From contig NZ_PNEC01000042.1 of NCBI RefSeq assembly GCF_005886345.1, positions 1 to 64,000 of the forward strand: 64,000 nt of DNA, in the 5' to 3' direction. This DNA comes from Pseudoalteromonas phenolica (lineage in GTDB: Bacteria; Pseudomonadota; Gammaproteobacteria; Enterobacterales; Alteromonadaceae). The notes under the pieces are model-generated. The model made no database searches and was not told the DNA's origin. It saw only the letters and a list, made by a program, of their open reading frames with translations. Each line of letters begins with the position of its first letter. The first letter of the stretch is position 1. Positions 1-64,000 of the stretch are shown in pieces. A program made the position numbers and the translations under genes.

Positions 1-224
1 TACAGATCTGAGGTTATTTAGCCCCTCGTTATCCCATTGCCACTATTTAAAAAATAACAATAAAACACAAGCGATGTGAGACTCAACAAAATAAACTCTT
101 AACCAGTAATTGCAAATGCAACAATTCTTCAAAGACAAACTTGACAGCGATGTCATTCAGCGTCTAATGTTAAAAATAGGTTAAATAACCCTGTTTTAGA
201 AACGTGCGATTCAAAGGAACTCAA
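1..224. other. Left edge, upstream of chitinase
   Basis: AT-rich non-coding DNA upstream of the chitinase gene. It should hold the chitinase promoter, but I cannot pick one convincing -35/-10 pair. The only clear signal is the AAAGGAAC ribosome binding site at 213-220. Confidence 0.4.
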
Positions 225-1655
225 ATGAAAAACCATTCTTTCAAACTGCTTGCTTTGCAGGTTGGTTTAATTGCTTCGGCCAATGCGCTAACCATTGTTG
301 ACGACCCTAATAACCCAAACGGTTATTTACTATCGCGAGCAGAAATTAATACTGCGCGTGATGCAAAAGCCTCAGATCCTATGTATCAGATTTGGGCCAA
401 GGCACTAGAAACACGCGACAACAGTATTGTTGAAGCGATCACGCCTAACAATGCCAACAATCCTGAAAACGTGAAACGAGTTGAACGTGTGTTTGGTCAG
501 CAAGAATGGGATTTTTTAACCGGTATGGCTGCCCCTGAATATACTTATACGCGTTTCTTGCGTGCCATAGGTAAATTCCCAGCATTTTGTGGTGAATATA
601 CAGATGGCCGAGATTCTGATGCCATTTGTAAGAAGTCTATCATCACAGCATTTGCACACTTTGCACAAGAAACGGGCGGACATATTGCTAAAGACAATAT
701 TTCTGACAACCCACAACAGTTAGAAGAGTGGCAACAAGCACTCGTGCATGTACGTGAAATGGGGTGGTCTGAAGGTCAACCAGGTTACACGACAGGGTGT
801 GGACAAAACGACTGGCAAAACCGTCGCTGGCCATGTGCTGATGGTCAAGGTTATTTTGGTCGAGGTGCTAAGCAACTCTCTTATCACTTCAATTACGGTG
901 CTTTCTCTGAAGTCATGTTCAACGGTGATGCGACTGTACTGCTCAACAACCCAGGTTTAGTTGCAGACTCTTGGCTCAACTTAGCTTCAGCTATTTGGTT
1001 TTTCTTAACGCCTCAAGCGCCAAAGCCCGCCATGTTGCACGTTATTGATCGAACTTGGGTGCCTTCTCAAAAAGAGCTAGCAGCTGGTATTGGTTATGGA
1101 TTTGGCACCACCATAAATGTGATAAATGGGGGCATTGAGTGCGGTGAGCAAAACCGTACTAAAGGTCAGCCAGTAAACCGTATTCGTTACTGGGAAGGTT
1201 TATCGAACTATTACAACATTCCAATTGAAGCTGATGAAGAAAATACCTGTTGGCAACAAACGCCTTTTGGAAGCTTAAACCTCAATGGCTCTGCCGATGT
1301 ACTTTACACAAACTGGGAAGCTGATTGGACTTATCATTCAGATCGCCCCGGTGGCCAGTCATTCGAGTGTAAATTAGTAGGCTATCAAACTGCTTATTCA
1401 GCACTTGTGCCTGGCGATTATGAAAAGTGTGTCACGAATTTTTATCAGTCACATGTTAATTGGCCAAATGTAACTGTGGTTGAAAAGCTTGACCCACCTA
1501 TAGACACACCACCGGTGGATGGTGTTGCGGCATGGGATGCCACAAAAGTTTACCTAAAAGGTGACAAGGTCAGTTTTAATGAGGCTATTTACACCGCGAA
1601 ATGGTGGACGCAGGGCGACCAACCAAGTAAAGCCAATGTTTGGCAAAAGCTTTAG
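225..1655 (+). CDS. Secreted GH19 chitinase with C-terminal chitin-binding domain
   Basis: Predicted endochitinase hydrolysing beta-1,4 GlcNAc linkages outside the cell. The ATG at 225 is preferred over an upstream in-frame GTG at 204: it follows AAAGGAAC at good spacing and opens a standard signal peptide (MKNHSFKLLALQVGLIASANA). The catalytic domain carries the family-19 landmarks: HFAQETGGH, with the probable acid glutamate near residue 149, and the signature GYFGRGAKQLSYHFNYG near residues 209-225. The last ~43 residues (AAWDATKVYLKGDKVSFN, then AKWWTQGDQPS and W near the end) are a CBM5/12-type domain, joined by a short Pro-rich linker. It stands alone, followed by a hairpin 17 bp after the stop. 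Family assignment is firm; substrate is inferred from family. Confidence 0.95.
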   Translation: MKNHSFKLLALQVGLIASANALTIVDDPNNPNGYLLSRAEINTARDAKASDPMYQIWAKALETRDNSIVEAITPNNANNPENVKRVERVFGQQEWDFLTGMAAPEYTYTRFLRAIGKFPAFCGEYTDGRDSDAICKKSIITAFAHFAQETGGHIAKDNISDNPQQLEEWQQALVHVREMGWSEGQPGYTTGCGQNDWQNRRWPCADGQGYFGRGAKQLSYHFNYGAFSEVMFNGDATVLLNNPGLVADSWLNLASAIWFFLTPQAPKPAMLHVIDRTWVPSQKELAAGIGYGFGTTINVINGGIECGEQNRTKGQPVNRIRYWEGLSNYYNIPIEADEENTCWQQTPFGSLNLNGSADVLYTNWEADWTYHSDRPGGQSFECKLVGYQTAYSALVPGDYEKCVTNFYQSHVNWPNVTVVEKLDPPIDTPPVDGVAAWDATKVYLKGDKVSFNEAIYTAKWWTQGDQPSKANVWQKL

Positions 1656-1672
1656 ACAATAGAGCCCACTAT

Positions 1673-1696
1673 CGTTGCCAGCAATAGCTGGCAACG
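1673..1696 (+). terminator. Hairpin after chitinase gene
   Basis: Perfect 10-bp stem CGTTGCCAGC / GCTGGCAACG with an AATA loop, 17 bp after the chitinase stop. No T-tract follows, so it may act as an mRNA 3' stabiliser or Rho-assisted stop rather than a classical intrinsic terminator. Confidence 0.55.
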
Positions 1697-2029
1697 AGTT
1701 CAAAGCTTATAAGTGATCTGCTTTGTTAATTGTAGCCTGTTGAATTGGTCAGTCGATTTAGGCTTCCAATAAGAAAGGCATTCAGCATATTTTTTGGGAT
1801 ATGTTCTTGATTTTTAACCGCCCAATTCATCGCTTTTCCTCCGACTGTGGCATAAGTTTCGGCCTTTCAGCATTTTCTTAAATTCATCACAGCCATAATA
1901 AACTTCGCTTCTGTGCCTTTATTTCTCAGGAAGAAAGAAAGGATATGAAGTCGCATTTGTATTTAAAATTGGACCAACTTAAAAGAATTGGTATATTTAA
2001 AAAAATAAAAATATACGGAAATTAGATAA
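1697..2029. other. Intergenic stretch, no supported gene
   Basis: About 330 bp between chitinase and the LRR lipoprotein. The reverse strand holds a short open stretch (about 34 codons, ATG near 1832) with no recognisable family and no ribosome binding site. It could be a decayed gene. The right end should contain the promoter of the next gene. Confidence 0.35.
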
Positions 2030-2170
2030 ATGAAAAAAGTATTGCCTCTCTTTGCTACATGCGCAATTTTATCAGGCTGCTTTGGCTCTGGAAGTGAAGA
2101 ATATAATGATTCAATAAAGACCATTCGTCCTACCACTGTCACAATCAAACCTTTGATCCAAATAGTGTGA
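2030..2170 (+). CDS. Lipoprotein leader of the split LRR gene (5' fragment)
   Basis: A 46-codon reading frame encoding a lipoprotein signal (MKKVLPLFATCAILSGC, lipobox LSGC, then GSGSEE) which ends at a TGA at 2168-2170. The next frame carries the leucine-rich-repeat protein. Adding one base to the short T run at about 2153-2155 (CCTTTGATCC to CCTTTTGATCC) joins the two smoothly as ...TIKPFDPNSVRSTSEV..., giving a lipoprotein of about 300 residues. This is therefore most likely the 5' part of one frameshifted gene, not an independent peptide. A sequencing error is equally possible. Confidence 0.6.
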   Translation: MKKVLPLFATCAILSGCFGSGSEEYNDSIKTIRPTTVTIKPLIQIV

Positions 2171-2931
2171 GGAGTACCAGCGAAGTAAAATACATATCTT
2201 GTGATATCGAAAATTTTACTAATGGAGATTTAAGTGGTTTAGCGCTATTTGAAAATTTAGAAAGCTTATCAATAGACAATCGTAATCAAAGCCCAGATAA
2301 AATTGTTTTTGACTCTGATTGGACGCCAAAACTGAAAGAACTGTATGTAAAATCTATAAAATTCGAAACAATTTCACTATCGGCTTTAAAAAGTGTTGAA
2401 ATAATTACAATTAGCTCAAGCGACATGCCCGAAATCGACATAACTAATTTAAGTGCACTCTCATTTTTAAGTATTAATAACACAAACTTAGAGCTTGAAA
2501 AATTAGACTTGAGTTATAATCCCGAAATTGAACATTTAATAATCAACAGAACAAATATTGAAAACCTAACTTTTTCAAATAACGATAAGCTCTCTGAAAT
2601 AATGCTAGGGGCAGTTAATAGTCACACAATAGAACTAATTAATCTTCCCTCTCTGAGAATTCTGAGCATGTATGATGGCGTTCTTGAAAAACTCTATATC
2701 GACTTACCAAGTTTAGAGTATGCTTCTATTTACAATAACAAACTCACATCAGTTGATTTCAGTGGTTCACCAGAATTATTGGGGTTAGACCTTTCTAACA
2801 ACTTGATCACCGATATCAATGTTGATGTTAATGAAAAGCTGACCAGTTTGGATCTGACAGGCAACCCGCTCAGTGAAAAAACCAAGGCTTACTTAGACAC
2901 GCTAACATGGATTGAGGAATTAAAATACTAA
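2167..2931 (+). CDS. Leucine-rich-repeat protein, body of a frameshifted lipoprotein gene
   Basis: Encodes about 250 residues of irregular leucine-rich repeats, for example LEKLDLSYNPEIEHL, LLGLDLSNNLITDIN and LTSLDLTGNPLSE. Such solenoids usually mediate protein-protein binding; no partner can be named. The GTG at 2167 is only the first possible start in this frame. The frame is open from 2158, and the true beginning is probably the lipoprotein leader at 2030, so the native product would be an outer-membrane or periplasmic lipoprotein. Base composition is clearly more AT-rich than the flanking chitinase, hinting at separate acquisition. It ends at a strong bidirectional terminator. Confidence 0.75.
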   Translation: MRSTSEVKYISCDIENFTNGDLSGLALFENLESLSIDNRNQSPDKIVFDSDWTPKLKELYVKSIKFETISLSALKSVEIITISSSDMPEIDITNLSALSFLSINNTNLELEKLDLSYNPEIEHLIINRTNIENLTFSNNDKLSEIMLGAVNSHTIELINLPSLRILSMYDGVLEKLYIDLPSLEYASIYNNKLTSVDFSGSPELLGLDLSNNLITDINVDVNEKLTSLDLTGNPLSEKTKAYLDTLTWIEELKY

Positions 2932-2942
2932 TTGCTTAATAA

Positions 2943-2970
2943 AAAAGACCTGCATAAGTGCAGGTCTTTT
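2943..2970. terminator. Bidirectional intrinsic terminator
   Basis: Perfect 12-bp stem AAAAGACCTGCA / TGCAGGTCTTTT with a TAAG loop, giving a T-tract in both directions. It separates the plus-strand LRR gene from the minus-strand Cache-channel gene, whose stop lies only a few bases away. Confidence 0.92.
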
Positions 2971-2973
2971 CAT

Positions 2974-5076
2974 TTAATAATAAGTCAGTACTGTGATGAT
3001 AAATATCGATATGGTCATCACCGGCCAGAACCAAATATTGGCCAGTTGTTTATAAATACGACCATCACCCGTTTCTTCTTTGGCTTTATAATATTGATGC
3101 GCTATCAACATAAAGATTGATGAAACCAAATAAAGCAAGAAGTAAAAAATCTCAAAATAGACCACTTCGTCAATTTGTAGGTGCTCACGAATACTGTAAT
3201 GCGCCAGCAAAATAGTAAATACAACTGCAGTAATATTGTTACGTAAATCACCATAAGGTGTGTACTTCATACTAACTACACATGCATATAGTAGGCATAC
3301 CATGACCATTACTGGTAGCAAGGTTGTCACAAACGGCCCTATAAACTCCCTTTCAATATTAATATTGTAATTTAACTCAGGTGCTACATTCTGATTAAAA
3401 AAAGTATCTAAGCCAAAGTTAGTGTTATAGCTTTCGAAACGATATTTAAAATAACTACTCTTTAACTGCCACTCATCTAACACAATTGCAGGGGCTACAG
3501 CTGGGTTGTCCATTTTTGAAAGCTTTTCATAAGACTCTAAATCCGGCACTAAAATAACATTACCACCCATATCTGCTTCGTTGAAACTCAGCTCAATGCT
3601 CTTGTGATCAAACGGGTATTTACTGTAATCAAATTGTTGCCTAGTTTCAGTAGAGAAACGCCAGCCAACCAAAAGGCCGCCATCTTGTTGCTCTTGCCTG
3701 TAAGCTTCTTCTATTTTGTTATTGACCGTATGATTGAAAGATAATTTTGGTTTAATGATTTTTCTCTGCTCAGCAGTCAGCTTTTGCCAAGCATGACCTG
3801 TCAGGTGCACATTATTGGCGTTTACAAACTCCAAAGACTCAACATAAAGGCCCGTCGCAACAAACTCTGGTGTTTCAACATGCATTTTTTCTAGTCTGTC
3901 TTGATAACTTGATGAAAATGCCTCTCTTTGTGCTTGTGTCGTAATGATCACATTATCGTTTTGCTCCAAAGTCTTAAAACTACGGGCAAACTCAAGTACC
4001 AACATGGTACTCATCATTAAAGTTACTGACAGTAACACGTTATTCTGCGTCCATGTTAAACGTCTTAATTTTGTTAAAAGCAGAATTAAGAAAATAATAG
4101 ATGACGAGCCCCAAGCAATAATTTGAATATTACTCTGCCTGCGTTCATCTCTATCCATGGCAAACATGTCTGAAGACATGCGTGTGATCAATGTCCAATT
4201 AGTATGAGGTACCTTAGTACAAGCGGCATAATGTTCGTCGTTATCAAGTGTCTCGCCATTAAAGAATAGATAATCTAAGTTTTTATCAAAGCATCCAGAT
4301 ATTTTGGCTAAATACTTAAATTCAGACTCTTTCACTAAATCATCAAGGTGCTCCATTCCTCGCACATGACTAAATACAGGGTGAGATATAAGGCTCTGAT
4401 TTTCAGAAAATATTATTCCGTAGCCGCCTAGGCCCAAATCAAGTTCTTTTAATGATGCCGTTAATTGATCTAAAGAAACATCGGAAGGGACTACTCCCAA
4501 AGGGGCTTTGCCTGCTCGCTTATCTTCCTTCGACTGATAAAAAGGCACAGAATAGGTTGTCATTAGCACATTGTTCTGAGGCTCATAATACGGCTCAGTC
4601 CAGATCGGTCCTTCTTTTAACGGCCTGTGGTACCAACTAAATTCTCTAAATGGCTTATCATAATCAACCAAGTTGTAGGTGCGCTCAACACCCGTTAATC
4701 TTTCATAATAAGGGCTAAAATAACGTACATCTGACTGATACTTATATGGGTGAAAGGTCACATTGAGCGAGTAAATATCTTCATTTACTGCAAATTCATC
4801 TTCTAGCAGTTTTATCACAAATGTTTTGTCTGGAGTCGCTGTCACTTCTGTGGCAAACCTATCAACACTGTCCATTATTTTAGTGAGTGCTTTATCAACC
4901 TCTTCTGCTGCAACTAAGGTTTGTGATTTAACTTGTGCCCTCACCTCTTGACCAAAGGAATGAGCTTGTTGTAATTGATAAATACCATTTACTAAAAAGC
5001 CAATCACAGAAACTGCTAGGAAAAAGAGTAATATTGGTGTCGTCGCTCGATGACTCCAAGGATCGTTTAAGTGCAC
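2974..5076 (-). CDS. Cache sensor domain fused to a pentameric ligand-gated ion channel (predicted)
   Basis: 700 residues. Seen in order: membrane segment 12-33; a periplasmic region about 40-310 with dCache-like pattern (e.g. SWYHRPLKEGPIWTEPYYE, then MTTYSVPFY); membrane segments about 317-337 and 345-365; a second periplasmic beta-rich domain about 400-575; four C-terminal membrane segments about 578-601, 611-632, 638-662 and 680-700. The second domain has the hallmarks of the pentameric ligand-gated channel family: FDYSKYPFDHKSIEL (the Y/F-P-F-D element of the Cys-loop/Pro-loop region, 487-490), a TGLYVESLEFVN strand and a late W...Y...R series. The M2 stretch NNITAVVFTILLAHYSI resembles the GLIC pore helix as I remember it. 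Inference: a cation or anion channel gated by the LBD and tuned by a ligand bound to the Cache module. Cys residues of a eukaryotic-type Cys-loop are absent, as usual in bacteria. Monocistronic. Confidence 0.75.
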   Translation of the reverse strand: MHLNDPWSHRATTPILLFFLAVSVIGFLVNGIYQLQQAHSFGQEVRAQVKSQTLVAAEEVDKALTKIMDSVDRFATEVTATPDKTFVIKLLEDEFAVNEDIYSLNVTFHPYKYQSDVRYFSPYYERLTGVERTYNLVDYDKPFREFSWYHRPLKEGPIWTEPYYEPQNNVLMTTYSVPFYQSKEDKRAGKAPLGVVPSDVSLDQLTASLKELDLGLGGYGIIFSENQSLISHPVFSHVRGMEHLDDLVKESEFKYLAKISGCFDKNLDYLFFNGETLDNDEHYAACTKVPHTNWTLITRMSSDMFAMDRDERRQSNIQIIAWGSSSIIFLILLLTKLRRLTWTQNNVLLSVTLMMSTMLVLEFARSFKTLEQNDNVIITTQAQREAFSSSYQDRLEKMHVETPEFVATGLYVESLEFVNANNVHLTGHAWQKLTAEQRKIIKPKLSFNHTVNNKIEEAYRQEQQDGGLLVGWRFSTETRQQFDYSKYPFDHKSIELSFNEADMGGNVILVPDLESYEKLSKMDNPAVAPAIVLDEWQLKSSYFKYRFESYNTNFGLDTFFNQNVAPELNYNINIEREFIGPFVTTLLPVMVMVCLLYACVVSMKYTPYGDLRNNITAVVFTILLAHYSIREHLQIDEVVYFEIFYFLLYLVSSIFMLIAHQYYKAKEETGDGRIYKQLANIWFWPVMTISIFIITVLTYY

Positions 5077-5422
5077 GCTGCGTCCTATATACCTAAGTTG
5101 AATTAAGATAAAAGCTAATTATTAGACATAATTTGCCTATTACAACAAGCTTAATATGGAATTAAGGTAGAAATATGAAGCCGAAGCAAGACACATTGTT
5201 AACGTTTTAACTAAAACAGAGAAATAATTTGAGGTTTATGATGTTCTTTAGTTAAGCAACCTATTTTGAGGCAAGGGCAATTCGTCGATAGCAAGGCGAA
5301 AGTGCTGCTTTTTAACTGTTCTGAATGAGAAGTTTTTAATAAAGCTAGTGTCAATTTAGTCCCTCAAAATGATTGAGGATTGGTATTACGCAGATTTATA
5401 ATCTGAAAGATTATAAAAAATA
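5077..5422. other. Intergenic, promoter region of the channel gene
   Basis: No gene seen. Upstream DNA of the minus-strand channel gene, AT-rich near its start, with no motif I can name. The right end runs into the protease terminator. Confidence 0.4.
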
Positions 5423-5457
5423 AAAAGCGCAAAAAACAGGTTGCTTAATGCGCTTTT
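5423..5457 (-). terminator. Intrinsic terminator of the subtilisin gene
   Basis: On the minus strand a 9-bp stem AAAAGCGCA / TGCGCTTTT with an AT-rich 17-nt loop is followed by TATTTTTT. It lies about 40 bp after the protease stop. Confidence 0.8.
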
Positions 5458-5496
5458 ACTTAACGACTTAATTAATTGGATTTAAAAAGTTCAGAT

Positions 5497-7359
5497 TTAG
5501 TAGCTAGCTTGTAGCGTCAAACCATTATAAGCGCTATAGCCACGAAGCATGATGTAGTAAGTACCGCCAGTACCAGAACTTAAACTACAGCTCTCATTGT
5601 TACCATTACGGTAAGGGCGGCAGTCGTATGTACTTGTTGTTGGTGCAGCTCCTTTACGAACATAAAGGTCTGCATCACCAGAGCCGCCTGATGTATTTAC
5701 ATTTAGTGTTACACCCGCTGGTACATCAATCGTGTAAACAACCTCAGAATTACGTGTTCCAGAAAGGCTCGTTACTGGTACACCATTATCTAGGCAATTC
5801 GCACCGCAACCACCACCTGATGATGTTTGGGCTTTCAGTGACACACCTGAATAAGCACTGTAGCCTCGAACCATTACATGCCAAGTGCCAGCAGTTGGGT
5901 TATTGAAAGTACAGGTTTCTTCATTGCCATTTTTGTATGGGCGACAGCTATATGAAGATTGTGTTGGTTTAGTACCTTGTTGAACATAGATATCAGCATC
6001 ACCAGAACCACCAGTCATACTGAAAGCCACATTTGAAGTACCAGCAGGTACTTCAAATGTGAAGAAACTTTCAGAGCCTCTAGCACCAGAGATGTTTACA
6101 GCAACACCATCTTCAAGTGCTGGATCAGGGTCAACTGGGTCAACTGGGCCGCCGTCACCAACGAGGCTATATAAAAGTTCATTTGGAGAACCCGATTTTG
6201 CATCGCTTATCTTGTTCTTAGAACTGCGGTTACTTAAAAGTGAATCAATTTGTGCTGGAGAGCGCGAGCCATCCTCATCAAGGTAAAGTGCAGCAACACC
6301 TGCAACATGTGGTGCAGCCATTGATGTACCACTTATTGTATTCGTTGACGTGTTTGAATTGTACCAAGCTGACTTGATGCTTGAACCCGGTGCGTAAATA
6401 TCTAAACAGCTACCATAGTTAGAGAAACTTGAACGGCTATCACTGCTCGTTGTTGAACCTACTGTGATTGCATCTGCAGCACGAGCTGGTGAGTAGTTAC
6501 AAGCATTAGAGTTGTCGTTACCTGCTGCAACAACAAAGGTTACACCAGAAGCAACCGCAGAATTAACTGCTGCATCAAGTGCTTGTGAAACACCGCCACC
6601 TAAACTCATGTTTGCAACAGAAGGGCCAGATGCATTGTTTTTAACCCAATCAACACCAGCAATTACACCAGAGTTAGTACCTGAACCAGAACAACCAAGT
6701 ACTTTAATACCAACGATATTCACATTCTTTGCAACACCGTATTGGCTACCACCAATTGTACCCGCAACGTGAGTACCATGACCGTTACAATCTGTTGCAT
6801 CACCATCGTTATCTACGAAATCGTAACCATGTGATGCACGACCACCAAACTCGTTGTGCGAAATAAGTACACCAGTATCGATAACGTAAGCCGTTACGCC
6901 TGCACCATCATAGTCATAGTGGTAGTTAGAGTTTAGTGGACGATCACGCTGGTCAATTCGGTCTAGACCCCAAATCGCGTTGCTTTGATCAGCATTCGTA
7001 GCTGCCATAGGTGACACACTTACAATCTGATCTTGCTCAATATAGTCAATATCAGGATTGCTTAATAAATCTTGAATTTGAAGTGCAGATGCATTCACAA
7101 CCACACCGTTTAGAGAGCCAGAAAACTTTCGTGATACATCTACGTTATATTTATTAACGAGAGTTTGACTAGCTTGCTCTGCATAACTTGCTACTGCATC
7201 AGCGCTTTGAATATTTAAAACAGAAGGCGTTTTAAATACTACAATATATTGATTTGGAATGGCTTTGCTTGCAGAGACTTGTGCTAATTCTGCTTGAGCT
7301 AAAGCTTGTCCAGATACAATTGCACCAATGGCGAATGCGAGGGTTGATAATTTACGCAT
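5497..7359 (-). CDS. Secreted subtilisin-like serine protease with two PPC domains
   Basis: 620-residue preproprotease of family S8, proteinase-K-like. Signal peptide 1-22 (cleavage after ALA); inhibitor_I9 propeptide about 37-115; catalytic domain about 128-400 with Asp161 (YVIDTGV), His194 (CNGHGTHVAG), oxyanion Asn281 (AAGND) and Ser346 (SGTSMAAPHVAG); a Pro/Asp linker (GPVDPVDPDP); then two pre-peptidase C-terminal domains about 418-512 and 524-620, each with GGSGDAD(I/L)YV and RPY(K/R)NGN. PPC domains are normally removed or help secretion and substrate binding. Start is preceded by AAAGGAAT. Expected extracellular, broad-specificity protein scavenging. All catalytic residues are present. 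Confidence 0.97.
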   Translation of the reverse strand: MRKLSTLAFAIGAIVSGQALAQAELAQVSASKAIPNQYIVVFKTPSVLNIQSADAVASYAEQASQTLVNKYNVDVSRKFSGSLNGVVVNASALQIQDLLSNPDIDYIEQDQIVSVSPMAATNADQSNAIWGLDRIDQRDRPLNSNYHYDYDGAGVTAYVIDTGVLISHNEFGGRASHGYDFVDNDGDATDCNGHGTHVAGTIGGSQYGVAKNVNIVGIKVLGCSGSGTNSGVIAGVDWVKNNASGPSVANMSLGGGVSQALDAAVNSAVASGVTFVVAAGNDNSNACNYSPARAADAITVGSTTSSDSRSSFSNYGSCLDIYAPGSSIKSAWYNSNTSTNTISGTSMAAPHVAGVAALYLDEDGSRSPAQIDSLLSNRSSKNKISDAKSGSPNELLYSLVGDGGPVDPVDPDPALEDGVAVNISGARGSESFFTFEVPAGTSNVAFSMTGGSGDADIYVQQGTKPTQSSYSCRPYKNGNEETCTFNNPTAGTWHVMVRGYSAYSGVSLKAQTSSGGGCGANCLDNGVPVTSLSGTRNSEVVYTIDVPAGVTLNVNTSGGSGDADLYVRKGAAPTTSTYDCRPYRNGNNESCSLSSGTGGTYYIMLRGYSAYNGLTLQASY

Positions 7360-7931
7360 AATGATTCCTTTTACTTTGTTGTTTGATTAAAAATCACACA
7401 AACCATAGCGTAACAAATCACAAAGATCACATTTTATTTACATAATTTTAAAATTATTCATATTTAAATTTGTAACATAAAATTTACAAAAAGAAATTTT
7501 ATATATTAAATCATATGCTTAAATTCATAAAACTGACAAAAATTAACTTTGTTAAATTTTAGTTATTATTTAGGTATAAATGGGGTTCATCGAAATGTTT
7601 GTACACGCTGCTTCTCTTAATTGAAAATTTATCAGGTTATTGGCTTTCTGATTACAGTATTTTACTCATCTACTGCCTTGGTACTCCCGATGACGGTTCA
7701 AAACATGCATAAAATGCTAGGTTAAATGTTATATTGTGGACTGACGTCAGCACTTTCGCTTATAAATAAAGGTGTGTTTGCAATTGCTGTCTAGGGTACA
7801 TAAGAATATCAGCCCAGTCCCACTCACAAGCGCCAGTTATATAAGAGGCATATTTCAGAACGCTGCATTCGGCATGAATTCAAGAAAACTAATTTTAATT
7901 AAATGATTAAACAGCAATACAAGGACAAAAC
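7360..7931. other. Divergent intergenic region between subtilisin and GNAT
   Basis: About 570 bp, very AT-rich near the protease start (7380-7600). It must carry promoters for both divergent genes. I see no open frame, hairpin with T-tract or operator I can name. Confidence 0.4.
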
Positions 7932-8420
7932 ATGATTAGAGCAATGAGGCATGACGATTTTATTAACTTTTGGCCGACTTTTCGGAATATTATTCAAGCA
8001 CAAGAGACTTATGCATTTGATCCAGACATGAACGAGTCGAGCGCATATACGCTATGGTGTGAAGCGCCGTTAAAATCTTTCGTTTACGAAGAAAAAGGGC
8101 AAGTGCTGGCCAGTTATTACTTAAAAGCCAATGCCATGGGCCCAAGCTCACACATTTGTAACTGCGGCTATATGGTCTCGCCTTTAGCTGCAGGAAAAGG
8201 CATTGCTAGACAACTTTGTGAGCACTCTCAGCTTATCGCCCTAGAGCTTGGTTTTAAGGCCATGCAGTTTAATTCTGTGGTCTCGAGTAATACCGTTGCG
8301 GTATCGCTTTGGCAAAAGCTTGGGTATGAAATTATCGGCACAATTCCAAAAGCCTATAATCACCCGAAGTTAGGTTATGTTGATAGTCTCATTATGTATA
8401 AATGGCTCTGGGACGAATAA
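7932..8420 (+). CDS. GNAT family N-acetyltransferase
   Basis: 162 residues, full length for a GNAT. The acetyl-CoA pyrophosphate-binding motif A is seen as YMVSPLAAGKGIARQLCEH (the R/Q-x-x-G-x-G/A loop), followed by LGFKAMQFNSVVSSNTVAVSLWQKLGYE, the typical motif B with the N-x-x-A-x-x-L-(W/Y)-x-K-x-G-(F/Y) pattern. It should transfer acetyl from acetyl-CoA to an amine; the substrate cannot be told. AAGGACA precedes the ATG. Single gene, convergent with the tricorn-like protease. Confidence 0.88.
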   Translation: MIRAMRHDDFINFWPTFRNIIQAQETYAFDPDMNESSAYTLWCEAPLKSFVYEEKGQVLASYYLKANAMGPSSHICNCGYMVSPLAAGKGIARQLCEHSQLIALELGFKAMQFNSVVSSNTVAVSLWQKLGYEIIGTIPKAYNHPKLGYVDSLIMYKWLWDE

Positions 8421-8573
8421 ACCGCAAAACACCTTTAAACAATCAACTTATTTAACAAGCTTAGTTGCGACTTTACATCACTTAGTAGCCGTTCATTTGC
8501 GATTATCTTTAAATGCACAAAACCTGTTAGCTAGTTTGCTGTATGGTACCTTTATTCTCTTAGTTCAAAGATT

Positions 8574-8595
8574 AAAAAGGGGCTACTCGCCCCTT
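8574..8595 (-). terminator. Intrinsic terminator of the tricorn-like protease gene
   Basis: Stem AAGGGGC / GCCCCTT with a TACTC loop. Read on the minus strand it is followed by TTTTTAAT, so it terminates the long protease gene. It may also stop the convergent GNAT transcript. Confidence 0.85.
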
Positions 8596-8611
8596 ATAAG
8601 AATAATGACTT

Positions 8612-11600
8612 TTAGTCTCTAAAGTTACTCGGCGCAGGTGGCACGACAAGCGGCTTTTTAGGGTTAGCTTCTAATTCTTTAAGAAGCTCTTTAACTGCGC
8701 GCTCGACCGAAGGGTCTTTTCCTGCATGAATAAGTTCTGGACGATCGACCACTTCGATATCTGGTGTTACACCTTCATTCTCTATGATCCAGCTGCCGTC
8801 GTTATCAAGAATACGGAAAGTCGCAGCAATCACTTGCCCACCATCTACAAGGTATGGGTTACCAGAAATACCAATCAAGCCACCCCAAGTTCGCGTGCCA
8901 ATTAACTTACCAAGCCCCGCTTGACGGAAATAGTAAGGTAATGCATCACCACCAGAACTCGAATAACCGTTAATCAGCATAGCTTTAGGACCATCGTGTG
9001 CAAATGCTGGCGTTTTAGTTGGCTCAACACCACGACGTTTCCAGTAATTTAATGGCTTGCGAGATAACCAAGTAATTAAATGTTCAGGAATAAAGCCACC
9101 GCCGTTGTAACGATCATCAATGATCATCGCCTCTTTTGTCGTTTGTGGCATAAAGTTCTTGAATAAAGAGCGGTTACCTTCGTAGTGCGTATTTGGTAAA
9201 TGTACATAACCAATTTTGCCATTAGATAACTTACTGACGTATTCAGTTCGGCTGTTCACCCACTCCAAGTATCGTAGACCCTGCTCACTGGCTACAGGTT
9301 TAACTGTCACCTTCCAAGCAGCATCAAAACTAGGTGAATCAGACAGCATTAGCTCAACTGGCTCACCCTGAGTATTTTCTAGCAATTCAAAGAAGTTACT
9401 CACTTGATCTACGGCTTGGCCATTCACCGATAAAATGAAGTTTCCTACAGAGGCATTAATGCCTGTTTGACCCAGTGGCGAGCGGAAGTCTTCATGCCAA
9501 TCTTCACCTTGATAAATCTTGTTTATCTTCACAAAACCAGACGGGTGACTTTCTACTTCAGCACCTAATAAACCATGCTTTTTACGTTCAGTGGTTGGCG
9601 CATCGCCAGATTGAACATAAATATGACCCGCATTAATTTCACCTGCGATTTCACTGAGCACATAATCTAAATCAGTTCTGTGTGCTACCGCATCCGCCAT
9701 GGGTTGATAACGTTTTAAAATCGCATCCCAATCTTGGCCATGGTGATTTTCATCATAGAACCAATCACGTAATGTGCGCCAACCCTCAACATACATTTGC
9801 TGCCACTCAACTTTAGGATCAATCTTTAGATTCATCTTCGAGAGATCAAGCTGATTCGCTTTTAGATCTTGTTTTGCTTTAGGCTTTATAACACTGATGT
9901 TTTTACCCGAGCGAGCAATGATGTGTTTGCCATTCGTAGACACTTTATACTGACTCACGCCAGAAGCGACTGTAGCCACTTTGCCATCAGGCTTATTCGA
10001 AATAAGCTTAAGTGCACCACCTGATAGCGTTAAAACCCCACCTTCTACACCCGTTAAGCTGCGATAATTTCCTGCTGGCGCATTTGTAGCGACGACACGC
10101 TTCATAAAACCTTGAGGCTCAAGCGCATTCGTGTTTTCTTGTTTAGATTTGTCTTCAGTCTCTTCAGTGACAATGCCCGCTTCATCAGAGCTTAATGCGT
10201 TAATGGGTGTGATTTGATTATTCACAGCAACCGCATAAACTCGCGTGGCACGATTAAACATATAATCAAACTCATACGAGCTGAACGTTAAGTTGTAATC
10301 ACGTTCAGAGCTGAAATACAGATACTCACCGTCAGGAGAAAAAGTCGGGTTACTTTCAGATGTCATCTCATCTGTTAAGCGTGTTACCTTCTTTGACTCA
10401 ATATTGAAATGAAATAACGATGAGTAGCGGTTTTCGTTATTTTTTACATACACAATATCGTTTGAATTTGGCGACCAAACATATTGAGTAAGACCATTTT
10501 CATCAAACTTTGCCACATCTATTTTTGTTTGTTTGCCAGATGCTATATCAAGTAACCAAAGCGTGTGGTTTTTATCTGCAAAAAGTAGCTTGCTGTTATC
10601 AGGTGACCACTTAGGCGTAAAACGCCAAATTGTGCCATTATTTGTTAACTGCTTAACTTCATTATTGTTAGCACGATCTTTAATATAAATTTCGTACTCG
10701 CCTGTTACATCGCTCATATAAGCGATATATCGACCATTTGGCGACCAACTTGCCTCTATCTCACGGCCTTCAGGCGTGTAGCTTAAGTTACGAGTCGGGC
10801 CTTTTTTTACTGGCACTGTGAAAATATCACCACGGGCTGTAAACACCGCGCGCTTGCCATCATGAGAGATGTCCATTGAGTCAATAAAGTCACTCACATT
10901 TTTACTGTAAGGCAAAATGTGCTCTCTGATCCCTTCTACATTTATCGTTAGTTTTTCAGAGGACTTTGTCGCTTCATCGAAACGGTATAGATAACCCCCA
11001 TTTTCATAAACAATCGCATCAGGACCCGCTGAAGGCCACAACACATCAAAGTCATCATGCGTTGTCATTCGAACAGGAGCTCTACCCTCACGGTATTTAT
11101 ATAAATTAAGTGTGTAATCTCTATCTGAGACGAAATAAATACTGTCATTTACCCAGGTAGGCTGTTGATCTGTAGCGCGATGAGACGTTAACTGTTTTGA
11201 AGTGTTATTTTCTAAATCATACACCCACACATCTTGAGCACGACCACCACGTGAACGTTTCCACGTTCTAAACTCTCTGTCTATAGGGGTATAAACGTAT
11301 TTGCTTCCATCAGGAGAAAGCATACCGCCACCCGTTTCAGGAATTGCCATCGGTTGCTCTAAACCGCCTTCTGCTGGCACTGTGTATGGGCGCCCCATTC
11401 GCTTGCCCCAAGGCGTTCTATTTGCTCTAAATACGATATTTTTTCCGTCTGGCGTCCAGTCCATAACACGGTAATCATAACCACCTCGAGGTGGCATAGG
11501 ACCAACGTCATTGTAGTAAGTTAATTGTTTCAAACCTGAGCCATCGCGGTTTATGACATAAACTTGTCGACTGCCGTTGTACTGTGCTGAGAATGCAATT

Positions 11601-11833
11601 TGACTTCCGTCTGGAGAAAACTTAGGAAAAGTTTCGAACCCCTCATGATGAGTTAAACGCTGGCTTTTTCCTGTCTTGGTGTTAGCAACGTAAATGTCAC
11701 CTGCATATACAAATGTGACATGCTCTTTATAAATATCTGGGAATCGTAAAATACGGGTATCTTGCGTTTGAAACGCAGAAGCCAAAGGCGCAACGACGGC
11801 AGCCATGGCCAAAACAAGATTTTTAATTTTCAT
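8612..11833 (-). CDS. Tricorn-like S41 protease, periplasmic
   Basis: About 1073 residues from the preferred ATG at 11833 (MKIKNLVLAMAAVV...ASA, a signal peptide); an upstream in-frame start at 11875 would put 14 non-signal residues in front. The first ~650 residues are beta-propeller blades with PD40/WD-like repeats such as FSPDGSQIAFSA, WSPNGRYIAYMSD and WSPDNSKLLFAD. Then come a helical core domain (WRTLRDWFYDENHHGQDW), a PDZ-like segment and the C-terminal S41 domain. Likely catalytic elements are the His in EINAGHIYVQ, the nucleophile Ser in GYSSSGGDA and the Glu in IIENEGVTPDIEV. Tricorn enzymes process oligopeptides, so this probably degrades peptides released by proteases such as the neighbouring subtilisin. 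Confidence 0.93.
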   Translation of the reverse strand: MKIKNLVLAMAAVVAPLASAFQTQDTRILRFPDIYKEHVTFVYAGDIYVANTKTGKSQRLTHHEGFETFPKFSPDGSQIAFSAQYNGSRQVYVINRDGSGLKQLTYYNDVGPMPPRGGYDYRVMDWTPDGKNIVFRANRTPWGKRMGRPYTVPAEGGLEQPMAIPETGGGMLSPDGSKYVYTPIDREFRTWKRSRGGRAQDVWVYDLENNTSKQLTSHRATDQQPTWVNDSIYFVSDRDYTLNLYKYREGRAPVRMTTHDDFDVLWPSAGPDAIVYENGGYLYRFDEATKSSEKLTINVEGIREHILPYSKNVSDFIDSMDISHDGKRAVFTARGDIFTVPVKKGPTRNLSYTPEGREIEASWSPNGRYIAYMSDVTGEYEIYIKDRANNNEVKQLTNNGTIWRFTPKWSPDNSKLLFADKNHTLWLLDIASGKQTKIDVAKFDENGLTQYVWSPNSNDIVYVKNNENRYSSLFHFNIESKKVTRLTDEMTSESNPTFSPDGEYLYFSSERDYNLTFSSYEFDYMFNRATRVYAVAVNNQITPINALSSDEAGIVTEETEDKSKQENTNALEPQGFMKRVVATNAPAGNYRSLTGVEGGVLTLSGGALKLISNKPDGKVATVASGVSQYKVSTNGKHIIARSGKNISVIKPKAKQDLKANQLDLSKMNLKIDPKVEWQQMYVEGWRTLRDWFYDENHHGQDWDAILKRYQPMADAVAHRTDLDYVLSEIAGEINAGHIYVQSGDAPTTERKKHGLLGAEVESHPSGFVKINKIYQGEDWHEDFRSPLGQTGINASVGNFILSVNGQAVDQVSNFFELLENTQGEPVELMLSDSPSFDAAWKVTVKPVASEQGLRYLEWVNSRTEYVSKLSNGKIGYVHLPNTHYEGNRSLFKNFMPQTTKEAMIIDDRYNGGGFIPEHLITWLSRKPLNYWKRRGVEPTKTPAFAHDGPKAMLINGYSSSGGDALPYYFRQAGLGKLIGTRTWGGLIGISGNPYLVDGGQVIAATFRILDNDGSWIIENEGVTPDIEVVDRPELIHAGKDPSVERAVKELLKELEANPKKPLVVPPAPSNFRD

Positions 11834-12048
11834 TCTTTGCTCGTTTTTATAATGAGTAATGTTACATAATAACATTTAAGTCTACTATGAAAGCTTTTTG
11901 AGATAAGTTGGTTGTGACAAAATGTAACGATTAAAAGTAAAATGATACTCCCTATGCTTTTTGCACATGTAAAAAACTCAACAGTAAAATTTGCTTAACT
12001 GGCTATGATTAGTAATATGGCACTAAAGTTTTAGCTTGCTGAGTACTC

Positions 12049-13107
12049 ATGATTAAAGTTTTTCTTGTTTTACTAGTTTTTAGTTTCTTGCCAACCTCTT
12101 TTGTTAAAGCTCAGCAACTCAACGTCATGTTTTTAAACCCTGGCCACCCATCAGATAACCCGACAGGGCATTTTTGGCCAAATGTAAATTACTTTATGCA
12201 AGAAGCTGCGGATGATCTAAACATCAACCTCACGACAATTTACGCTAATCGCAACCACATTCTAATGAAGTCTTTTGCCAAAGATGTCATCGAAAATAAA
12301 CCTGACTTTGCAGTTATCGTAAACGAAAAAGGGGTGGCGACTAGCCTAGTCAATAAAATTACAGCACAAAAAATCAAAGTATTCATGTTGCTAAATGATC
12401 TCACTAATGAAGAGCTTAACGCACTAACTCCAGAGCAAAGAGAATATTATGCAGGGAGTCTTATCCCAAATAACTTTGATGCTGGTTTTACACTTGCCGA
12501 GCAACTTCATCAATCGATTAATTTTAGTAACTCAGACTCTCAGTCAAAAGTGAATATATTGGCCTTGCATGGTGATGAAACCTCCCCTGCCTCCATAGCC
12601 AGAGCCGAGGGATTACAAAGCTTTATCACTGATAACCGCAACATCAATTTAATTGATAGTACGGTTGCTAATTGGTCAAAACAACAGGCCTACGAAAAAG
12701 TCTCTGGCATTTTAAAGCATCAAAAAATAGATATTATCTGGGCAGCCAATGATGCGATGGCATGTGGTGCGACATCTGCAGTCATCAATGCAGGTAAAGC
12801 TGACTCAATGCTAATTGGCGGTATTAATTGGGATGATGATATACCGCTAGGTAAATTATCAGTATCAGTCGGAGGTCATGTGACACTAGGTGCATACGCG
12901 ATGGTATTACTTAAAGAGCAATGGCTTGGGGTTAGTAAAGCTAAAAGGGTTAAACACTCTATTTTCCAACATAGTAATGTTGAAGCTTATGAGGCTTTTA
13001 TGACTACCTTAAAGCAAAAGCGCTTTCACCGATGTGACTTTACTCAATTTCTTAGTAACCATACAAAAGCACAGACATTCTCTATCGAAAACCTTATTTG
13101 TCATTAA
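12049..13107 (+). CDS. Orphan periplasmic sugar-binding-type protein
   Basis: 352 residues with an N-terminal signal peptide (cleavage near VKA-QQ). The rest follows the type-I periplasmic binding fold used by ribose/galactose-type ABC binding proteins and LuxP: QLNVMFLNPGHPSDNPTGHFW, then KPDFAVIVNEKG, NILALHGDETSPASIARAEG and IDIIWAANDAMACGATSAV, with GGINWDDD near the C-terminal hinge. No ABC ATPase or permease lies nearby, so it more likely supplies a ligand signal to a membrane sensor elsewhere than feeds a transporter. Ligand unknown. Confidence 0.82.
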   Translation: MIKVFLVLLVFSFLPTSFVKAQQLNVMFLNPGHPSDNPTGHFWPNVNYFMQEAADDLNINLTTIYANRNHILMKSFAKDVIENKPDFAVIVNEKGVATSLVNKITAQKIKVFMLLNDLTNEELNALTPEQREYYAGSLIPNNFDAGFTLAEQLHQSINFSNSDSQSKVNILALHGDETSPASIARAEGLQSFITDNRNINLIDSTVANWSKQQAYEKVSGILKHQKIDIIWAANDAMACGATSAVINAGKADSMLIGGINWDDDIPLGKLSVSVGGHVTLGAYAMVLLKEQWLGVSKAKRVKHSIFQHSNVEAYEAFMTTLKQKRFHRCDFTQFLSNHTKAQTFSIENLICH

Positions 13108-13124
13108 ACTGCTTGCAGCTCAAT

Positions 13125-13604
13125 TTATAATTTGACAGGGCTAATAACGATGCCATTTTCATCTGCATATAGCCAATCATTCTTAGAAATCTTTGCGCCT
13201 AGTAAGTTTATCTGCTCTAGATATTGCCCTTTTCCTTGCTTCTGTGTTTTTCGTGGAGTGTGGCCTAATGCCATCACACAAAATGGTAACCCTTTTAAAA
13301 TTTCAACATCTCTAACACAGCCATTTATCACTACACCAGCCCACTGATTTTCAATACCAAATAAAGCTAAGTTATCACCTAAAAAAGCAAACGTTTTAGA
13401 ACCAAGCGCATCGACAAGCAATATTTTGTTATTTCCTGCCTGCTTTAAAGACTCTGCTACAAGACTGTTATCATCTGGGCACTCTACAATCACAACTTGC
13501 CCTTTCATATGCTTTTTTAGACCGAAATGCACTAATCCATAATGCATCACTTGTAATGCTTCGCCATGCTCATCATATAAATCGGGTGTAGAAAAATCAG
13601 ACAT
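13125..13604 (-). CDS. RraA-like family protein
   Basis: 159 residues, the usual RraA length. Family landmarks: TPDLYDEHGE at the N terminus, LLVDALGSKTFAFLGDNLA, GVVINGCVRDVEIL (the conserved R-D pair) and ALGHTPRKTQKQGKGQ, then DWLYADENGIVIS. The family includes RNase E regulators and divalent-metal 4-hydroxy-4-methyl-2-oxoglutarate/oxaloacetate lyases. The R-D pair fits either, so I leave the function open and give no symbol. Convergent with the binding-protein gene, 17 bp apart. Confidence 0.85.
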   Translation of the reverse strand: MSDFSTPDLYDEHGEALQVMHYGLVHFGLKKHMKGQVVIVECPDDNSLVAESLKQAGNNKILLVDALGSKTFAFLGDNLALFGIENQWAGVVINGCVRDVEILKGLPFCVMALGHTPRKTQKQGKGQYLEQINLLGAKISKNDWLYADENGIVISPVKL

Positions 13605-13706
13605 CAGTTACTCTCACTAAGCTTAAATTAATAAATCTTAGTTAAGCGTCTAAATCTGATATATGACAATCTTTTCGAGAAATGTTTGTCATTCATAAAA
13701 AGCATA

Positions 13707-14510
13707 TTATTGATGCAAACAACGAGTTTCTAGAGTGAGATCTTGCTCTAAGATTTGCTCTGTCGTGTCTAAATATAGCTGCTTAATTGGAATGTGTTCG
13801 GCCTTAGCATAAATCTTATCTACCCCGTTTTGCAGCTTTTGAACAACTTCTGGATTTATCGCTTTATTTAAGGCTAAATAATTTCCGCCTAAGCGTGGAT
13901 CATCGATAAAATAAGCTGGCACAACTTGCTCTGGTCGAAGTCGGTAATTCTGAACATGGAATTTCAAACTATTTGCAGAGGCAATAAATAAATCAAGTTT
14001 ACCTTCGGTAAAGGCTCTTATCTCGGCAAATTTTTCAGAGAATGGAATGTAATTGATATGCTCTTTAAACCCCCAGTGCCTTAAAATCTGCTCATACACA
14101 TCACCTTTATGCAAACCAACAGTGTAATTCGCCAATTCCTCTTTATTGGAAATGTGAATATCATCTCGTTCAATAAGTTTATAAAAACATGCCGGGCTAG
14201 AAATAAGTGGCCCTACCCATTGATAGTTTAGCTCTCGGCTTGGCAAACGAGAGGTTGAAACCAAGCCCCCTTTTGGATCTTTAAGACTTAATGTCATCGA
14301 ACGCTTCCAAGGGAAAAGGGCAAAAGTACATTTTATTTTTGCCATCTCACAAGCCATAGCAACTATGTCTGCGTTGACACCAACAACTTTGCCTTTTTGT
14401 AGAAAGTTATAGGGAGGGAACTCTTCTGTATATATGGTCAGTGCCGTTTCTGATGAGAAGCAACTTGCTGAAAAGGTCCATATAGCAAACAACAAACTTC
14501 TTATTCTCAT
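13707..14510 (-). CDS. Periplasmic amino-acid-type solute-binding protein (SBP_bac_3)
   Basis: 267 residues from the ATG at 14510, which is placed well after AAGGTG; a TTG one codon upstream is less likely. N-terminal signal peptide, then the family-3 start LTIYTEEFPPYNFLQKGKVVGVNADIV, followed by FPWKRSM. Orphan: no permease or ATPase is adjacent. Many Pseudoalteromonas-like genomes carry numerous such stand-alone proteins of unknown ligand. Confidence 0.82.
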   Translation of the reverse strand: MRIRSLLFAIWTFSASCFSSETALTIYTEEFPPYNFLQKGKVVGVNADIVAMACEMAKIKCTFALFPWKRSMTLSLKDPKGGLVSTSRLPSRELNYQWVGPLISSPACFYKLIERDDIHISNKEELANYTVGLHKGDVYEQILRHWGFKEHINYIPFSEKFAEIRAFTEGKLDLFIASANSLKFHVQNYRLRPEQVVPAYFIDDPRLGGNYLALNKAINPEVVQKLQNGVDKIYAKAEHIPIKQLYLDTTEQILEQDLTLETRCLHQ

Positions 14511-14620
14511 CAAACAACACCTTAAAAAGCGCTTATTGTAAAAACCCTATATTTCAGAAACATGTCTAACTTCATGTTTATTGAATATATACTTAAGCAT
14601 AGGAAGGAAACTAGAGAATT

Positions 14621-14650
14621 GCCATTTTCAAAACTAATTTTGAAAATGGC
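14621..14650 (-). terminator. Perfect 13-bp hairpin after the TorF-like gene
   Basis: GCCATTTTCAAAA / TTTTGAAAATGGC with a CTAA loop, 27 bp after the porin stop. There is no strong T-tract beyond the stem, so termination strength is uncertain. Confidence 0.6.
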
Positions 14651-14676
14651 TTAACAAATTAGATAAGTATATTGAG

Positions 14677-15351
14677 TTAAAAGCTGAAGGTTCTAGCGGC
14701 TGTGAATAAAATCGTTGAATCTCCGTAAGTATCTAGGTTGGTGTCTTCATATCCTAATGATAAATCCCAGCCACTAATAGAATAGTTTCCAGTAATGCGC
14801 CAATGCATATAGCCATCATCCCCTTCTTCCCACGTCCATTTATCATCATCCATACTCATTGAATAATCGACCCCTACATCAACCGAAAATGCCTCATTAA
14901 TTGGGAAGTTATGAGTCAGCATCACTATGCTGTGGCCCGCACCTGTGCCAAAATAGTCCCATGCATACCAAAAGTTCAAGTTAGTATTGCCATAATTAAA
15001 CTTGGCATAAGCCTCAGCATAATTGTAGCTAGAGCTCTCATCTGCACCGTGGTAGGTATATTGCGCAATACCGACATCTAAATTGACTACATCATTCAAT
15101 GCAGTGGAGTAACCTACATAACCATCAAATTCAATGTTGGTATCTTCGCCAAAATCTACATTAGAGCCCCAAACACCGGCATACCACCCGGTATCTCCAG
15201 CCCAATCAAAGCTGGCCTGAATAGCTGGGTCTTCTTGAGTTTGACTCACCCCATTGAACAGATAGTCAGACACGCCAGTTACGGTAATAGAGGTATCAGC
15301 TAAAGTGGGAAAGGCGCAAAAACACAGTGTATATAAAATCGATTTTTTCAT
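14677..15351 (-). CDS. TorF-family putative outer-membrane porin
   Basis: 224 residues with signal peptide (MKKSILYTLCFCAFPTLA). The mature start SITVTGVSDYLFNGVSQTQEDPAIQ and GWYAGVWGSNVDFGED match the Gcw_chp/TorF pattern (sDY-f-G-S-q, then w-S-n-v). The rest alternates aromatic and polar residues as expected for beta strands and ends in TFSF, a typical outer-membrane beta-signal with terminal Phe. Predicted small beta-barrel in the outer membrane; transported solute unknown. Confidence 0.88.
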   Translation of the reverse strand: MKKSILYTLCFCAFPTLADTSITVTGVSDYLFNGVSQTQEDPAIQASFDWAGDTGWYAGVWGSNVDFGEDTNIEFDGYVGYSTALNDVVNLDVGIAQYTYHGADESSSYNYAEAYAKFNYGNTNLNFWYAWDYFGTGAGHSIVMLTHNFPINEAFSVDVGVDYSMSMDDDKWTWEEGDDGYMHWRITGNYSISGWDLSLGYEDTNLDTYGDSTILFTAARTFSF

Positions 15352-15607
15352 TATTTAACTCTGCAATAATTTTCCTTTATGAAATGAGGTTAGTACAAAT
15401 ATTACTGCTGTAAACAAATCTTCAGACTATTTCTAAAATAGAAATACCTTACATTTAAATAACATTAAGCCATACCTTGTTGCTAATACCAAAATACGCA
15501 TAGTGGATTCATCCATCATACTTAACCATGTTTTTTGTAAGGTTTTTAATCACTGCATCTGAATAATTTGTTTTATGGACTAATATAAAATTATAACTTT
15601 CCCAATC
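15352..15607. other. Intergenic region that may encode a small RNA
   Basis: No protein gene is seen between the divergent porin and GlxA genes. The stretch ends in an intrinsic terminator on the plus strand (next entry) with no plus-strand gene before it. A TATAAAAT-like box at about 15582-15590 would be too close to the stem for anything but a very short transcript, so an sRNA promoter further left is more likely if one exists. Confidence 0.3.
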
Positions 15608-15631
15608 GCCTCGCTCGTCGGGGCTTTTTTT
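15608..15631 (+). terminator. Orphan intrinsic terminator
   Basis: GCCTCG / CGGGGC stem (one G-U pair) with a CTCGT loop and seven T residues. It lies upstream of the GlxA gene and downstream of no annotated plus-strand gene. Confidence 0.7.
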
Positions 15632-15775
15632 AGCTACAAACATTTCCCCCTGACTTGCCTGATTAATGGATAATACTAGAAATGTCTTTTTATGTCGCTT
15701 TTATGTTTTAACCGACACACTTCATCACGTTAATATAGGCTTAATCACAGCAATTATTCTTAAAGAACACATGAC

Positions 15776-16726
15776 ATGACCATCAAACAAGTCTATTTCA
15801 TCGCCGATGGCTTTCAAGCCCTTGACCTCTTTGGTCCGCTTGACGCCTTTATGGAAACTAACAGCATTCAAAACAATGCCTATCAGTGCAAACTATTAGG
15901 GATCAGCAAACAGCCTGTACAAACCGCTTACGGCCAAAACGTGTCTGTCGATTACTCTCTAAGTGATGAGTTTGAGTATGACGATTTGATCATTTGCGGG
16001 GGCACTGGCATGCGTACCTTGCAACTAACTACAAAACAGCTCAATACGCTTTCTGACATAGCTAAAAAAGCAAAACGTGTCTTTAGCATTTGCACAGGGG
16101 CGTTTATTCTCGCCAAACTCTTTGATGATAAAGCCCTTACGATTACAACACACTGGCGCCATTGTGAAAGTTTAGCTAGGCAAAACCCAAATAAAACCGT
16201 CAAACCAGATCCGCTTTTTATTCGCGATGAGAATATCTGGTCATCTGCTGGTGTGCTGTCAGGTGTTGATTTAGCCTTAGCAATTATTCGCGAAGACTAT
16301 GGCAATAGCATGGCTGCCAAAGTTGCTAAAGATTTAGTGGTGTATTTACAGCGGGCAGGCTCACAGCAGCAATATTCAGATATTTTAGAGCTTCAATCCG
16401 GTGAAAGTTTGAAGCTCTCACCATTAATTGATTGGTTAAGTACGCAATTAGATAAGTCTGTCACCGTCACCCGTATGGCTGAGTTTTGCAGCTTGAGCGA
16501 GCGACAACTCACACGACTATTTAAACAGCACCTTAACTGCACGCCTAGTCATTATTTTCGGGTACTCAAACTTAATCATGCCAGAGATCTATTGTGTGAA
16601 GAAAACATCAGCCTGCAGTTTATCTCGCAAAAATTAGGTTTTAACAATTACGACAGTTTCCGCCGTGCTTTCATAAAGCAATTTGCCCTCTCACCTTCAC
16701 AGTATGCAAAAGGCACACGCGCATGA
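15776..16726 (+). CDS. GlxA-family transcriptional regulator (DJ-1/PfpI + AraC HTH)
   Basis: 316 residues. Residues 1-180 form a DJ-1/PfpI-like sensor domain (FIADGFQALDLFGPLDAF, then DDLIICGGTG and the elbow FSICTGAFILA with its Cys). Residues about 215-312 hold the two AraC helix-turn-helix motifs (VTRMAEFCSLSERQLTRLF and ISLQFISQKLGFNNYDSFRRAF). This architecture is that of GlxA/CdhR-type regulators of nitrogen-compound catabolism. It overlaps the next gene by 4 bp (ATGA), so the S41 peptidase is probably co-expressed. Confidence 0.92.
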   Translation: MTIKQVYFIADGFQALDLFGPLDAFMETNSIQNNAYQCKLLGISKQPVQTAYGQNVSVDYSLSDEFEYDDLIICGGTGMRTLQLTTKQLNTLSDIAKKAKRVFSICTGAFILAKLFDDKALTITTHWRHCESLARQNPNKTVKPDPLFIRDENIWSSAGVLSGVDLALAIIREDYGNSMAAKVAKDLVVYLQRAGSQQQYSDILELQSGESLKLSPLIDWLSTQLDKSVTVTRMAEFCSLSERQLTRLFKQHLNCTPSHYFRVLKLNHARDLLCEENISLQFISQKLGFNNYDSFRRAFIKQFALSPSQYAKGTRA

Positions 16727-17982
16727 AATTAGTTTATAGATTACTCGTTATCGCTTTGTGTAGCTTTGCCACCTATGCAGACACACTCTCAATTAAACAG
16801 CAGCAAGCTTGGCTAGAAGACATTAACTTTTTTGAAAACCAAGTCAGAACCAAGCATATTGAACCGTTTCATACCCTTGCAGAGAATGACTTTGCAAGAC
16901 TTTTAAAAGAACTTAAACAAGACCTACCACTACTCAGTGAGCCTCAAGTAGAAGCGCGGTTAATGGCGATAACTGGTGCCATTGGCGACGGACACTCTAA
17001 CTACTTTATGATGTCAGGGCCTCACCAGCACTTTCCACTTAGGTATAAATTCTTTGACAATAAATTACGTGTCATTGATGCAACCAAACGATATCAACAC
17101 CTCATAGGTGCTGAACTCAAAACCATCAATGGCTTAACCGTTGAGGCACTTTTTGAGTTAATTACACCTATGCTGCCCGGCATCGATAACCAATTTAGCG
17201 CCAAAACCCGCTTTGAATTTTATTTAACCCTGCACAAGTTGTTATTAGGTCTGGGCCTTGTAAAAGAGAGTGCTGCGGCACAGTTTGAGTTTGAACTTGG
17301 TGGTAATACGCTTAACGAACAAATAATCCCAGTTGCGATGAGTGAGTTTGCCAAACTCAGCTCCGCTTTTAAAAATCACTCAGATAAATTAAATATGCTA
17401 GATATTGGCATGCCGGGTATAAGCCTAGGCTTGTTAAAAGATAAAAAAATCGCTTACTTTGATTTTAACGCCTACCCTAGCTTTGAGCAGGTAATTGCTA
17501 AGTGCAAAGCACTGCTAAAACAATTAAAGGCTGCTAAATCAAAATATCTGATTATCGATTTCAGAGGCAATGGCGGCGGCAGTTTTTACACAGGTTTGGC
17601 TTTTTCATCTTGTCTGTTACCTCTGGACCAATTTGATTGGAAAGCAGGTGTGTTTGTTCTCACAGATGAACATAGTTTTTCTGCGGCAATGAGTAACACC
17701 GTACAATTTAAACAGATCCTCAATGCGCGTATTTTCGGCACGCCAACCGGGGGGGATCCAAACCAGTTCTCCGAAAGCTATCGCTTTGTTTTACCTAACT
17801 CGAAAAGAAAGCTGAGTGTATCAAAACGCTATTACCCGTTTCTTTTTGAAGATACAGATGCTGTGTACCCTGATGAGCTAATTGAAACTTCATGGCTAGA
17901 CTATCAGCAAGGTAACGACACTGTGCTAACAGCAGTACTGACTGAAATCGAAAAAATAGAGAACAATACATGCTCCAATTAA
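16723..17982 (+). CDS. Secreted S41-family peptidase
   Basis: 419 residues with signal peptide (MKLVYRLLVIALCSFATYA). An N-terminal helical region contains ITGAIGDGHSNYF, like the substrate-proximal G-D-x-H segment of tail-specific proteases. The catalytic domain shows IIDFRGNGGGSFYTG and VFVLTDEHSFSAAMSNTVQF, where the Ser in HSFSAAM is the probable nucleophile, then GTPTGGDPNQF. A PDZ is only weakly suggested (LKTINGLTVEALFEL). Translationally coupled to the GlxA gene upstream and overlapping the DUF1272 gene downstream by 13 bp. Substrate unknown. Confidence 0.87.
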   Translation: MKLVYRLLVIALCSFATYADTLSIKQQQAWLEDINFFENQVRTKHIEPFHTLAENDFARLLKELKQDLPLLSEPQVEARLMAITGAIGDGHSNYFMMSGPHQHFPLRYKFFDNKLRVIDATKRYQHLIGAELKTINGLTVEALFELITPMLPGIDNQFSAKTRFEFYLTLHKLLLGLGLVKESAAAQFEFELGGNTLNEQIIPVAMSEFAKLSSAFKNHSDKLNMLDIGMPGISLGLLKDKKIAYFDFNAYPSFEQVIAKCKALLKQLKAAKSKYLIIDFRGNGGGSFYTGLAFSSCLLPLDQFDWKAGVFVLTDEHSFSAAMSNTVQFKQILNARIFGTPTGGDPNQFSESYRFVLPNSKRKLSVSKRYYPFLFEDTDAVYPDELIETSWLDYQQGNDTVLTAVLTEIEKIENNTCSN

Positions 17983-18158
17983 AACCTAATTGCGAATGCT
18001 GCAATAAAGCTTTACCTGCCAATTCAACTGAGGCGATGATCTGCAGTTATGAATGCACTTTTTGTAGAGACTGTGTAGAAAAAGAATTACGTAATGTGTG
18101 CCCCAACTGCGGTGGCAGCTTTGAAGCAAGGCCTATACGCCCTTTAAAGGTTTGCTGA
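17970..18158 (+). CDS. DUF1272 zinc-ribbon-like small protein
   Basis: 62 residues with eight Cys in the pattern CECC...C...C..C...C...CPNCGG, ending in RPIRPLK. This is the whole length of the DUF1272 family. The cysteines suggest one or two structural zinc sites; no function is known. The start lies inside the end of the S41 gene, implying coupled translation. The overlapping frame at 18152-18358 has no family signal and is not called. Confidence 0.85.
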   Translation: MLQLKPNCECCNKALPANSTEAMICSYECTFCRDCVEKELRNVCPNCGGSFEARPIRPLKVC

Positions 18159-18314
18159 GCAAACAGAGTTGGCGCGAGCACAATGTTATATTTTCAATAC
18201 AACACGCTGAGCTGATTTCTAATATTGCGAGCAATGTATTTATAGTTACAATGACCATTAAATACTGCTCGCAACGCCTAAAAAAGCGAGTAAAAATATA
18301 CCAAAGGAATACTC

Positions 18315-19619
18315 GTGGAAAGACAAGAAACGCTGCTTCAATATTTCAAAGATCATGACGGATGCGCTCCTACACTTGAGCTCGCAAAACACCGAAAAAT
18401 GGTAAATAGTCCATTTCAGTTTTTACGCGGCTCAGCACCGCTTATGTATCGTGATTTGGCAAGCCAAGTAATAAACTTACCAGAGAGTTTGCTAGAAATC
18501 CCTCTCACAACAATTATGGGCGACTGTCATACCAGTAACTTTGGTTTTTTAAGTGAAGAAGGCTCTCATGGTGAAACTGTGGTGTTTACACCCAATGATT
18601 TCGATGATGCCTGCATTGGCCATGCTAGTTGGGATCTATTTAGATTTTTAGTCAGCCTGCCACTAGCACATGCCGAAGCCGCTCAAGTTCAAGCAGAGTC
18701 TGATTGTGAGAAACTAACATCAAAGCCCCTTGTAGATGAGCAACAAGTACATTCAGCACAACAAGCCTTTTTAAGTGCTTATATTGAAGCTTGTCAGCGC
18801 TCATTAGAAAAGAAGAACGACAGCCAAACTGCACTTACTGAGTTTTCAAAAGGTCATATTTTGCATAAACGCTGGCAAAAGGCGCTTACTAGGGTAGTGG
18901 GTGGCGAAGCCTTTATGACTAAAAGCACCTTGGCTAAAGAGATCGATTTAGTGCAATGGCGATTCAAACAAAATCCTGACAAGTTTATTCCTTTACCTGA
19001 TGACATTTATGAAAATCTGTATATGCAATTCAGGCCATTTATGGATGATGAAATTCTCGATATCGTCATGCGCCATAACGCAGGCACAGGCTCAAATAAT
19101 TTAGGTCGCTACTATGTTTTAGTAGGCCCGAGTCAGCCCCATGATGCTGCTAAAACGCATATTGTCGAAATTAAACAGCAAAGAGAAGCTGCGCCTATTA
19201 AGTACTTCCCTACAGAATCAGTAAACAACCGCCTTTCTGCGGCGCATTTGACGGTAAACTGTCAAAGAAAAATGCAACGCCGACCTGACTTAATCCTCGA
19301 TGATGCTATTTGGCAAGACAAACATTGGTTACTTCGCTCTCGTCACCATGCGCGTGTTAGTATTGACTCTGAGCACTTTATGTTAGGGAAAAGAGCTGCC
19401 GAAAAAGGCGGTGTTATTCAGTATGCGCTGAGCTGTGGTGAAGCACTGGCACTCGCGCATATGCGAGGGGATCGCCGCTCAGTAGATTTTCAAAAAGCTA
19501 TCGTTGCTACTTTGCCGCAACAGCAAAGAGGGTTAATAAACGAAGCCAACAAGTATGTGCGACAAGTTAAAAGCGACTGCTTAACAATAAAAAGCCTACT
19601 AGAGACGACTCCTCTGTAA
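18315..19619 (+). CDS. DUF2252 family protein
   Basis: 434 residues starting at GTG, with AAAGGAA upstream. Recognised by FLRGSAPLMYRDLA, GDCHTSNFGFL, FTPNDFDDACIGHASWDLFRFL, and late HARVSIDSEHF plus GEALALAHMRGD. The G-D-x-H-x-x-N and D-F-D-D elements recall the catalytic and metal-binding loops of aminoglycoside-phosphotransferase/kinase folds, so a kinase-like activity is possible, but the family has no assigned reaction. Single gene. Confidence 0.88.
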   Translation: MERQETLLQYFKDHDGCAPTLELAKHRKMVNSPFQFLRGSAPLMYRDLASQVINLPESLLEIPLTTIMGDCHTSNFGFLSEEGSHGETVVFTPNDFDDACIGHASWDLFRFLVSLPLAHAEAAQVQAESDCEKLTSKPLVDEQQVHSAQQAFLSAYIEACQRSLEKKNDSQTALTEFSKGHILHKRWQKALTRVVGGEAFMTKSTLAKEIDLVQWRFKQNPDKFIPLPDDIYENLYMQFRPFMDDEILDIVMRHNAGTGSNNLGRYYVLVGPSQPHDAAKTHIVEIKQQREAAPIKYFPTESVNNRLSAAHLTVNCQRKMQRRPDLILDDAIWQDKHWLLRSRHHARVSIDSEHFMLGKRAAEKGGVIQYALSCGEALALAHMRGDRRSVDFQKAIVATLPQQQRGLINEANKYVRQVKSDCLTIKSLLETTPL

Positions 19620-19807
19620 GCATGATGCAGATGAAGCGCTTAGCTTTGTCTGCTCTTTCTATAAGAGGAATTAATTAGTCATTTCTCCCTCACTGCCTTA
19701 AGGAGCAAATCCTCATTTAATGCCCACTTAAATTGAGCTTCAATATTTTGATTTTTACTGTTTTCACACTATGCTTTTTTGTACTGTTTCTTGATTTCAA
19801 TATAAAT

Positions 19808-20227
19808 ATGTTAGTTGAATTTATTTATACAAGTACGGCGACAGCGCCTTTACAATGGACTGAGTTAGAAGTGCTAAGGCATGAATGTGAACGTCGTAAT
19901 CAGCTTGAGAAAATCACCGGAATGTTGCTGTATGACGGCAAACATTTTATGCAGGTACTTGAAGGTGAAGAGAAAAAAATATTAACCCTTTTTAATTGGA
20001 TAAAAGCAGATCCTAGGCATAAAAATGTAGAAGCTGTCATTAACAACCCAATCGACAAGCGTAATTTTTCCGATTGGTCTATGGGTCTTATCACCTGTGA
20101 TGAAAAAACTCAGTTGCAAACAGTCACAGAACTCAGAGGCAAACGAAAAAAGCCGCTCAGCTATGAGCTACTTTATGCTTTTGCTCATCATGAAATCGAA
20201 ATTGATGATATGTTAGACGCCGATTAG
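19808..20227 (+). CDS. Short BLUF-domain blue-light sensor
   Basis: 139 residues from ATG 19808 (MLVEFIYTSTATAPL), the normal BLUF beginning; an in-frame TTG 25 codons upstream would add a hydrophobic stretch not seen in the family. Flavin-site residues are present: Tyr7, Asn31 (RRNQLEKITGMLLY), Gln49 (FMQVLEG) and the W-S-M triplet at 90-92. BLUF domains bind FAD and rearrange the Tyr-Gln hydrogen bonds in blue light. There is no output domain beyond a ~45-residue helical tail, so it must signal through a partner protein. No ribosome binding site is obvious. Confidence 0.9.
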   Translation: MLVEFIYTSTATAPLQWTELEVLRHECERRNQLEKITGMLLYDGKHFMQVLEGEEKKILTLFNWIKADPRHKNVEAVINNPIDKRNFSDWSMGLITCDEKTQLQTVTELRGKRKKPLSYELLYAFAHHEIEIDDMLDAD

Positions 20228-20251
20228 TGCTCGAAGAATATATTCTTATAT

Positions 20252-20276
20252 AAGCTGTAAAGCCCCTTTACAGCTT
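20252..20276. terminator. Convergent hairpin terminator
   Basis: Perfect 11-bp stem AAGCTGTAAAG / CTTTACAGCTT with a CCC loop, 24 bp after the BLUF stop and before the convergent binding-protein gene. The T-tract is broken (ggtatttgacttt). Confidence 0.7.
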
Positions 20277-20320
20277 GGTATTTGACTTTAGATTACTACT
20301 ATTAGCTACTCTAATAATAG

Positions 20321-21094
20321 TTACTTCAAAAAAATATGCTCAGCAGACGGTGATTTAACCGCGCCGACTGAGTTTAATATTGTTTGGTACTTACCTGACT
20401 CTTTAATGGCTGTTAAGCCCAAATTAAAAGTCTCAAGTAACTGCTTAGACTCTTTGGATTGTTTTAAAAATAGTAAATGACTGCTTTCAATCATTAAAGG
20501 TTTTGGGTGGAAATCAATTTGCTCAATTTCTTGCGCTGAAAAATGCTCTTTCAGAAGATGCTTAGCAGGAATAGTTGCCATAGGAAATAAATCGATCCTA
20601 TCTTTGAGTAACTTCTTAAAGTTTTGCAAATCTGTCGTGACAGTATCAACGTTTAAAACGCCACGTTGAGCAAGCTGCCAAAACTCTTCGCTATAGCTAT
20701 AACCCGTCGTGGCACCTATATTAAAATTGCTCAGCTCTAACAAACTTTGCCAATCGTGTAATGGCTTTCTCTTATGAAAATAGAAATGAATCGCTTCGTA
20801 ATGAAGAGGGTCTGAACAATAAAAATCTTTCTGCCTTTCAGGTGCACAAAACCAAAAGGCCGCTGCGTCATAGTTGCCTTTTAAAGAAGATGCAAAACTT
20901 CTTCCCCATGGCATAAATTCAAATTGAACAGTGTGTCCTTGTGTTTCAAAAGCTGCGCGAATAACTTGCGGCACAATACCTTGTTGTTGAGCCTCTTGAC
21001 TTGCAAAAGGGGGATATTCTCCTATTGAGATTTTCAGTTGCTTGGATTGAGCAAAAGTACTAAGTAGCAAACAGAGCAATAAAGCAACACGCAC
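20321..21094 (-). CDS. Periplasmic solute-binding protein (SBP_bac_3-like)
   Basis: About 257 residues from a GTG at 21094, which follows AAGGAAG and opens a signal peptide (VRVALLLCLLLSTFAQS); the longer frame to 21154 adds a hydrophobic run with no ribosome binding site. The mature start KLKISIGEYPPFASQEAQQQG and MPWGRSFASSLKGNYDAAAF are typical of family-3 binding proteins. It also carries FYCSDPLHYEAIHFYFHKRK. Orphan, like the two binding proteins at 12.0 and 13.7 kb. Ligand unknown. Confidence 0.8.
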   Translation of the reverse strand: MRVALLLCLLLSTFAQSKQLKISIGEYPPFASQEAQQQGIVPQVIRAAFETQGHTVQFEFMPWGRSFASSLKGNYDAAAFWFCAPERQKDFYCSDPLHYEAIHFYFHKRKPLHDWQSLLELSNFNIGATTGYSYSEEFWQLAQRGVLNVDTVTTDLQNFKKLLKDRIDLFPMATIPAKHLLKEHFSAQEIEQIDFHPKPLMIESSHLLFLKQSKESKQLLETFNLGLTAIKESGKYQTILNSVGAVKSPSAEHIFLK

Positions 21095-21154
21095 ACTTTC
21101 TTCCTTAAAATGGTTACCAAATAAGTTTAGAACAAAAAAACAGACTATGAACAT

Positions 21155-21680
21155 AGCAAAAAAAGGTGAAATTAATTCCCGACACCAATAATTTGCAAAT
21201 TACTAATGTAATAACCAAATAATAAGAAGTACTTTTGCGTCTTTTTACTCACCTTGCTATTACCGAAATACCTTATCTATATGTTTGGTTTTCTGCATGT
21301 CTGATGGTAAGTACCAAGTTTCGTTTTTTTGTTCTGGATTTTTGCGTGTAATTAAAAAAATCTATAAGCATCTCCTATATTGACGCTCTCTAGGGGCGGA
21401 GAAAAATCATCAGGAAAGATCAATACATACACAATCAGACAGCACTTGCTCGATAACATCGACCTATAAAATGATTAAAAAAATTAAAAAAATTAAAAAA
21501 CAATAAGTGTTCTAAAACAAAAAGCTTTAGTTGATAGCTAAAACGCTCACTGCACACCAAAGTCTGCTAGATGCTGACTTTATCATCGACTTAACCTGTC
21601 ACGTCACTTTGCATAAGATGCTAGACAATTTAGCTAGAACAACTAAAAATAATATGCATAACTTTATAAGGTACCTCACT
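21155..21680. other. AT-rich intergenic region with a 9-bp tandem repeat
   Basis: About 525 bp between divergent genes. It contains three perfect copies of ATTAAAAAA at 21474-21500. An open frame runs in from 21531, but its first 50 codons show no signal peptide or family match and the real start is at 21681. Promoters for both neighbours must lie here. Confidence 0.45.
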
Positions 21681-22160
21681 ATGCATCTGTTAAAAAAAAT
21701 CGCTGTTTTTTCTATTCTTTTACTGACATTTGCCGTCTCTGCAAACGTTAAAGTGTTATCAGTTGGTGACAGCATTAAACTCCCTACCCTGAATGACCAA
21801 TTCGATAACCCGCACTCATTTAAACCAAGCACCCAATGGCTAGTGCTTGCCCACGATATGGACAGTAGCCGTGTAACGCGCGATGCCTTTGCAGGTCAAA
21901 ATAACGAAACGCTACAACAAGCCAACATTCAATACTATGCAGACATCAGTGGAATGCCGGGGCTAATTAGTAGCTACATTGCAATTCCAAAAATGCAAAA
22001 GCAAAAGTACGATATCGTACTGGCCAAAGAAGATGATGAACTGGCGTTTTTACCGAGTGAAGATGACAAGGTCAGTATTTTTAAAATCGAAAATGGTAAA
22101 GTCGTTGAGTTTATTACCACTGACAATGCTGAAGTTTTAAAGAAAACCGTATTTAAATAA
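21681..22160 (+). CDS. Periplasmic thioredoxin-fold-like protein without active-site cysteines
   Basis: 159 residues from ATG 21681, chosen because it opens a signal peptide (MHLLKKIAVFSILLLTFAVSA). The mature part starts VKVLSVGDSIKLPTLNDQFDNPHSF, like the entry strand of periplasmic thioredoxin/peroxiredoxin-like proteins (G-x-x-x-x-x-P-x-L-x-D-Q). No Cys occurs in the mature sequence, so disulfide chemistry is excluded. The closest layout I can name is the YtfJ-type periplasmic family, but this is tentative. A perfect 15-bp hairpin follows. Confidence 0.65.
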   Translation: MHLLKKIAVFSILLLTFAVSANVKVLSVGDSIKLPTLNDQFDNPHSFKPSTQWLVLAHDMDSSRVTRDAFAGQNNETLQQANIQYYADISGMPGLISSYIAIPKMQKQKYDIVLAKEDDELAFLPSEDDKVSIFKIENGKVVEFITTDNAEVLKKTVFK

Positions 22161-22200
22161 TAGAATAAAAGATACCCACTGTTTCTTATTTGAATATCAG

Positions 22201-22235
22201 ATACATTAAGGCTGATTCGCTCAGCCTTAATGTAT
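22201..22235 (+). terminator. Perfect 15-bp terminator hairpin
   Basis: ATACATTAAGGCTGA / TCAGCCTTAATGTAT with a TTCGC loop, 40 bp after the preceding stop and followed by ACCTTTTAT. Strong stem, modest T-tract. Confidence 0.8.
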
Positions 22236-22385
22236 ACCTTTTATATAGCCTCTCCATCGCACTCCTTAAACGCTAACGCTGGCCCTGCATTGGCTTAGTA
22301 AAGCATCTAAGTTAATTCAACATTTAAACCTTTTACTTACTCTTCTCGTCTAAAGAGTAATTTTGCTGATTGTAAAAGGAAAACA

Positions 22386-23513
22386 ATGAACCGTTTAAAA
22401 ACCAGTACCATTCAATCGATATTGCTTGCTTCATTAATCTCAGTTTTAGCTGCTTGTAAAAGTCATGATGCAATAAATTTTGAAGACAATATAAAAGATG
22501 AACTAATTGAATTTATTGATGGAAACGCTGGTCAGGTCGTCTCAATTTCTGTGGTGGAGGCAGACAAAACGTACCAATATCACTTAGGAACCCTAAGTAA
22601 TGGTGATACGCCTAATAACCAAACGCTCTACGAAATTGGCTCAATCACCAAAACGTATACAGGATTAGTTGTTGCGAATGCCATTCAGGACGGTAAAGTT
22701 GAGCTTGATAAAGATATTCGCCAATACCTTAAAAATTTCGAATACAAAAATTTAGAACTTTCCAACCAATATATAACTTTGCGACACCTTTTAACCCACA
22801 CCAGTGGGCTACCATATAGTTTTGCTGTCAGTCGCGAAGATATAGAGCAAGGCAGATATTTTTACAAAATATCAAAATACACCAGAGCCGATTACTTTAA
22901 CGACCTTAAAGCAGTGACGCTTAGCTCTATACCAGGCGAGGACTATGTCTATTCAAGCGTGGGGACTAATTTAGCGGCTTATATTGTTGAATCAGTATAT
23001 CAAAAACCCTTTGAAACACTTCTTACTGACATAATCACCAGCAAATCAGGAGAGCTGAATACTAAATTCAGACGTGCACATTCTGAGGTGAGTAAAGTTA
23101 CAATAGGGTCAGATGGAAACGGTAATCAGATGCCCTTGGCAAGTGCATATTGGTATGCAGGCGGCGGGTTAACTTCAGACCTTGAGTCCATGACACATTA
23201 TATACGCCATCAATTATCTTCAGAGCCTGAAGTAGCTATTTCGCATCAACTTTTGGAACAAAGTTGGACGGGGCATGGCACAGCATTTTATTGGAACACA
23301 ACTCAAGACGATTCAAATGAAATCATGCTATATCAAAGTGGCGGCTCAATGGGCACGTCTAGTTGGCTAGCTATTTATCCGAAGCAAAATATTGGTATTT
23401 TCATCGTCACAAACTTGGCAAAAGGCAATACTCAAGAAGCGCTAGAAGCCATTTCAGAGCAGGTTTTTGACCATTTAATCGCGTACAAAGAAGCCATAGA
23501 GCCAAATTCATAA
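22386..23513 (+). CDS. Serine hydrolase, beta-lactamase/class-C-like lipoprotein
   Basis: 375 residues. The lipoprotein signal ends in LAAC (Cys near residue 23). It has the serine-hydrolase SxxK motif in LYEIGSITKTYTG and RHLLTHTSGLPYSF, typical of the class-C beta-lactamase/esterase family. The second motif, normally Y-x-N, reads Y-S-S (EDYVYSSVGTNLAAYIVE), and the K-T-G/H-x-G position is QSGGSMG. Peptidase or esterase activity is likelier than beta-lactam hydrolysis. AAAAGGAAAA precedes the ATG. Single gene with its own terminator overlapping the stop codon. Confidence 0.88.
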   Translation: MNRLKTSTIQSILLASLISVLAACKSHDAINFEDNIKDELIEFIDGNAGQVVSISVVEADKTYQYHLGTLSNGDTPNNQTLYEIGSITKTYTGLVVANAIQDGKVELDKDIRQYLKNFEYKNLELSNQYITLRHLLTHTSGLPYSFAVSREDIEQGRYFYKISKYTRADYFNDLKAVTLSSIPGEDYVYSSVGTNLAAYIVESVYQKPFETLLTDIITSKSGELNTKFRRAHSEVSKVTIGSDGNGNQMPLASAYWYAGGGLTSDLESMTHYIRHQLSSEPEVAISHQLLEQSWTGHGTAFYWNTTQDDSNEIMLYQSGGSMGTSSWLAIYPKQNIGIFIVTNLAKGNTQEALEAISEQVFDHLIAYKEAIEPNS

Positions 23514-23525
23514 ATTTGGCTTTTT
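23500..23525 (+). terminator. Intrinsic terminator overlapping the serine-hydrolase stop
   Basis: Stem AGCCAAATT / AATTTGGCT with loop CATA, followed by TTTTCC. The TAA stop (23511-23513) lies in the hairpin. Confidence 0.8.
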
Positions 23526-23846
23526 CCTTCTCTCTGCGAATATTAACTTGCAACAATGCCGCAATCTTTTATATCACTGTAAACTACGTGGATTTAGTTG
23601 AAGAATATCCTCTTATATTTAGCGTTAGCAGACGTTAATCTGCGCCAAGATACATGATGCAACCTTCAATAATTGTAAGAGTAGGCTTGGGATAAGGCTA
23701 AAGTATTCAATGACAGTTCAATTCGTTTGAAGTGCTCGAATACTTTTCAAAAGGTACATAATATATTGATTTTAAATAACTAAAAATATAATGTTAATTG
23801 CTTATTAGGAGTAATGTCATTCAGTCCTGCATAAAAAGGAGTTCAA
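23526..23846. other. Intergenic, no gene seen
   Basis: About 320 bp before the DUF6151 gene. It contains an imperfect hairpin with AGTATTC / GAATACT arms around 23703-23745 and an AT-rich right end likely to hold the promoter. Nothing else recognised. Confidence 0.35.
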
Positions 23847-24431
23847 GTGGAAGATTTAAAATTAGAGTGTAAATGTGGGGAAGTAACAGGTGTCGTTAGT
23901 AATGTAAAACCAGGGTGCGGTAATCGATTGGTTTGCTACTGCGAGGATTGCCGAAACTTTGCCAAACATTTCAATAAGGCTGACGATATTTTAAATGAGT
24001 TTGGTGGAACAGAGATATACCAAATCGACCCTTCGCGTATGAGAATCTATCATGGTATAGAAAATATTTCCTGTCTTAGGTTTAGTGACAAAGGTTTATA
24101 TCGCTGGTATGCATCATGCTGTCAAACTCCAATAGGAAATACAGTTGGGTTAAATTTACCTTTTGTGGGATTGATACATTCGTTTGTAGCGTCAGATCAA
24201 TGTATTGACTCTAAAATAGGCCCTGTCATTGGCTCTGTATATACAGAACATGCCATAGGAACCCCTTCAGACGAACTAAAAGCTGGTAAATCAAAGACTC
24301 GCCTGTTGTTTACTATCTTGAGAAAGCTATTTATCTGGAAAATCTTTGGAAAAGGTAGCCCAAATCCATTTTTTCATAAAGACGGTAAACCAATTGTCGA
24401 ACATAGCTTAGTTAGTCGAAATAAAATTTAA
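23847..24431 (+). CDS. DUF6151/GFA-like cysteine-rich protein
   Basis: 194 residues from GTG (AAAAAGGAGTTCAA upstream, a strong site). Cys clusters C-K-C-G near residue 8, C-Y-C-E-D-C near residue 31 and S-C-C-Q-T-P-I near residue 91 match the zinc-site spacing of the GFA (CENP-V) superfamily; overall it resembles DUF6151. Proteins of this fold bind zinc; no enzymatic role is established for this branch. A second, true GFA protein lies at 45.6 kb. Confidence 0.78.
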   Translation: MEDLKLECKCGEVTGVVSNVKPGCGNRLVCYCEDCRNFAKHFNKADDILNEFGGTEIYQIDPSRMRIYHGIENISCLRFSDKGLYRWYASCCQTPIGNTVGLNLPFVGLIHSFVASDQCIDSKIGPVIGSVYTEHAIGTPSDELKAGKSKTRLLFTILRKLFIWKIFGKGSPNPFFHKDGKPIVEHSLVSRNKI

Positions 24432-24453
24432 AATACCGATGCATTTAAACGAC

Positions 24454-24486
24454 AAGATGCCCTTCCCCATTATAGTGGCATCTTTT
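24454..24486 (+). terminator. Intrinsic terminator after the DUF6151-like gene
   Basis: Stem AAGATGCC / GGCATCTT with a 15-nt loop, running into TTTT. Confidence 0.75.
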
Positions 24487-24698
24487 CATTACACTGTAAG
24501 CATGAGTTGTGTGCATATTCTTGCTGTAACAATCTTTGCTTAGTTCAAGACCCGAACCACATTAGTTTTTTCAAGCCCACCAACGATTAAATAGTGCTTT
24601 ATAAAACCACTCTTAAAAACTTTCAAATACCCCTTGACCTTAGCCTTACTCGAGGTTTTAGAGTACAGCCCGAGTTCACTTAGTAAGCATAGCTTTTT

Positions 24699-24764
24699 AG
24701 TCAATCTGAACTTACTTCAGAGTCTATGAATGGCTTGGTGGATCCCGAAACGAGTTCGGGATGA
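24699..24764. repeat. Dispersed palindromic repeat, copy 1
   Basis: Two-hairpin element of the form AGTCAN2CTGAACT...TTCAG-GTCTATGA... then GGATCCCGAAACGAGTTCGGGATGAC. It is closely related to copy 2 150 bp away, with more mismatches in the first hairpin. A third partial copy (AAGCTCAGGATGAC) follows at about 24773-24787. Resembles REP-like units common between genes in marine proteobacteria. Confidence 0.75.
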
Positions 24765-24849
24765 CTGCGAAATAAGCTCAGGATGACAGAAGAGTTAGCT
24801 CAAGGCTAATAAGCTAGAAGTCTTTCAGCTATTCGAAAACCGCCCTTTT

Positions 24850-24916
24850 AGTCACCCTGAACTTGTTTCAGGGTCTATGAGTAACTAATTGGATCCCGTA
24901 ACTAGCTCGGGATGAC
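24850..24916. repeat. Dispersed palindromic repeat, copy 2
   Basis: Same layout as copy 1 with better hairpins: CCCTGAAC TTG TTTCAGGG, then TCCCG...CGGGATGAC. Same orientation as copy 1. Confidence 0.8.
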
Positions 24917-25030
24917 AAGACAAGTGAGCGTTAGGTTAACTCTCTGAGTTTATTTAATAAGCAATTTTTAAAATCAAATAAGTGGATTTTCTAGCCAGTC
25001 ATTGGTTGACAAAACCCCAAAGAAAACTAG

Positions 25031-25078
25031 AATAACCACATTCGAATATCATTCGAATATCATTCGAATGTGGTTATT
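25031..25078. promoter_or_regulatory. Palindromic operator upstream of the TetR gene
   Basis: A 48-bp near-perfect palindrome: arms AATAACCACATTCGAAT (25031-25047) and ATTCGAATGTGGTTATT (25062-25078) with a third central ATTCGAAT box; the three TTCGAA boxes are 11 bp apart. It sits 24 bp before the TetR start codon. Very likely the autoregulatory operator of the TetR protein and control point for the efflux genes. Confidence 0.82.
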
Positions 25079-25102
25079 CTAAAGATTAAAGAGATAAAAA
25101 GT

Positions 25103-25828
25103 ATGGCGCCAGCACCAAAATTTAGTCCTGAACAGCAACAAACAATGATCCTTGATGCAGCTGTTCAGTGTATTCAAGAGTCCTCCATTACCGATTTCAC
25201 CATGGCAAAAATTGCCCGCCTTGCAGGCTTGTCGATGGGCTCTGTATATAAGTTTGTTCAAAGTAAAGAAGACATCGTACTTGCGCTAGCTTTTCAATCG
25301 TTTAGACATGCCTCATCGGTATTCGAGCGTGTTTTAAAACTTCCTCTTTCTACTCCAGAGAAAATGTTGGCAGTTACCCTGATTGCCCCTAAAAAGCTAC
25401 AGTGTTTTGAGTTTGATTATGAGTTGCAGTCTTACGCAACCAACGAAGCGGTGATTAAACGTGCCTCGTCATTATGGTCAAGCAAAATGATTGAAGCCTG
25501 TAATTTATGTGAGCAAGGTTTCAAGCTTGCCATCATGGAAGGGATCAACGCCGGCGAGCTCAAAGAAGTGCCCAATTTAAGTGAAGTCATTGAAGAAATT
25601 ATCGTCAGCGGCTGGGCACTAACTGTGGGTTACGAACAAGTTTTACGCGTTAAACAACAGCAACAAATTATTGAGGGTACAGCTTCTCTACTAGAGCCTT
25701 TAGCCTTCAACGCACCAATTATTCGCAGCACAATTCGCCTTCTCAATAGTTACCCTTGGCAATCTCCAATCACGCCAGACTCTCTTGAGCGAATTGAGCA
25801 AGCACTTATTAATTTAGAATTACGTTAA
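25103..25828 (+). CDS. TetR-family repressor of the adjacent RND efflux genes
   Basis: 241 residues from ATG 25103; the frame extends to a GTG at 25070, but that lies inside the operator palindrome. The N-terminal DNA-binding domain reads QTMILDAAVQCIQESS, then FTMAKIARLAGLSMGSVYKF, a standard TetR helix-turn-helix. The remaining ~180 residues form the ligand-binding helical domain. It is 12 bp upstream of the adaptor gene, so one transcript probably carries regulator, adaptor and pump, with repression relieved by a pump substrate. Inducer unknown. Confidence 0.9.
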   Translation: MAPAPKFSPEQQQTMILDAAVQCIQESSITDFTMAKIARLAGLSMGSVYKFVQSKEDIVLALAFQSFRHASSVFERVLKLPLSTPEKMLAVTLIAPKKLQCFEFDYELQSYATNEAVIKRASSLWSSKMIEACNLCEQGFKLAIMEGINAGELKEVPNLSEVIEEIIVSGWALTVGYEQVLRVKQQQQIIEGTASLLEPLAFNAPIIRSTIRLLNSYPWQSPITPDSLERIEQALINLELR

Positions 25829-25840
25829 GGGAGCAACACT

Positions 25841-26956
25841 ATGAATATTAAACGCTGGATTGTCAGCATTCTCATTATCTTTACGGTTATAGGCGGTCTA
25901 GGACTTACTAAGTTTAACCAAATTCAGGCTATGATCGCATTTGGCGAATCTTTCCCAGAGCCTTCTGCATCAGTGACTAGCGTTTACGCTGAAACGATTG
26001 AGTATACGCAAACGAGCAAGGTGATCGGCCAGTTAAAAGCACCTAGCATTATTGATATTAGTAATGAGTATCCGGGCCCTATCACTTACGTTGGCTTTAA
26101 ACCCGGTGACATTGTCGAAAAAGGCCAAGTGTTACTGCGCTTAGATACAAGTGTCGAAAAAGCTAAGCTTGCTGCTGCAAAAGCGCGTGTTACTTTAGCC
26201 GAGTCAACCTATGCACGAGTAACTAAACTTTTGCAACAAAAGCGCATTAGCCCAGATGAAGTCGACAAAGCCCGCGCTGATGTAGCCGTTGCTAAAGCCG
26301 AAGTACAAAACCTCAATGCCGTTATTAACAAAAAAACCGTTTCCGCTCCTTTCAAAGGCCAAGTTAGCCTAAGCCAATATCAAGTTGGTCAACTTATCGA
26401 TGCAAATATTCAAATCACCACCTTAGTTGGCCTGAACGATACTATTTGGGTCGATTTCTCAGTGCCGCAAACACTTCGCCAGCCTAAAGTCGGCGAAGAA
26501 ATAAAAGTCGCACTGGTTAATCAAAAAACATCTGAAGTTGCAGCAAAAGTCATCGCTAAAATGCCGATGCTAGATGCCAACTCTCGACAGCAAAGCTATA
26601 GAGCTGAAATCGCGAACCTAGATGGTGCGCTCAGTCATAACCAAATTGCCAGCGTGCGTGTCCCACTATACACAACCAATGCGGTTGTCGTGCCAACCGC
26701 AGCCATTACTCGCAGTCACTTTGGTGAGTTTGTCTATGCTCTTGAAAAAGATGAGCAACAAAACTGGCGTGCTAAACCGATTAAAGTCACATTAGGTGAA
26801 AAGTTGGGTGACCAACAAGTTGTACTGTCTGGCCTAAATGGCGGTGAGTTTATCGCTGGCGAAGGCGCATTTAAATTAAGAGAAGGTATTTTGGTTTATA
26901 CCGCGCTATTCGATGAGCAATTAGCCACGACGGACGACAACACCGGAGGTCAGTAA
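25841..26956 (+). CDS. RND efflux periplasmic adaptor (MFP)
   Basis: 371 residues with one N-terminal membrane anchor/signal (residues 7-27). Lipoyl-type halves are seen as YVGFKPGDIVEKGQVLLRLDTSVEKAKL and NAVINKKTVSAPFKGQVSLSQYQVGQLID, separated by an unusually short helical hairpin (about 105-150), followed by beta-barrel and membrane-proximal domains. It should bridge the inner-membrane pump to a TolC-like channel encoded elsewhere. AGGGAG precedes the start; its stop overlaps the pump ATG (TAATG). Confidence 0.93.
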   Translation: MNIKRWIVSILIIFTVIGGLGLTKFNQIQAMIAFGESFPEPSASVTSVYAETIEYTQTSKVIGQLKAPSIIDISNEYPGPITYVGFKPGDIVEKGQVLLRLDTSVEKAKLAAAKARVTLAESTYARVTKLLQQKRISPDEVDKARADVAVAKAEVQNLNAVINKKTVSAPFKGQVSLSQYQVGQLIDANIQITTLVGLNDTIWVDFSVPQTLRQPKVGEEIKVALVNQKTSEVAAKVIAKMPMLDANSRQQSYRAEIANLDGALSHNQIASVRVPLYTTNAVVVPTAAITRSHFGEFVYALEKDEQQNWRAKPIKVTLGEKLGDQQVVLSGLNGGEFIAGEGAFKLREGILVYTALFDEQLATTDDNTGGQ

Positions 26957-29900
26957 TGAGTGCATTACATGAAAACAAACCTTCTTTTATGGACATTTTT
27001 GTCAATCGCCCAGTACTTGCGATTGTACTGTCGGTATTGATCATCTTGGCAGGCCTAAACGCCGCGCAAAAGATTTCGGTACAGCAATATCCTAAGATTG
27101 AAAGTGCGTCACTGGTTATCAATACGGTGTATACAGGTGCGTCTGCTGATGTCGTCAAAGGCTATGTGACAGAGCCGATTGAACGCGTAACCTCAACCGT
27201 ACCCGGCGTTGATTATGTTGACTCAGTGACGACTGCCGGCTTTAGTAAAGTCACAGCTTGGCTTGAGCTAAACCATAGCACCACAGATGCACTTGCCGAG
27301 TTAACCACTAAGCTCAACCAAATTAAGTTTGAGTTACCAACTGGGGCTGAAGACCCCGCTATCCAAATTGTGCGTGCCGATAGCCCCTATGCTGTGTTCT
27401 ATTTAGATGTTCAGTCGCAAGGCTTACCGCGTAGCGAAGTCAGTGATTATCTTATTCGCAATGTTGTGCCAAGCATGAGCGACATTGAGGGCGTGCAAAA
27501 AGTCACCCTTGAAGGTGGCCGCGACCCTGCAATGCGTATTTGGTTAGACGCAGATAAACTCGCTATTTATGATTTAAGCGCCAGTGATGTGTTTGCATCG
27601 CTGCAAGCAAACAATACTATTGCGACATTAGGTTACAGTGAAAACAATCGTCAACGCATCGATTTAATGGCCAATACCAGCCTGAAAAGTGTGGCTGACT
27701 TTGAAAACCTAATTATCAAAGAGCAAGACGGCTCGCAACTTCGCCTTGGTACGGTTGCCGACATCGAAATCGGCGAAGCCGAAGGTATGGTTACTGCGCG
27801 TTTAGATTCTCATGATTCAATTTTTCTGGCTATTTGGGCGCTGCCTGGTGCCAATGAAATCGACATTGGTGACGCGCTTTATGCCAAGTTACCGCAGATC
27901 AACGATGGTTTACCAAATGGAATGAATATCGAAATTGGTTACGATGGTACGCTATACATGCGTGACTCAATTAAAGAGATTTTCACAACGCTTGCCGAAA
28001 CAGTGCTACTTGTAGGTATTGTGATCGTTGCCATGATGGGCTCTTTTAGAACCGCACTTGTGCCATTGGTGACCATTCCTATTTCAATTTTAGGTGCCAT
28101 CTCCGTTATTTCGATGATGGGCTTTTCATTGAACCTATTAACCATTCTAGCCATTGTATTATCGGTTGGTTTAGTGGTTGATGATGCCATTGTGGTGGTT
28201 GAAAACGTGGCGCGTCACATGCGTGAAGGCAAACCTCGATTGCAAGCTGCGCTTATCAGCTCACGTCAGTTATTAGTGCCCGTGATTGCCATGACCTTAA
28301 CCCTTGCTGCGGTATACGCCCCAATTGGCTTCTTAACAGGTTTAACTGGTTTCTTATTCCGGGAGTTTGCGTTTACTTTGGCCATTGCGGTATTGATTTC
28401 GGGCCTTGTAGCTATTACGTTGTCTCCGATCATGAGTGCTTATGTCAGCCCTGAGGGTGGCAAAGAAGGTAAGCTTACACGCAAAGTAAATAGCTATTTC
28501 GACAAGTTGCAGAACTTCTACTTCAAGTCATTAGATAAGTTGTTTGCATGGCGTCCACAAGTGTTCTTCATTGCCATTGTGTTCGCTTTGTTGTCTGCAC
28601 CTTTTTATTTACTGTCGCAAAAAGAGCTTGCGCCAGTTGAAGATCAAAGCAGCATTCAAGTCGTGGTTGAAGCGCCACCTGAGTCATCTCAGGCTTATAC
28701 CTCAAGTCGAATGAATGACACAGCAAAGGTCATGAATGAAACTGAAGGCGCAAAATTCACTTGGCAAATTATCACTGCAGCCGCAGGTTTCGGTGGGGTT
28801 GAGTTAGCACCTTATGAAGAACGTGAAAACTCGGTTCACGACTTATACTTCGACCTATTTGCACGCCTTGGTAGCGTAAATGGCTTGAGCTTGTTCCCTA
28901 TTTTGCCAGCTTCTTTACCGACTGCGGGCCAGTTCGATATCGAAATGGTAGTCAGAGCCAATGACGACCCTGTGGCAATGAAGAAGTATGCTGACGAGAT
29001 CATCGCGAAAGCGAATGCCAGTGGTAACTTCTTGTTCGTTAATACCGATTTAAAAATCGATTTACCACAAGCAGAGCTAGAAATTGACCGCGAATTAATT
29101 GCTGATTTAGGCCTAAACCTGCAATCAGTGAACGAACAGCTGAGTATTTTAATGTCGAATAACTTTGTAAATTACTTCAACAAAGACGGTAAAGCGTATC
29201 GTGTTATTCCAGCAGTTGATAACGGTGACCGTTACAATCCTGAAAACATCTTAGACATGAAGATACGCACGGATTCTGGTGAGCTTATTCCTGTGTCAGC
29301 ATTTGCGAGCTTAAGAACCTTCACGAGCCCACGCGTATTGGGGTCTTTTAATCAGCAAAGTTCATTTAGGATCTTAGCGGGTGTTTTGCCACACGTAACC
29401 AAAGAGCAAGGTTTAACGGCCGTTGAAGAGATTGCGGCAGAAGTATTGCCTACAAGCTACTCAATCGATCATGCCGGTGAATCGCGCCAGTTACGTAAAG
29501 AAGGTAATACCATGGTTGGCGTGCTCTTGGTGTCGATGATTGTAGTGTACTTCTTACTGACGATTCAGTTTAACAGCTTCCGCGACCCTCTTGTGGTGTT
29601 ACTGGGCTGTGCGCCATTAGCGCTTGCAGGCGCTCTGATGCTACCTTTTTTACAGCTGACAACCATTAACATCTATAGTCAGATTGGTCTTATTACTTTA
29701 ATTGGTCTGATTGCAAAAAATGGTATTTTAATCGTAGAGTTTGCCAACCACCTTCAACTTGAAGGTAAATCGAAACTTGAAGCGGTTAAAGGCGCTGCAG
29801 CGACACGTTTACGCCCAATATTAATGACAACAGGTGCAACTGTACTTGGTCACTTCCCATTAGTATTAGTAACCGGCGCTGGTGCAGAAGCGCGAAATAG

Positions 29901-30060
29901 CATTGGTATTATTTTAGTGGCAGGTATGTTGATTGGTACTTTCTTCACGCTGATTGTATTACCACTGCTTTACCAAATGCTGGCAAAAGACCACCGAGGT
30001 GAAATGGAAACTGAAGCCTCATTAACTGAGACTAAGTTTGCTAATTCATTGTGTTCATGA
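26956..30060 (+). CDS. RND multidrug efflux permease (HAE-1 type)
   Basis: 1034 residues, full length for the hydrophobe/amphiphile efflux RND family. Membrane segment 1 follows FMDIFVNRPVLAIVLSVLIIL; two large periplasmic loops; proton-relay TM4 with LSVGLVVDDAIVVVENVARH; conserved FAFTLAIAVLISGLVAITLSPI and, in the second half, IGLITLIGLIAKNGILIVEFAN. GGAGGT lies ahead of the ATG and the gene overlaps the adaptor by one base. Predicted to export lipophilic drugs or metabolites by proton antiport. No outer-membrane partner in the window. Confidence 0.96.
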   Translation: MSALHENKPSFMDIFVNRPVLAIVLSVLIILAGLNAAQKISVQQYPKIESASLVINTVYTGASADVVKGYVTEPIERVTSTVPGVDYVDSVTTAGFSKVTAWLELNHSTTDALAELTTKLNQIKFELPTGAEDPAIQIVRADSPYAVFYLDVQSQGLPRSEVSDYLIRNVVPSMSDIEGVQKVTLEGGRDPAMRIWLDADKLAIYDLSASDVFASLQANNTIATLGYSENNRQRIDLMANTSLKSVADFENLIIKEQDGSQLRLGTVADIEIGEAEGMVTARLDSHDSIFLAIWALPGANEIDIGDALYAKLPQINDGLPNGMNIEIGYDGTLYMRDSIKEIFTTLAETVLLVGIVIVAMMGSFRTALVPLVTIPISILGAISVISMMGFSLNLLTILAIVLSVGLVVDDAIVVVENVARHMREGKPRLQAALISSRQLLVPVIAMTLTLAAVYAPIGFLTGLTGFLFREFAFTLAIAVLISGLVAITLSPIMSAYVSPEGGKEGKLTRKVNSYFDKLQNFYFKSLDKLFAWRPQVFFIAIVFALLSAPFYLLSQKELAPVEDQSSIQVVVEAPPESSQAYTSSRMNDTAKVMNETEGAKFTWQIITAAAGFGGVELAPYEERENSVHDLYFDLFARLGSVNGLSLFPILPASLPTAGQFDIEMVVRANDDPVAMKKYADEIIAKANASGNFLFVNTDLKIDLPQAELEIDRELIADLGLNLQSVNEQLSILMSNNFVNYFNKDGKAYRVIPAVDNGDRYNPENILDMKIRTDSGELIPVSAFASLRTFTSPRVLGSFNQQSSFRILAGVLPHVTKEQGLTAVEEIAAEVLPTSYSIDHAGESRQLRKEGNTMVGVLLVSMIVVYFLLTIQFNSFRDPLVVLLGCAPLALAGALMLPFLQLTTINIYSQIGLITLIGLIAKNGILIVEFANHLQLEGKSKLEAVKGAAATRLRPILMTTGATVLGHFPLVLVTGAGAEARNSIGIILVAGMLIGTFFTLIVLPLLYQMLAKDHRGEMETEASLTETKFANSLCS

Positions 30061-30721
30061 TGGTTGCGTGGGTTTACCCCACGCAACACCATTCAAAAAA
30101 AGCGCGATGTAAAATCGCGCCTACAGCAATCACCTGCCTAGTTTTAGGATGTAGGTTCTCGTTTACAGCAACAAAGTTTTAAGCTCCGGTAGCACCGACT
30201 TTATGTCGGGTATTTTATTTCGCCATGGTTTAAACATTTTGTCGGGCTGAAGCCCGACCTACAACATGGGTTTAACCCAAGTAAAAACATTCAAAAAGCG
30301 CGATATAAAATCGCGCCTACAGGAATCACCTGTCTCGTTATTGAATGTAGGTCGTCGTTTACGGCGACAAAGTATTTATGCTCCGGTAGCGCCGACTTTA
30401 TGTCGGGTATTTTATTTCGCCATGGTTTGAATATTTTGTCGGGCTAAAGCCCGACCTACAACATGGGTTTAACCCAAGTAAAAACATTCAAAAAGCGCGA
30501 TATAAAATCGCGCCTACCGAAACCACCAGCCTAGATTTTTGAATGTAGGTCGTCGTTTACGGCGACAAATTATTTATGCTGCGGTAGCACCGACTTTATG
30601 TCGGATAATTTATATCACCTTGGTTTAAACATTTTGTCGGGCTAAAGCCCGACCTACAACATGGGTTTATCCCACGCAAACACATTCAAAAAGCGCGATA
30701 TAAAATCGCCCCTACCGAAAA
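30061..30721. repeat. Tandem array of ~197-bp palindrome-rich units (3+ copies)
   Basis: Fills the whole gap between the convergent RND and SIMPL genes. The landmark AGCGCGAT..AAAATCG occurs at 30101, 30297, 30494 and 30692 (spacing 196, 197, 198). Each unit contains four hairpins: GCGCGAT-ATCGCGC; GTCGTCGTTTACGGCGAC; CCGACTTTATGTCGG; GTCGGGCTAAAGCCCGAC. The last copy is cut off where the SIMPL stop begins. Units differ by scattered substitutions that mostly keep the stems. Confidence 0.92.
30063..30087 (+). terminator. Hairpin directly after the RND stop
   Basis: Perfect 10-bp stem GTTGCGTGGG / CCCACGCAAC with a TTTAC loop, starting 3 bp after the pump stop. No T-tract. Degenerate versions recur at the same place in later repeat units, so it is also part of the array. 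Confidence 0.6.
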
Positions 30722-31441
30722 TCAATCGGACAAATAATACTCAACGGTTGATACAACGCGCACTTTCTTAATATGCGGGTTGTTTCTGTCTCGAGCTGAG
30801 ATACTAAATAGGCCTTGCGAAGCGCGTTTAATTTTACCTAACTTGCTACCTGAATCTTCGGCAAACTTAGTTGCCACCTTGCGAGCATTTTTTGTCGCCT
30901 CTTCAATCATATCTGGCTTGAGTTCATTCAAGCTTGAGTAAATATATTCAGTTTGAAATTGGTAACTGCCCGAGGTAAATACTATGCCTTGTTTACCCAA
31001 TTCAGACAGCTTACCCATCACGTTTCTTACCGCGTCTAAGTCTTGCGAATAGACGGTGACGTTTTGCTGCGCAGTATAACGAAACTCAGCGCGAGCATTA
31101 TCACCCCACTGCTGCGCCGATTTGTCAGTTACAGACGGAGAGGTAAACGAAATATCTTCAGATTTGATGCCATTCTTTTCTAAAAAGTCTTTGATATGCG
31201 CGGTTTTCTCATCAAGTGATTCATACAAAGTTTTTAAGTCATTTTCAGCAGCGCTAAATTGAATTGGCCAGATCACCACATCAGACAGCACTTCGCGCTC
31301 AGACAAACCTTTTACGGTAACGGTGCGCTCATATTCTTTAATTGAAATGGCTGCATTTGAGGCGATGACTGCAAATAATGTCAGGCCTAAAAAGATCCCC
31401 GCTGCCAAGAGCAGGTTGTTGTTTGCTTTATGTTGCATCAC
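30722..31441 (-). CDS. SIMPL-domain (DUF541) periplasmic protein
   Basis: 239 residues with an N-terminal membrane anchor/signal (LLLAAGIFLGLTLFAVIASNAA). The SIMPL domain begins ERTVTVKGLSEREVLSDVVIWPIQFSA and continues with the characteristic ITV-type strand and ATKNARKVATKFAEDSGSKLGKIKRASQG. Members form periplasmic or membrane-associated oligomers of poorly defined role, some linked to oxidative stress. AAGGACC precedes the ATG pair. Monocistronic. Confidence 0.9.
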   Translation of the reverse strand: MMQHKANNNLLLAAGIFLGLTLFAVIASNAAISIKEYERTVTVKGLSEREVLSDVVIWPIQFSAAENDLKTLYESLDEKTAHIKDFLEKNGIKSEDISFTSPSVTDKSAQQWGDNARAEFRYTAQQNVTVYSQDLDAVRNVMGKLSELGKQGIVFTSGSYQFQTEYIYSSLNELKPDMIEEATKNARKVATKFAEDSGSKLGKIKRASQGLFSISARDRNNPHIKKVRVVSTVEYYLSD

Positions 31442-31540
31442 AGGTCCTTAAATTTTGTTATAGCTATTTTAGCCATTCTAAATCATAGCTTAGGTAGCTT
31501 AACCAAATATGAGCATGAAGACCGATTACTTAAAAATAAA

Positions 31541-32410
31541 TTAAATAGGCAAAACTTCAGCCAGCTCTGCATCCAACATATCTATTACTGACTCGAAGCC
31601 ATATTTTGGCTGCCATCCCAATTTTTGCTGTGCAGAAGACGAATCATATACTCGATCGAGTTGATTGGGTAGCGTCCACCCTCGCTGTAAAAACATCTCG
31701 GCGAGTTCTGGGGCTTGCTCTTTTATTAAACCTGCAGCGTCATTGAATAAACGCGGGCAATCTGATGCTTTAAACGGGGTTTTACCTGACACAATAAAAC
31801 GATTAAACCCAGCAAGACGCGTGTCTAATGCCGCTAAATGCGCACTTGCCACATCGCGAGCATCAATACCCCGAGTAAGTCGATATACCGCCATTAAGTC
31901 GGCAGGCTCAGGGAAACAGCGAGACATTTGCAGTACAGTCACAGGCAATTTGAACACATCATAAATCGATTTCAGCTTGTCTTCTGCAGCAATTTTACTG
32001 CGGTGATACACTGTTTTTGGCTGTGGTGTAATTTGCTCATTAACCCAGCCTGCGGTGTGCTCGGGAGTCGTTGCATGACCATACAGTGCTGTTGTACTGG
32101 TAAAAATAAACTGCTTTACCCCCAGCTTAATGCCCTCAAGGGCTAATTGCTCTGTGGCATCCACATTAATAGATTGAAACTCGTCGTCAGATAATAATCC
32201 GACATGGGGCGCATGTAAGGCTGCGGTATGAATAATGACATCAACCCCGTCGAGGGCTTGCTGGATCAGCGTTTTATCGCGAATATCACCAATGTAATCG
32301 GCGGTAGAGCAAGGTGTTTTATCTAGGCCTACTACTTGATGGGTGCGCATTAACTTAATATAAATTGCACGTCCTACTCTGCCCGCAGAGCCCGTCACTA
32401 ACACTTTCAT
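31541..32410 (-). CDS. NAD-dependent epimerase/dehydratase family protein
   Basis: 289 residues, extended SDR type. Dinucleotide-binding loop MKVLVTGSAGRVGRAIYIKL; DVIIHTAALHAPHVG; catalytic Ser-Thr region FTSTTALYG and the Y-x-x-x-K in TVYHRSKIAAED. Substrate is probably a nucleotide sugar or similar, not determinable here. AAGAGATAACC is upstream of the ATG. Last gene of a run with a two-component system and a P-loop kinase (25 bp gap to the kinase). Confidence 0.88.
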   Translation of the reverse strand: MKVLVTGSAGRVGRAIYIKLMRTHQVVGLDKTPCSTADYIGDIRDKTLIQQALDGVDVIIHTAALHAPHVGLLSDDEFQSINVDATEQLALEGIKLGVKQFIFTSTTALYGHATTPEHTAGWVNEQITPQPKTVYHRSKIAAEDKLKSIYDVFKLPVTVLQMSRCFPEPADLMAVYRLTRGIDARDVASAHLAALDTRLAGFNRFIVSGKTPFKASDCPRLFNDAAGLIKEQAPELAEMFLQRGWTLPNQLDRVYDSSSAQQKLGWQPKYGFESVIDMLDAELAEVLPI

Positions 32411-32435
32411 GGTTATCTCTTATTTAAAATGACGA

Positions 32436-33011
32436 TCACTTGCCGTTGTCATGCAACCAATCGCTTATTATGCTTTGTATGGATGCAATTGTATCAACAT
32501 TTGTGATGATAAGGTCGCTTGATTGACGAACTTGATTGGCCGCAGCCATATAAACAGCTCGTAAATGGTCGTCATATTTTCGTAAATAGTTAGTGAGGTT
32601 TTTTGTTGCGTCATTGCTGTGTTTAAGGTGGCGCTGGATCACTCTTGATAAACACACTTCCATAGGCATATCTAGCATGATCACATAATCAATTAGATGG
32701 GCGATTTCAGCCCTCTGCCGCCCAAAGGGTTCTTCGATAAAAATCATCTTCGAGCCACATTGTGCTTTTAATTCACTGAGCGCTTTGGTGAATCTGGGCG
32801 ACTTGATTTGCGATACATCAGCACCTTCTTGCAGCCATGCCCTAATATCTTCAGGGTAAGTGTTCGGCTCAACAAAACCGTCAAACAATAAGGTCTGACT
32901 CTTAAACGCTTCAGCAAGACATTTAATGACTGAGGTCTTCCCTGCCCCCGATACCCCGCTTAAAGCAATAACACGTGCTCGTTGCATTCCTGTCACCCAT
33001 TGATTGGTCAT
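32436..33011 (-). CDS. P-loop ATP-binding protein, small-molecule-kinase-like
   Basis: 191 residues. Walker A in VIALSGVSGAGKTSVIK near residue 16; a hydrophobic strand ending in Glu (SKMIFIEEPFGRQRAEI) at the Walker-B-like position; DYVIMLDMPMEVCLSRVIQRHLKH resembles the lid region of nucleoside/uridylate kinases. It lies 9 bp after the response regulator and 25 bp before the epimerase, so it is probably in the same transcript. Phosphoacceptor unknown. Confidence 0.75.
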   Translation of the reverse strand: MTNQWVTGMQRARVIALSGVSGAGKTSVIKCLAEAFKSQTLLFDGFVEPNTYPEDIRAWLQEGADVSQIKSPRFTKALSELKAQCGSKMIFIEEPFGRQRAEIAHLIDYVIMLDMPMEVCLSRVIQRHLKHSNDATKNLTNYLRKYDDHLRAVYMAAANQVRQSSDLIITNVDTIASIQSIISDWLHDNGK

Positions 33012-33020
33012 TTTGTTTAT

Positions 33021-33716
33021 TCATTTTACTAAGCGAACTTTTACATCGGCATATTTAGCACGACTCACAGGCACCGCCTTACCATTTTGCATATCTAAAT
33101 GATATTGTCCGCCACCAGCCACCTTGAGGCTTTTAACAAAATTTAGATTAACAATAAACGAGCGATGCACGCGAACAAACTGCTCTGATAATAACTGACT
33201 GAGTTTATCTAGGTTTTTATCGTGCAGCTTTTGCTCATCGAGTAAATGTATTTGGCTATAGTGCCCATCAGCTTGAATAAACTGAATATCGTTGATTTCA
33301 ATATACGACAATAAACCCGCTGACTTGATTGCGAGCTTTTTTAATTGCTCATGCCCAACATGCTTTTGTTGATAACGCGCCAGCGCTTTGAATAGCCTTT
33401 CTTCACTGAATGGCTTTGCAACAAAATCTAACACACCATATTCAAATGCATTAATTGCTTTGTCACTATAGGCCGAAATAATGATGGTATGAAAGCTCTC
33501 TGCACTCATGGTTTTGAGTACCTCAAAGCCATCTTCACCATGTAAGTTGAGATCTAACAATAATAAGTCGATTTGGTTGTCGCTGAGATAGTCGAGCGCA
33601 TCATCTATGTCTTCGACCCATTTTATTCTACAGGGTGAATGCTCAAAGTAGGTGCTCACTTGGCGTGATATACGCTGAGCTATGACAGGCTCATCTTCTA
33701 CGATCAATATCTTCAT
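33021..33716 (-). CDS. LytTR-type response regulator
   Basis: 231 residues from ATG 33716, which overlaps the kinase stop as ATGA; the frame runs open to 33761 but that lies inside the kinase gene. Receiver domain 1-120 with phospho-acceptor Asp55 (LLLLDLNLHG), acidic pocket VEDEP and Lys in VAKPFS. C-terminal LytTR DNA-binding domain about 125-231 (YIEINDIQFIQADGHYSQIH and FVRVHRSFIVNLNFVKSL). Partner of the kinase directly upstream. Targets unknown; its own operon is a reasonable guess. Confidence 0.94.
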   Translation of the reverse strand: MKILIVEDEPVIAQRISRQVSTYFEHSPCRIKWVEDIDDALDYLSDNQIDLLLLDLNLHGEDGFEVLKTMSAESFHTIIISAYSDKAINAFEYGVLDFVAKPFSEERLFKALARYQQKHVGHEQLKKLAIKSAGLLSYIEINDIQFIQADGHYSQIHLLDEQKLHDKNLDKLSQLLSEQFVRVHRSFIVNLNFVKSLKVAGGGQYHLDMQNGKAVPVSRAKYADVKVRLVK

Positions 33717-35383
33717 GCGGGGATCTGCTTCTGCAAAGGGATTAAAAAAGTACTCAACCAAATCGTGTCTTGTTGAACGGACTCAAACTCATAGTCATCA
33801 TCAAAACATTGCTGTAAACGAGAATGAATGTAAGCGCTGCCAGTACCTTGCCCTTGATGTTTACGTTGCCTGTAAGGGGTTTTAACAAATAGCTTAAGGC
33901 GATTATTTTGCTCACTTGCGGTTACTTCAAAGTTGTCTCCGGCTTTGATGCGATTATGAGAAAAGGCGTTTTCAATCACAGTATGAATAATGGCTGGCGG
34001 TAAGTAATAACTGCTTGAAGGCACATCAATTGTCAGGATTAGCGCTTTTTGTTGACGCTTTTGCATAATGGAAAAATGCATCTGGCATAGTGCGATTTCA
34101 TCCTCCAGCGACACCCAAGTTTGCGCCGACATTTTATTGAGTATTCTAAACTCTTCGGACAACTGCTCAACCAATTCTATGGCTTGTTTAGGCGATGTTT
34201 CGATCCACTCACAAATAAGCGTCAAGCTATTCATTAAAAAGTGCGGCTGTAGGTTTCTTCGCAGCAACTCAGCTTCTAATTGTGACTTTTTCAAAGCGGC
34301 TTGACGTTGTAAATTAAAGTGCCCGATTAACGCGTACAGATTCACTAAAGCAATCACCGAAAACAACGCAGCAAACCAAGTATCGATAAAGCTCATCGGT
34401 ATTAAAAACATCGCCGCGATGCCTGACAGCAACATGAGTAAATGCGCTTTGGCTTGGGCCTGCTTTTTCAGCGCCAGCAAGCTTATAAGTGCACTATTTA
34501 GCAATGATGAAATGAACACCACATAATTACTCATGTCGAAGCTTTTAATCGTCAACACAGTTAGCAGGTTTAAAGCCAATGTACCTGCTAGCCAATATTT
34601 CAAATGCTTTGATTGGAAGAAACTGGCGTAAAAGCTCACTAAGCAAACACCCGCTAAGATCACGCTGGCTAAAATAATTCGTAAGCGCCAAAGGTGTAAA
34701 TTCCAAGGGTAGGACCAGTAAAACTTAATCAATTCCAGTGCGATGATAAATGCCGACATCAAGCACAAACAACTAAATGCCAAATAACTTAAAGAGCGCT
34801 GATAGCGGAAGAATAAAAAGGCAAAACAGGTTGCGAGCAGTATCATGGCGCCAATCAGCATTAACGGCACAATATGATTGGTTTTAAGCGCGAATTGATG
34901 GTTTGTTAAAGCAATCCCATAAAATAAGGTGTGAAAGTCACTCTCATGGTGCTGAGTTGATAAATCTAGCGCCAACCAGTGCAAGCCCGCAGATGTTTGA
35001 CCAGAGGCCAAAAGCACAGAGTGACTAATATGGCCAACTTGCTCTTGTGCAGAATTATGCCCAGGTACACCTTTATTCGCTAGCCATTCACCATCCCAAT
35101 AAACCTTTGCTGAGCCCAAAAAAATTAGGTCTAACCTAGTACCGAGCGGTGCATTGTCATCCAGCTTTACAGGTATATAGACACAATAGCGCTGCCATTC
35201 TTGCAAAGTGCGCAGGTGAGTTTGCGCAATGAGATTTTCATTGCTTGGCAATGGCGCACACTCGCCCGTTGTAATTGGCTGCACCACAGATGCTTTATTC
35301 AAACTGAGATAAAACGACTGCTCGCTTGCCTGTGTGCTCATGCTTAAACACATGAGAAATATATAGAAAATTATTTTTAGCAT
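33713..35383 (-). CDS. LytS-like sensor histidine kinase with 7TM module
   Basis: 556 residues. Signal peptide 1-19; periplasmic jelly-roll-like domain about 25-155 (LDLIFLGSAKVYWDGEWLA); about seven membrane helices 172-350 (7TMR-DISM-like); short coiled coil; His_kinase domain with His381 in RNLQPHFLMNSLTLI, followed by a degenerate HATPase domain with the N-box as IENAFSHN and G-rich GQGTGSAYIHSRL. This is the LytS/YehU class, coupled by a 4-bp overlap to its LytTR regulator. The jelly-roll suggests a carbohydrate-like or envelope signal. Confidence 0.93.
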   Translation of the reverse strand: MLKIIFYIFLMCLSMSTQASEQSFYLSLNKASVVQPITTGECAPLPSNENLIAQTHLRTLQEWQRYCVYIPVKLDDNAPLGTRLDLIFLGSAKVYWDGEWLANKGVPGHNSAQEQVGHISHSVLLASGQTSAGLHWLALDLSTQHHESDFHTLFYGIALTNHQFALKTNHIVPLMLIGAMILLATCFAFLFFRYQRSLSYLAFSCLCLMSAFIIALELIKFYWSYPWNLHLWRLRIILASVILAGVCLVSFYASFFQSKHLKYWLAGTLALNLLTVLTIKSFDMSNYVVFISSLLNSALISLLALKKQAQAKAHLLMLLSGIAAMFLIPMSFIDTWFAALFSVIALVNLYALIGHFNLQRQAALKKSQLEAELLRRNLQPHFLMNSLTLICEWIETSPKQAIELVEQLSEEFRILNKMSAQTWVSLEDEIALCQMHFSIMQKRQQKALILTIDVPSSSYYLPPAIIHTVIENAFSHNRIKAGDNFEVTASEQNNRLKLFVKTPYRQRKHQGQGTGSAYIHSRLQQCFDDDYEFESVQQDTIWLSTFLIPLQKQIPA

Positions 35384-35512
35384 TCTTCTAGTATATCTGA
35401 TGAAATTTGCTTTTGGGTGCTGTTTATGCAGCTCAAGTGCAACTGATGAAATATTCCCTCACTAAGCCTCATACACGTGGCTAAATGGCTTCACAACGTT
35501 AAGGAGTCAATT

Positions 35513-36955
35513 ATGAAAACCGTGATCAAAAACCTATTAGCCTTGTCTATTGCCAGTATTATTACCTGTCAAACTGCGCATGCGACTGTACCTTTAAGCG
35601 ACTATGAGTACGTTGGATATCAAGGGCAAAAAGTTGCAGCTAAAAAAGGGACATTTATAGTACCTGAAAACAGAGCAAAACCTAATGGTAAACAACTTGA
35701 ATTAACCTTTGTGAAATTTCCAACCACCAGCAAAAACCCGGGTAATCCAATTGTTTACCTGTCAGGCGGACCGGGTGGCAGTGCCACTGGCACAGCAAAA
35801 AGAAAGCGTTTTGAAATGTTTAAGCAACTGACGCAAGTATCAGATGTCATCTTATTTGATCAACGTGGTACGGGGTTATCAAATCAAAACAGAAGGTGCG
35901 CTGGCACTCAGCCTGATTTGGCTTCACCTACCATTTGGCAAGAGGCGGTCACACAAGTCAGAAAAGACATCAAAGATTGCGTAACTCAATGGCAAGAGAT
36001 GGGAATTGACCTGTCTGGCTACAATACCAAAGAGAGCGCCGCTGATTTAGTTGCTTTGAGTAAAGCACTAGGCTCAGAAAAGATAAACTTATGGGGCATT
36101 AGCTATGGTAGTCACCTGGCATTTACCACAGCAAAATACCACCCTCAAATAATCGATAAAATGGTACTTGCGTCATTAGAAGGGCTCAGCCATACCATTA
36201 AATCTCCGCAACGAGTAGACGACCTGATTACGCAAATCAGTGATTTATTAGCAAGTCGTGAAGACACTAAAAAGAAATATCCAAATCTAAAAGCGGACTT
36301 AAGCCAAGTGATGCAGAAGCTTAAAGCCGAACCTCAAATTGTTACTACGCGTATTATGGGCAGCAAAAAGCTTGTAAAAGTCGGCATCAGTGATGTAGAT
36401 ATACAGTTTACGCTTAGTTATGTGTTTTTAGTTGACCCGCAACACCTAGCAAAACTACCTAGAATTGTAGCCGATATGAAAGCGGGTAACTTTGCCGAAA
36501 TTGGCACTTATGTAGGCACTATAAAATCAAGAGCGGGTAGCTACAACCCAATGTCAGTGGCAATGGATTCGGCATCTGGTATCGACAAAGCTCGTTGGCA
36601 ACAAGTGCTGCAAGAAGCGAAAACATCATTGGTCGGCAGAACCACCAATTTCCCTTATCCTGATATTAACGACTTAGTACCTGTCGATGATTTGGGTGAT
36701 AACTTCAGACAAGAGATCACCAACAGTACTATTCCAAGTTTATTTGTGGCGGGTACTTTCGATGGCAGAACCCTTTATCAAAGCCAAGTGGAACTGGCTA
36801 AAGGTTTCAAAAATGGCAGTGTGTTAACCGTAGAAGGTGGCGGTCACAATGTGTATATGACCAGTCCGAAGATCGGTGAAAAGGTGGTGCAGTTCTTACA
36901 AGGGAAATCAGTACCAAGTCAAACCATTCAATTAGCCGCTCTAGATTTTGAATAA
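35513..36955 (+). CDS. Periplasmic alpha/beta hydrolase, S33/TAP-like
   Basis: 480 residues from ATG 35513 (AAGGAGTC upstream, then a signal peptide ending AHA). Oxyanion region VYLSGGPGGSATG; DVILFDQRGTGLS; nucleophile elbow LWGISYGSHLAF; late Asp in FVAGTFDGRTL and His in EGGGHNVYM. The GGPG and DQRGTG motifs point to the proline-iminopeptidase/tripeptidyl-aminopeptidase group, so it probably trims peptides in the periplasm. Divergent from the two-component operon. Confidence 0.92.
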   Translation: MKTVIKNLLALSIASIITCQTAHATVPLSDYEYVGYQGQKVAAKKGTFIVPENRAKPNGKQLELTFVKFPTTSKNPGNPIVYLSGGPGGSATGTAKRKRFEMFKQLTQVSDVILFDQRGTGLSNQNRRCAGTQPDLASPTIWQEAVTQVRKDIKDCVTQWQEMGIDLSGYNTKESAADLVALSKALGSEKINLWGISYGSHLAFTTAKYHPQIIDKMVLASLEGLSHTIKSPQRVDDLITQISDLLASREDTKKKYPNLKADLSQVMQKLKAEPQIVTTRIMGSKKLVKVGISDVDIQFTLSYVFLVDPQHLAKLPRIVADMKAGNFAEIGTYVGTIKSRAGSYNPMSVAMDSASGIDKARWQQVLQEAKTSLVGRTTNFPYPDINDLVPVDDLGDNFRQEITNSTIPSLFVAGTFDGRTLYQSQVELAKGFKNGSVLTVEGGGHNVYMTSPKIGEKVVQFLQGKSVPSQTIQLAALDFE

Positions 36956-37036
36956 TATCTATGTAAAGAGATTGCAGCACACTAAGTTGATATTTTTACC
37001 TCAACGCAGTGCTTGCAGCCTTTAATGTCATCAAGT

Positions 37037-37435
37037 TTAAAGCCATTCCAGCTCTGGATATGGCTTTTCTTTTAATGACTCAAGTCGACTTGATAAAGAC
37101 CCTGAATGTAGTTCAAGTTTATGACCATCAGGGTCTAAAATATAAAGCGATAACCCTTCGCTTTTGTTCTTTTTCCAAACATTTACTCCTTGAGCTAAAA
37201 CCCTCTCTGAAAATCGATGAAAGTCTTCTTCACTGATTGAGAATGCAATATGGGTATAATCTTGCGCAGGAGAAGGTTCATCACATGACAAACAAAACCA
37301 CATGTCGCCAACAGATAAATAAGCGCCACCTAGCCACTTTACATGCGCTTTAAACCCTAAAATATCTCTATAAAATTCAAGTGATTGAGCTAAATTACTG
37401 ACTGCTATCGTTATATGATTTAAACCTGTGATCAT
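37037..37435 (-). CDS. fosA: FosA-family fosfomycin resistance thiol transferase
   Basis: 132 residues, a single VOC fold. It follows known FosA closely: MITGLNHITIAVSNL; metal ligands His7, His62 (DYTHIAF) and Glu108 (GHKLELHSG); the potassium/substrate loop WKKNKSEG; and the LDPDGH turn; it ends with YPELEWL as FosA proteins do. FosA opens the fosfomycin epoxide with glutathione using Mn2+ and K+. It lies 46 bp downstream of a LytTR regulator on the same strand. Activity is inferred from motif conservation only. Confidence 0.88.
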   Translation of the reverse strand: MITGLNHITIAVSNLAQSLEFYRDILGFKAHVKWLGGAYLSVGDMWFCLSCDEPSPAQDYTHIAFSISEEDFHRFSERVLAQGVNVWKKNKSEGLSLYILDPDGHKLELHSGSLSSRLESLKEKPYPELEWL

Positions 37436-37480
37436 GGCCGTGTAATCTCGTTATTAACATGCATTTCATTTTGCTGGAAG

Positions 37481-38389
37481 CTATTTAATTCCTAACACTG
37501 ATTTAGTATTTGCTAGGTAAGTCTGTGATACGGGTACTTCAGTGCCATTGCTCATTACTAAGATCAGCTTCCGACCTTCTTTTTTACTGCTCGCTACCGC
37601 ATCTTTTGCCACCCACCAAGAACGGTGAGTTTGAAATCCGTCGTAACTTTCGAGTTTAGTAAGTGCATCTTTAAATCGCATTAATAAAAGGTGGTCGCCT
37701 TTATCAGTCATGATATTGAGGTAGTGGTCGTCCATTTGTAAACAAATCAACTGCCCCCTTTTATCAAGCGGCAACTCATTGATCAGCGCCAGAGCTGGCT
37801 GTTTTTGAATGCTCTCTACTTGCTCATTTTGCTGAGCAAGCTGCTCTGTATTTTGCTGTAATTGCTGACGCTGCTGAAACAGCATAGTTTTAATAAAGCT
37901 CACCCCTGACATAAAGCCACCAATGAAAAAACAAGCCAAAAATGACATGGGTAATGACTGCCAGTAATTCTGAAATGAACCAAAAAAGAGATTAATAATA
38001 AAAGGAGCAAACAGTGCCATAATGCCACTGGCCACACAAGTTGAAACCAGTAATCGCACTGCAGCATTATTTAAAGACTCGGGTAATGAATTGCTTAACC
38101 ACTTTGATAAAAAGTAAATAGTCGGAGAATAAATTACATAGCCGCTAAAGCACATAATTAGCCAAAAAATGCCCGCATACCAAAATGCAATTTCATGCAT
38201 GCCAAAAGGACGAACAAAAGTTAAAAAGATAACAAAAGCAACAACAACCAGGCTGTCTGAAAGTATATCCTTAACATACCATTTTTTTATTAACTCTTGT
38301 TTTTTTTGGTTTATTTCACGATTCGCCAATTGAACACCTGTCTTTTTAGTTGTTTTTACGAAGTTTTCAGTACAGCTGACGAAAGCCAT
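37481..38389 (-). CDS. Membrane-anchored LytTR transcriptional regulator
   Basis: 302 residues. Four predicted membrane helices (about 45-62, 68-90, 110-135, 145-165), a Gln-rich coiled coil (QQRQQLQQNTEQLAQQNEQV) and a C-terminal LytTR DNA-binding domain (ICLQMDDHYLNIMTDKGDHLLL, then YDGFQTHRSWWVAKDAVAS). There is no receiver or kinase domain, so it senses in or at the membrane and binds DNA directly. Divergently transcribed from the DUF2141/carotenoid-oxygenase pair across 86 bp, which it probably controls. Confidence 0.9.
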   Translation of the reverse strand: MAFVSCTENFVKTTKKTGVQLANREINQKKQELIKKWYVKDILSDSLVVVAFVIFLTFVRPFGMHEIAFWYAGIFWLIMCFSGYVIYSPTIYFLSKWLSNSLPESLNNAAVRLLVSTCVASGIMALFAPFIINLFFGSFQNYWQSLPMSFLACFFIGGFMSGVSFIKTMLFQQRQQLQQNTEQLAQQNEQVESIQKQPALALINELPLDKRGQLICLQMDDHYLNIMTDKGDHLLLMRFKDALTKLESYDGFQTHRSWWVAKDAVASSKKEGRKLILVMSNGTEVPVSQTYLANTKSVLGIK

Positions 38390-38475
38390 GTTGAGACATC
38401 AGCAAAGCGACTTTATTGTTTCTCCATCGCGTTCTGATACGCACTCAACACCATTTATTTAATAAGGAATGACTT

Positions 38476-38895
38476 ATGCGTTTATTACAACTTTCAGCTT
38501 TGACACTTGCCTGTGTAATAGTACCTGTTTCAGCACAGACGGTGCAATTCGATATTCAGGCGATTAAACATAACCAAGGAAAATTATACGTTCAGCTATT
38601 TAAAGGTGAAGAAAACTACAATGCAGGCAAGGCCTACAATGCCGTTATTGTTAAGGCAAAAGAAGGTTCTATCAAGGTTACTTTTAATGATGTAGAAGCC
38701 GGTGATTACGCCATTCGCTATTTTCATGACGAAAACAATAACGGCGATATAGACACCAATTTATTTGGATTACCAACAGAAGGCTATGGCTTTTCAAACA
38801 ACGCCAAAGTTAATTTTGGACCACCAAACTATCAGCAAATGTCATTTCAAGTAGCTGAAAAACCTGTTAATAATTTTTCAACCATCAACTACTAA
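38476..38895 (+). CDS. DUF2141 secreted protein
   Basis: 139 residues with signal peptide (cleavage after VSA). The DUF2141 pattern is clear: GKLYVQLFKGEENYN, VTFNDVEAGDYAIRYFHDEN, NNGDIDTNLFGLPTEGYGFSNNA. Function unknown; the family is often found next to lipid or carotenoid genes. Followed after 10 bp by the carotenoid oxygenase, so the two form an operon. Confidence 0.92.
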   Translation: MRLLQLSALTLACVIVPVSAQTVQFDIQAIKHNQGKLYVQLFKGEENYNAGKAYNAVIVKAKEGSIKVTFNDVEAGDYAIRYFHDENNNGDIDTNLFGLPTEGYGFSNNAKVNFGPPNYQQMSFQVAEKPVNNFSTINY

Positions 38896-38905
38896 GGAAG
38901 TGAAA

Positions 38906-40426
38906 ATGGAACGTAGGCAAGCAATTAAGAACATCTTAGGTATTACGGCAGCAGCAGCGGTTACTCCGCTGCCTGCTTTGGCAAAACTTAATATTGAACA
39001 GAGCGACCCACTAAAACTCAATGCCAAGCTGTTTAATCAGGCTTTAAAAAGCGAGCCTAACTTGCTCGGTTTTATTGGCCTTGAAGACAATATAGCTCCG
39101 CAAAATTTACCAATAGAGGGAAAGTTGCCATCTGACTTTAGCGGAACATTTTATCGCAATGGCCCCGCTATTCATCAAAGGCAAGATCAGCGCTACTTAC
39201 ATCTATTTGAAGGTGACGGCATGATCCAGCAATTTTCATTCTCATCTCAAGGCATAGCTCACCAAGCTAAATTTGTGAATACCAATAAGTTTGATCAAGA
39301 GCAGAAAGCTGGAAAGTTTCTATTTTCTGCACCTGATAGCAAACTCGAAAATACTTTACCGGTTACTAGCCCTGACACGATAAATGCAGCAAACACAAAT
39401 GTTCTGCCAGTCAATGGCGAGTTATGGGCATTGTGGGAAGGCGGCTCAGCCACATCATTAGATGCAGAAACTTTAGAGACCAAGGGCTTAGTTAATTTAG
39501 GAGCCCACAGCAAATATGGTAACGCCTTAAAAGGGTTAGCTTTTTCGGCCCATCCAAAAGTTGACCCTGATGGCACGATATGGAACTTCGGAAGTACAGC
39601 CACAGGCGATATTGTGCTTTATCATATAAATAATAAAGGCATTACTCAAAAGGTAAACATTCTCAAAACTAATTATCATGGCGGAATGCTGCACGACTTT
39701 TTGGTAACCGATAAACACCTACTGATTATCTTGCCTTCACTGAAACGAGACAGAAGAAACCATCGCCTTTTTAATGCTGTTGAGTTTGACAAAAATTTAC
39801 CAATGCGCGTATTGGTTGTTGATAAAAATACTTTAACCCTTAAGCGTGAATATGCCCTCAATGCAGGGTTTGCATTTCATTTTGGCAATGCATGGGAAGA
39901 TCCGCAGGGTAATATTCGCTTTGATGCCAGCCTCTACCCAAATGTTGATAACCTGCATTACTTAAGCGACATCATGAAAGGGCTAATATCAGAAGCGGGA
40001 CATGCTGAAACGACTTTCTTTACCCTGTATGCCAATGGTAAAACTGATCAACAGACGGTCTCAGGGATCAGTGAATTTCCACGTATCTATGACCATCTAA
40101 CCGGGTTAAAAAACAAAATGTTAGTCACGCTGTCATCTGTTGAAAGTGATGTCTGGAGTGATAGCGTCAGGACCATTAATACTGAAACAGGCAAACAAGA
40201 TACTTTTGTGTACGGAAAAGACTTTTTAGTAGAAGAACATATTATCGTCGATAAATCACAACATGAGGGCAAAGGTTACCTTGTCGGCACGGCACTGCAT
40301 ATACCTTCTCAGCGTACCTGCATTAATATTTTCAAAGCCAGTCATGTCAGTGACGGGCCTATCTGTCGCGCTTGGCTTCCCCAGTTTTTACCACTGGGCT
40401 TTCATGGCAACTTTTTACATAGCTGA
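38906..40426 (+). CDS. Carotenoid oxygenase family protein (RPE65/CCD-like), exported
   Basis: 506 residues from ATG 38906, which follows AAGGAAG; a GTG two codons upstream is less well placed. The start ERRQAIKNILGITAAAA...LPALA looks like a Tat signal. Family landmarks: GTFYRNGPAI, LHLFEGDGMIQ, and four iron-ligand His at about 216 (SAHPKVD), 263 (MLHDFLV), 325 (FAFHFGNAWED) and 500 (GFHGNF). It should cleave a carotenoid or apocarotenoid double bond with Fe(II) and O2. Second gene after DUF2141. No carotenoid-biosynthesis genes are in the window. Confidence 0.93.
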   Translation: MERRQAIKNILGITAAAAVTPLPALAKLNIEQSDPLKLNAKLFNQALKSEPNLLGFIGLEDNIAPQNLPIEGKLPSDFSGTFYRNGPAIHQRQDQRYLHLFEGDGMIQQFSFSSQGIAHQAKFVNTNKFDQEQKAGKFLFSAPDSKLENTLPVTSPDTINAANTNVLPVNGELWALWEGGSATSLDAETLETKGLVNLGAHSKYGNALKGLAFSAHPKVDPDGTIWNFGSTATGDIVLYHINNKGITQKVNILKTNYHGGMLHDFLVTDKHLLIILPSLKRDRRNHRLFNAVEFDKNLPMRVLVVDKNTLTLKREYALNAGFAFHFGNAWEDPQGNIRFDASLYPNVDNLHYLSDIMKGLISEAGHAETTFFTLYANGKTDQQTVSGISEFPRIYDHLTGLKNKMLVTLSSVESDVWSDSVRTINTETGKQDTFVYGKDFLVEEHIIVDKSQHEGKGYLVGTALHIPSQRTCINIFKASHVSDGPICRAWLPQFLPLGFHGNFLHS

Positions 40427-40463
40427 GAATAAGCGATTGATTATTATAGAGAGAAAACCTAAC

Positions 40464-40503
40464 CCCGCAGTGAAAGCTTACTGTGTCGAACTGCGGGATT
40501 TTA
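40464..40503. terminator. Convergent terminator
   Basis: Stem CCCGCAG / CTGCGGG with a 20-nt loop containing a smaller hairpin, followed by ATTTT. Lies between the convergent carotenoid oxygenase and amidohydrolase genes. Confidence 0.7.
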
Positions 40504-40518
40504 AGGAAGAAAAAAACG

Positions 40519-42231
40519 TTACTGGGTACGTTTAAAGATTACTTTGTCATCGTTTATGGTCATTAGCACTTTGATGTCTTTTATTTTTAGAGGCGAAATA
40601 CGCGTCGGATCATTATCTAAAACCACAAAGTCCGCTTGCTTACCAGGCTCTATAGACCCTTTTATATCTTCTTCAAAGTGCTGATAAGCGGCCCAAATCG
40701 TCATTGCTTTGATGGCCTCGACAGGGGAAAGTTTATGGTTTTCACCCAGTACCTTACCTGTGCGAGTTACACGGTTCACGGCACTGTCGATTAAGCGCAT
40801 CGAATTCGGAAAAGTTACAGGAGCATCAGAGTGAATAGTAAAAGGCATATTTGCGGCTTTAAACCAACCTGTCGGTGAAATATTCTTTGCCCGCTCAGGA
40901 CCTGCTACTGAGTCTCTATGCCAGTCACCCCAATAAAATGTGTGCATAGGGTACAAAGCTGGAAAAATTCCCAAAGCTTGTAACTTTGCAACTTGATCGT
41001 AACGTGTAAATTGACCATGGATCATGACAGTACGATGATCGCTCAACGGCGTCTTTTGATTTATTTGACCAACAAGGTTGATTAACTGATCTATCGCGGC
41101 GTCGCCATTGGTATGAACAAGTAGCTGCCACTTCTTTTTATAAGCCAATTGTAATAAAGCTAATGCAGCTTCATCATTAAATGCAGGGTAACCGGAATAG
41201 TCATGATTTTGCCCAGCAGGAGGAATTAAATAAGGTTGAGTGAACCAAGCTGTTTTACCTTGAGGAGAACCATCGAATGTTAATTTTACCCCACCGATCC
41301 GAAAGCGGTTTTGATAAGTTTTAGACATTAAATCACTATTCAAAATAGGCGCATCTTTTAGCACTTTGAGGTCAGCATAGGAAATAATATCAATATCAAA
41401 GCCTTCTTTAGCAGCAATCTCCGGCAATAATTTCAATGTTGATAAGTCTGACTTACCATCTTGTACTGTTGTAAAACCATTAGAAGCATAACTGCGCTCA
41501 CCTGCTTTATACAAACGGATTAAATCTTCGGCTGTAAACTGGGGGATCATTTTAAAAAAGACCATAAAATGTGCATTTTCTTGCAGCACGCCATTAGGCG
41601 TTTTGCCATCGGCTTCTCTCTCTATAACGCCACCTGGCGGATCCGCCGTTTCGGATGATATTCCCATTAATTCGAGGGCTTTACTGTTATACACACCGAT
41701 ATGCCCTGACTGATGCATTATCACTACAGGCAACTCAGTGCTTACCGCATCTAGATCATGACGGGTTGGGTGACGCTTTTCTGCCAATTGAGAGTCATCA
41801 TAATTAAAACCAAGTACCACTTGATAGTCTTTCACTATAGACGAGGTGTCTCGAAATCGGATCAGAGCATTTTGTAGTTCGGCAATATTATTTACGGGAC
41901 CATCTGGTGCAGGCAGAAGATTAGCAACAATTGATTGTGTACCTACACCAGCAAAATGACTATGGGCATCAATAAAACCTGGCGTTAAAGTCTGCCCTGT
42001 TAAGTCAATTACTTTTGTGTTCTGACCTTTAAGCTCCAAAACTTTTTCATTGTCACCTACTGCTAATATTAAGCCATTTTGAGTTGCCACAGCCTCAGCA
42101 CTTGGCTGCCTATCGTTTGCAGTGATAATGGTGCCATTGATGTAAATGGTATCGGCAATAGAAAGTTTAGACTTATGCGTACATGAAACAATGCAAAGTA
42201 CACTGATTAATAATACAAATAAATGCTTCAT
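40519..42231 (-). CDS. YtcJ-like amidohydrolase lipoprotein
   Basis: 570 residues. Lipoprotein signal MKHLFVLLISVLCIVSC. Amidohydrolase_3 family: N-terminal composite beta part (YINGTIITANDRQPSAEAVA), metal-binding H-x-H in GFIDAHSHFAGVG, late HTNGDAAID, and the FTIHSDAPVTF motif, closing with SIEPGKQADFVVLD. Related enzymes hydrolyse amide or amidine bonds with one or two metals; substrate unknown. Predicted to sit on the periplasmic face of a membrane, which is unusual enough to note. Confidence 0.92.
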   Translation of the reverse strand: MKHLFVLLISVLCIVSCTHKSKLSIADTIYINGTIITANDRQPSAEAVATQNGLILAVGDNEKVLELKGQNTKVIDLTGQTLTPGFIDAHSHFAGVGTQSIVANLLPAPDGPVNNIAELQNALIRFRDTSSIVKDYQVVLGFNYDDSQLAEKRHPTRHDLDAVSTELPVVIMHQSGHIGVYNSKALELMGISSETADPPGGVIEREADGKTPNGVLQENAHFMVFFKMIPQFTAEDLIRLYKAGERSYASNGFTTVQDGKSDLSTLKLLPEIAAKEGFDIDIISYADLKVLKDAPILNSDLMSKTYQNRFRIGGVKLTFDGSPQGKTAWFTQPYLIPPAGQNHDYSGYPAFNDEAALALLQLAYKKKWQLLVHTNGDAAIDQLINLVGQINQKTPLSDHRTVMIHGQFTRYDQVAKLQALGIFPALYPMHTFYWGDWHRDSVAGPERAKNISPTGWFKAANMPFTIHSDAPVTFPNSMRLIDSAVNRVTRTGKVLGENHKLSPVEAIKAMTIWAAYQHFEEDIKGSIEPGKQADFVVLDNDPTRISPLKIKDIKVLMTINDDKVIFKRTQ

Positions 42232-42325
42232 AATACTCCCTAGAATAAATTTGAGCTAAATTTATGCTAGTTGAGCCTGAGGTTATACGCCAATTTCTGT
42301 GAATATATACACAAACTTGCGAAGT

Positions 42326-43024
42326 TTATAACCCTTGCAAGGCAAGCTCTACGCCTTTTTGGGCATGAATATCAGTGGTGTCATATAAAGGAATGCAAGT
42401 GCTATTTTGGTTTACGAGCAATGCAATTTCAGTACACCCTAGGATCACTGCTTGCGCACCTTGTTCATGAAGGTGGGTGATAATCTTTAGGTATTGCTCT
42501 TTGGAATCTGCTTTGATGATCCCGCGACATAACTCATCATAGATAACATGATGAATATTTTCTCTATCACACTTGTCAGGCACGATCACTTCAATGCCAA
42601 ATTTATCGCTCAGACGGCCTTTGTAGAAGTCTTGCTCCATGGTGAACTGAGTGCCTAGCAAACCCACTTTTGAAACACCATCTTGAACTAGACACTGTGC
42701 TGTTGCATCGGCAATATGAAGAATAGGAATGTTAATCTGTGCTTCTATTTCGGGCACTACTTTATGCATGGTATTCGTACAAATCATCAAAAAGTCAGCA
42801 CCAGCACGCTCTACTGATTTTGCGGCATCGGCCAGTATCACTGCGGTATCTGCCCATTTACCTTGGTGTTGTAACTGTTCGATTTCGTCGAAATTAACAC
42901 TATACAAGCTGATTTTTGCCGAATTTAAACCGCCGAGTTTAGCTTTAATCCCTTCATTCAAAGCCTTGTAATAACTTGCTGTAGACTCCCAACTCATTCC
43001 ACCTAATAGGCCTATTGTTTTCAT
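42326..43024 (-). CDS. Aspartate/glutamate racemase family protein
   Basis: 232 residues from ATG 43024 (CAGGAG upstream); the GTG at 43033 is less likely. Pattern of the YgeA/RacD branch: IGLLGGMSWESTASYYKALNEG, catalytic Cys in FLMICTNTMHK and second Cys in VILGCTEIALLV, about 115 residues apart. It should interconvert L- and D-amino acids without cofactor; the exact substrate is uncertain because this branch includes broad-specificity enzymes. Confidence 0.92.
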   Translation of the reverse strand: MKTIGLLGGMSWESTASYYKALNEGIKAKLGGLNSAKISLYSVNFDEIEQLQHQGKWADTAVILADAAKSVERAGADFLMICTNTMHKVVPEIEAQINIPILHIADATAQCLVQDGVSKVGLLGTQFTMEQDFYKGRLSDKFGIEVIVPDKCDRENIHHVIYDELCRGIIKADSKEQYLKIITHLHEQGAQAVILGCTEIALLVNQNSTCIPLYDTTDIHAQKGVELALQGL

Positions 43025-43394
43025 GGTGAGCACTCCTGTTGATATATTTTTATATACTCACTTTTTCAGAAAATATCTAAAGCAGCAACCCTATTTGTCC
43101 ATATAATCTGAGCTTTGGTGAAGAGCTTTACCAAAGTATTGATAATGAATTAATAAGTGTTTTTTAACTCTGCAGCCGGAAACTTTTAGGGATAACACCG
43201 CTCACGCGTCCTGCTTTCGCCAAGGTACCTACATCCATGTAGGCAAGGCGAATTAACGCGTCAATAGCTGGTCTATTGCAAGTAAATTCAACGTAGTTAA
43301 TGTTGAAAATAGCCGCTGGAGATAGATTTATTATCCTGAGCTCAGGTTATACAACTTTTGGCTGCTCAATCTAGTCCATTTGCTTTTGGGCACT
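43025..43394. other. Intergenic region containing a nested palindrome
   Basis: 370 bp between two minus-strand genes. No open frame. Its central part is the palindrome reported separately; the left side holds the racemase promoter. Confidence 0.4.
43204..43261. repeat. Nested palindrome with CCTACAT-ATGTAGG core
   Basis: Concentric inverted arms: ACGCGT (43204) with ACGCGT (43256), TTCGCC with GGCGAA, and CCTACAT-CC-ATGTAGG at the centre. The spacing of all three arms is compatible with one 58-bp foldback. Looks like an intergenic repeat unit. Confidence 0.6.
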
Positions 43395-43991
43395 TTATTT
43401 CTGGGCAATGATATAAGTGTGTAACTCAGGATATTGATCAAACTCCAGATGCTTAATGGTACAACCCAGTTCCATTAATAACGATACAAAACCATTTGTG
43501 CCTAAAGAAGAGTAATAAACTTCAGGGCCCATAGCACAGTTAGTATGCGCACCTTCGGACTCTGTGCCACCGAATGAAAAAATAAACACGCCACCCGCAT
43601 TTAAACTGTCGACGATTTTAGCGATAACATTACGCTGTTCACTTAAAGGGATATGCCAAATACTATCCCACGCAGTAATAAAGTCATATTTATGGGGTAA
43701 GTCGTAACTGCAGATGTCAGCGTGCACAAAAGCGATTTGCGGGTGTCGCTCTTTTGCAAGCGAGAGCATTTTTTCTGAGACATCAAGCCCTGAAACATCG
43801 TAGCCAGCCTGAGACAACAACTCTATGAAACGCCCTGTTCGCCCACAGCCAATATCGAGCGCTTTTCCCCTGTTTTGAGAGAAAGTCATGGCTTTTTCAT
43901 GTTGTGCAATGCCGTTAGACATGTTGAAAGTATCTGCGGCCCATCGCTCGGTTATTTGATCATAGGCTTTGCCTAATTCTTCAGGTTTCAT
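43395..43991 (-). CDS. Class I SAM-dependent methyltransferase
   Basis: 198 residues. Motif I KALDIGCGRTGRFIELL, post-I acidic VSGLDVSEKMLSLA, motif II around YDFITAWDSIWHIP and LNAGGVFIFSFGG. Substrate unknown. Its start lies 9 bp after the stop of the ACT-protein frame, suggesting translational coupling before that gene was damaged. Confidence 0.9.
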   Translation of the reverse strand: MKPEELGKAYDQITERWAADTFNMSNGIAQHEKAMTFSQNRGKALDIGCGRTGRFIELLSQAGYDVSGLDVSEKMLSLAKERHPQIAFVHADICSYDLPHKYDFITAWDSIWHIPLSEQRNVIAKIVDSLNAGGVFIFSFGGTESEGAHTNCAMGPEVYYSSLGTNGFVSLLMELGCTIKHLEFDQYPELHTYIIAQK

Positions 43992-44000
43992 GGCAAAGCC

Positions 44001-44398
44001 TTACTTGCTGGCAAATTCTTTTAGTGCAGTCATAGCATGCTCTGCCTTTTCGGTTTGTACAAAAATATGGTCGTGATAGAAAGCTGCAACTACATTCGCG
44101 CTAATACCGTGTTCTGCCAGTTTAGTGGCAACCGCAGCGGTTAACCCCACAGCACTAAGCTTGAATGCACAGTTAAGGTGATGAGTTTAAACACACCATC
44201 GAATCCTAGGTTTGCTCGTTGTGCTTGTTGCTTTTCAACAATTACAGTGAGCCCTTCTTGCTCCATAAAGGTTGCAATTGGTTGCAGCGAAGCAACCTCT
44301 GAAAGCGGATTTTTTACCGTACAAAATACAAATTCACCAACTTGTAATTCGGGTGACATATTTTGCAAAAGTGTATTCAAATCAGTAATGGCTGACAT
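44001..44398 (-). pseudogene. ACT-domain protein (DUF2241-like), frameshifted
   Basis: The first 78 codons (MSAITDLNTLLQNMSPEL, then GEFVFCTVKNP, ITLTVHSSL) match small two-ACT-domain proteins of the COG3602 type. At about 44159-44166 the frame is lost and stops soon after (VLWG). The next frame continues the family perfectly: SAVGLTAAVATKLAEHGISA, NVVAAFYHDHIFV, ending at 44001. One missing base after AGCTT would restore HSSL-SAVGLTAAV. Full product would be about 132 residues and presumably binds an amino acid. Recent mutation or sequencing error. Confidence 0.85.
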
Positions 44399-44433
44399 AC
44401 CTTTTTAATCCTTGCTGCTAAATGATAAATGAC

Positions 44434-45057
44434 TTAGTTACGGTAATAATCTTCTAAAAAGATACTAATTGGGCCACCCGCGTTTTGTTTAATTGGATAA
44501 TTATTTACCATTCGGAAAGAGAAAGCGCCATAACCCACCATAGCTGTGGAGTATTGTGTTTCTTGGTAATTATAGTCACTGTCAAACTCGCTTCTGTCAG
44601 AGTAAACAACAATGTTCTTCACAGGCTTATTAAAAATGTAAGTGATCTTAAGGTAGTAACCGTTTTTACTATTTGACTCGTCGATAATTTCATCAACAAT
44701 CGCTGGTTTTAATTTCTCAGATTTTAGTTCTACTGTTGCAACAGCTGGATAGAACACTCTTGCTGTAGGACCATTTAAGCTATAAAAAGCACGGACAGTT
44801 ACTGTCTTAAATGATTTATCTGTACTAAATGCGCTATAGAAAGTTTTACCAGTTTTGAGGTCAAGACACTTTCTATCAGCACCAACTGTAGACTCTTGAA
44901 ATACATATAAATTAGTAGGAGTGAAAGTAATATCTTTTATTTCATTTGAGCAGTTAAGCATTGACTCCAAAATTGGAAAGTAATCAACGCTTGTGCCTTT
45001 ATTAGTCTTACAGCCAGTTAAAGCGACTATAAAAAGTAGCAAAATTATTTTTTTCAT
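44434..45057 (-). CDS. Lipoprotein of unknown function
   Basis: About 207 residues; ATG 45057 gives a clean lipoprotein signal MKKIILLLFIVALTGC with lipobox LTGC (an ATG three codons earlier is also possible). The mature part has scattered beta-like segments, e.g. VTVRAFYSLNGPTARVFYPAVATVEL and YYLKITYIFNKPVKNIVVYSD. I do not recognise a family. Monocistronic by spacing; no clear Shine-Dalgarno. Confidence 0.75.
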   Translation of the reverse strand: MKKIILLLFIVALTGCKTNKGTSVDYFPILESMLNCSNEIKDITFTPTNLYVFQESTVGADRKCLDLKTGKTFYSAFSTDKSFKTVTVRAFYSLNGPTARVFYPAVATVELKSEKLKPAIVDEIIDESNSKNGYYLKITYIFNKPVKNIVVYSDRSEFDSDYNYQETQYSTAMVGYGAFSFRMVNNYPIKQNAGGPISIFLEDYYRN

Positions 45058-45174
45058 TGTGAACATTTATTTTTCAGAGCCTTATTTATCGTTCATAGCA
45101 AAACCAAAATTAATATACCTGATTGAGTTTTGATTTCTTAGAGTTTTATTTATCAAAACTTATTCATTCATAAA

Positions 45175-45621
45175 TTAGAGCCTTACCAACGACATTGGCA
45201 CAAATCGTATGCCATTAAACTCACCTTCTTGCTCAGTTATTTCAAAACCATGTTTTAAATAAAAGTCGACGGCATTAACTGCTGAACGAAGCTTTATCTC
45301 TTGCGCATCAGTTGAATTAAATAAGTGTTGCAGTAACGTTTGACCAATACCTCGCCCTAGCACCTGATGCGAAACAAATAAATGTGTGAGGTAATTTCCG
45401 GCTTTCATTGCGGCAAAGCCTAATAAGGTGTCGTTTGATACCGCTTTTACAGTAACAAAGTTATCGTGGTCGAAGGTCGCTTTGATATCCGTTAGCACCC
45501 GTGCAATATATTCTTGCTTACCTTGCTCATTAAAATGCGGTAGCACAGCCACTTTTGAGACTGCTTCGACTAAATTTGTAATAGCGGCTAAGTCTTCGTT
45601 GTTAACCCTCTGAATTTACAT
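45175..45621 (-). CDS. GNAT acetyltransferase with an in-frame TAA at codon 2
   Basis: The GNAT domain is complete if read from 45615: IQRVNNEDLAAITNLVEAVS, then the acetyl-CoA motif HLFVSHQVLGRGIGQTLLQHL and AVDFYLKHGFE. The natural start, ATG 45621 placed 7 nt after AGGAG, is followed directly by TAA. The only canonical start after it is GTG 45552, which removes the first strand and helix of the fold; ATT at 45615 is a possible rare start. Its AGGAG overlaps the stop of the upstream GFA gene, so the two are coupled. Either a disabled gene, an unusual start, or an error. Confidence 0.8.
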
Positions 45622-45631
45622 ATCTTTACTC

Positions 45632-46024
45632 CTAAACTGAAGAAGTGAGTGCCTTTTGGTTCGAATTTGGTTCATAAAAAGCCCATGAGTCTGCACCATC
45701 AAAATAGCGAATATTGACTTGCTCTAATATATCTCGTTTAAACATTCTTAGATTTACAGCCATTCGGTCAGCATTGCCTAACTCAGTCGGGGTGTAATGG
45801 GTTATACACCCACAACCGACACAATGATGAAAGTCGATTAACTTATCACCATGGCTGTAGGTTTTTGTCTCGCTTTTTACCGAACTAATTTTGACGTTTT
45901 GAGGTAAGAAATAGGCCCAAATTGCTCCATACCTATAACAAATTGAGCAATTACAACTCGTAACTAAATCAATGGGTTGTAACAGCTCTATGTTGACATC
46001 ACCACAATGACAGCTCGCTTGCAT
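45632..46024 (-). CDS. GFA-family zinc protein
   Basis: 130 residues. Zinc motifs CHCG (residues 5-8), CNCSICYR (24-31) and HHCVGCGC (about 66-73) are the GFA/CENP-V signature, named for glutathione-dependent formaldehyde-activating enzyme. Many relatives have no proven reaction. Upstream partner of the GNAT gene. Confidence 0.9.
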   Translation of the reverse strand: MQASCHCGDVNIELLQPIDLVTSCNCSICYRYGAIWAYFLPQNVKISSVKSETKTYSHGDKLIDFHHCVGCGCITHYTPTELGNADRMAVNLRMFKRDILEQVNIRYFDGADSWAFYEPNSNQKALTSSV

Positions 46025-46150
46025 AATACTTCCTTATTATCACTTTATTAGAGCACCTTAACATTAAATCATTGAGATGCTCGCCAAAATTTTTAAACGC
46101 CTTACAATAATGCGTTTTTTATACTTATACCTTAAGGTCAGGGCTAAATT

Positions 46151-46837
46151 TTGAAACTCAGCAAACGCTTAAAATTAATCGAGTCTATGGTGCCTCCTCA
46201 ATATGATCATATTTGGGACTGCTGCTGTGATCATGGTTATTTAGGCGCTGCACTTTTAGATAAGCAAAACGATGAAACCGTACATTTTGTCGATATTGTA
46301 CCTGAGCTGATGTTAAGCCTCGAAAGTAAGCTGCAAGCGTTTTATATTGAGCATAACTGGCAAGTTCACTGTTTAGATGTGTCTCATCTGCCTTTGAAAA
46401 ATCATGAAGGCAGACATTTAGTCATTATTGCTGGCGTGGGTGGCGATTTAACCGCGCAATTTATATCAAGCATTAGTTCGCAACATCCAAACTTAGACAT
46501 TGATTACTTAGTTTGCCCCGTGCATCATTTATTCACGCTAAGAGCCAAGCTTAATGACCTGAAATTAGGTCTAGTGCAAGAGGCTTTAGTTGAAGATAAC
46601 AAACGTTATTATGAAGTCATGTTGCTTACATCTAAGCAAAATCAACAGCCCGTCTCAGCGGTCGGTGAGCAGATTTGGCAAGCTGACAATGATGTACAAC
46701 TCGACGCAGCCGAACGATATTTAAAACAAACACTCAACCACTACCAACGCATTGCTAAAGGCAAACGTAACGATGTGGCACATATTATTTCTGCTTATGA
46801 GCAAGTAATTCCAAAGTTAAAGCTTAAGACTTCTTAA
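46151..46837 (+). CDS. trmK: tRNA (adenine22-N1)-methyltransferase, TrmK family
   Basis: 228 residues. N-terminal Rossmann methyltransferase: LSKRLKLIESMVPPQYDHIW, motif I DCCCDHGYLGAALL, then VHFVDIVPELML and VIIAGVGGDLTAQF; C-terminal half helical, ending in a coiled coil. This is the COG2384 group that methylates N1 of A22 in tRNA in Bacillus; the gamma-proteobacterial branch has not been assigned by me beyond family level. Confidence 0.82.
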   Translation: MKLSKRLKLIESMVPPQYDHIWDCCCDHGYLGAALLDKQNDETVHFVDIVPELMLSLESKLQAFYIEHNWQVHCLDVSHLPLKNHEGRHLVIIAGVGGDLTAQFISSISSQHPNLDIDYLVCPVHHLFTLRAKLNDLKLGLVQEALVEDNKRYYEVMLLTSKQNQQPVSAVGEQIWQADNDVQLDAAERYLKQTLNHYQRIAKGKRNDVAHIISAYEQVIPKLKLKTS

Positions 46838-47145
46838 AGGACATAAAGCTAATTTACTGCCGTTAATATTTTCAAAATGCTTAAGTCAAAATTGAAAACA
46901 AACTAGCTCACTAAATGTGAGTTCGATTTTATATCGTGCAGCTTTATAGTGAACATCGAATCATCTCAACTTTGTTCAGAAGTTCATTTAGTTGCTTATA
47001 GACCATGAAACAAGTTTAAGATAGTTCATAGGTTAATAATCTGATGTATAACAATATTGAAGGCGTAATTTAATATCTTGCTTTGCAAGGTATTAAAAAT
47101 GCGTCATAGTATTTAACGCCTCAAAACAACAATGATATCAGCATG
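46838..47145. other. Intergenic, no gene seen
   Basis: About 308 bp, AT-rich, between trmK and the cupin gene. No strong hairpin with T-tract and no open frame recognised; the right side presumably carries the cupin promoter. Confidence 0.35.
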
Positions 47146-47499
47146 ATGAAATACACACTTCTAGCCGCGCTATTAATAATTAGCACATCGTGCTTTGCGA
47201 CCACCAAAGCGAGAAAAGAAATATTACTCAACAACACAGACGTTGAAGTGATCAGAGCCACTTACCCTGCAGGAAGTGAATCAGGCGTACATACTCATGT
47301 TTATGCAAACCGCGTTGTGTATTTTGTCAAAGGTGGCGTACTTGCCATCACGCCTGAAGATACCCGTAAGCCTGACCGTATTATTACTGTAAAAGATGGC
47401 CAAACTCTGTATATGCCTGGCGGCACACACAATGTTAAAAACATCGGCGACACTGAAGTCATCATCGTTGAAACTGAAATCAAAAACAGCAAACTGTAA
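47146..47499 (+). CDS. Periplasmic cupin-domain protein
   Basis: 117 residues with signal peptide (MKYTLLAALLIISTSCFA). Single cupin: RATYPAGSESGVHTHVYANRVVYFVKGG with metal-type His pair (HTH) and, in motif 2, GGTHNVKNIGDTE. Too small to assign an activity; such secreted cupins may bind or modify small ligands. It is followed at 26 bp by a lipoprotein gene on the same strand. Confidence 0.85.
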   Translation: MKYTLLAALLIISTSCFATTKARKEILLNNTDVEVIRATYPAGSESGVHTHVYANRVVYFVKGGVLAITPEDTRKPDRIITVKDGQTLYMPGGTHNVKNIGDTEVIIVETEIKNSKL

Positions 47500-47524
47500 T
47501 TTTAATTTTGTAAAAATCAAAGCT

Positions 47525-47971
47525 ATGACTCTTTCAAGACTAAAATCTTTTCTTATACTAGCTTTAACTCTTTCAAGACTAAAATCTTTTCTTATACTAG
47601 CTTTAGGCCTAACAACTTCTCATTTGTTAGGCTGTGAAGCTACAAGCAAAGTGCATGTCATTGCACCTCAGTGTTCGCCAGGTGAACTCTCAAACATTTA
47701 CTCAGCCCTAGCAGAGATTAAACAGATAAGTGTCATAAAGTCAGACGCTGAACTGCCAAATGGCATGCTTCATAATTCGATTCTGATCCCTAATCTAGTT
47801 CGAGACTTCACATTAATTGAAGATTTAGCCAATACGTTAACTACCCATGGATTTAATACACAAATCAACTACATCAACAAATTTAACCATCACTATAAAG
47901 ATAAACACATTGGTGTGTATATTACCCATTGTAATCTTGTCGGCAGCACTTCAAAAAAACTCTCAAATTAA
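47525..47971 (+). CDS. Lipoprotein with a duplicated signal-peptide segment
   Basis: 148 residues from ATG 47525. The N terminus is M followed by two identical copies of TLSRLKSFLILAL, then GLTTSHLLGC with lipobox LLGC. The DNA beneath is a perfect 39-bp tandem duplication. Mature part has no family I recognise (CEATSKVHVIAPQCSPGEL, then FTLIEDLANTLTTHGFNT). Without the second copy the signal peptide would have normal length; with it, the h-region is doubled with charged residues in the middle. Poor ribosome binding site. Confidence 0.7.
   Translation: MTLSRLKSFLILALTLSRLKSFLILALGLTTSHLLGCEATSKVHVIAPQCSPGELSNIYSALAEIKQISVIKSDAELPNGMLHNSILIPNLVRDFTLIEDLANTLTTHGFNTQINYINKFNHHYKDKHIGVYITHCNLVGSTSKKLSN
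47528..47605 (+). repeat. Perfect 39-bp tandem duplication in the lipoprotein gene
   Basis: Two adjacent identical copies (47528-47566 and 47567-47605), unit beginning ACTCTTTCAAGACTAAAATC. Length is a multiple of three so the frame is kept. Identity suggests a very recent slippage or unequal event. Confidence 0.95.
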
Positions 47972-48273
47972 TTCGCAAATTATATGACTTAAAAATCCGT
48001 TTATAGGTGAAAATCATGAAGTGTCTCGTAAAGAAACTTATATGTTGAGATACAAATGGTGCAAACGCGTTTAAAAATCTAATAGCCCGAGCAATGCAAT
48101 TACATCGAGCATACTCTGGCTTTGCCATTTTTCACAGTCACATAACGAGTTTCTGTCATGAGGTAAAACCTAAGTTAAGCCTCGACTATAAATTTCGATT
48201 TCAAATGGCTTTTCTCACTGTATACTGCCCGCCTAAGACTAACAATTTAATAGATCAGTTCAGGTATTTTACT
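47972..48273. other. Intergenic, no gene seen
   Basis: About 300 bp between the lipoprotein gene and the next conserved gene. The frame to the right is open back to 48094, but those codons show no family signal and have no ribosome binding site. Confidence 0.35.
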
Positions 48274-48618
48274 ATGCGTAAGTCCGACAAAAAGATTGAT
48301 AATCAACTTAGAGAGTCGCTTACTCAAGTATGTGATGCAGCCCTCAAAGATATCGAAGGTTTCCAATGGCTTACTCACCAAGCTAACTATTCTGATTTCC
48401 CAAATAGCCTCAAGATCATTTGTGTGTTTGATACAAAAGAGCAAATGAATGATTATTTAAACTCGTCACAGAATGCATACTTACTTGATCTTATTAGTAA
48501 AGAGTTAAATACGATGAGAATAAAAATTAAGTCGGTGGCTAAAGTAGTCAGTTACGACTCTGAAGAAAGCTGCTTAGCTGAGCACAATGGTAATTGGTCA
48601 AGGCGTTTCGGAACTTAA
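48274..48618 (+). CDS. Conserved hypothetical protein (MRKSDKKIDN family)
   Basis: 114 residues from ATG 48274 (MRKSDKKIDNQLRESLTQVC). I recall close relatives across Shewanella and Alteromonadales, sometimes labelled Fis-family regulators, but no Fis helix-turn-helix can be seen here. It contains FQWLTHQANYSDFPNSLKI and a Gly/Arg tail. Function unknown. Cytoplasmic, no membrane segment. Confidence 0.75.
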   Translation: MRKSDKKIDNQLRESLTQVCDAALKDIEGFQWLTHQANYSDFPNSLKIICVFDTKEQMNDYLNSSQNAYLLDLISKELNTMRIKIKSVAKVVSYDSEESCLAEHNGNWSRRFGT

Positions 48619-48691
48619 AGTTATATTATAATTTGAGGTTTTATTCAGTCTCAAACAAAGCAAAAGATTCAATAGTAAGGAGAGTTATCAT

Positions 48692-49300
48692 ATGCTTGAA
48701 CAAACCATGTCTTTAATGGGTTTAATCGCATCAATTTGGCTGGTACTAGGTGTTTATTTGGCTGCAAAGCTTTACCCAAACTACAATCATAGCGAGCAGT
48801 TTTGTAGCGAATTAGGTGCCGTTGGTAGCCCAACACAAAGATTTTCTCCGCTTATCAATAACTACCCGCTCGGTGTGCTGTTTTGCCTCTTTGGTGTGTA
48901 TGTATTTAACTTAGAACCTAATATATGGCTTCAGCTTACTGGAATATGTATTGTCGTGCACGGCCTAGGCACTTGGGTTGCTGGCTTTTTCCCTATGGAT
49001 GCAGATCCTTATACCAAAGCGCCGAGTCGTGACTGTAACATCCATTCGTGGGCGGGCTTATTTATGTTGCTTTCACTGTTGCTAGCCCCCATATTCATGC
49101 TAATCGCGCCGCTATCTGCCATTAACAGTTTCGCGTTTAAAGCTTTTTCAATCATGAGCCTTATCGGTACTATTTATACCCTTATATTGATGAAAAAGGC
49201 CTATGTTCAGAAACAAAAAGTCGGGCTATATCAGCGTATTTCTTATGGCACGCAGTTAATTTGGTTGAGCCTGTTCTCTCTTGTCATCTCTTTCAATTAA
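48692..49300 (+). CDS. DUF998 membrane protein
   Basis: 202 residues with about six hydrophobic segments. The family pattern is seen as SEQFCSELGAVGSPTQRF near the first loop, GTWVAGFFPMDADPYT and NIHSWAGLFMLL. AAGGAGAG lies ahead of the ATG. Function unknown. First of three closely spaced plus-strand genes (with the 69-residue gene and the HAD gene). Confidence 0.88.
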   Translation: MLEQTMSLMGLIASIWLVLGVYLAAKLYPNYNHSEQFCSELGAVGSPTQRFSPLINNYPLGVLFCLFGVYVFNLEPNIWLQLTGICIVVHGLGTWVAGFFPMDADPYTKAPSRDCNIHSWAGLFMLLSLLLAPIFMLIAPLSAINSFAFKAFSIMSLIGTIYTLILMKKAYVQKQKVGLYQRISYGTQLIWLSLFSLVISFN

Positions 49301-49309
49301 TAATCTTAG

Positions 49310-49519
49310 ATGAATAAAACATTTGAAATTAGCCGCATACATACACCATTAGGTATTTTTAGAGTGTCAGGAGGAGTTTCTGAACAAAACGATTTGACAA
49401 TATCGCAGCTAAAGATCATGGGTACTGATGGCTGGTTATTTCTAGATATTCAATCAACCAAGGTCACCAACCTAATAAAGCAACTAGAGCCGCACTTGCT
49501 GGCTCATTTAAAGGGTTAA
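49310..49519 (+). CDS. Small conserved-looking hypothetical protein
   Basis: 69 residues (MNKTFEISRIHTPLGIFRVSG...), no signal peptide or membrane segment, ends 6 bp before the HAD gene and starts 9 bp after DUF998. The spacing supports a real gene in this operon. No family recognised. Confidence 0.6.
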   Translation: MNKTFEISRIHTPLGIFRVSGGVSEQNDLTISQLKIMGTDGWLFLDIQSTKVTNLIKQLEPHLLAHLKG

Positions 49520-49525
49520 GCCCTT

Positions 49526-50140
49526 ATGACTGACAAGTTGAGTAATAAAAACTTAGCCCTTTTTGATTTTGATGGCACCTTAACCGATGCCGATATGTTC
49601 ACTAAATTCTTAAAGTTTTCAGCGACAAAAAAGCGCGCTTGGCTTATAAAACTGACACTACTCCCCTTATATGGCTTTTACAAGTTAGGCCTTTTCCCTG
49701 CTCCAACTTTGCGAAAGTTAGCAAGCTTTGTCGCTTATAAAAACAAACCCATTAGTTTCTTGCGCCCTCTTGGAGAAGAATACGCGCTTACGGTGATCCC
49801 CAAACATCTTCGCACACAAGCCATTGAGCGTTTGCAATGGCACTTACAAGAAGGTGATACCGTTGTTGTGGTGTCAGCCTCTATAAACCTGTACTTAGAG
49901 CCTTGGTGTCATTCGCTTGGCATTGGACTAATTTGTAGTGAACTTGCGACTCAGAATGATAAATTTACAGGGCTGTATATAAACGGAGACGTTAGCAATC
50001 ACACTAAGGCTGATAGGGTAAAATCAATGTTTAACTTAAAGGAATTTAAACGTATTTACACCTATGGCGACACCCCAGAAGACCATGCACTTTTATCTCT
50101 CGCCGACGAACAATATATGAATTGGGTAAGGTTAAAATAG
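49526..50140 (+). CDS. HAD-IB family phosphatase
   Basis: 204 residues. HAD motif I FDFDGTLTDAD (nucleophile and acid Asp), motif II VVVVSASINLYL, Lys of motif III in NHTKADRV and motif IV YTYGDTPEDHALL. The helical cap between motifs I and II is of the SerB-like IB type. Probably a phosphoserine- or phospholipid-type phosphatase; related proteins include the PgpC-like group, but the substrate is not determinable here. Confidence 0.88.
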   Translation: MTDKLSNKNLALFDFDGTLTDADMFTKFLKFSATKKRAWLIKLTLLPLYGFYKLGLFPAPTLRKLASFVAYKNKPISFLRPLGEEYALTVIPKHLRTQAIERLQWHLQEGDTVVVVSASINLYLEPWCHSLGIGLICSELATQNDKFTGLYINGDVSNHTKADRVKSMFNLKEFKRIYTYGDTPEDHALLSLADEQYMNWVRLK

Positions 50141-50378
50141 CCCGCTCAAGCCTTAACACTTTTTTATTAACACCAAACATCAATCTAATCAATATTTACT
50201 TTTATTTACATTAACTGAATAGTAAAAACTGATGATTTATCAGATTTTTGCATATAAAGATCGAAAATGTAATAACTCATTAATAAAAATAAATCTCATT
50301 ATTGCACCCTTTTAGGGTAAACTCCGCAGCTTCAGTTATTTCATTAACAATATACATACAAAATGTGAGGTCATTGTT

Positions 50379-52010
50379 TTGAACATCAACCGCCTACTTG
50401 GCAAAATTAAAGTTGCCAATAAGCTGCGAATCTCTATTGCAATCTCTATCGCAATTATAGTCGGAGTCCAATTTTCCGCTGCAAACAAATTAAAAGACAC
50501 AATGACAGCTGAAAGACAAACAAAGGCGATTAGCCTTGTGGAATCTGTAAGCTCTCAACTCAATGCCATTGCGAAATCAGCAGCGCTGACCACTGAGCAA
50601 AAGCAGGCACAAGCAAAGAATTTGATCAATAACACTCGATTTGGTGAGTCTGGTTATTTTTTCGTTTTCAACATCAAAGGGGATATGGTTGCCCACCCTA
50701 TTAAACCTGCATTAAATGACAACTCTATGACCCAGCATACAAAACCATTTATTCGACATGCTTTCATGCAATTTGTTGATACCGCTGAGCAATATGGAGA
50801 AGGTTTTGTAAACTATCTATGGCCAAAACCTGGTTCAACCGAGCAAGAAGAAAAGGTTTCATATGTTAAGAAACAACCACACTGGAACTGGGTGGTAGGC
50901 ACAGGTATTTACCTTGCTGATATTCAGGAGAATTACTACCAAACCCTGCGAACTATTCTTATTGAAATGGCAATATATATCACGTTATTACTCATTGTCT
51001 CTCAATACGTAGCTCGAAATATTACAAGGCCCCTTAACAAATTAACTCGTACCATGTCACAAGTTGCGAATGAAAAAGACCTAACGATTCAGCTAAAGCA
51101 TCAAGGTAATGATGAATTATCTGAAATGGGTAGAGCTTTTAATGAGAGTAATGCTCAGTTTAGACATGTTCTAGACAACATTAATGAGAATACCTTATCA
51201 CTTGCTTCACAAGCGGAAGAACTATCAGTTGTAACTCAACAAATTAAAACAGGGATAATAGAGCAGCATACTCAAACCACTTCAGTACAAGAAAAAGTAG
51301 CAGACTTAGAAGAGTCCGCACAAGAAGTCTTTAATAAAACGCAACATGCACTTGAAAATGTAGAACATGCAGCTCAACTAACCGAGCATGGTTTACAGCA
51401 CATCAATGACAACGCTATCACCATTGAGAATGTCTCCTTCAGAGTTAACAACGCAGCTGAAACGGTCAAAGACTTACAATACAGTTCAAATAAGATTACT
51501 GAAGTACTAGATGTGATTCAAAAAGTAGCAGAGCAAACTAATCTGCTTGCTCTGAATGCCGCTATTGAAGCAGCTAGAGCTGGAGAGCAAGGACGAGGTT
51601 TCGCAGTCGTAGCTGACGAAGTTAGAACATTGGCTATGCGCACTCAGCAATCTACCGAAGATATTCAAACTATCATAAATCAATTGCACTCAGGCGTAAG
51701 TGCCACTGTTACAGAAATGGATCTATGTCGACAATCTGCGCAAGAAGGTTTAGTAATAAGTCAGAAATGTGATGAGACGCTTAAAAAAATTGATGCTGCT
51801 GTTAAAGTAATCGAGCAAGCCAACAGCGACATTGCTACAGCAACACATATGAAGACCCAAAACATCTCAATTATTTCAGATAAGATGCTCGGTATATCAG
51901 CCGTTTCGCAACAAACTGAGGAAGGTGCGGAGCACACACACGCAGCCAGCCAGCAGCTCAGCGTAATGTCGCAGGAGTTAAGTGATTTGGTGCGAGAGTT
52001 TAAGGTTTAG
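50379..52010 (+). CDS. Methyl-accepting chemotaxis protein with single Cache sensor
   Basis: 543 residues. The only in-frame start near the first domain is a TTG at 50379, placed 8 nt after GTGAGG. Membrane segment 18-36; periplasmic Cache domain about 40-185 ([24 protein letters not shown], then [14 protein letters not shown]); second membrane segment about 190-210; HAMP about 212-265; signalling domain with the conserved tip [18 protein letters not shown], then [18 protein letters not shown]. No C-terminal CheR-binding pentapeptide. Senses a small periplasmic ligand and drives CheA. Followed by a hairpin. Confidence 0.95.
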
Positions 52011-52338
52011 AAATTTGAAAGTCAGCTCGCGGCATGAGTGAAGCGCCGCAACTGACGGCAAAACAACCTTAACTTGAAACGTAGCGCAATTTTAGTCCTA
52101 CTCAATAGTCCCAGTATTTTTTATGTGCCAAAAGAGGAGCTTAATAAGTAACTCTTTTCTGCCCCAAAACGTGTTAAGTCGAGCGTCGCAAATGAGCGAA
52201 AAACGGACATTAAATATTTTCTTAGCTAGCAAATGGTTAGCTAATTTGATAAAAACGTAGCATCAGAAAAGTAAGCAGTTGCGCGGTAGAAGTATGCACG
52301 ATTTGCGCACTTTAAATTGTTATATGCAAAGGATGTTC
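52011..52338. other. Intergenic with hairpins; start of an accessory stretch
   Basis: About 330 bp. A hairpin GTCAG..GCGGC / GCCGC..CTGAC at 52021-52056 lies after the chemoreceptor. Further right are TTAGCTA / TAGCTAA arms (about 52223-52246) and a GCGCACTTTAAATTGTTATATGC segment at 52305-52327 that resembles the end of an integron cassette junction. No gene. Confidence 0.4.
52021..52056 (+). terminator. Hairpin after the chemoreceptor gene
   Basis: Outer stem GTCAG / CTGAC and inner stem GCGGC / GCCGC, 10 bp after the stop. No T-tract follows. Confidence 0.5.
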
Positions 52339-52689
52339 ATGTTCAAGCTGATAGTTTTAAGTTTTCTTCTAGTGGTTACAATTTTTACCACTGAGGCTAA
52401 GGGGAAATGTGATATTTCGGGTATTTGGAACCACTCATCTAAACCTGCAAAACTTTTTGTCAATTTGAGTAAAGGCGAGATTTCTGTTCTTTCTCATGAT
52501 AACAATGCTAAAGCAATTGGATTAGTTGTTTTAAAAAGTATTGTGTTAGATTCATCTTCGAATTCTTGGGATGCAAAAATGTATAGTGCAGCTGAAGATT
52601 CATTTGTTGATGTTCAAATAAAATCGAAAAGCTGTAATCAATTAAGTGTTAGCTTTAACAACGAAGAAGTTTTAGGGCTATTAAGGTAA
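52339..52689 (+). CDS. Small secreted hypothetical protein
   Basis: 116 residues from ATG 52339 (AAGGA 8 nt upstream), with a signal peptide MFKLIVLSFLLVVTIFTTEA. The mature part GKCDISGIWNHSSKPAKLFV looks like the first strands of a small lipocalin-like/DUF2147-type barrel, but the match is too loose to name. An open frame continues upstream to 52279 without support. AT-rich accessory gene. Confidence 0.6.
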   Translation: MFKLIVLSFLLVVTIFTTEAKGKCDISGIWNHSSKPAKLFVNLSKGEISVLSHDNNAKAIGLVVLKSIVLDSSSNSWDAKMYSAAEDSFVDVQIKSKSCNQLSVSFNNEEVLGLLR

Positions 52690-52793
52690 GTTTGCATTTA
52701 ACAAGCTGTTATCAGGTCGTTAGTTACCTCCAACCTAAAAACGGAAATTTAATGTTTAAAAACTTTTTACTAATCTCTTTTGTATTTTAGCTA

Positions 52794-53669
52794 ATGCTGA
52801 ACATGGCATATTCAAAGGACTTACAAGGTAGAAGTACACATCAAATACACTACGTGGAAATGGATGATAAGATAAACTTAGAAGTCATCGATTGGGGGGG
52901 AGAAAATAAAGCTTTGGTGTTTTTAGCAGGGCTTTCACTAAACGCTCATACTTTTGAGCATATTGCACATGAATTTACCGATTCATATAGAGTTTTAGGA
53001 ATAACTAGAGCGGGTCATGGGAATTCAGATACCAGAGAAAAGAATTTTTCATTTCAACGTTTGTCAAAAGACATAATAAATGTATTGGATAGTATGAATA
53101 TTAATAGTGCTATCTTCGTTGGACACTCCGTAGCTGGCGGTGAGCTTACTTACCTTGGTAAACATTTTCCTGAGCGAGTGAAAGGGTTAATCTATATCGA
53201 CGCGCTCCAAGCGCTAAAATATATGGACAGTCACTTAGCCGTTTGTCCTGACATTGCTTCTGCAAGCATAGAAATGTTTGAACATAGTGAACACTTTTAT
53301 CGTACACAACGAATCAAAAATGCTGACGGCAGTTTTATGCCGTTTGCAGATCTCAATGCTCTAGGTCAAATCGCAGTTGAGGAGCAAAAAGAAGGTCGCA
53401 ATTACTCTGGTATTTTGGCTCCTGCTTTAGCGATTAATCATATACCAGAGCAAACCGATAACTTTTTTTTAGGCGTACAGACTCCTAATCAGCAATGCAG
53501 AGAAGAGGTCAATAAGTTAACTTATCTAGGAATAGCGGATTTCATTAAGAATAAACCCAATGCAGATGTCGCCGCCATACAGGGTAGTCAGCACATGATT
53601 CATAAGGTTACACCAGAAAAATTAGTGGTAATTATGAAAAGTTGGCTCTCGCGAGTATTTGGCAACTAA
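52794..53669 (+). CDS. Alpha/beta hydrolase with amber-interrupted signal peptide
   Basis: 291 residues as translated. Oxyanion-side strand LVFLAGLSLNAHTFEHIA, catalytic elbow FVGHSVAGGELTYL (Ser in GHS-V-A-G) and late His in AAIQGSQHMIHKVTPEK. The same frame continues upstream as MFKNFLLISFVF, then TAG, then LMLNMAYSKD: ATG 52752, TAG 52788. Read through, this is a normal signal peptide with cleavage near NMA/YS. The amber codon would abolish export or expression unless suppressed or bypassed at ATG 52794. Followed directly by the attC-like structure. Confidence 0.82.
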   Translation: MLNMAYSKDLQGRSTHQIHYVEMDDKINLEVIDWGGENKALVFLAGLSLNAHTFEHIAHEFTDSYRVLGITRAGHGNSDTREKNFSFQRLSKDIINVLDSMNINSAIFVGHSVAGGELTYLGKHFPERVKGLIYIDALQALKYMDSHLAVCPDIASASIEMFEHSEHFYRTQRIKNADGSFMPFADLNALGQIAVEEQKEGRNYSGILAPALAINHIPEQTDNFFLGVQTPNQQCREEVNKLTYLGIADFIKNKPNADVAAIQGSQHMIHKVTPEKLVVIMKSWLSRVFGN

Positions 53670-53762
53670 CAAGTCTCTCAAAAGGACACAAAACGCTTGG
53701 CTTATGCTCCTTCCTCGCTAAATTTAGCCAAGTATTTATACGGTCATTAGCAAGGCGTTGCC
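53661..53762 (+). other. attC-like (integron cassette recombination) site
   Basis: Starts within the hydrolase end. Outer arms GGCAAC (53661) and GTTGCC (53757), central stem CTTGGCT (53696-53702) / AGCCAAG (53726-53732), 5' part TAACAAGTCTCTCAAAAGGAC similar to Vibrio-type repeats, and 3' part TTAGCAAGGCGTT. The terminal core reads GTTGCCA instead of GTTRRRY, so recombination competence is doubtful. No integrase in the window. Confidence 0.55.
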
Positions 53763-54400
53763 AAAGTCCGAAAGTGGCAAATTTGAGCCAGTCAGTATGA
53801 TATTTTATTACTCAAGATTTATTTGGATGTATGGATATCCAGATGTTCAGTATGAAACTTTATTTTTGGAGTAACAGAATCACCAACAAGAATTCAGCGC
53901 TTTCGGGAAACTTTGGTTTGATACTTTATTGCTTTCTTACAGCCCCTGTGGATGAACAATAAATTCTCATCCACAACAATAAAGTATCACCCTAAACAAT
54001 AAAGATTCATACTAACCAAGGTCGGCTAAGAGCGAGGACCGGACGTTGACATCACCTCATCACTCTCCAAAATCTGAGTCTTGGCTAATTTTTTGGAATA
54101 ATTTTAATGCACACATTTCCATGAAAAAGTGCCACTTTTGTTCATGAACAAGGTTCGATTATTTAGATATAAAAAGCAACTTGTTAATATTTAATGCTAA
54201 AAATTGCAAATTAAAATTACATAAAAGTCTTTTAATGGCTCGTTAATCTAAATCCAATTTTACATTGATAGGGCAAAAAACTACTGATAGTCTACTGAAA
54301 ATGAATAATTTATTAGCGTGCAAATATTAGGTTGTGGATAATTTTCATAAATCGAAATGCGCACTAATAAGCTGTTAGGCTTGATACACCTTAGATAGCT
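53763..54400. other. Long gene-free stretch upstream of the AraC gene
   Basis: About 640 bp with no gene. It contains the nested palindrome at 53919-53989, three CAATAAA boxes nearby, and a second imperfect inverted pair (TTATTAGCGTGCA with TGCGCACTAATAA at about 54312-54370) ending in GCTGTTAGGC, which matches the GTTRRRY core of cassette junctions. Confidence 0.5.
53919..53989. repeat. Nested perfect palindrome
   Basis: Outer arms TGATACTTTATTG (53919-53931) and CAATAAAGTATCA (53977-53989), perfect 13 bp; inner arms TGTGGATGA (53947-53955) and TCATCCACA (53967-53975), perfect 9 bp. Could fold as one long hairpin in single strand or RNA. Confidence 0.85.
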
Positions 54401-55207
54401 ATGGAAAAATTGATAAACACAGTTGAGAATATTATCTCTGGTAATAAAGAGCTTCCTTTTTCTATATATAGCTCAATAAAAGAGCAAAAGCTGCTAAATG
54501 TTCCTATTGTAAAACCCTTACTAATTGTGGTTCTCGAAGGAAAGAAATACCTTGGAAAAAACAACGATATAGTTTGTCATGCTGGCGACTTCATTTTTCT
54601 GTCTGATAGCCCTGCAATAGACATGAGAAACATTCCTAAAGAAAAGTCGTATTTTGCATTGTTAATAGAGTTTTCCCCCCAGGATTTTAGTGGTCTTAAT
54701 AATTCGACTTTTAACGGGAAATATTACTCAATTGGTAAAACGACATTGATGCTTGAGAAATGCTTACAGCAATTTGTTGAAAGCACATTGTGGGCTCCTA
54801 AAGAATTATGGTCTTCACGAAAAAGGGAAATTTTAGAATTACTGTGCCATATTGGGCATAAAGATATTTTATCAATGCTAGGTAGTCATAAAATTGGATA
54901 TAAACTTCATGAAATATTTTGTGGAAATAACTTCGAAGATATGACCGTAAATGATATTTGTAATCATCTGGCAATGAGTGAATCTACATTGCGTCGAAGG
55001 CTCAAGTCTGAAGGTACATCTATTCAAGAAGTTAAAGATCGGGCTAGATTAGGTCAGGGGTTACATTTGCTACAAACTTCGAAGTATTCGATAGGATTGA
55101 TTGCTGAAATGTGTGGATATCAATCTCAATCAAGATTTTCGGAACGTTTTAAAGCTAGATTTGGTTTAACACCTTCGGAACTTAAAAAAACAAAAATGAC
55201 CGGTTAA
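54401..55207 (+). CDS. AraC-family transcriptional regulator
   Basis: 268 residues. N-terminal ligand-binding cupin-like part (PLLIVVLEGKKYL, CHAGDFIFLSD) and C-terminal AraC domain from about 165: DMTVNDICNHLAMSESTLRRRL and SIGLIAEMCGYQSQSRFSERF, then GLTPSELKK. Effector unknown. It is 84 bp upstream of the PEBP gene, which it may control. AT-rich, accessory in character, and preceded by an integron-like core sequence. Confidence 0.9.
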   Translation: MEKLINTVENIISGNKELPFSIYSSIKEQKLLNVPIVKPLLIVVLEGKKYLGKNNDIVCHAGDFIFLSDSPAIDMRNIPKEKSYFALLIEFSPQDFSGLNNSTFNGKYYSIGKTTLMLEKCLQQFVESTLWAPKELWSSRKREILELLCHIGHKDILSMLGSHKIGYKLHEIFCGNNFEDMTVNDICNHLAMSESTLRRRLKSEGTSIQEVKDRARLGQGLHLLQTSKYSIGLIAEMCGYQSQSRFSERFKARFGLTPSELKKTKMTG

Positions 55208-55291
55208 GGCGAAATATTGGCGGTTTATGGACTAAAAAGGCAAGAGCGAGCAGATACAATATCTCTACATTAATTACTTGAGAAAATAGCT

Positions 55292-55849
55292 ATGCATCGT
55301 TCACTTAAATTTTTATCTGTTTTATCACTCGCTCTTTCTTCATCAGTGTTTGCCGGATCTCTTACATTAACAAGCCAAGACATTAGTGAAGCTAAGTTTA
55401 TGTCGAAAGATCATGAATTTAATGGTTTTGGTTGTTCAGGAGGAGATAAGTCACCGCATCTAAAGTGGTCTGGCATACCGAAAGGGACAAAAAGCTTCGC
55501 GATTACAGCTTATGACGCAGATGCACCAACTGGAAGTGGGTGGTGGCACTGGCAAATAGTAAATATTCCAATGTCGGTGAGAGAACTTGCGACCGATGCT
55601 GGAAATACAAAAAAACCGACCTTACCAAAAGGTAGTATGCAAATACAAAACGACTATGGCACTAGAGGTTTCGGGGGGGCTTGTCCACCTAAGGGACATG
55701 GAATACATCATTATCGTTTTACAGTCCATGCGCTTTCTGTTGAAAAGCTTGAGTTGCCTGAAGATGCCTCTGGAGCATTGGCTGGCTATATGATTAATGC
55801 ACATACAATAGAATCAAGTACAATCGAGTCGCTATATAAGAGGGATTAG
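55292..55849 (+). CDS. YbhB/YbcL-type Raf-kinase-inhibitor-like protein (PEBP)
   Basis: 185 residues with signal peptide (cleavage near VFA-GS). Family landmarks: CSGGDKSPHLKWSGIP, AITAYDADAPTGSGWWHWQIVNIP, GFGGACPPKGHGIHHYRFTVHAL. PEBP proteins bind phosphoryl groups of ligands or proteins; the bacterial periplasmic ones have no settled function. Convergent with the ABC exporter operon. Confidence 0.93.
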   Translation: MHRSLKFLSVLSLALSSSVFAGSLTLTSQDISEAKFMSKDHEFNGFGCSGGDKSPHLKWSGIPKGTKSFAITAYDADAPTGSGWWHWQIVNIPMSVRELATDAGNTKKPTLPKGSMQIQNDYGTRGFGGACPPKGHGIHHYRFTVHALSVEKLELPEDASGALAGYMINAHTIESSTIESLYKRD

Positions 55850-55873
55850 CAAAACAAGGGCCAGCCACTAAGA

Positions 55874-55905
55874 GTAAAACCCGACATAAAGTCGGTGTTA
55901 CCGAG
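55874..55905. repeat. Solo copy of a module from the 30-kb tandem array
   Basis: TAAAACCCGACATAAAGTCGG followed by TGTTACCGAG: the reverse complement of the CCGACTTTATGTCGGGTATTTTA segment that occurs in each array unit at 30061-30721. Shows that this module moves or spreads independently. Confidence 0.8.
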
Positions 55906-55922
55906 ATTCTAGCATTCAACAA

Positions 55923-55955
55923 AAAAGCGCAGACCTCATCAAGTTCTGCGCTTTT
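55923..55955. terminator. Bidirectional intrinsic terminator
   Basis: Perfect 11-bp stem AAAAGCGCAGA / TCTGCGCTTTT with an 11-nt loop, between the PEBP gene and the convergent ABC operon. Confidence 0.9.
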
Positions 55956-56040
55956 ACTTTCAGCTTATCGCTTTTAACTTAAAGCTTGTGGCTTTCAGCT
56001 CACTAACTCATCCTAGCGAACTCGCTTACTTCATCGAAAA

Positions 56041-57276
56041 TCAATCACTCTGCAGTGCTTCTATCGGATCAAGCTTTGACGCTTTTATAGCTGGGTAAAC
56101 ACCAAATGTTAAGCCCACCAATGCACAGATGCTGAACGATAAAACGATGGCGCTGAGCGACCAAGATACTGCCCATTCTGAATAGAATGCAATTAGCTCA
56201 GATAAAGCGATACCGAAAAACACTCCAAGCAAGCCACCTAAGATAGAGATAGTAAAACTCTCGGTAATAAATTGAACTTGAATGTCTTTTTGCGTGGCAC
56301 CAATGGCGCGAAGTAAACCAATTTCTTTGGTGCGCTCTAACACTGTTGCCAGCATGATATTCATGATACCGATACCGCCCACCAGCAATGAAATACCTGC
56401 CACGCACGACATTACAATATTGAAAATTTGCTGGGTTTGCTTTTGCTGTGCTAATAACGCGGCAGGCACAATCAGCTTGTAATCATCAATGTCGTTATGA
56501 CGCCCCTTAACCAAGGCATCAATGGCTTGTGCGGCCATCACTGGGCTAAAGCCCGGCTCAGTTGCCAGCTTAATGCGCGATATTTCTGGGTCGAGCAACT
56601 CACTTTTAAAGCGGTGAATGGCTGTTTTTAACGGGATAAAAATCTGGTTTTGTTCGTCGCCTAGCTTCACCCCTTGAAACTCTTTCTTTTTCAAAAAAGG
56701 CGCTTCTAAAATACCCACGACTTCAAACCAAAGATGGTTGATTTTAACTGACTTACCTACCGCATCACCAAGTGGAAACAAAGTTTTAGCGGTATTGGCG
56801 CCTAGCAGCGCTACCTGTGAAAAGTGTTGTCCGTCTTGCTCGTTTAGCAAGCGCCCTGCACTTAAATCGAAATGCGCCAGCTTGAAGTAGTTTTCACTGA
56901 CCCCCACAGCTTGGCCTTCGAACTTAGCGTATTCACTGAATACATGGTAGGTTTCGACTACTTTCTCTGCGGCAAAATCAGTGATAAATGGCAAGGCTTC
57001 AACGGCGACTTTACCATCATTGAGCGACAGGCCATCTGAGTGTTTACGCTGCTCTCTGAGCTCTTCTTCTTCGAAGTCTTTGGCTTCAATAATGACATTG
57101 TTGAGGCCCATAGAGTCGATCATTTTCAACGCTTCACGCTGAGCGCCCTCGCCAATATTTAGCATGGCGATTACCGCACCTACCCCGAAGATCATGCCAA
57201 GCAGTGTCAAAAAGGTGCGTAGTTTATGTTGCTGTAACTGTACTACAGCATCTTTAAATAAGCCCACTAGATTCAT
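56041..57276 (-). CDS. MacB-like ABC exporter permease
   Basis: 411 residues. Membrane helix about 20-40 (HKLRTFLTLLGMIFGVGAVIAML), then a periplasmic MacB_PCD domain and three C-terminal helices in the FtsX region (SLLVGGIGIMNIMLATVLERTKEIGLLRAIGA, then QFITESFTISILGGLLG and VGLTFGVYPAIKASKLDPIEAL). Last gene of a five-gene overlapping operon. With the ATPase at 60.6-61.3 kb it forms the inner-membrane motor. Confidence 0.94.
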   Translation of the reverse strand: MNLVGLFKDAVVQLQQHKLRTFLTLLGMIFGVGAVIAMLNIGEGAQREALKMIDSMGLNNVIIEAKDFEEEELREQRKHSDGLSLNDGKVAVEALPFITDFAAEKVVETYHVFSEYAKFEGQAVGVSENYFKLAHFDLSAGRLLNEQDGQHFSQVALLGANTAKTLFPLGDAVGKSVKINHLWFEVVGILEAPFLKKKEFQGVKLGDEQNQIFIPLKTAIHRFKSELLDPEISRIKLATEPGFSPVMAAQAIDALVKGRHNDIDDYKLIVPAALLAQQKQTQQIFNIVMSCVAGISLLVGGIGIMNIMLATVLERTKEIGLLRAIGATQKDIQVQFITESFTISILGGLLGVFFGIALSELIAFYSEWAVSWSLSAIVLSFSICALVGLTFGVYPAIKASKLDPIEALQSD

Positions 57277-58463
57277 AATTTGCCCTCCTTATCGACTAAC
57301 GCAATCACATCTCCCTCTGAGAGGCCTTGAGTAATTTCAACATGGCTTAAGTTGCTTTGCCCCAAACTCACAGGGGTCTTGCTAAAACCCGAGGCCGTTT
57401 TAAGTTGCACATACGCACCGTCTTCATCGGCAAATACACTAAACTTAGGCACAACCAGTTTTTCGGCTGCTTGGTTGGCAATGATATTTGCCGTGACTTT
57501 TAGACCTGGTCGCAAATGTGCACCTTGCTCATCAATACTGGCGGTGAGCTCATAGTATTTTTGTGGGTCTTGGCGTTTGATTGATTTAGGAAAGGGCGCA
57601 AGCTTGGTCACTTTACCTGTAAAAGTTTTGCTCGGATCTGAGATCAAAGAAAACTCCAGTGTTTGGCCTTGCTGCAAGTTAATGGCTTCGCGCTCTTTCA
57701 CGAATAGTTTAATTTGCATCACTGAGATATCCGGTAAACCCGCAATTTTCTGGCCCGGCCAAAGTGTTTGCCCAGCTCTTGGTTTTTCGCCGCGCCAGTT
57801 CACACTGTGCGTTAACAAGCCATCATGGGGAGCAACAACTTCTAATGACGACAAGTTACCATTGAGCATATCAATTTTGCTTTGGTGCTGCTGACTCTGC
57901 ATGTTTAAGAGATCTAATTCACCTTGGGCACTGCTATTAAATTGCTCTGATTGCCAATTAAAATAGTCTGTTTTTGCATTTAGGTAATCAACCTTTTGTG
58001 CCTGCTCTAAGATATCGAGTTTGGAGATGATGCGTACATCATCAATTGAGAAGGTTTCAGCAAATTGCTTTTCTTCTTCAACGATATCAATGTCATACCC
58101 TAGATGCTTTCTTCTTGTGTCAATCTCAGAATTTTTACCAGACAAGTCTTGTGAAACTTTATTGTTTGAAAATTCATTTTCGCGCTTTTGCTTACTCATG
58201 ACACGACCGTCGAATCTCGCTACCACTTCACCCTTTTTCACTTGCGAATATTCAGGCATTAACCATGCGAGCGTTTGTGGACCACGCGAAGAAACAGGCG
58301 TACTGATCACAGTTTCTGTTGCTGCGATTAATTCGCCCTTTGCCTCAACATAGTTCTTAAATGGTGCTGTTTTAACCACATAGGTTAATTGCACATCAAC
58401 TTCTGCCAGTTCTGAGCAAGCCGTTAGTAATAATGCACTGATCACTATCGCTAAATATTTCAT
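57273..58463 (-). CDS. Efflux periplasmic adaptor, lipoprotein (adaptor 3 of 3)
   Basis: 396 residues, lipoprotein signal MKYLAIVISALLLTAC. HlyD/MacA layout: N-terminal barrel strand, long coiled hairpin region about 80-180, lipoyl half VVAPHDGLLTHSV and C-terminal barrel (LEFSLISDPSKTFTGKVTKLA). Overlaps the permease by 4 bp and the upstream adaptor by 4 bp. Expected to link the permease to an outer-membrane channel, or to form a mixed ring with the other two adaptors. Confidence 0.9.
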   Translation of the reverse strand: MKYLAIVISALLLTACSELAEVDVQLTYVVKTAPFKNYVEAKGELIAATETVISTPVSSRGPQTLAWLMPEYSQVKKGEVVARFDGRVMSKQKRENEFSNNKVSQDLSGKNSEIDTRRKHLGYDIDIVEEEKQFAETFSIDDVRIISKLDILEQAQKVDYLNAKTDYFNWQSEQFNSSAQGELDLLNMQSQQHQSKIDMLNGNLSSLEVVAPHDGLLTHSVNWRGEKPRAGQTLWPGQKIAGLPDISVMQIKLFVKEREAINLQQGQTLEFSLISDPSKTFTGKVTKLAPFPKSIKRQDPQKYYELTASIDEQGAHLRPGLKVTANIIANQAAEKLVVPKFSVFADEDGAYVQLKTASGFSKTPVSLGQSNLSHVEITQGLSEGDVIALVDKEGKL

Positions 58464-59641
58464 AGACGTACCTCATCTCCTTGTTTTACTCCCTCTGTGA
58501 TCACAGCAAAGCCATTACTGATATTACTGACTTGAACAGACAGTTTATCGCCGCCTTTTTCTATCACGTAAGCGCTGGCTCGCTCTCCACTTGACTGCTC
58601 ATTGTGTAAGGCCGAGATAGGCACAACTAACACATTTTCAATTTTATCTGTGGCGATTTCTACCCGAGCAGTTAAGCCAGGACGCATGATCGCAGCATCA
58701 ATGTCATCTAAGGTGATCAGGGTATCAACTATGCGGCGTTTGTCTTGTGGTGATTTTTCACGAAAAGCACTGCCAATGGTAGTAATTTTACCTGAAGTAA
58801 TGAGCGGCTCGGGGCCATCTATGGTGACTTTAACATGTTGATTAAGGGCAATACGGCCAAAGTCTGCTTCATCTATTTGTGCTTTTACTTGCATGTCTTC
58901 TATTACTGCCATTTCAATAACTGGCTGGCCAAATTGCACACTTTCACCCACCGTCGGCTTTTCACCACTCGAATTACTGTAATACATCACAATACCATCC
59001 ATAGGGGCTTTAACTTTAAGCCTTTCGATGTCTTGCTTTAGTGCGTCAACTTCGGCCTTCAAGCGGCCTACTTTGCCTTCAGCCAATCGAATATTGAGCT
59101 CTTTGGTTTCTTTTTGAAATGTTAATTTTTTTTGTGCCAGCTCTAGGTCATTTTTAGCAATGGTGAAATCTATCTGCGCCTTGCGCTTATCGTTGTCTGA
59201 AAGCGAATCATCGTTAATGTCGGCTTTACGCTCAGCAATATCAAAGTTCATCTGCGCTTCGGCAAGGGCTAGTTTAAGCTCTTCTTGGTTTTTAATTTCG
59301 AGTGCTTTTTGGTTCTCTAGTTCTTTGACTGCACGATCATATTCGCTGTTTTTATCAATTAAGCGATCGCGAACAGGTTTGTCGTCAAACGATGCAACCA
59401 CCTCGCCTTTTTTAACTTGCTTGTTTTCAGGCGCTAGAAACTTTACCTTGTATTGCCACATGCGAGCAATGGAAGGAGGCGCAATCAGCGACTGCTTTGC
59501 TGACTCTAGTTCACCATTGGCCTGTACAGCAAGTTGAAAACTGGTTTTCTCGACAGTGTGATAGTCAAATTCATCACTACCACAGCCAGCTAATGATAAA
59601 GCGACAATACTGGCTAGTATGCCTAATTTAAACTTATTCAC
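58460..59641 (-). CDS. Efflux periplasmic adaptor, lipoprotein (adaptor 2 of 3)
   Basis: About 393 residues from GTG 59641, chosen because AAGGAGG sits 6 nt upstream; the frame extends to 59665 but those codons are the ribosome binding site itself. Lipobox LAGC in LASIVALSLAGC. HlyD features: FLAPENKQVKKGEVVASFDD, a helical hairpin rich in Lys/Glu about 90-190 and VKAPMDGIVMYY. Eight-base overlap with the preceding adaptor gene and 4 bp with the following one. Confidence 0.9.
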   Translation of the reverse strand: MNKFKLGILASIVALSLAGCGSDEFDYHTVEKTSFQLAVQANGELESAKQSLIAPPSIARMWQYKVKFLAPENKQVKKGEVVASFDDKPVRDRLIDKNSEYDRAVKELENQKALEIKNQEELKLALAEAQMNFDIAERKADINDDSLSDNDKRKAQIDFTIAKNDLELAQKKLTFQKETKELNIRLAEGKVGRLKAEVDALKQDIERLKVKAPMDGIVMYYSNSSGEKPTVGESVQFGQPVIEMAVIEDMQVKAQIDEADFGRIALNQHVKVTIDGPEPLITSGKITTIGSAFREKSPQDKRRIVDTLITLDDIDAAIMRPGLTARVEIATDKIENVLVVPISALHNEQSSGERASAYVIEKGGDKLSVQVSNISNGFAVITEGVKQGDEVRL

Positions 59642-60632
59642 TTTGGCCTCCTTGTAAACGCACACGCCCAGTCATCCCCGGCAGTATTTTTAGCTTTTGT
59701 GTTTCATCAAATGAGAAAACAGCACGATAATAGGCGTCTTTCCCCCATTCTTTTCGTTCTTCAGGTTGTGTTGATAAATTAGTTAACTTGGCTGTAATAG
59801 GTGTTTTTTGGTAGGCGTCTAGGGTCAAATTAACGCTTTGGTCAAGCGTAAGGTGCTTATAATCAATTTCATGTACCCAAGCCTCAAGGTAGAGCCCTGT
59901 CATAGCTGGAATTTCTGCAATTTTCCAGCCTGGTTGTGCCGTCGCCCCCGAAAATAATTTAGACCCATACCAAGGGTGATTTGCATATAAGATCGGGCCT
60001 TGATTGGTTGCCTTATGGGTTAAGTCATTTAAGCGTTCTCGGTTTTCTTTTAAGTTAATTTGTAAACGTGCGATTTCGATTTCTTGTTTACGAATATTCA
60101 CCTGCGCTGTGGTTTTTGCTTCAGCTAGACTGGCTTTAGCTTTGTGTTTTTGGATCACCGCTTGCTCAAGTTTGAGCTGGTTTTCTTCGTAGTCGAACAC
60201 GCTGACATGACTTTTCGGCACAGCGGCATCAATTTTCGCTTTTTCGAGTAATAACTCAGCCCGAGTCAAAGCAAACTCAGCTTCTAAAATAGTTTGCTTG
60301 CCTTTATTTTTCTGTCGCTTTAATTCATCTTGCGCGTTATTAAGGCTGACCTCATCTTGCTCTATGGTGCTGGCGATTGAGCCGCCTTCGAAAACCACCA
60401 CCACATCGCCGGGCTTCGCCACTTCGCCTTCTGGCAACATCCATTCAATTTGCACACGCCAAGTATCACTTTGTGGCGAAAAGAAAGTTTGGCTATCACC
60501 GGCCTTGATTTCACCTGTGATGAAAATGCTTTGAACATCCTCTGCATAGCTATTAGCGCTGAGCATTGAGCTTGAAAGCAACATAGCCAAACACAATGGT
60601 TTTAATGTGCATCGTTTTAAATTAGCTTTCAT
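59634..60632 (-). CDS. Efflux periplasmic adaptor, soluble-type (adaptor 1 of 3)
   Basis: 332 residues with a cleavable signal peptide (SSSMLSANSYA) and no lipobox, unlike its two neighbours. HlyD-like: EWMLPEGEVAKPGDVVVVFEGG, a Lys/Glu-rich hairpin about 95-200, and C-terminal barrel LDAYQKTPITAKLTNLS. Shorter than adaptors 2 and 3. Starts inside the ATPase stop (ATGA overlap). Confidence 0.88.
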   Translation of the reverse strand: MKANLKRCTLKPLCLAMLLSSSMLSANSYAEDVQSIFITGEIKAGDSQTFFSPQSDTWRVQIEWMLPEGEVAKPGDVVVVFEGGSIASTIEQDEVSLNNAQDELKRQKNKGKQTILEAEFALTRAELLLEKAKIDAAVPKSHVSVFDYEENQLKLEQAVIQKHKAKASLAEAKTTAQVNIRKQEIEIARLQINLKENRERLNDLTHKATNQGPILYANHPWYGSKLFSGATAQPGWKIAEIPAMTGLYLEAWVHEIDYKHLTLDQSVNLTLDAYQKTPITAKLTNLSTQPEERKEWGKDAYYRAVFSFDETQKLKILPGMTGRVRLQGGQSE

Positions 60633-61303
60633 CGGCGGCTGTCCTCTATTTTCACACCATCTTTCATTCGGATAATACGTTTTGCATACTCGGCAATATC
60701 GTCTTCGTGGGTCACCATCACAATGGTGTGCCCTTGATGGTGTAAGTCACATAGCAGTGACATAATTTCGTGAGAGGTTTTGCTATCTAAGTTACCTGTA
60801 GGCTCATCGGCAAAAATGACTTTTGGCTCATTCACTAGGGCTCTAGCAATTGCCACCCTTTGTCTTTGACCACCCGACATTTCATTCGGTTTGTGCCCTG
60901 CTCTATGATCAAGTCCGACTTTGGCAAGCATGGCTAAGCCTTTTTGCTTGGCTTCTTCTGGTGAAGTCTCGCTGTAACGCAGTGGCAGGGTGACATTTTC
61001 AAGTGCACTCAAGCGGGTTAAAAGGTGAAAGGTTTGGAAAATAAAACCGATACGCTCGTTTCTTATTTTTGATAAGTCTTCATCGCGCATATCTTGAATA
61101 GACTGACTCGACAAAAAGTATTCACCCTGTGTCGGTGTATCAAGACAGCCTAAGATGTTCATGAGGGTTGATTTTCCCGAGCCCGAAGAGCCCATAATGG
61201 CAACAAATTCGCCCTCATCAATGGAGATAGAAACATCGTTTAACGCGGTGACTCGCGTTTCCCCATTGCCGTATTCGCGATATAAGTTCTTAACTTCAAT
61301 CAC
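60629..61303 (-). CDS. ABC transporter ATPase, MacB/LolD type
   Basis: 224 residues. Walker A MGSSGSGKSTLMNILG, Q-loop FIFQTFHLL, signature MSGGQRQRVAIARAL, Walker B VIFADEPTGNLDS and H-loop MVTHE. This class (MacB, LolD, FtsE) drives mechanotransmission-type exporters rather than classical transport. First gene of the operon; the promoter lies in the 230-bp gap to the divergent lipoprotein gene. Confidence 0.96.
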   Translation of the reverse strand: MIEVKNLYREYGNGETRVTALNDVSISIDEGEFVAIMGSSGSGKSTLMNILGCLDTPTQGEYFLSSQSIQDMRDEDLSKIRNERIGFIFQTFHLLTRLSALENVTLPLRYSETSPEEAKQKGLAMLAKVGLDHRAGHKPNEMSGGQRQRVAIARALVNEPKVIFADEPTGNLDSKTSHEIMSLLCDLHHQGHTIVMVTHEDDIAEYAKRIIRMKDGVKIEDSRR

Positions 61304-61537
61304 TTGCTACAATCCTTGATTATTATTTTTATCAGATATTCACCGTATACAATGTGAACAACTGAGTCAACTATCATAAGCGACTGATTTTAGTAACAAT
61401 AAATCAAACTGTACCGATTTACCAAAAGTTAACTTTATAGTAAAAAAAGCATTACCAATGAAACATAAAATGCAAAATAATAATGGTTACATTCCAAACC
61501 TGTTTCCACTATAGTAACTTTCAGGTTACGGAAAACA

Positions 61538-62563
61538 GTGATTGTTATGAGAAAAAGTCTTATATTTTTAAGTGTTTGTCTACTTGCCGCCTGTAGTAAA
61601 GAAAGTAAACTTGAAGAAAGTTACTACCAGGCTGAAGTACAAAGAGATCACCAAAGCCAATATCAATTCGCGCAGCAACTTGTTGAACTCGGTGAGACAT
61701 CGTGGCAACAGCGAGCACAGCAACACAAAACAGCCATTGATAAAGTCACACAATCACGGGCACATCTTATTCAACAAGATCTGATAACGGCATTTAATTT
61801 AGCCGCTGAAGCTAAGAAATTAGACAATTCAATGGCGGCCGACACTGTTCTTAAACAGATCCTCAGTGACGACGCTTTACAAAAGCTAGTTAAAAGCACC
61901 TATACCTTATTAGACAAGCACTCTGCTTTAATTTCACAAGGGCAGAAATTGCTAAGTGAAGCACCAATAGAATGGAATATCATTGAGTTAAACGAATTCT
62001 TATTTCAACTAAATTCACTGATTCAAAACTCAGAAAAAACAATTGAATTAACGCCTTGGCAGCAAAGCAATCAGGCTTACCATTTAATCACGTTAAATAC
62101 GCAGCACATTGAGCAGCTAAAATTAATGCAACAGCAGCTTTTAAGCACAGTTAAAACAGCAACTTGTGATACGCTTTGCGCTGGATTAAAAGCCAATCTA
62201 AAAGACGTACAGAAAAACATTAATCTCTTTGATAAAGTCGCTGTAGAAAGCATGATGGCCTTCCCATTTGAACAACAGCTAAAAAAATCGAGAGAATGGC
62301 TAGAGCTAAACAATAATATTCGTATCACACTTGAAGAAGTAGATACCATTCTTGGCGCAAATCATAAAGCCTACTATCAATCTTTACTTCGAGCGGTCAG
62401 AGGTCCTAAGTATGATCAACAATATTGGCAATTTGCTGATGAAGATGTCGTCAGGGTAAGCAATGCCGAACAAGTCGAAGACGTGAGTTTTATTGCCATC
62501 GAGCTCTCGGCGAATTTAAAAACATTCTTAGAAAACTATGAACAGCTTGCGTTTTTGAGATAG
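61538..62563 (+). CDS. Lipoprotein of unknown function, helical
   Basis: About 341 residues; the GTG at 61538 has a GGAAAAC-type site, while ATG 61547 gives the shorter signal MRKSLIFLSVCLLAAC (lipobox LAAC). The mature protein is almost entirely helical and Gln/Leu-rich (e.g. AQQLVELGETSWQQRAQQHK, QLKLMQQQLL), suggesting coiled coils. Two Cys in KTATCDTLCAGLK could form a disulfide. Family not recognised. Ends at a strong bidirectional terminator. Confidence 0.72.
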   Translation: MIVMRKSLIFLSVCLLAACSKESKLEESYYQAEVQRDHQSQYQFAQQLVELGETSWQQRAQQHKTAIDKVTQSRAHLIQQDLITAFNLAAEAKKLDNSMAADTVLKQILSDDALQKLVKSTYTLLDKHSALISQGQKLLSEAPIEWNIIELNEFLFQLNSLIQNSEKTIELTPWQQSNQAYHLITLNTQHIEQLKLMQQQLLSTVKTATCDTLCAGLKANLKDVQKNINLFDKVAVESMMAFPFEQQLKKSREWLELNNNIRITLEEVDTILGANHKAYYQSLLRAVRGPKYDQQYWQFADEDVVRVSNAEQVEDVSFIAIELSANLKTFLENYEQLAFLR

Positions 62564-62581
62564 CTAACTCAGGCAATAAAC

Positions 62582-62619
62582 AAAAAAGCCCCATCAGCAT
62601 AAGCAAATGGGGCTTTTTT
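62582..62619. terminator. Bidirectional intrinsic terminator
   Basis: Perfect 13-bp stem AAAAAAGCCCCAT / ATGGGGCTTTTTT with a 12-nt loop, between the convergent lipoprotein and amylase genes. Confidence 0.95.
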
Positions 62620-62646
62620 CGGTGTGATGAATTGGCCTTTATTTGG

Positions 62647-64000
62647 TTAATCTAGCTGATAAACGCTAAATCCAAGACCAACTACTTGGCCTTTCTCACC
62701 TTCAGCTGATTGATAAATCAGTTTCGCATTTTCACTCATCCCAGTCAGCTTAATGCTCTGAGATTTCGTGCTGTTATTAAAGATAACCGCTAGGTTTTGC
62801 TTACCTTGCTCACCCTGATACGCTCGTTTGATGGCGAATAAGCCAGGCTCATCTTGTGAGAATAGAATGCTTTGCTCACCTTGACGTAGTGCGATATGCG
62901 CTTGATATAGCTCAGCATATTCAGCAAAACGCTGATAGAACAGGTGCGATGTATCAAAGTTGTCGTCAGCTGTGGTTTTATCTGTGGCTAACAGGTCATC
63001 ATCGTTATAGGTTTTAACCAATGATGGCATCATGTTTTGTCTTGAATCTTGGTCGCCACCGTCACCCACAAAGCCTTGCTCATCACCGTAGTAAATAACC
63101 GGTACACCACGGCTAAAGTACATCAATGCATGGGCTAATAGAGTACGTTCAACCATTTCGCTTTCACTATAGTTAAACTCGCTGCTCTTTAAGCGATATG
63201 CAATACGGCCCATATCATGGTTACCCGTAAAGCTCACAAGGTGATTGGCATTAAAACCATCTTCATGCTTGTATAAATGATCTTTCGCGAAAAGCTTTGT
63301 CAGTTCACTTGTGCCTTTTTGATTCACCACAACCGCTTCAATACAGCCTTGAAGTGCAAAGTCGAGTACCGATGGCATTTTACCTTCAGTTAAGAAAGTA
63401 CTAAGTAGTTCTGGCTCAAAGCTATACGCTTCGCCATACATCATAAAGTTGTTGATACCTAATGAGGCAGCATGATCCATCAGTGCCGGCGAGAACTGCT
63501 CCCAGAATGACATGTCTACGTGTTTTACTGTATCAATTCTAAAACCATCAGGCTTGAACTCGGTGATCAGGTTCTTGTAGATATCGATCATGCCATCAAC
63601 CACTTTTTGTTGTGTGGTGTCGACATCGTCTAACCCTGCAAAATCACCTTTGATTGAGCTTTCGCCCGACCAATGTGAGTCGCCTTGGTTATTATATAAA
63701 TCAATGTCATTTAGCCAAGCGGGTACTTTAACTGCTTCTTCGCCTCTAGGGATCAGTGGCTTATAGCGCTCGTTTTCTGGTGTATTATTGTCTTTAAATT
63801 GGCAACGGTCACCTTCTACCAACCACCCTAGGCCATCTTTACCATGGCACTGTTCGTATTTGATCACGTCAGCAGTGTGGTTAGTGATGATGTCAAAGTA
63901 CACTTTGATATTGCGTTCGTGCGCTTGGTCAATGAAGTTTTTAAGCTCTGCGTTTGAACCCCAGTGTGGGTCAATCTCGGTAAAATCTAAGATCCAATAA
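62647..64000 (-). CDS. GH13 alpha-amylase family protein (5' end outside window)
   Basis: At least 451 residues; the frame is open to the window edge (YWILDFTEIDPHWGS at the very end), so the N terminus is missing. GH13 motifs: region I KVYFDIITNH, region II DGFRIDTVKH (nucleophile Asp), region III MYGEAYS (acid/base Glu) and region IV SFTGNHD. It has an insertion with two Cys after region I (QCHGKDGLGW, RCQF) and a C-terminal beta domain (LAVIFNNSTKSQSIKLTG). Probably a secreted or periplasmic amylase acting on alpha-1,4 glucans; product unknown. Confidence 0.93.
   Translation of the reverse strand, partial: YWILDFTEIDPHWGSNAELKNFIDQAHERNIKVYFDIITNHTADVIKYEQCHGKDGLGWLVEGDRCQFKDNNTPENERYKPLIPRGEEAVKVPAWLNDIDLYNNQGDSHWSGESSIKGDFAGLDDVDTTQQKVVDGMIDIYKNLITEFKPDGFRIDTVKHVDMSFWEQFSPALMDHAASLGINNFMMYGEAYSFEPELLSTFLTEGKMPSVLDFALQGCIEAVVVNQKGTSELTKLFAKDHLYKHEDGFNANHLVSFTGNHDMGRIAYRLKSSEFNYSESEMVERTLLAHALMYFSRGVPVIYYGDEQGFVGDGGDQDSRQNMMPSLVKTYNDDDLLATDKTTADDNFDTSHLFYQRFAEYAELYQAHIALRQGEQSILFSQDEPGLFAIKRAYQGEQGKQNLAVIFNNSTKSQSIKLTGMSENAKLIYQSAEGEKGQVVGLGFSVYQLD

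Follow-up and report, generated by a model that had tools for sequence, protein, structure and literature searches.

A predicted pentameric ligand-gated ion channel fused to a dCache sensor domain, with seven membrane helices per subunit

The window (the whole 64,000-nucleotide stretch of DNA analysed here) carries a gene for a 700-residue protein whose predicted domain order is a first membrane helix (TM1), a dCache sensor domain, two further membrane helices (TM2 and TM3), and then the extracellular domain (ECD) and four helices (M1-M4) of a pentameric ligand-gated ion channel (pLGIC). Its features, each with its basis, are:

2974..5076, minus strand: Cache-pLGIC gene, 700 aa, GTG start at 5076, stop at 2974-2976
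4987..5043, minus strand: TM1, residues 12-30, within a long first helix 6-80 (hydropathy and model)
4150..4971, minus strand: predicted periplasmic dCache sensor, residues about 36-309 (Pfam; dCache structures, Z up to 24.4)
4069..4152, minus strand: TM2, residues 309-336 (hydropathy and model)
3979..4053, minus strand: TM3, residues 342-366 (hydropathy, model and conservation)
3349..3879, minus strand: predicted pLGIC extracellular beta-sandwich domain, residues 400-576 (model, superposition and hhalign)
3607..3618, minus strand: YPFD element of the Pro-loop, residues 487-490 (sequence; aligned to the GLIC element)
3349..3351, minus strand: pre-M1 arginine R576 (GLIC alignment; 37 of 37 rows)
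3271..3342, minus strand: M1, residues 579-602, with P588 (model and conservation)
3181..3255, minus strand: M2, the predicted pore helix, residues 608-632 (model, hhalign and conservation)
3073..3162, minus strand: M3, residues 639-668 (model)
2980..3060, minus strand: M4, residues 673-699 (model)

Judged from its sequence, this is a genuine and conserved gene. Its ortholog in Pseudoalteromonas phenolica (L026) has the same length (700 aa), also starts with GTG and is identical to the window protein at 590 of 700 residues; between the two genes dN is 0.11 and dS is saturated, a pattern in favour of purifying selection. P. phenolica is likewise the best named relative of the C-terminal half (91% identity), and residues 579-700 are the best conserved part, being 97% identical to the ortholog. 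Occurrence is patchy, with a C-terminal match in 21 of 196 genomes of the window's taxonomic family and in two of the eight listed genomes of its genus; a single family gene was found in the window's own genome.

Neighbouring genes encode a GH19 chitinase with CBM5/12 (204-1655), an LRR protein (2167-2931) and an S8 protease with PPC stretches (5497-7359), the chitinase and protease being 97% and 93% identical, respectively, to relatives near the L026 gene. The LRR gene is convergent with the Cache-pLGIC gene, and the protease gene lies on the other side across a gap of about 420 bases; an operon with these neighbours, among which no partner was seen, was therefore rejected. A scan for promoters and terminators at the gene returned only chance-level signals. 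A link to type VI secretion was also set aside, since VgrG-type genes precede some relatives but neither the window's gene nor that of P. phenolica. At one locus of a relative (L131, 1159-9757) a VgrG-like gene, a DUF6931 gene and a large ORF without clear domain come ahead of the Cache-pLGIC gene, which is followed by an EAL-domain gene; L028 and L132 appear by eye to be arranged alike, the Pfam basis being that of L131 only.

One scan of named genomes provided 72 loci with 79 open reading frames (ORFs) of this family. Members were labelled long or short by the number of residues ahead of the channel core, long meaning over 250, and the alignments used below comprise 37 hand-picked long forms (A5, in which L026, L041, L047 and L050 are without the first part and L054 and L084 without the end), 22 hand-picked short forms (A9), and the window protein with 15 of the 24 other loci from the search of its taxonomic family, near-copies and partial loci being omitted (A2). 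Hydropathy averaged over A5 gives seven hydrophobic segments, at residues 12-30, 317-335, 345-363, 586-604, 611-629, 644-662 and 681-699, and an AlphaFold model of the monomer calculated from the same 37 rows (mean pLDDT 83.9, pTM 0.74) places helices where hydropathy puts them and ten strands between residues 375 and 576. Both approaches agree with the initial annotation, which had described an N-terminal helix, a dCache-like periplasmic region, two helices, a beta domain and four C-terminal helices, and both predict the seven helices per subunit that it had proposed.

Lys and Arg outnumber Asp and Glu at the N-terminus and in the M3-M4 loop, and the reverse holds in both large domains. This balance fits a topology with the N-terminus inside, the Cache domain outside, TM2 and TM3 as a hairpin, and the ECD and C-terminus outside, although in the M1-M2 loop acidic residues slightly exceed basic ones, contrary to a plain positive-inside reading. 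Trp342, which heads TM3, is present in all 36 rows with a letter at this position, and in alignment the sole N-terminal helix of the short forms falls on TM3 of the window protein; for these two reasons TM3 is probably more than a signal sequence.

Assignment of the N-terminal half to the dCache domains, also part of the initial annotation, was borne out. The window protein matches PF22673 (MCP-like_PDC_1) at E 4.6e-17 with 62.9 bits against a cut-off of 27, and dCache_1 at E 3.7e-11 with 43.4 bits, just below the cut-off of 45 (the N-terminal piece alone scores 45.2); dCache_1 is found at E<=0.01 in 35 of the 37 long rows of A5. Model residues 44-304 superpose on TlpQ with a Z of 24.4, and among the rows listed the top dCache matches also include mmHK1S-Z2 (24.0), mmHK1S-Z3 (23.7), PctD (23.3) and MkcA (23.1). 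By profile and by modelled fold, this half is a dCache domain, i.e. a double PAS-like Cache fold with a long N-terminal helix.

Four residues of this domain (W148, Y149, Y163 and D199) align with or near conserved dCache pocket positions. Amino-acid sensors of the dCache_1AA type carry an Arg (R126 in PctA) just ahead of a W-Y pair (PMC10104139, parts consulted). An equivalent of PctA R126 is absent from the seven rows of A6, in which EFSW is invariant, and from the alignment to PctB; a reading of the Cache domain as an amino-acid sensor was accordingly rejected, the carboxylate-holding arginine having no counterpart. The dCache_1AM amine motif is given, in PctD numbering, as an R103/D133 insertion, W155, F188-Y189, M215, S217 and D235 (same parts of PMC10104139); in the window's Cache domain the aromatic pair and the Asp are present, and alignment to 3LIB and MkcA suggests that the R/D insertion is lacking. 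Carriers of the amine domain named in these parts are chemoreceptors, kinases, nucleotide-turnover enzymes and phosphatases, and the term 'ion channel' has no occurrence in the text of this amine-sensor preprint (PMC10104139).

Kinship of the C-terminal half with the pLGIC families, as first proposed, stood in profile comparisons and was missed by single-sequence Pfam scans. The C-terminal half of the window protein has no Pfam or NCBIfam pLGIC match at E<=10, and a single-sequence search of the PDB with it gave no match. Neither the window protein nor any of the 16 rows of A2, scanned singly, exceeds the curated cut-off of PF02931 or PF02932, and pLGICs are absent among the families listed for these rows at E<=10. 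PF02931 also has no match in the window's genome or in those of 12 relatives; since control genomes were equally silent, this shows a limit of the model and not an absence of pLGICs, and PF02931 and PF02932 seem too narrow for this branch.

In contrast, a profile of 16 C-terminal halves searched against PDB sequences gave 70 distinct matches at E<=10 (best E 1.6e-4), the 60 listed being all GLIC or GLIC chimeras, with YPFD, the pre-M1 Arg and the M1 Pro in register with GLIC. A set of canonical pLGICs was drawn from cyanobacteria, where 12 of 148 genomes have a Pfam match over cut-off, and nine of the 12 matches were aligned (A7); hhalign joins the family to these nine from the first ECD strand to M4 (probability 97.5, E 8.4e-12). 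An HMM of the same nine, run on the ORFs of at least 90 codons in the 72 loci (1347 in all), returned 26 matches at E<=1e-3, comprising 22 family members and four of another pLGIC type, beyond which nothing matched at this threshold. With the same HMM the window protein has an E of 3e-06 in a separate, small neighbour set. In the 1347-ORF search 57 of the 79 family ORFs are missed at E<=1e-3; the relation to canonical pLGICs is therefore remote.

In the AlphaFold model residues 400-699 superpose on a GLIC subunit (6zgk_A) with a Z of 20.1 and an rmsd of 2.6 Å over 278 aligned residues at about 16% identity, so that the predicted fold has the beta sandwich plus four helices anticipated in the initial annotation. 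A Cache-less short form, from L033, was modelled separately (pLDDT 84.3); its best Z is 19.9, and the 50 rows listed for it are all pLGICs (GLIC, GluCl, GABA-A, GlyR, ELIC and sTeLIC). Whilst the missing direct Pfam match would suit an unrelated beta domain with a four-helix membrane protein that had converged on pLGICs, this is contradicted by significant profile matches in both directions and by superposition over the whole core; ruled out by profile and fold, convergence is extremely improbable. Membership of the C-terminal half in the pLGIC superfamily is secure by family and fold, as judged from the profiles and the model, and at this level the earlier channel reading is supported.

The YPFD element does stand at 487-490 ahead of the last four helices, as had been reported; in A5 its Tyr and Pro are invariant (37 of 37 rows), followed by Phe (31) or Leu (6) and by Asp (33) or Glu (4). 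The pre-M1 Arg and the M1 Pro are features of GLIC; R576 is kept in all 37 rows of A5 and P588 in 25 of 36, including the window protein. Seven of 36 rows have Pro at position 634, so the M2-M3 loop Pro of canonical pLGICs is no general feature here. Within M2, F620 and R630 are each found in 35 of 36 rows and fall at 9' and 19', respectively, in the hhalign register; the HMMER profile alignment is loose in this segment, and the register of M2 may be off by about four residues, or one helical turn. Asp610 of the window protein, near -1' in the hhalign register, would, as a guess, suit cation selectivity.

The explanation that best accommodates these observations, and which we hold to be highly probable, is a ligand-modulated Cache-pLGIC channel with five copies around M2. 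Five subunits would assemble about this helix, and a small molecule would bind in the membrane-distal Cache pocket; the ensuing change would pass through TM2-TM3 and the linker ahead of beta1, and/or through direct contact between Cache domain and ECD, and would reach the junction of the Pro-loop (D490) with the pre-M1 segment (R576). An inner-membrane pore would then open or close, such that ion flux or membrane potential would be altered by an external solute. Since one family gene was found in its genome, the channel of the window species is probably homomeric. dCache receptors are usually dimers, an arrangement with no simple fit to a pentamer.

The distribution of the sensor was followed on a tree of 71 C-terminal domains, i.e. 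the window and those family ORFs (70 of 79) in which 240 or more profile positions are aligned; some of the deeper splits in this tree are weak, and in it several long branches come together. Its rows comprise 40 long, 28 short and three intermediate forms. Long forms occur in Pseudomonadota, Bacteroidota, Nitrospinota, Bacillota, Omnitrophota, Auribacterota, Cyanobacteriota and Methanosarcinales, and the short forms make up one group of 25 and a Chloroflexota group of three. As the long label needs just four changes on this tree, against a shuffled mean of 23.4, gain or loss of the sensor was rare; with 40 of 71 rows long and dCache_1 in 35 of 37 long rows, the Cache-channel fusion is more than chance.

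These counts bear on a reading, put forward by Tasneem et al. for such proteins, in which protons or small ligands gate the channel chiefly at the classical inter-subunit ECD site and the Cache domain is a modest modulator or ligand concentrator. The 28 short rows have no room for a Cache domain, so the core seems to work sensorless, and Tasneem et al. propose preliminary sensing by the extra domain (PMC549065); retention of the long architecture in many phyla (40 of 71 rows) nevertheless points to a coupling that is more than incidental. We regard this reading as a real possibility, somewhat short of probable.

Further arrangements were seen in the family. Tandem pairs of long forms, with open frames 7 to 125 bases apart, lie at L095 (3903-8130), L044 (1558-5996) and L055 (1522-5960). 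The intermediate-length members L083 (4497-5954), L089 (4320-5702) and L037 (4457-5644) are too short for a full Cache domain, and two of the three have extra N-terminal hydrophobic stretches. A cyanobacterial pLGIC (L125, 91-2340) has an N-terminal region that by eye resembles a periplasmic-binding protein (compare the second theme of PMC549065).

Six gammaproteobacterial genomes have another pLGIC gene directly beside the Cache-channel gene, and four of these six have a Cache-less short form as well:

L033, 2500-7112: Cache form, second type and short form
L042, 841-5966: Cache form, second type and short form
L064, 1784-7316: Cache form, second type and short form
L065, 2062-7250: Cache form, second type and short form
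L144, 5400-8707: Cache form and second pLGIC type, adjacent
L145, 5894-9168: Cache form and second pLGIC type, adjacent

The paired open frames are 27 to 80 bases apart in the six genomes, the second gene of L145 having one stop. In the first four the three genes lie on one strand within 4.6-5.5 kb, with 366-370 codons in the second type; the order is short, long, second type in L033, and long, second type, a methyltransferase-like ORF, short in L042, L064 and L065 (the methyltransferase was domain-scanned in L042). Compared with canonical pLGICs, the second type reaches 99.1 in hhalign (E 6.3e-19) and HMM E values down to 2.5e-22; in Pfam it stays below cut-off, with a best E of 0.0035 and no match in one of four. 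A search of 369 genomes of the class found the second type in six, namely L033's genome, apparently that of L065, L144, L145 and two with weaker matches (E about 1e-31), for which no family neighbour was found within the short loci examined. Within the window's taxonomic family three of 192 genomes match, one just, at E 9.7e-4; the L130 region of this taxonomic family, which has the second type, showed no long or short neighbour, and the window's genome gave no match to the second type.

These co-encoded genes hint at heteromers in those relatives. They also favour, together with a family M2 that is unusual in its near-invariant F620 and R630, the view that the protein is a pLGIC-fold sensor that does not conduct alone but signals, as receptor or modulatory subunit, by way of partner proteins or solely within a heteromer. 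However, searches of the window's genome turned up one family gene and nothing matching the second type, and the best conservation, that of residues 579-700, is what would be expected if the pore matters; we consider a non-conducting sensor quite unlikely. For the ligand-modulated channel that we prefer, a more specific proposal is that a helix pair of its own anchors the sensor, with TM2-TM3 as a through-membrane relay in place of periplasmic stacking, and that some bacteria additionally form heteromers from subunits encoded side by side (Cache, Cache-less five-helix and canonical-like); this is tentative, possible but doubtful.

If the relatives' co-encoded subunits do form heteromers, mixing of pLGIC subunits would not be an animal speciality; a literature search for heteromeric prokaryotic pLGICs and operons brought up two papers, judged by their titles and the starts of their abstracts. 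A natural Cache-pLGIC would join a GLIC-like channel to a chemoreceptor sensor, the ligands of which binding assays can identify; both the physiological role of bacterial pLGICs and the coupling of ligand to gate would become directly testable in it.

The initial annotation had left open whether this arrangement had been described. It has: descriptions of Cache-fused prokaryotic pLGICs go back to 2004/5, when Tasneem et al. reported fusions to MCP-N and Cache in Methanosarcina, Cytophaga and Microbulbifer, for which they proposed roles as chemoreceptors (PMC549065, parts consulted). The kind has thus been known for about twenty years and is experimentally unstudied as far as literature searches show, no functional study of a Cache-pLGIC having been found among the best-ranked matches listed; in the available part of the text of Jaiteh et al. 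(PMC4795631) the terms 'N-terminal domain', 'additional domain', 'periplasmic' and 'chemotaxis' have no occurrence. Less expected are the two membrane helices between sensor and channel, the Cache-less shorter form and the co-encoded subunits in relatives.

The family profile matches in seven of 30 Methanosarcina genomes, as six open frames of 696-722 codons and one broken gene. In the Methanosarcina genomes no PF02931 match exceeds the cut-off; two weak matches fall below it, one at E 0.005 in a frame interrupted by stops and the other at E 0.05. The canonical pLGIC profile matches in four of the 30, each time inside a family member over about 120 positions, and misses the remaining ones; the four Methanosarcina proteins scanned all have dCache_1 over cut-off. 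Because these searches find the window's family there, the published Methanosarcina proteins very probably belong to it, an identification made by genome searches.

Amongst known systems, the fusions of Tasneem et al. (their third theme) combine, as does the window protein, an N-terminal Cache domain with a ligand-binding domain (LBD) and a four-helix membrane domain; their text gives the order as signal peptide, extra domains, LBD and 4-TM, and helices between Cache and LBD are unmentioned in the parts of the text consulted (PMC549065). DeCLIC, too, is a bacterial pLGIC with an N-terminal periplasmic accessory domain, and is given in the available part of its description as the only pLGIC with a partly characterised N-terminal domain; unlike the Cache domain of the window protein, its accessory domain consists of two jelly-roll lobes (PMC12664993). 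The dCache sensors of TlpQ, PctD, MkcA and PacA share the fold of window residues 44-304 (Z 22-24); they are compared here as chemoreceptor sensors, with a chemotaxis signalling domain, whereas the window's dCache is fused to a channel. GLIC has the whole core fold, the Pro-loop, the pre-M1 Arg and the M1 Pro in common with the window protein at about 16% identity. It carries neither a Cache domain nor any helices ahead of its extracellular domain.
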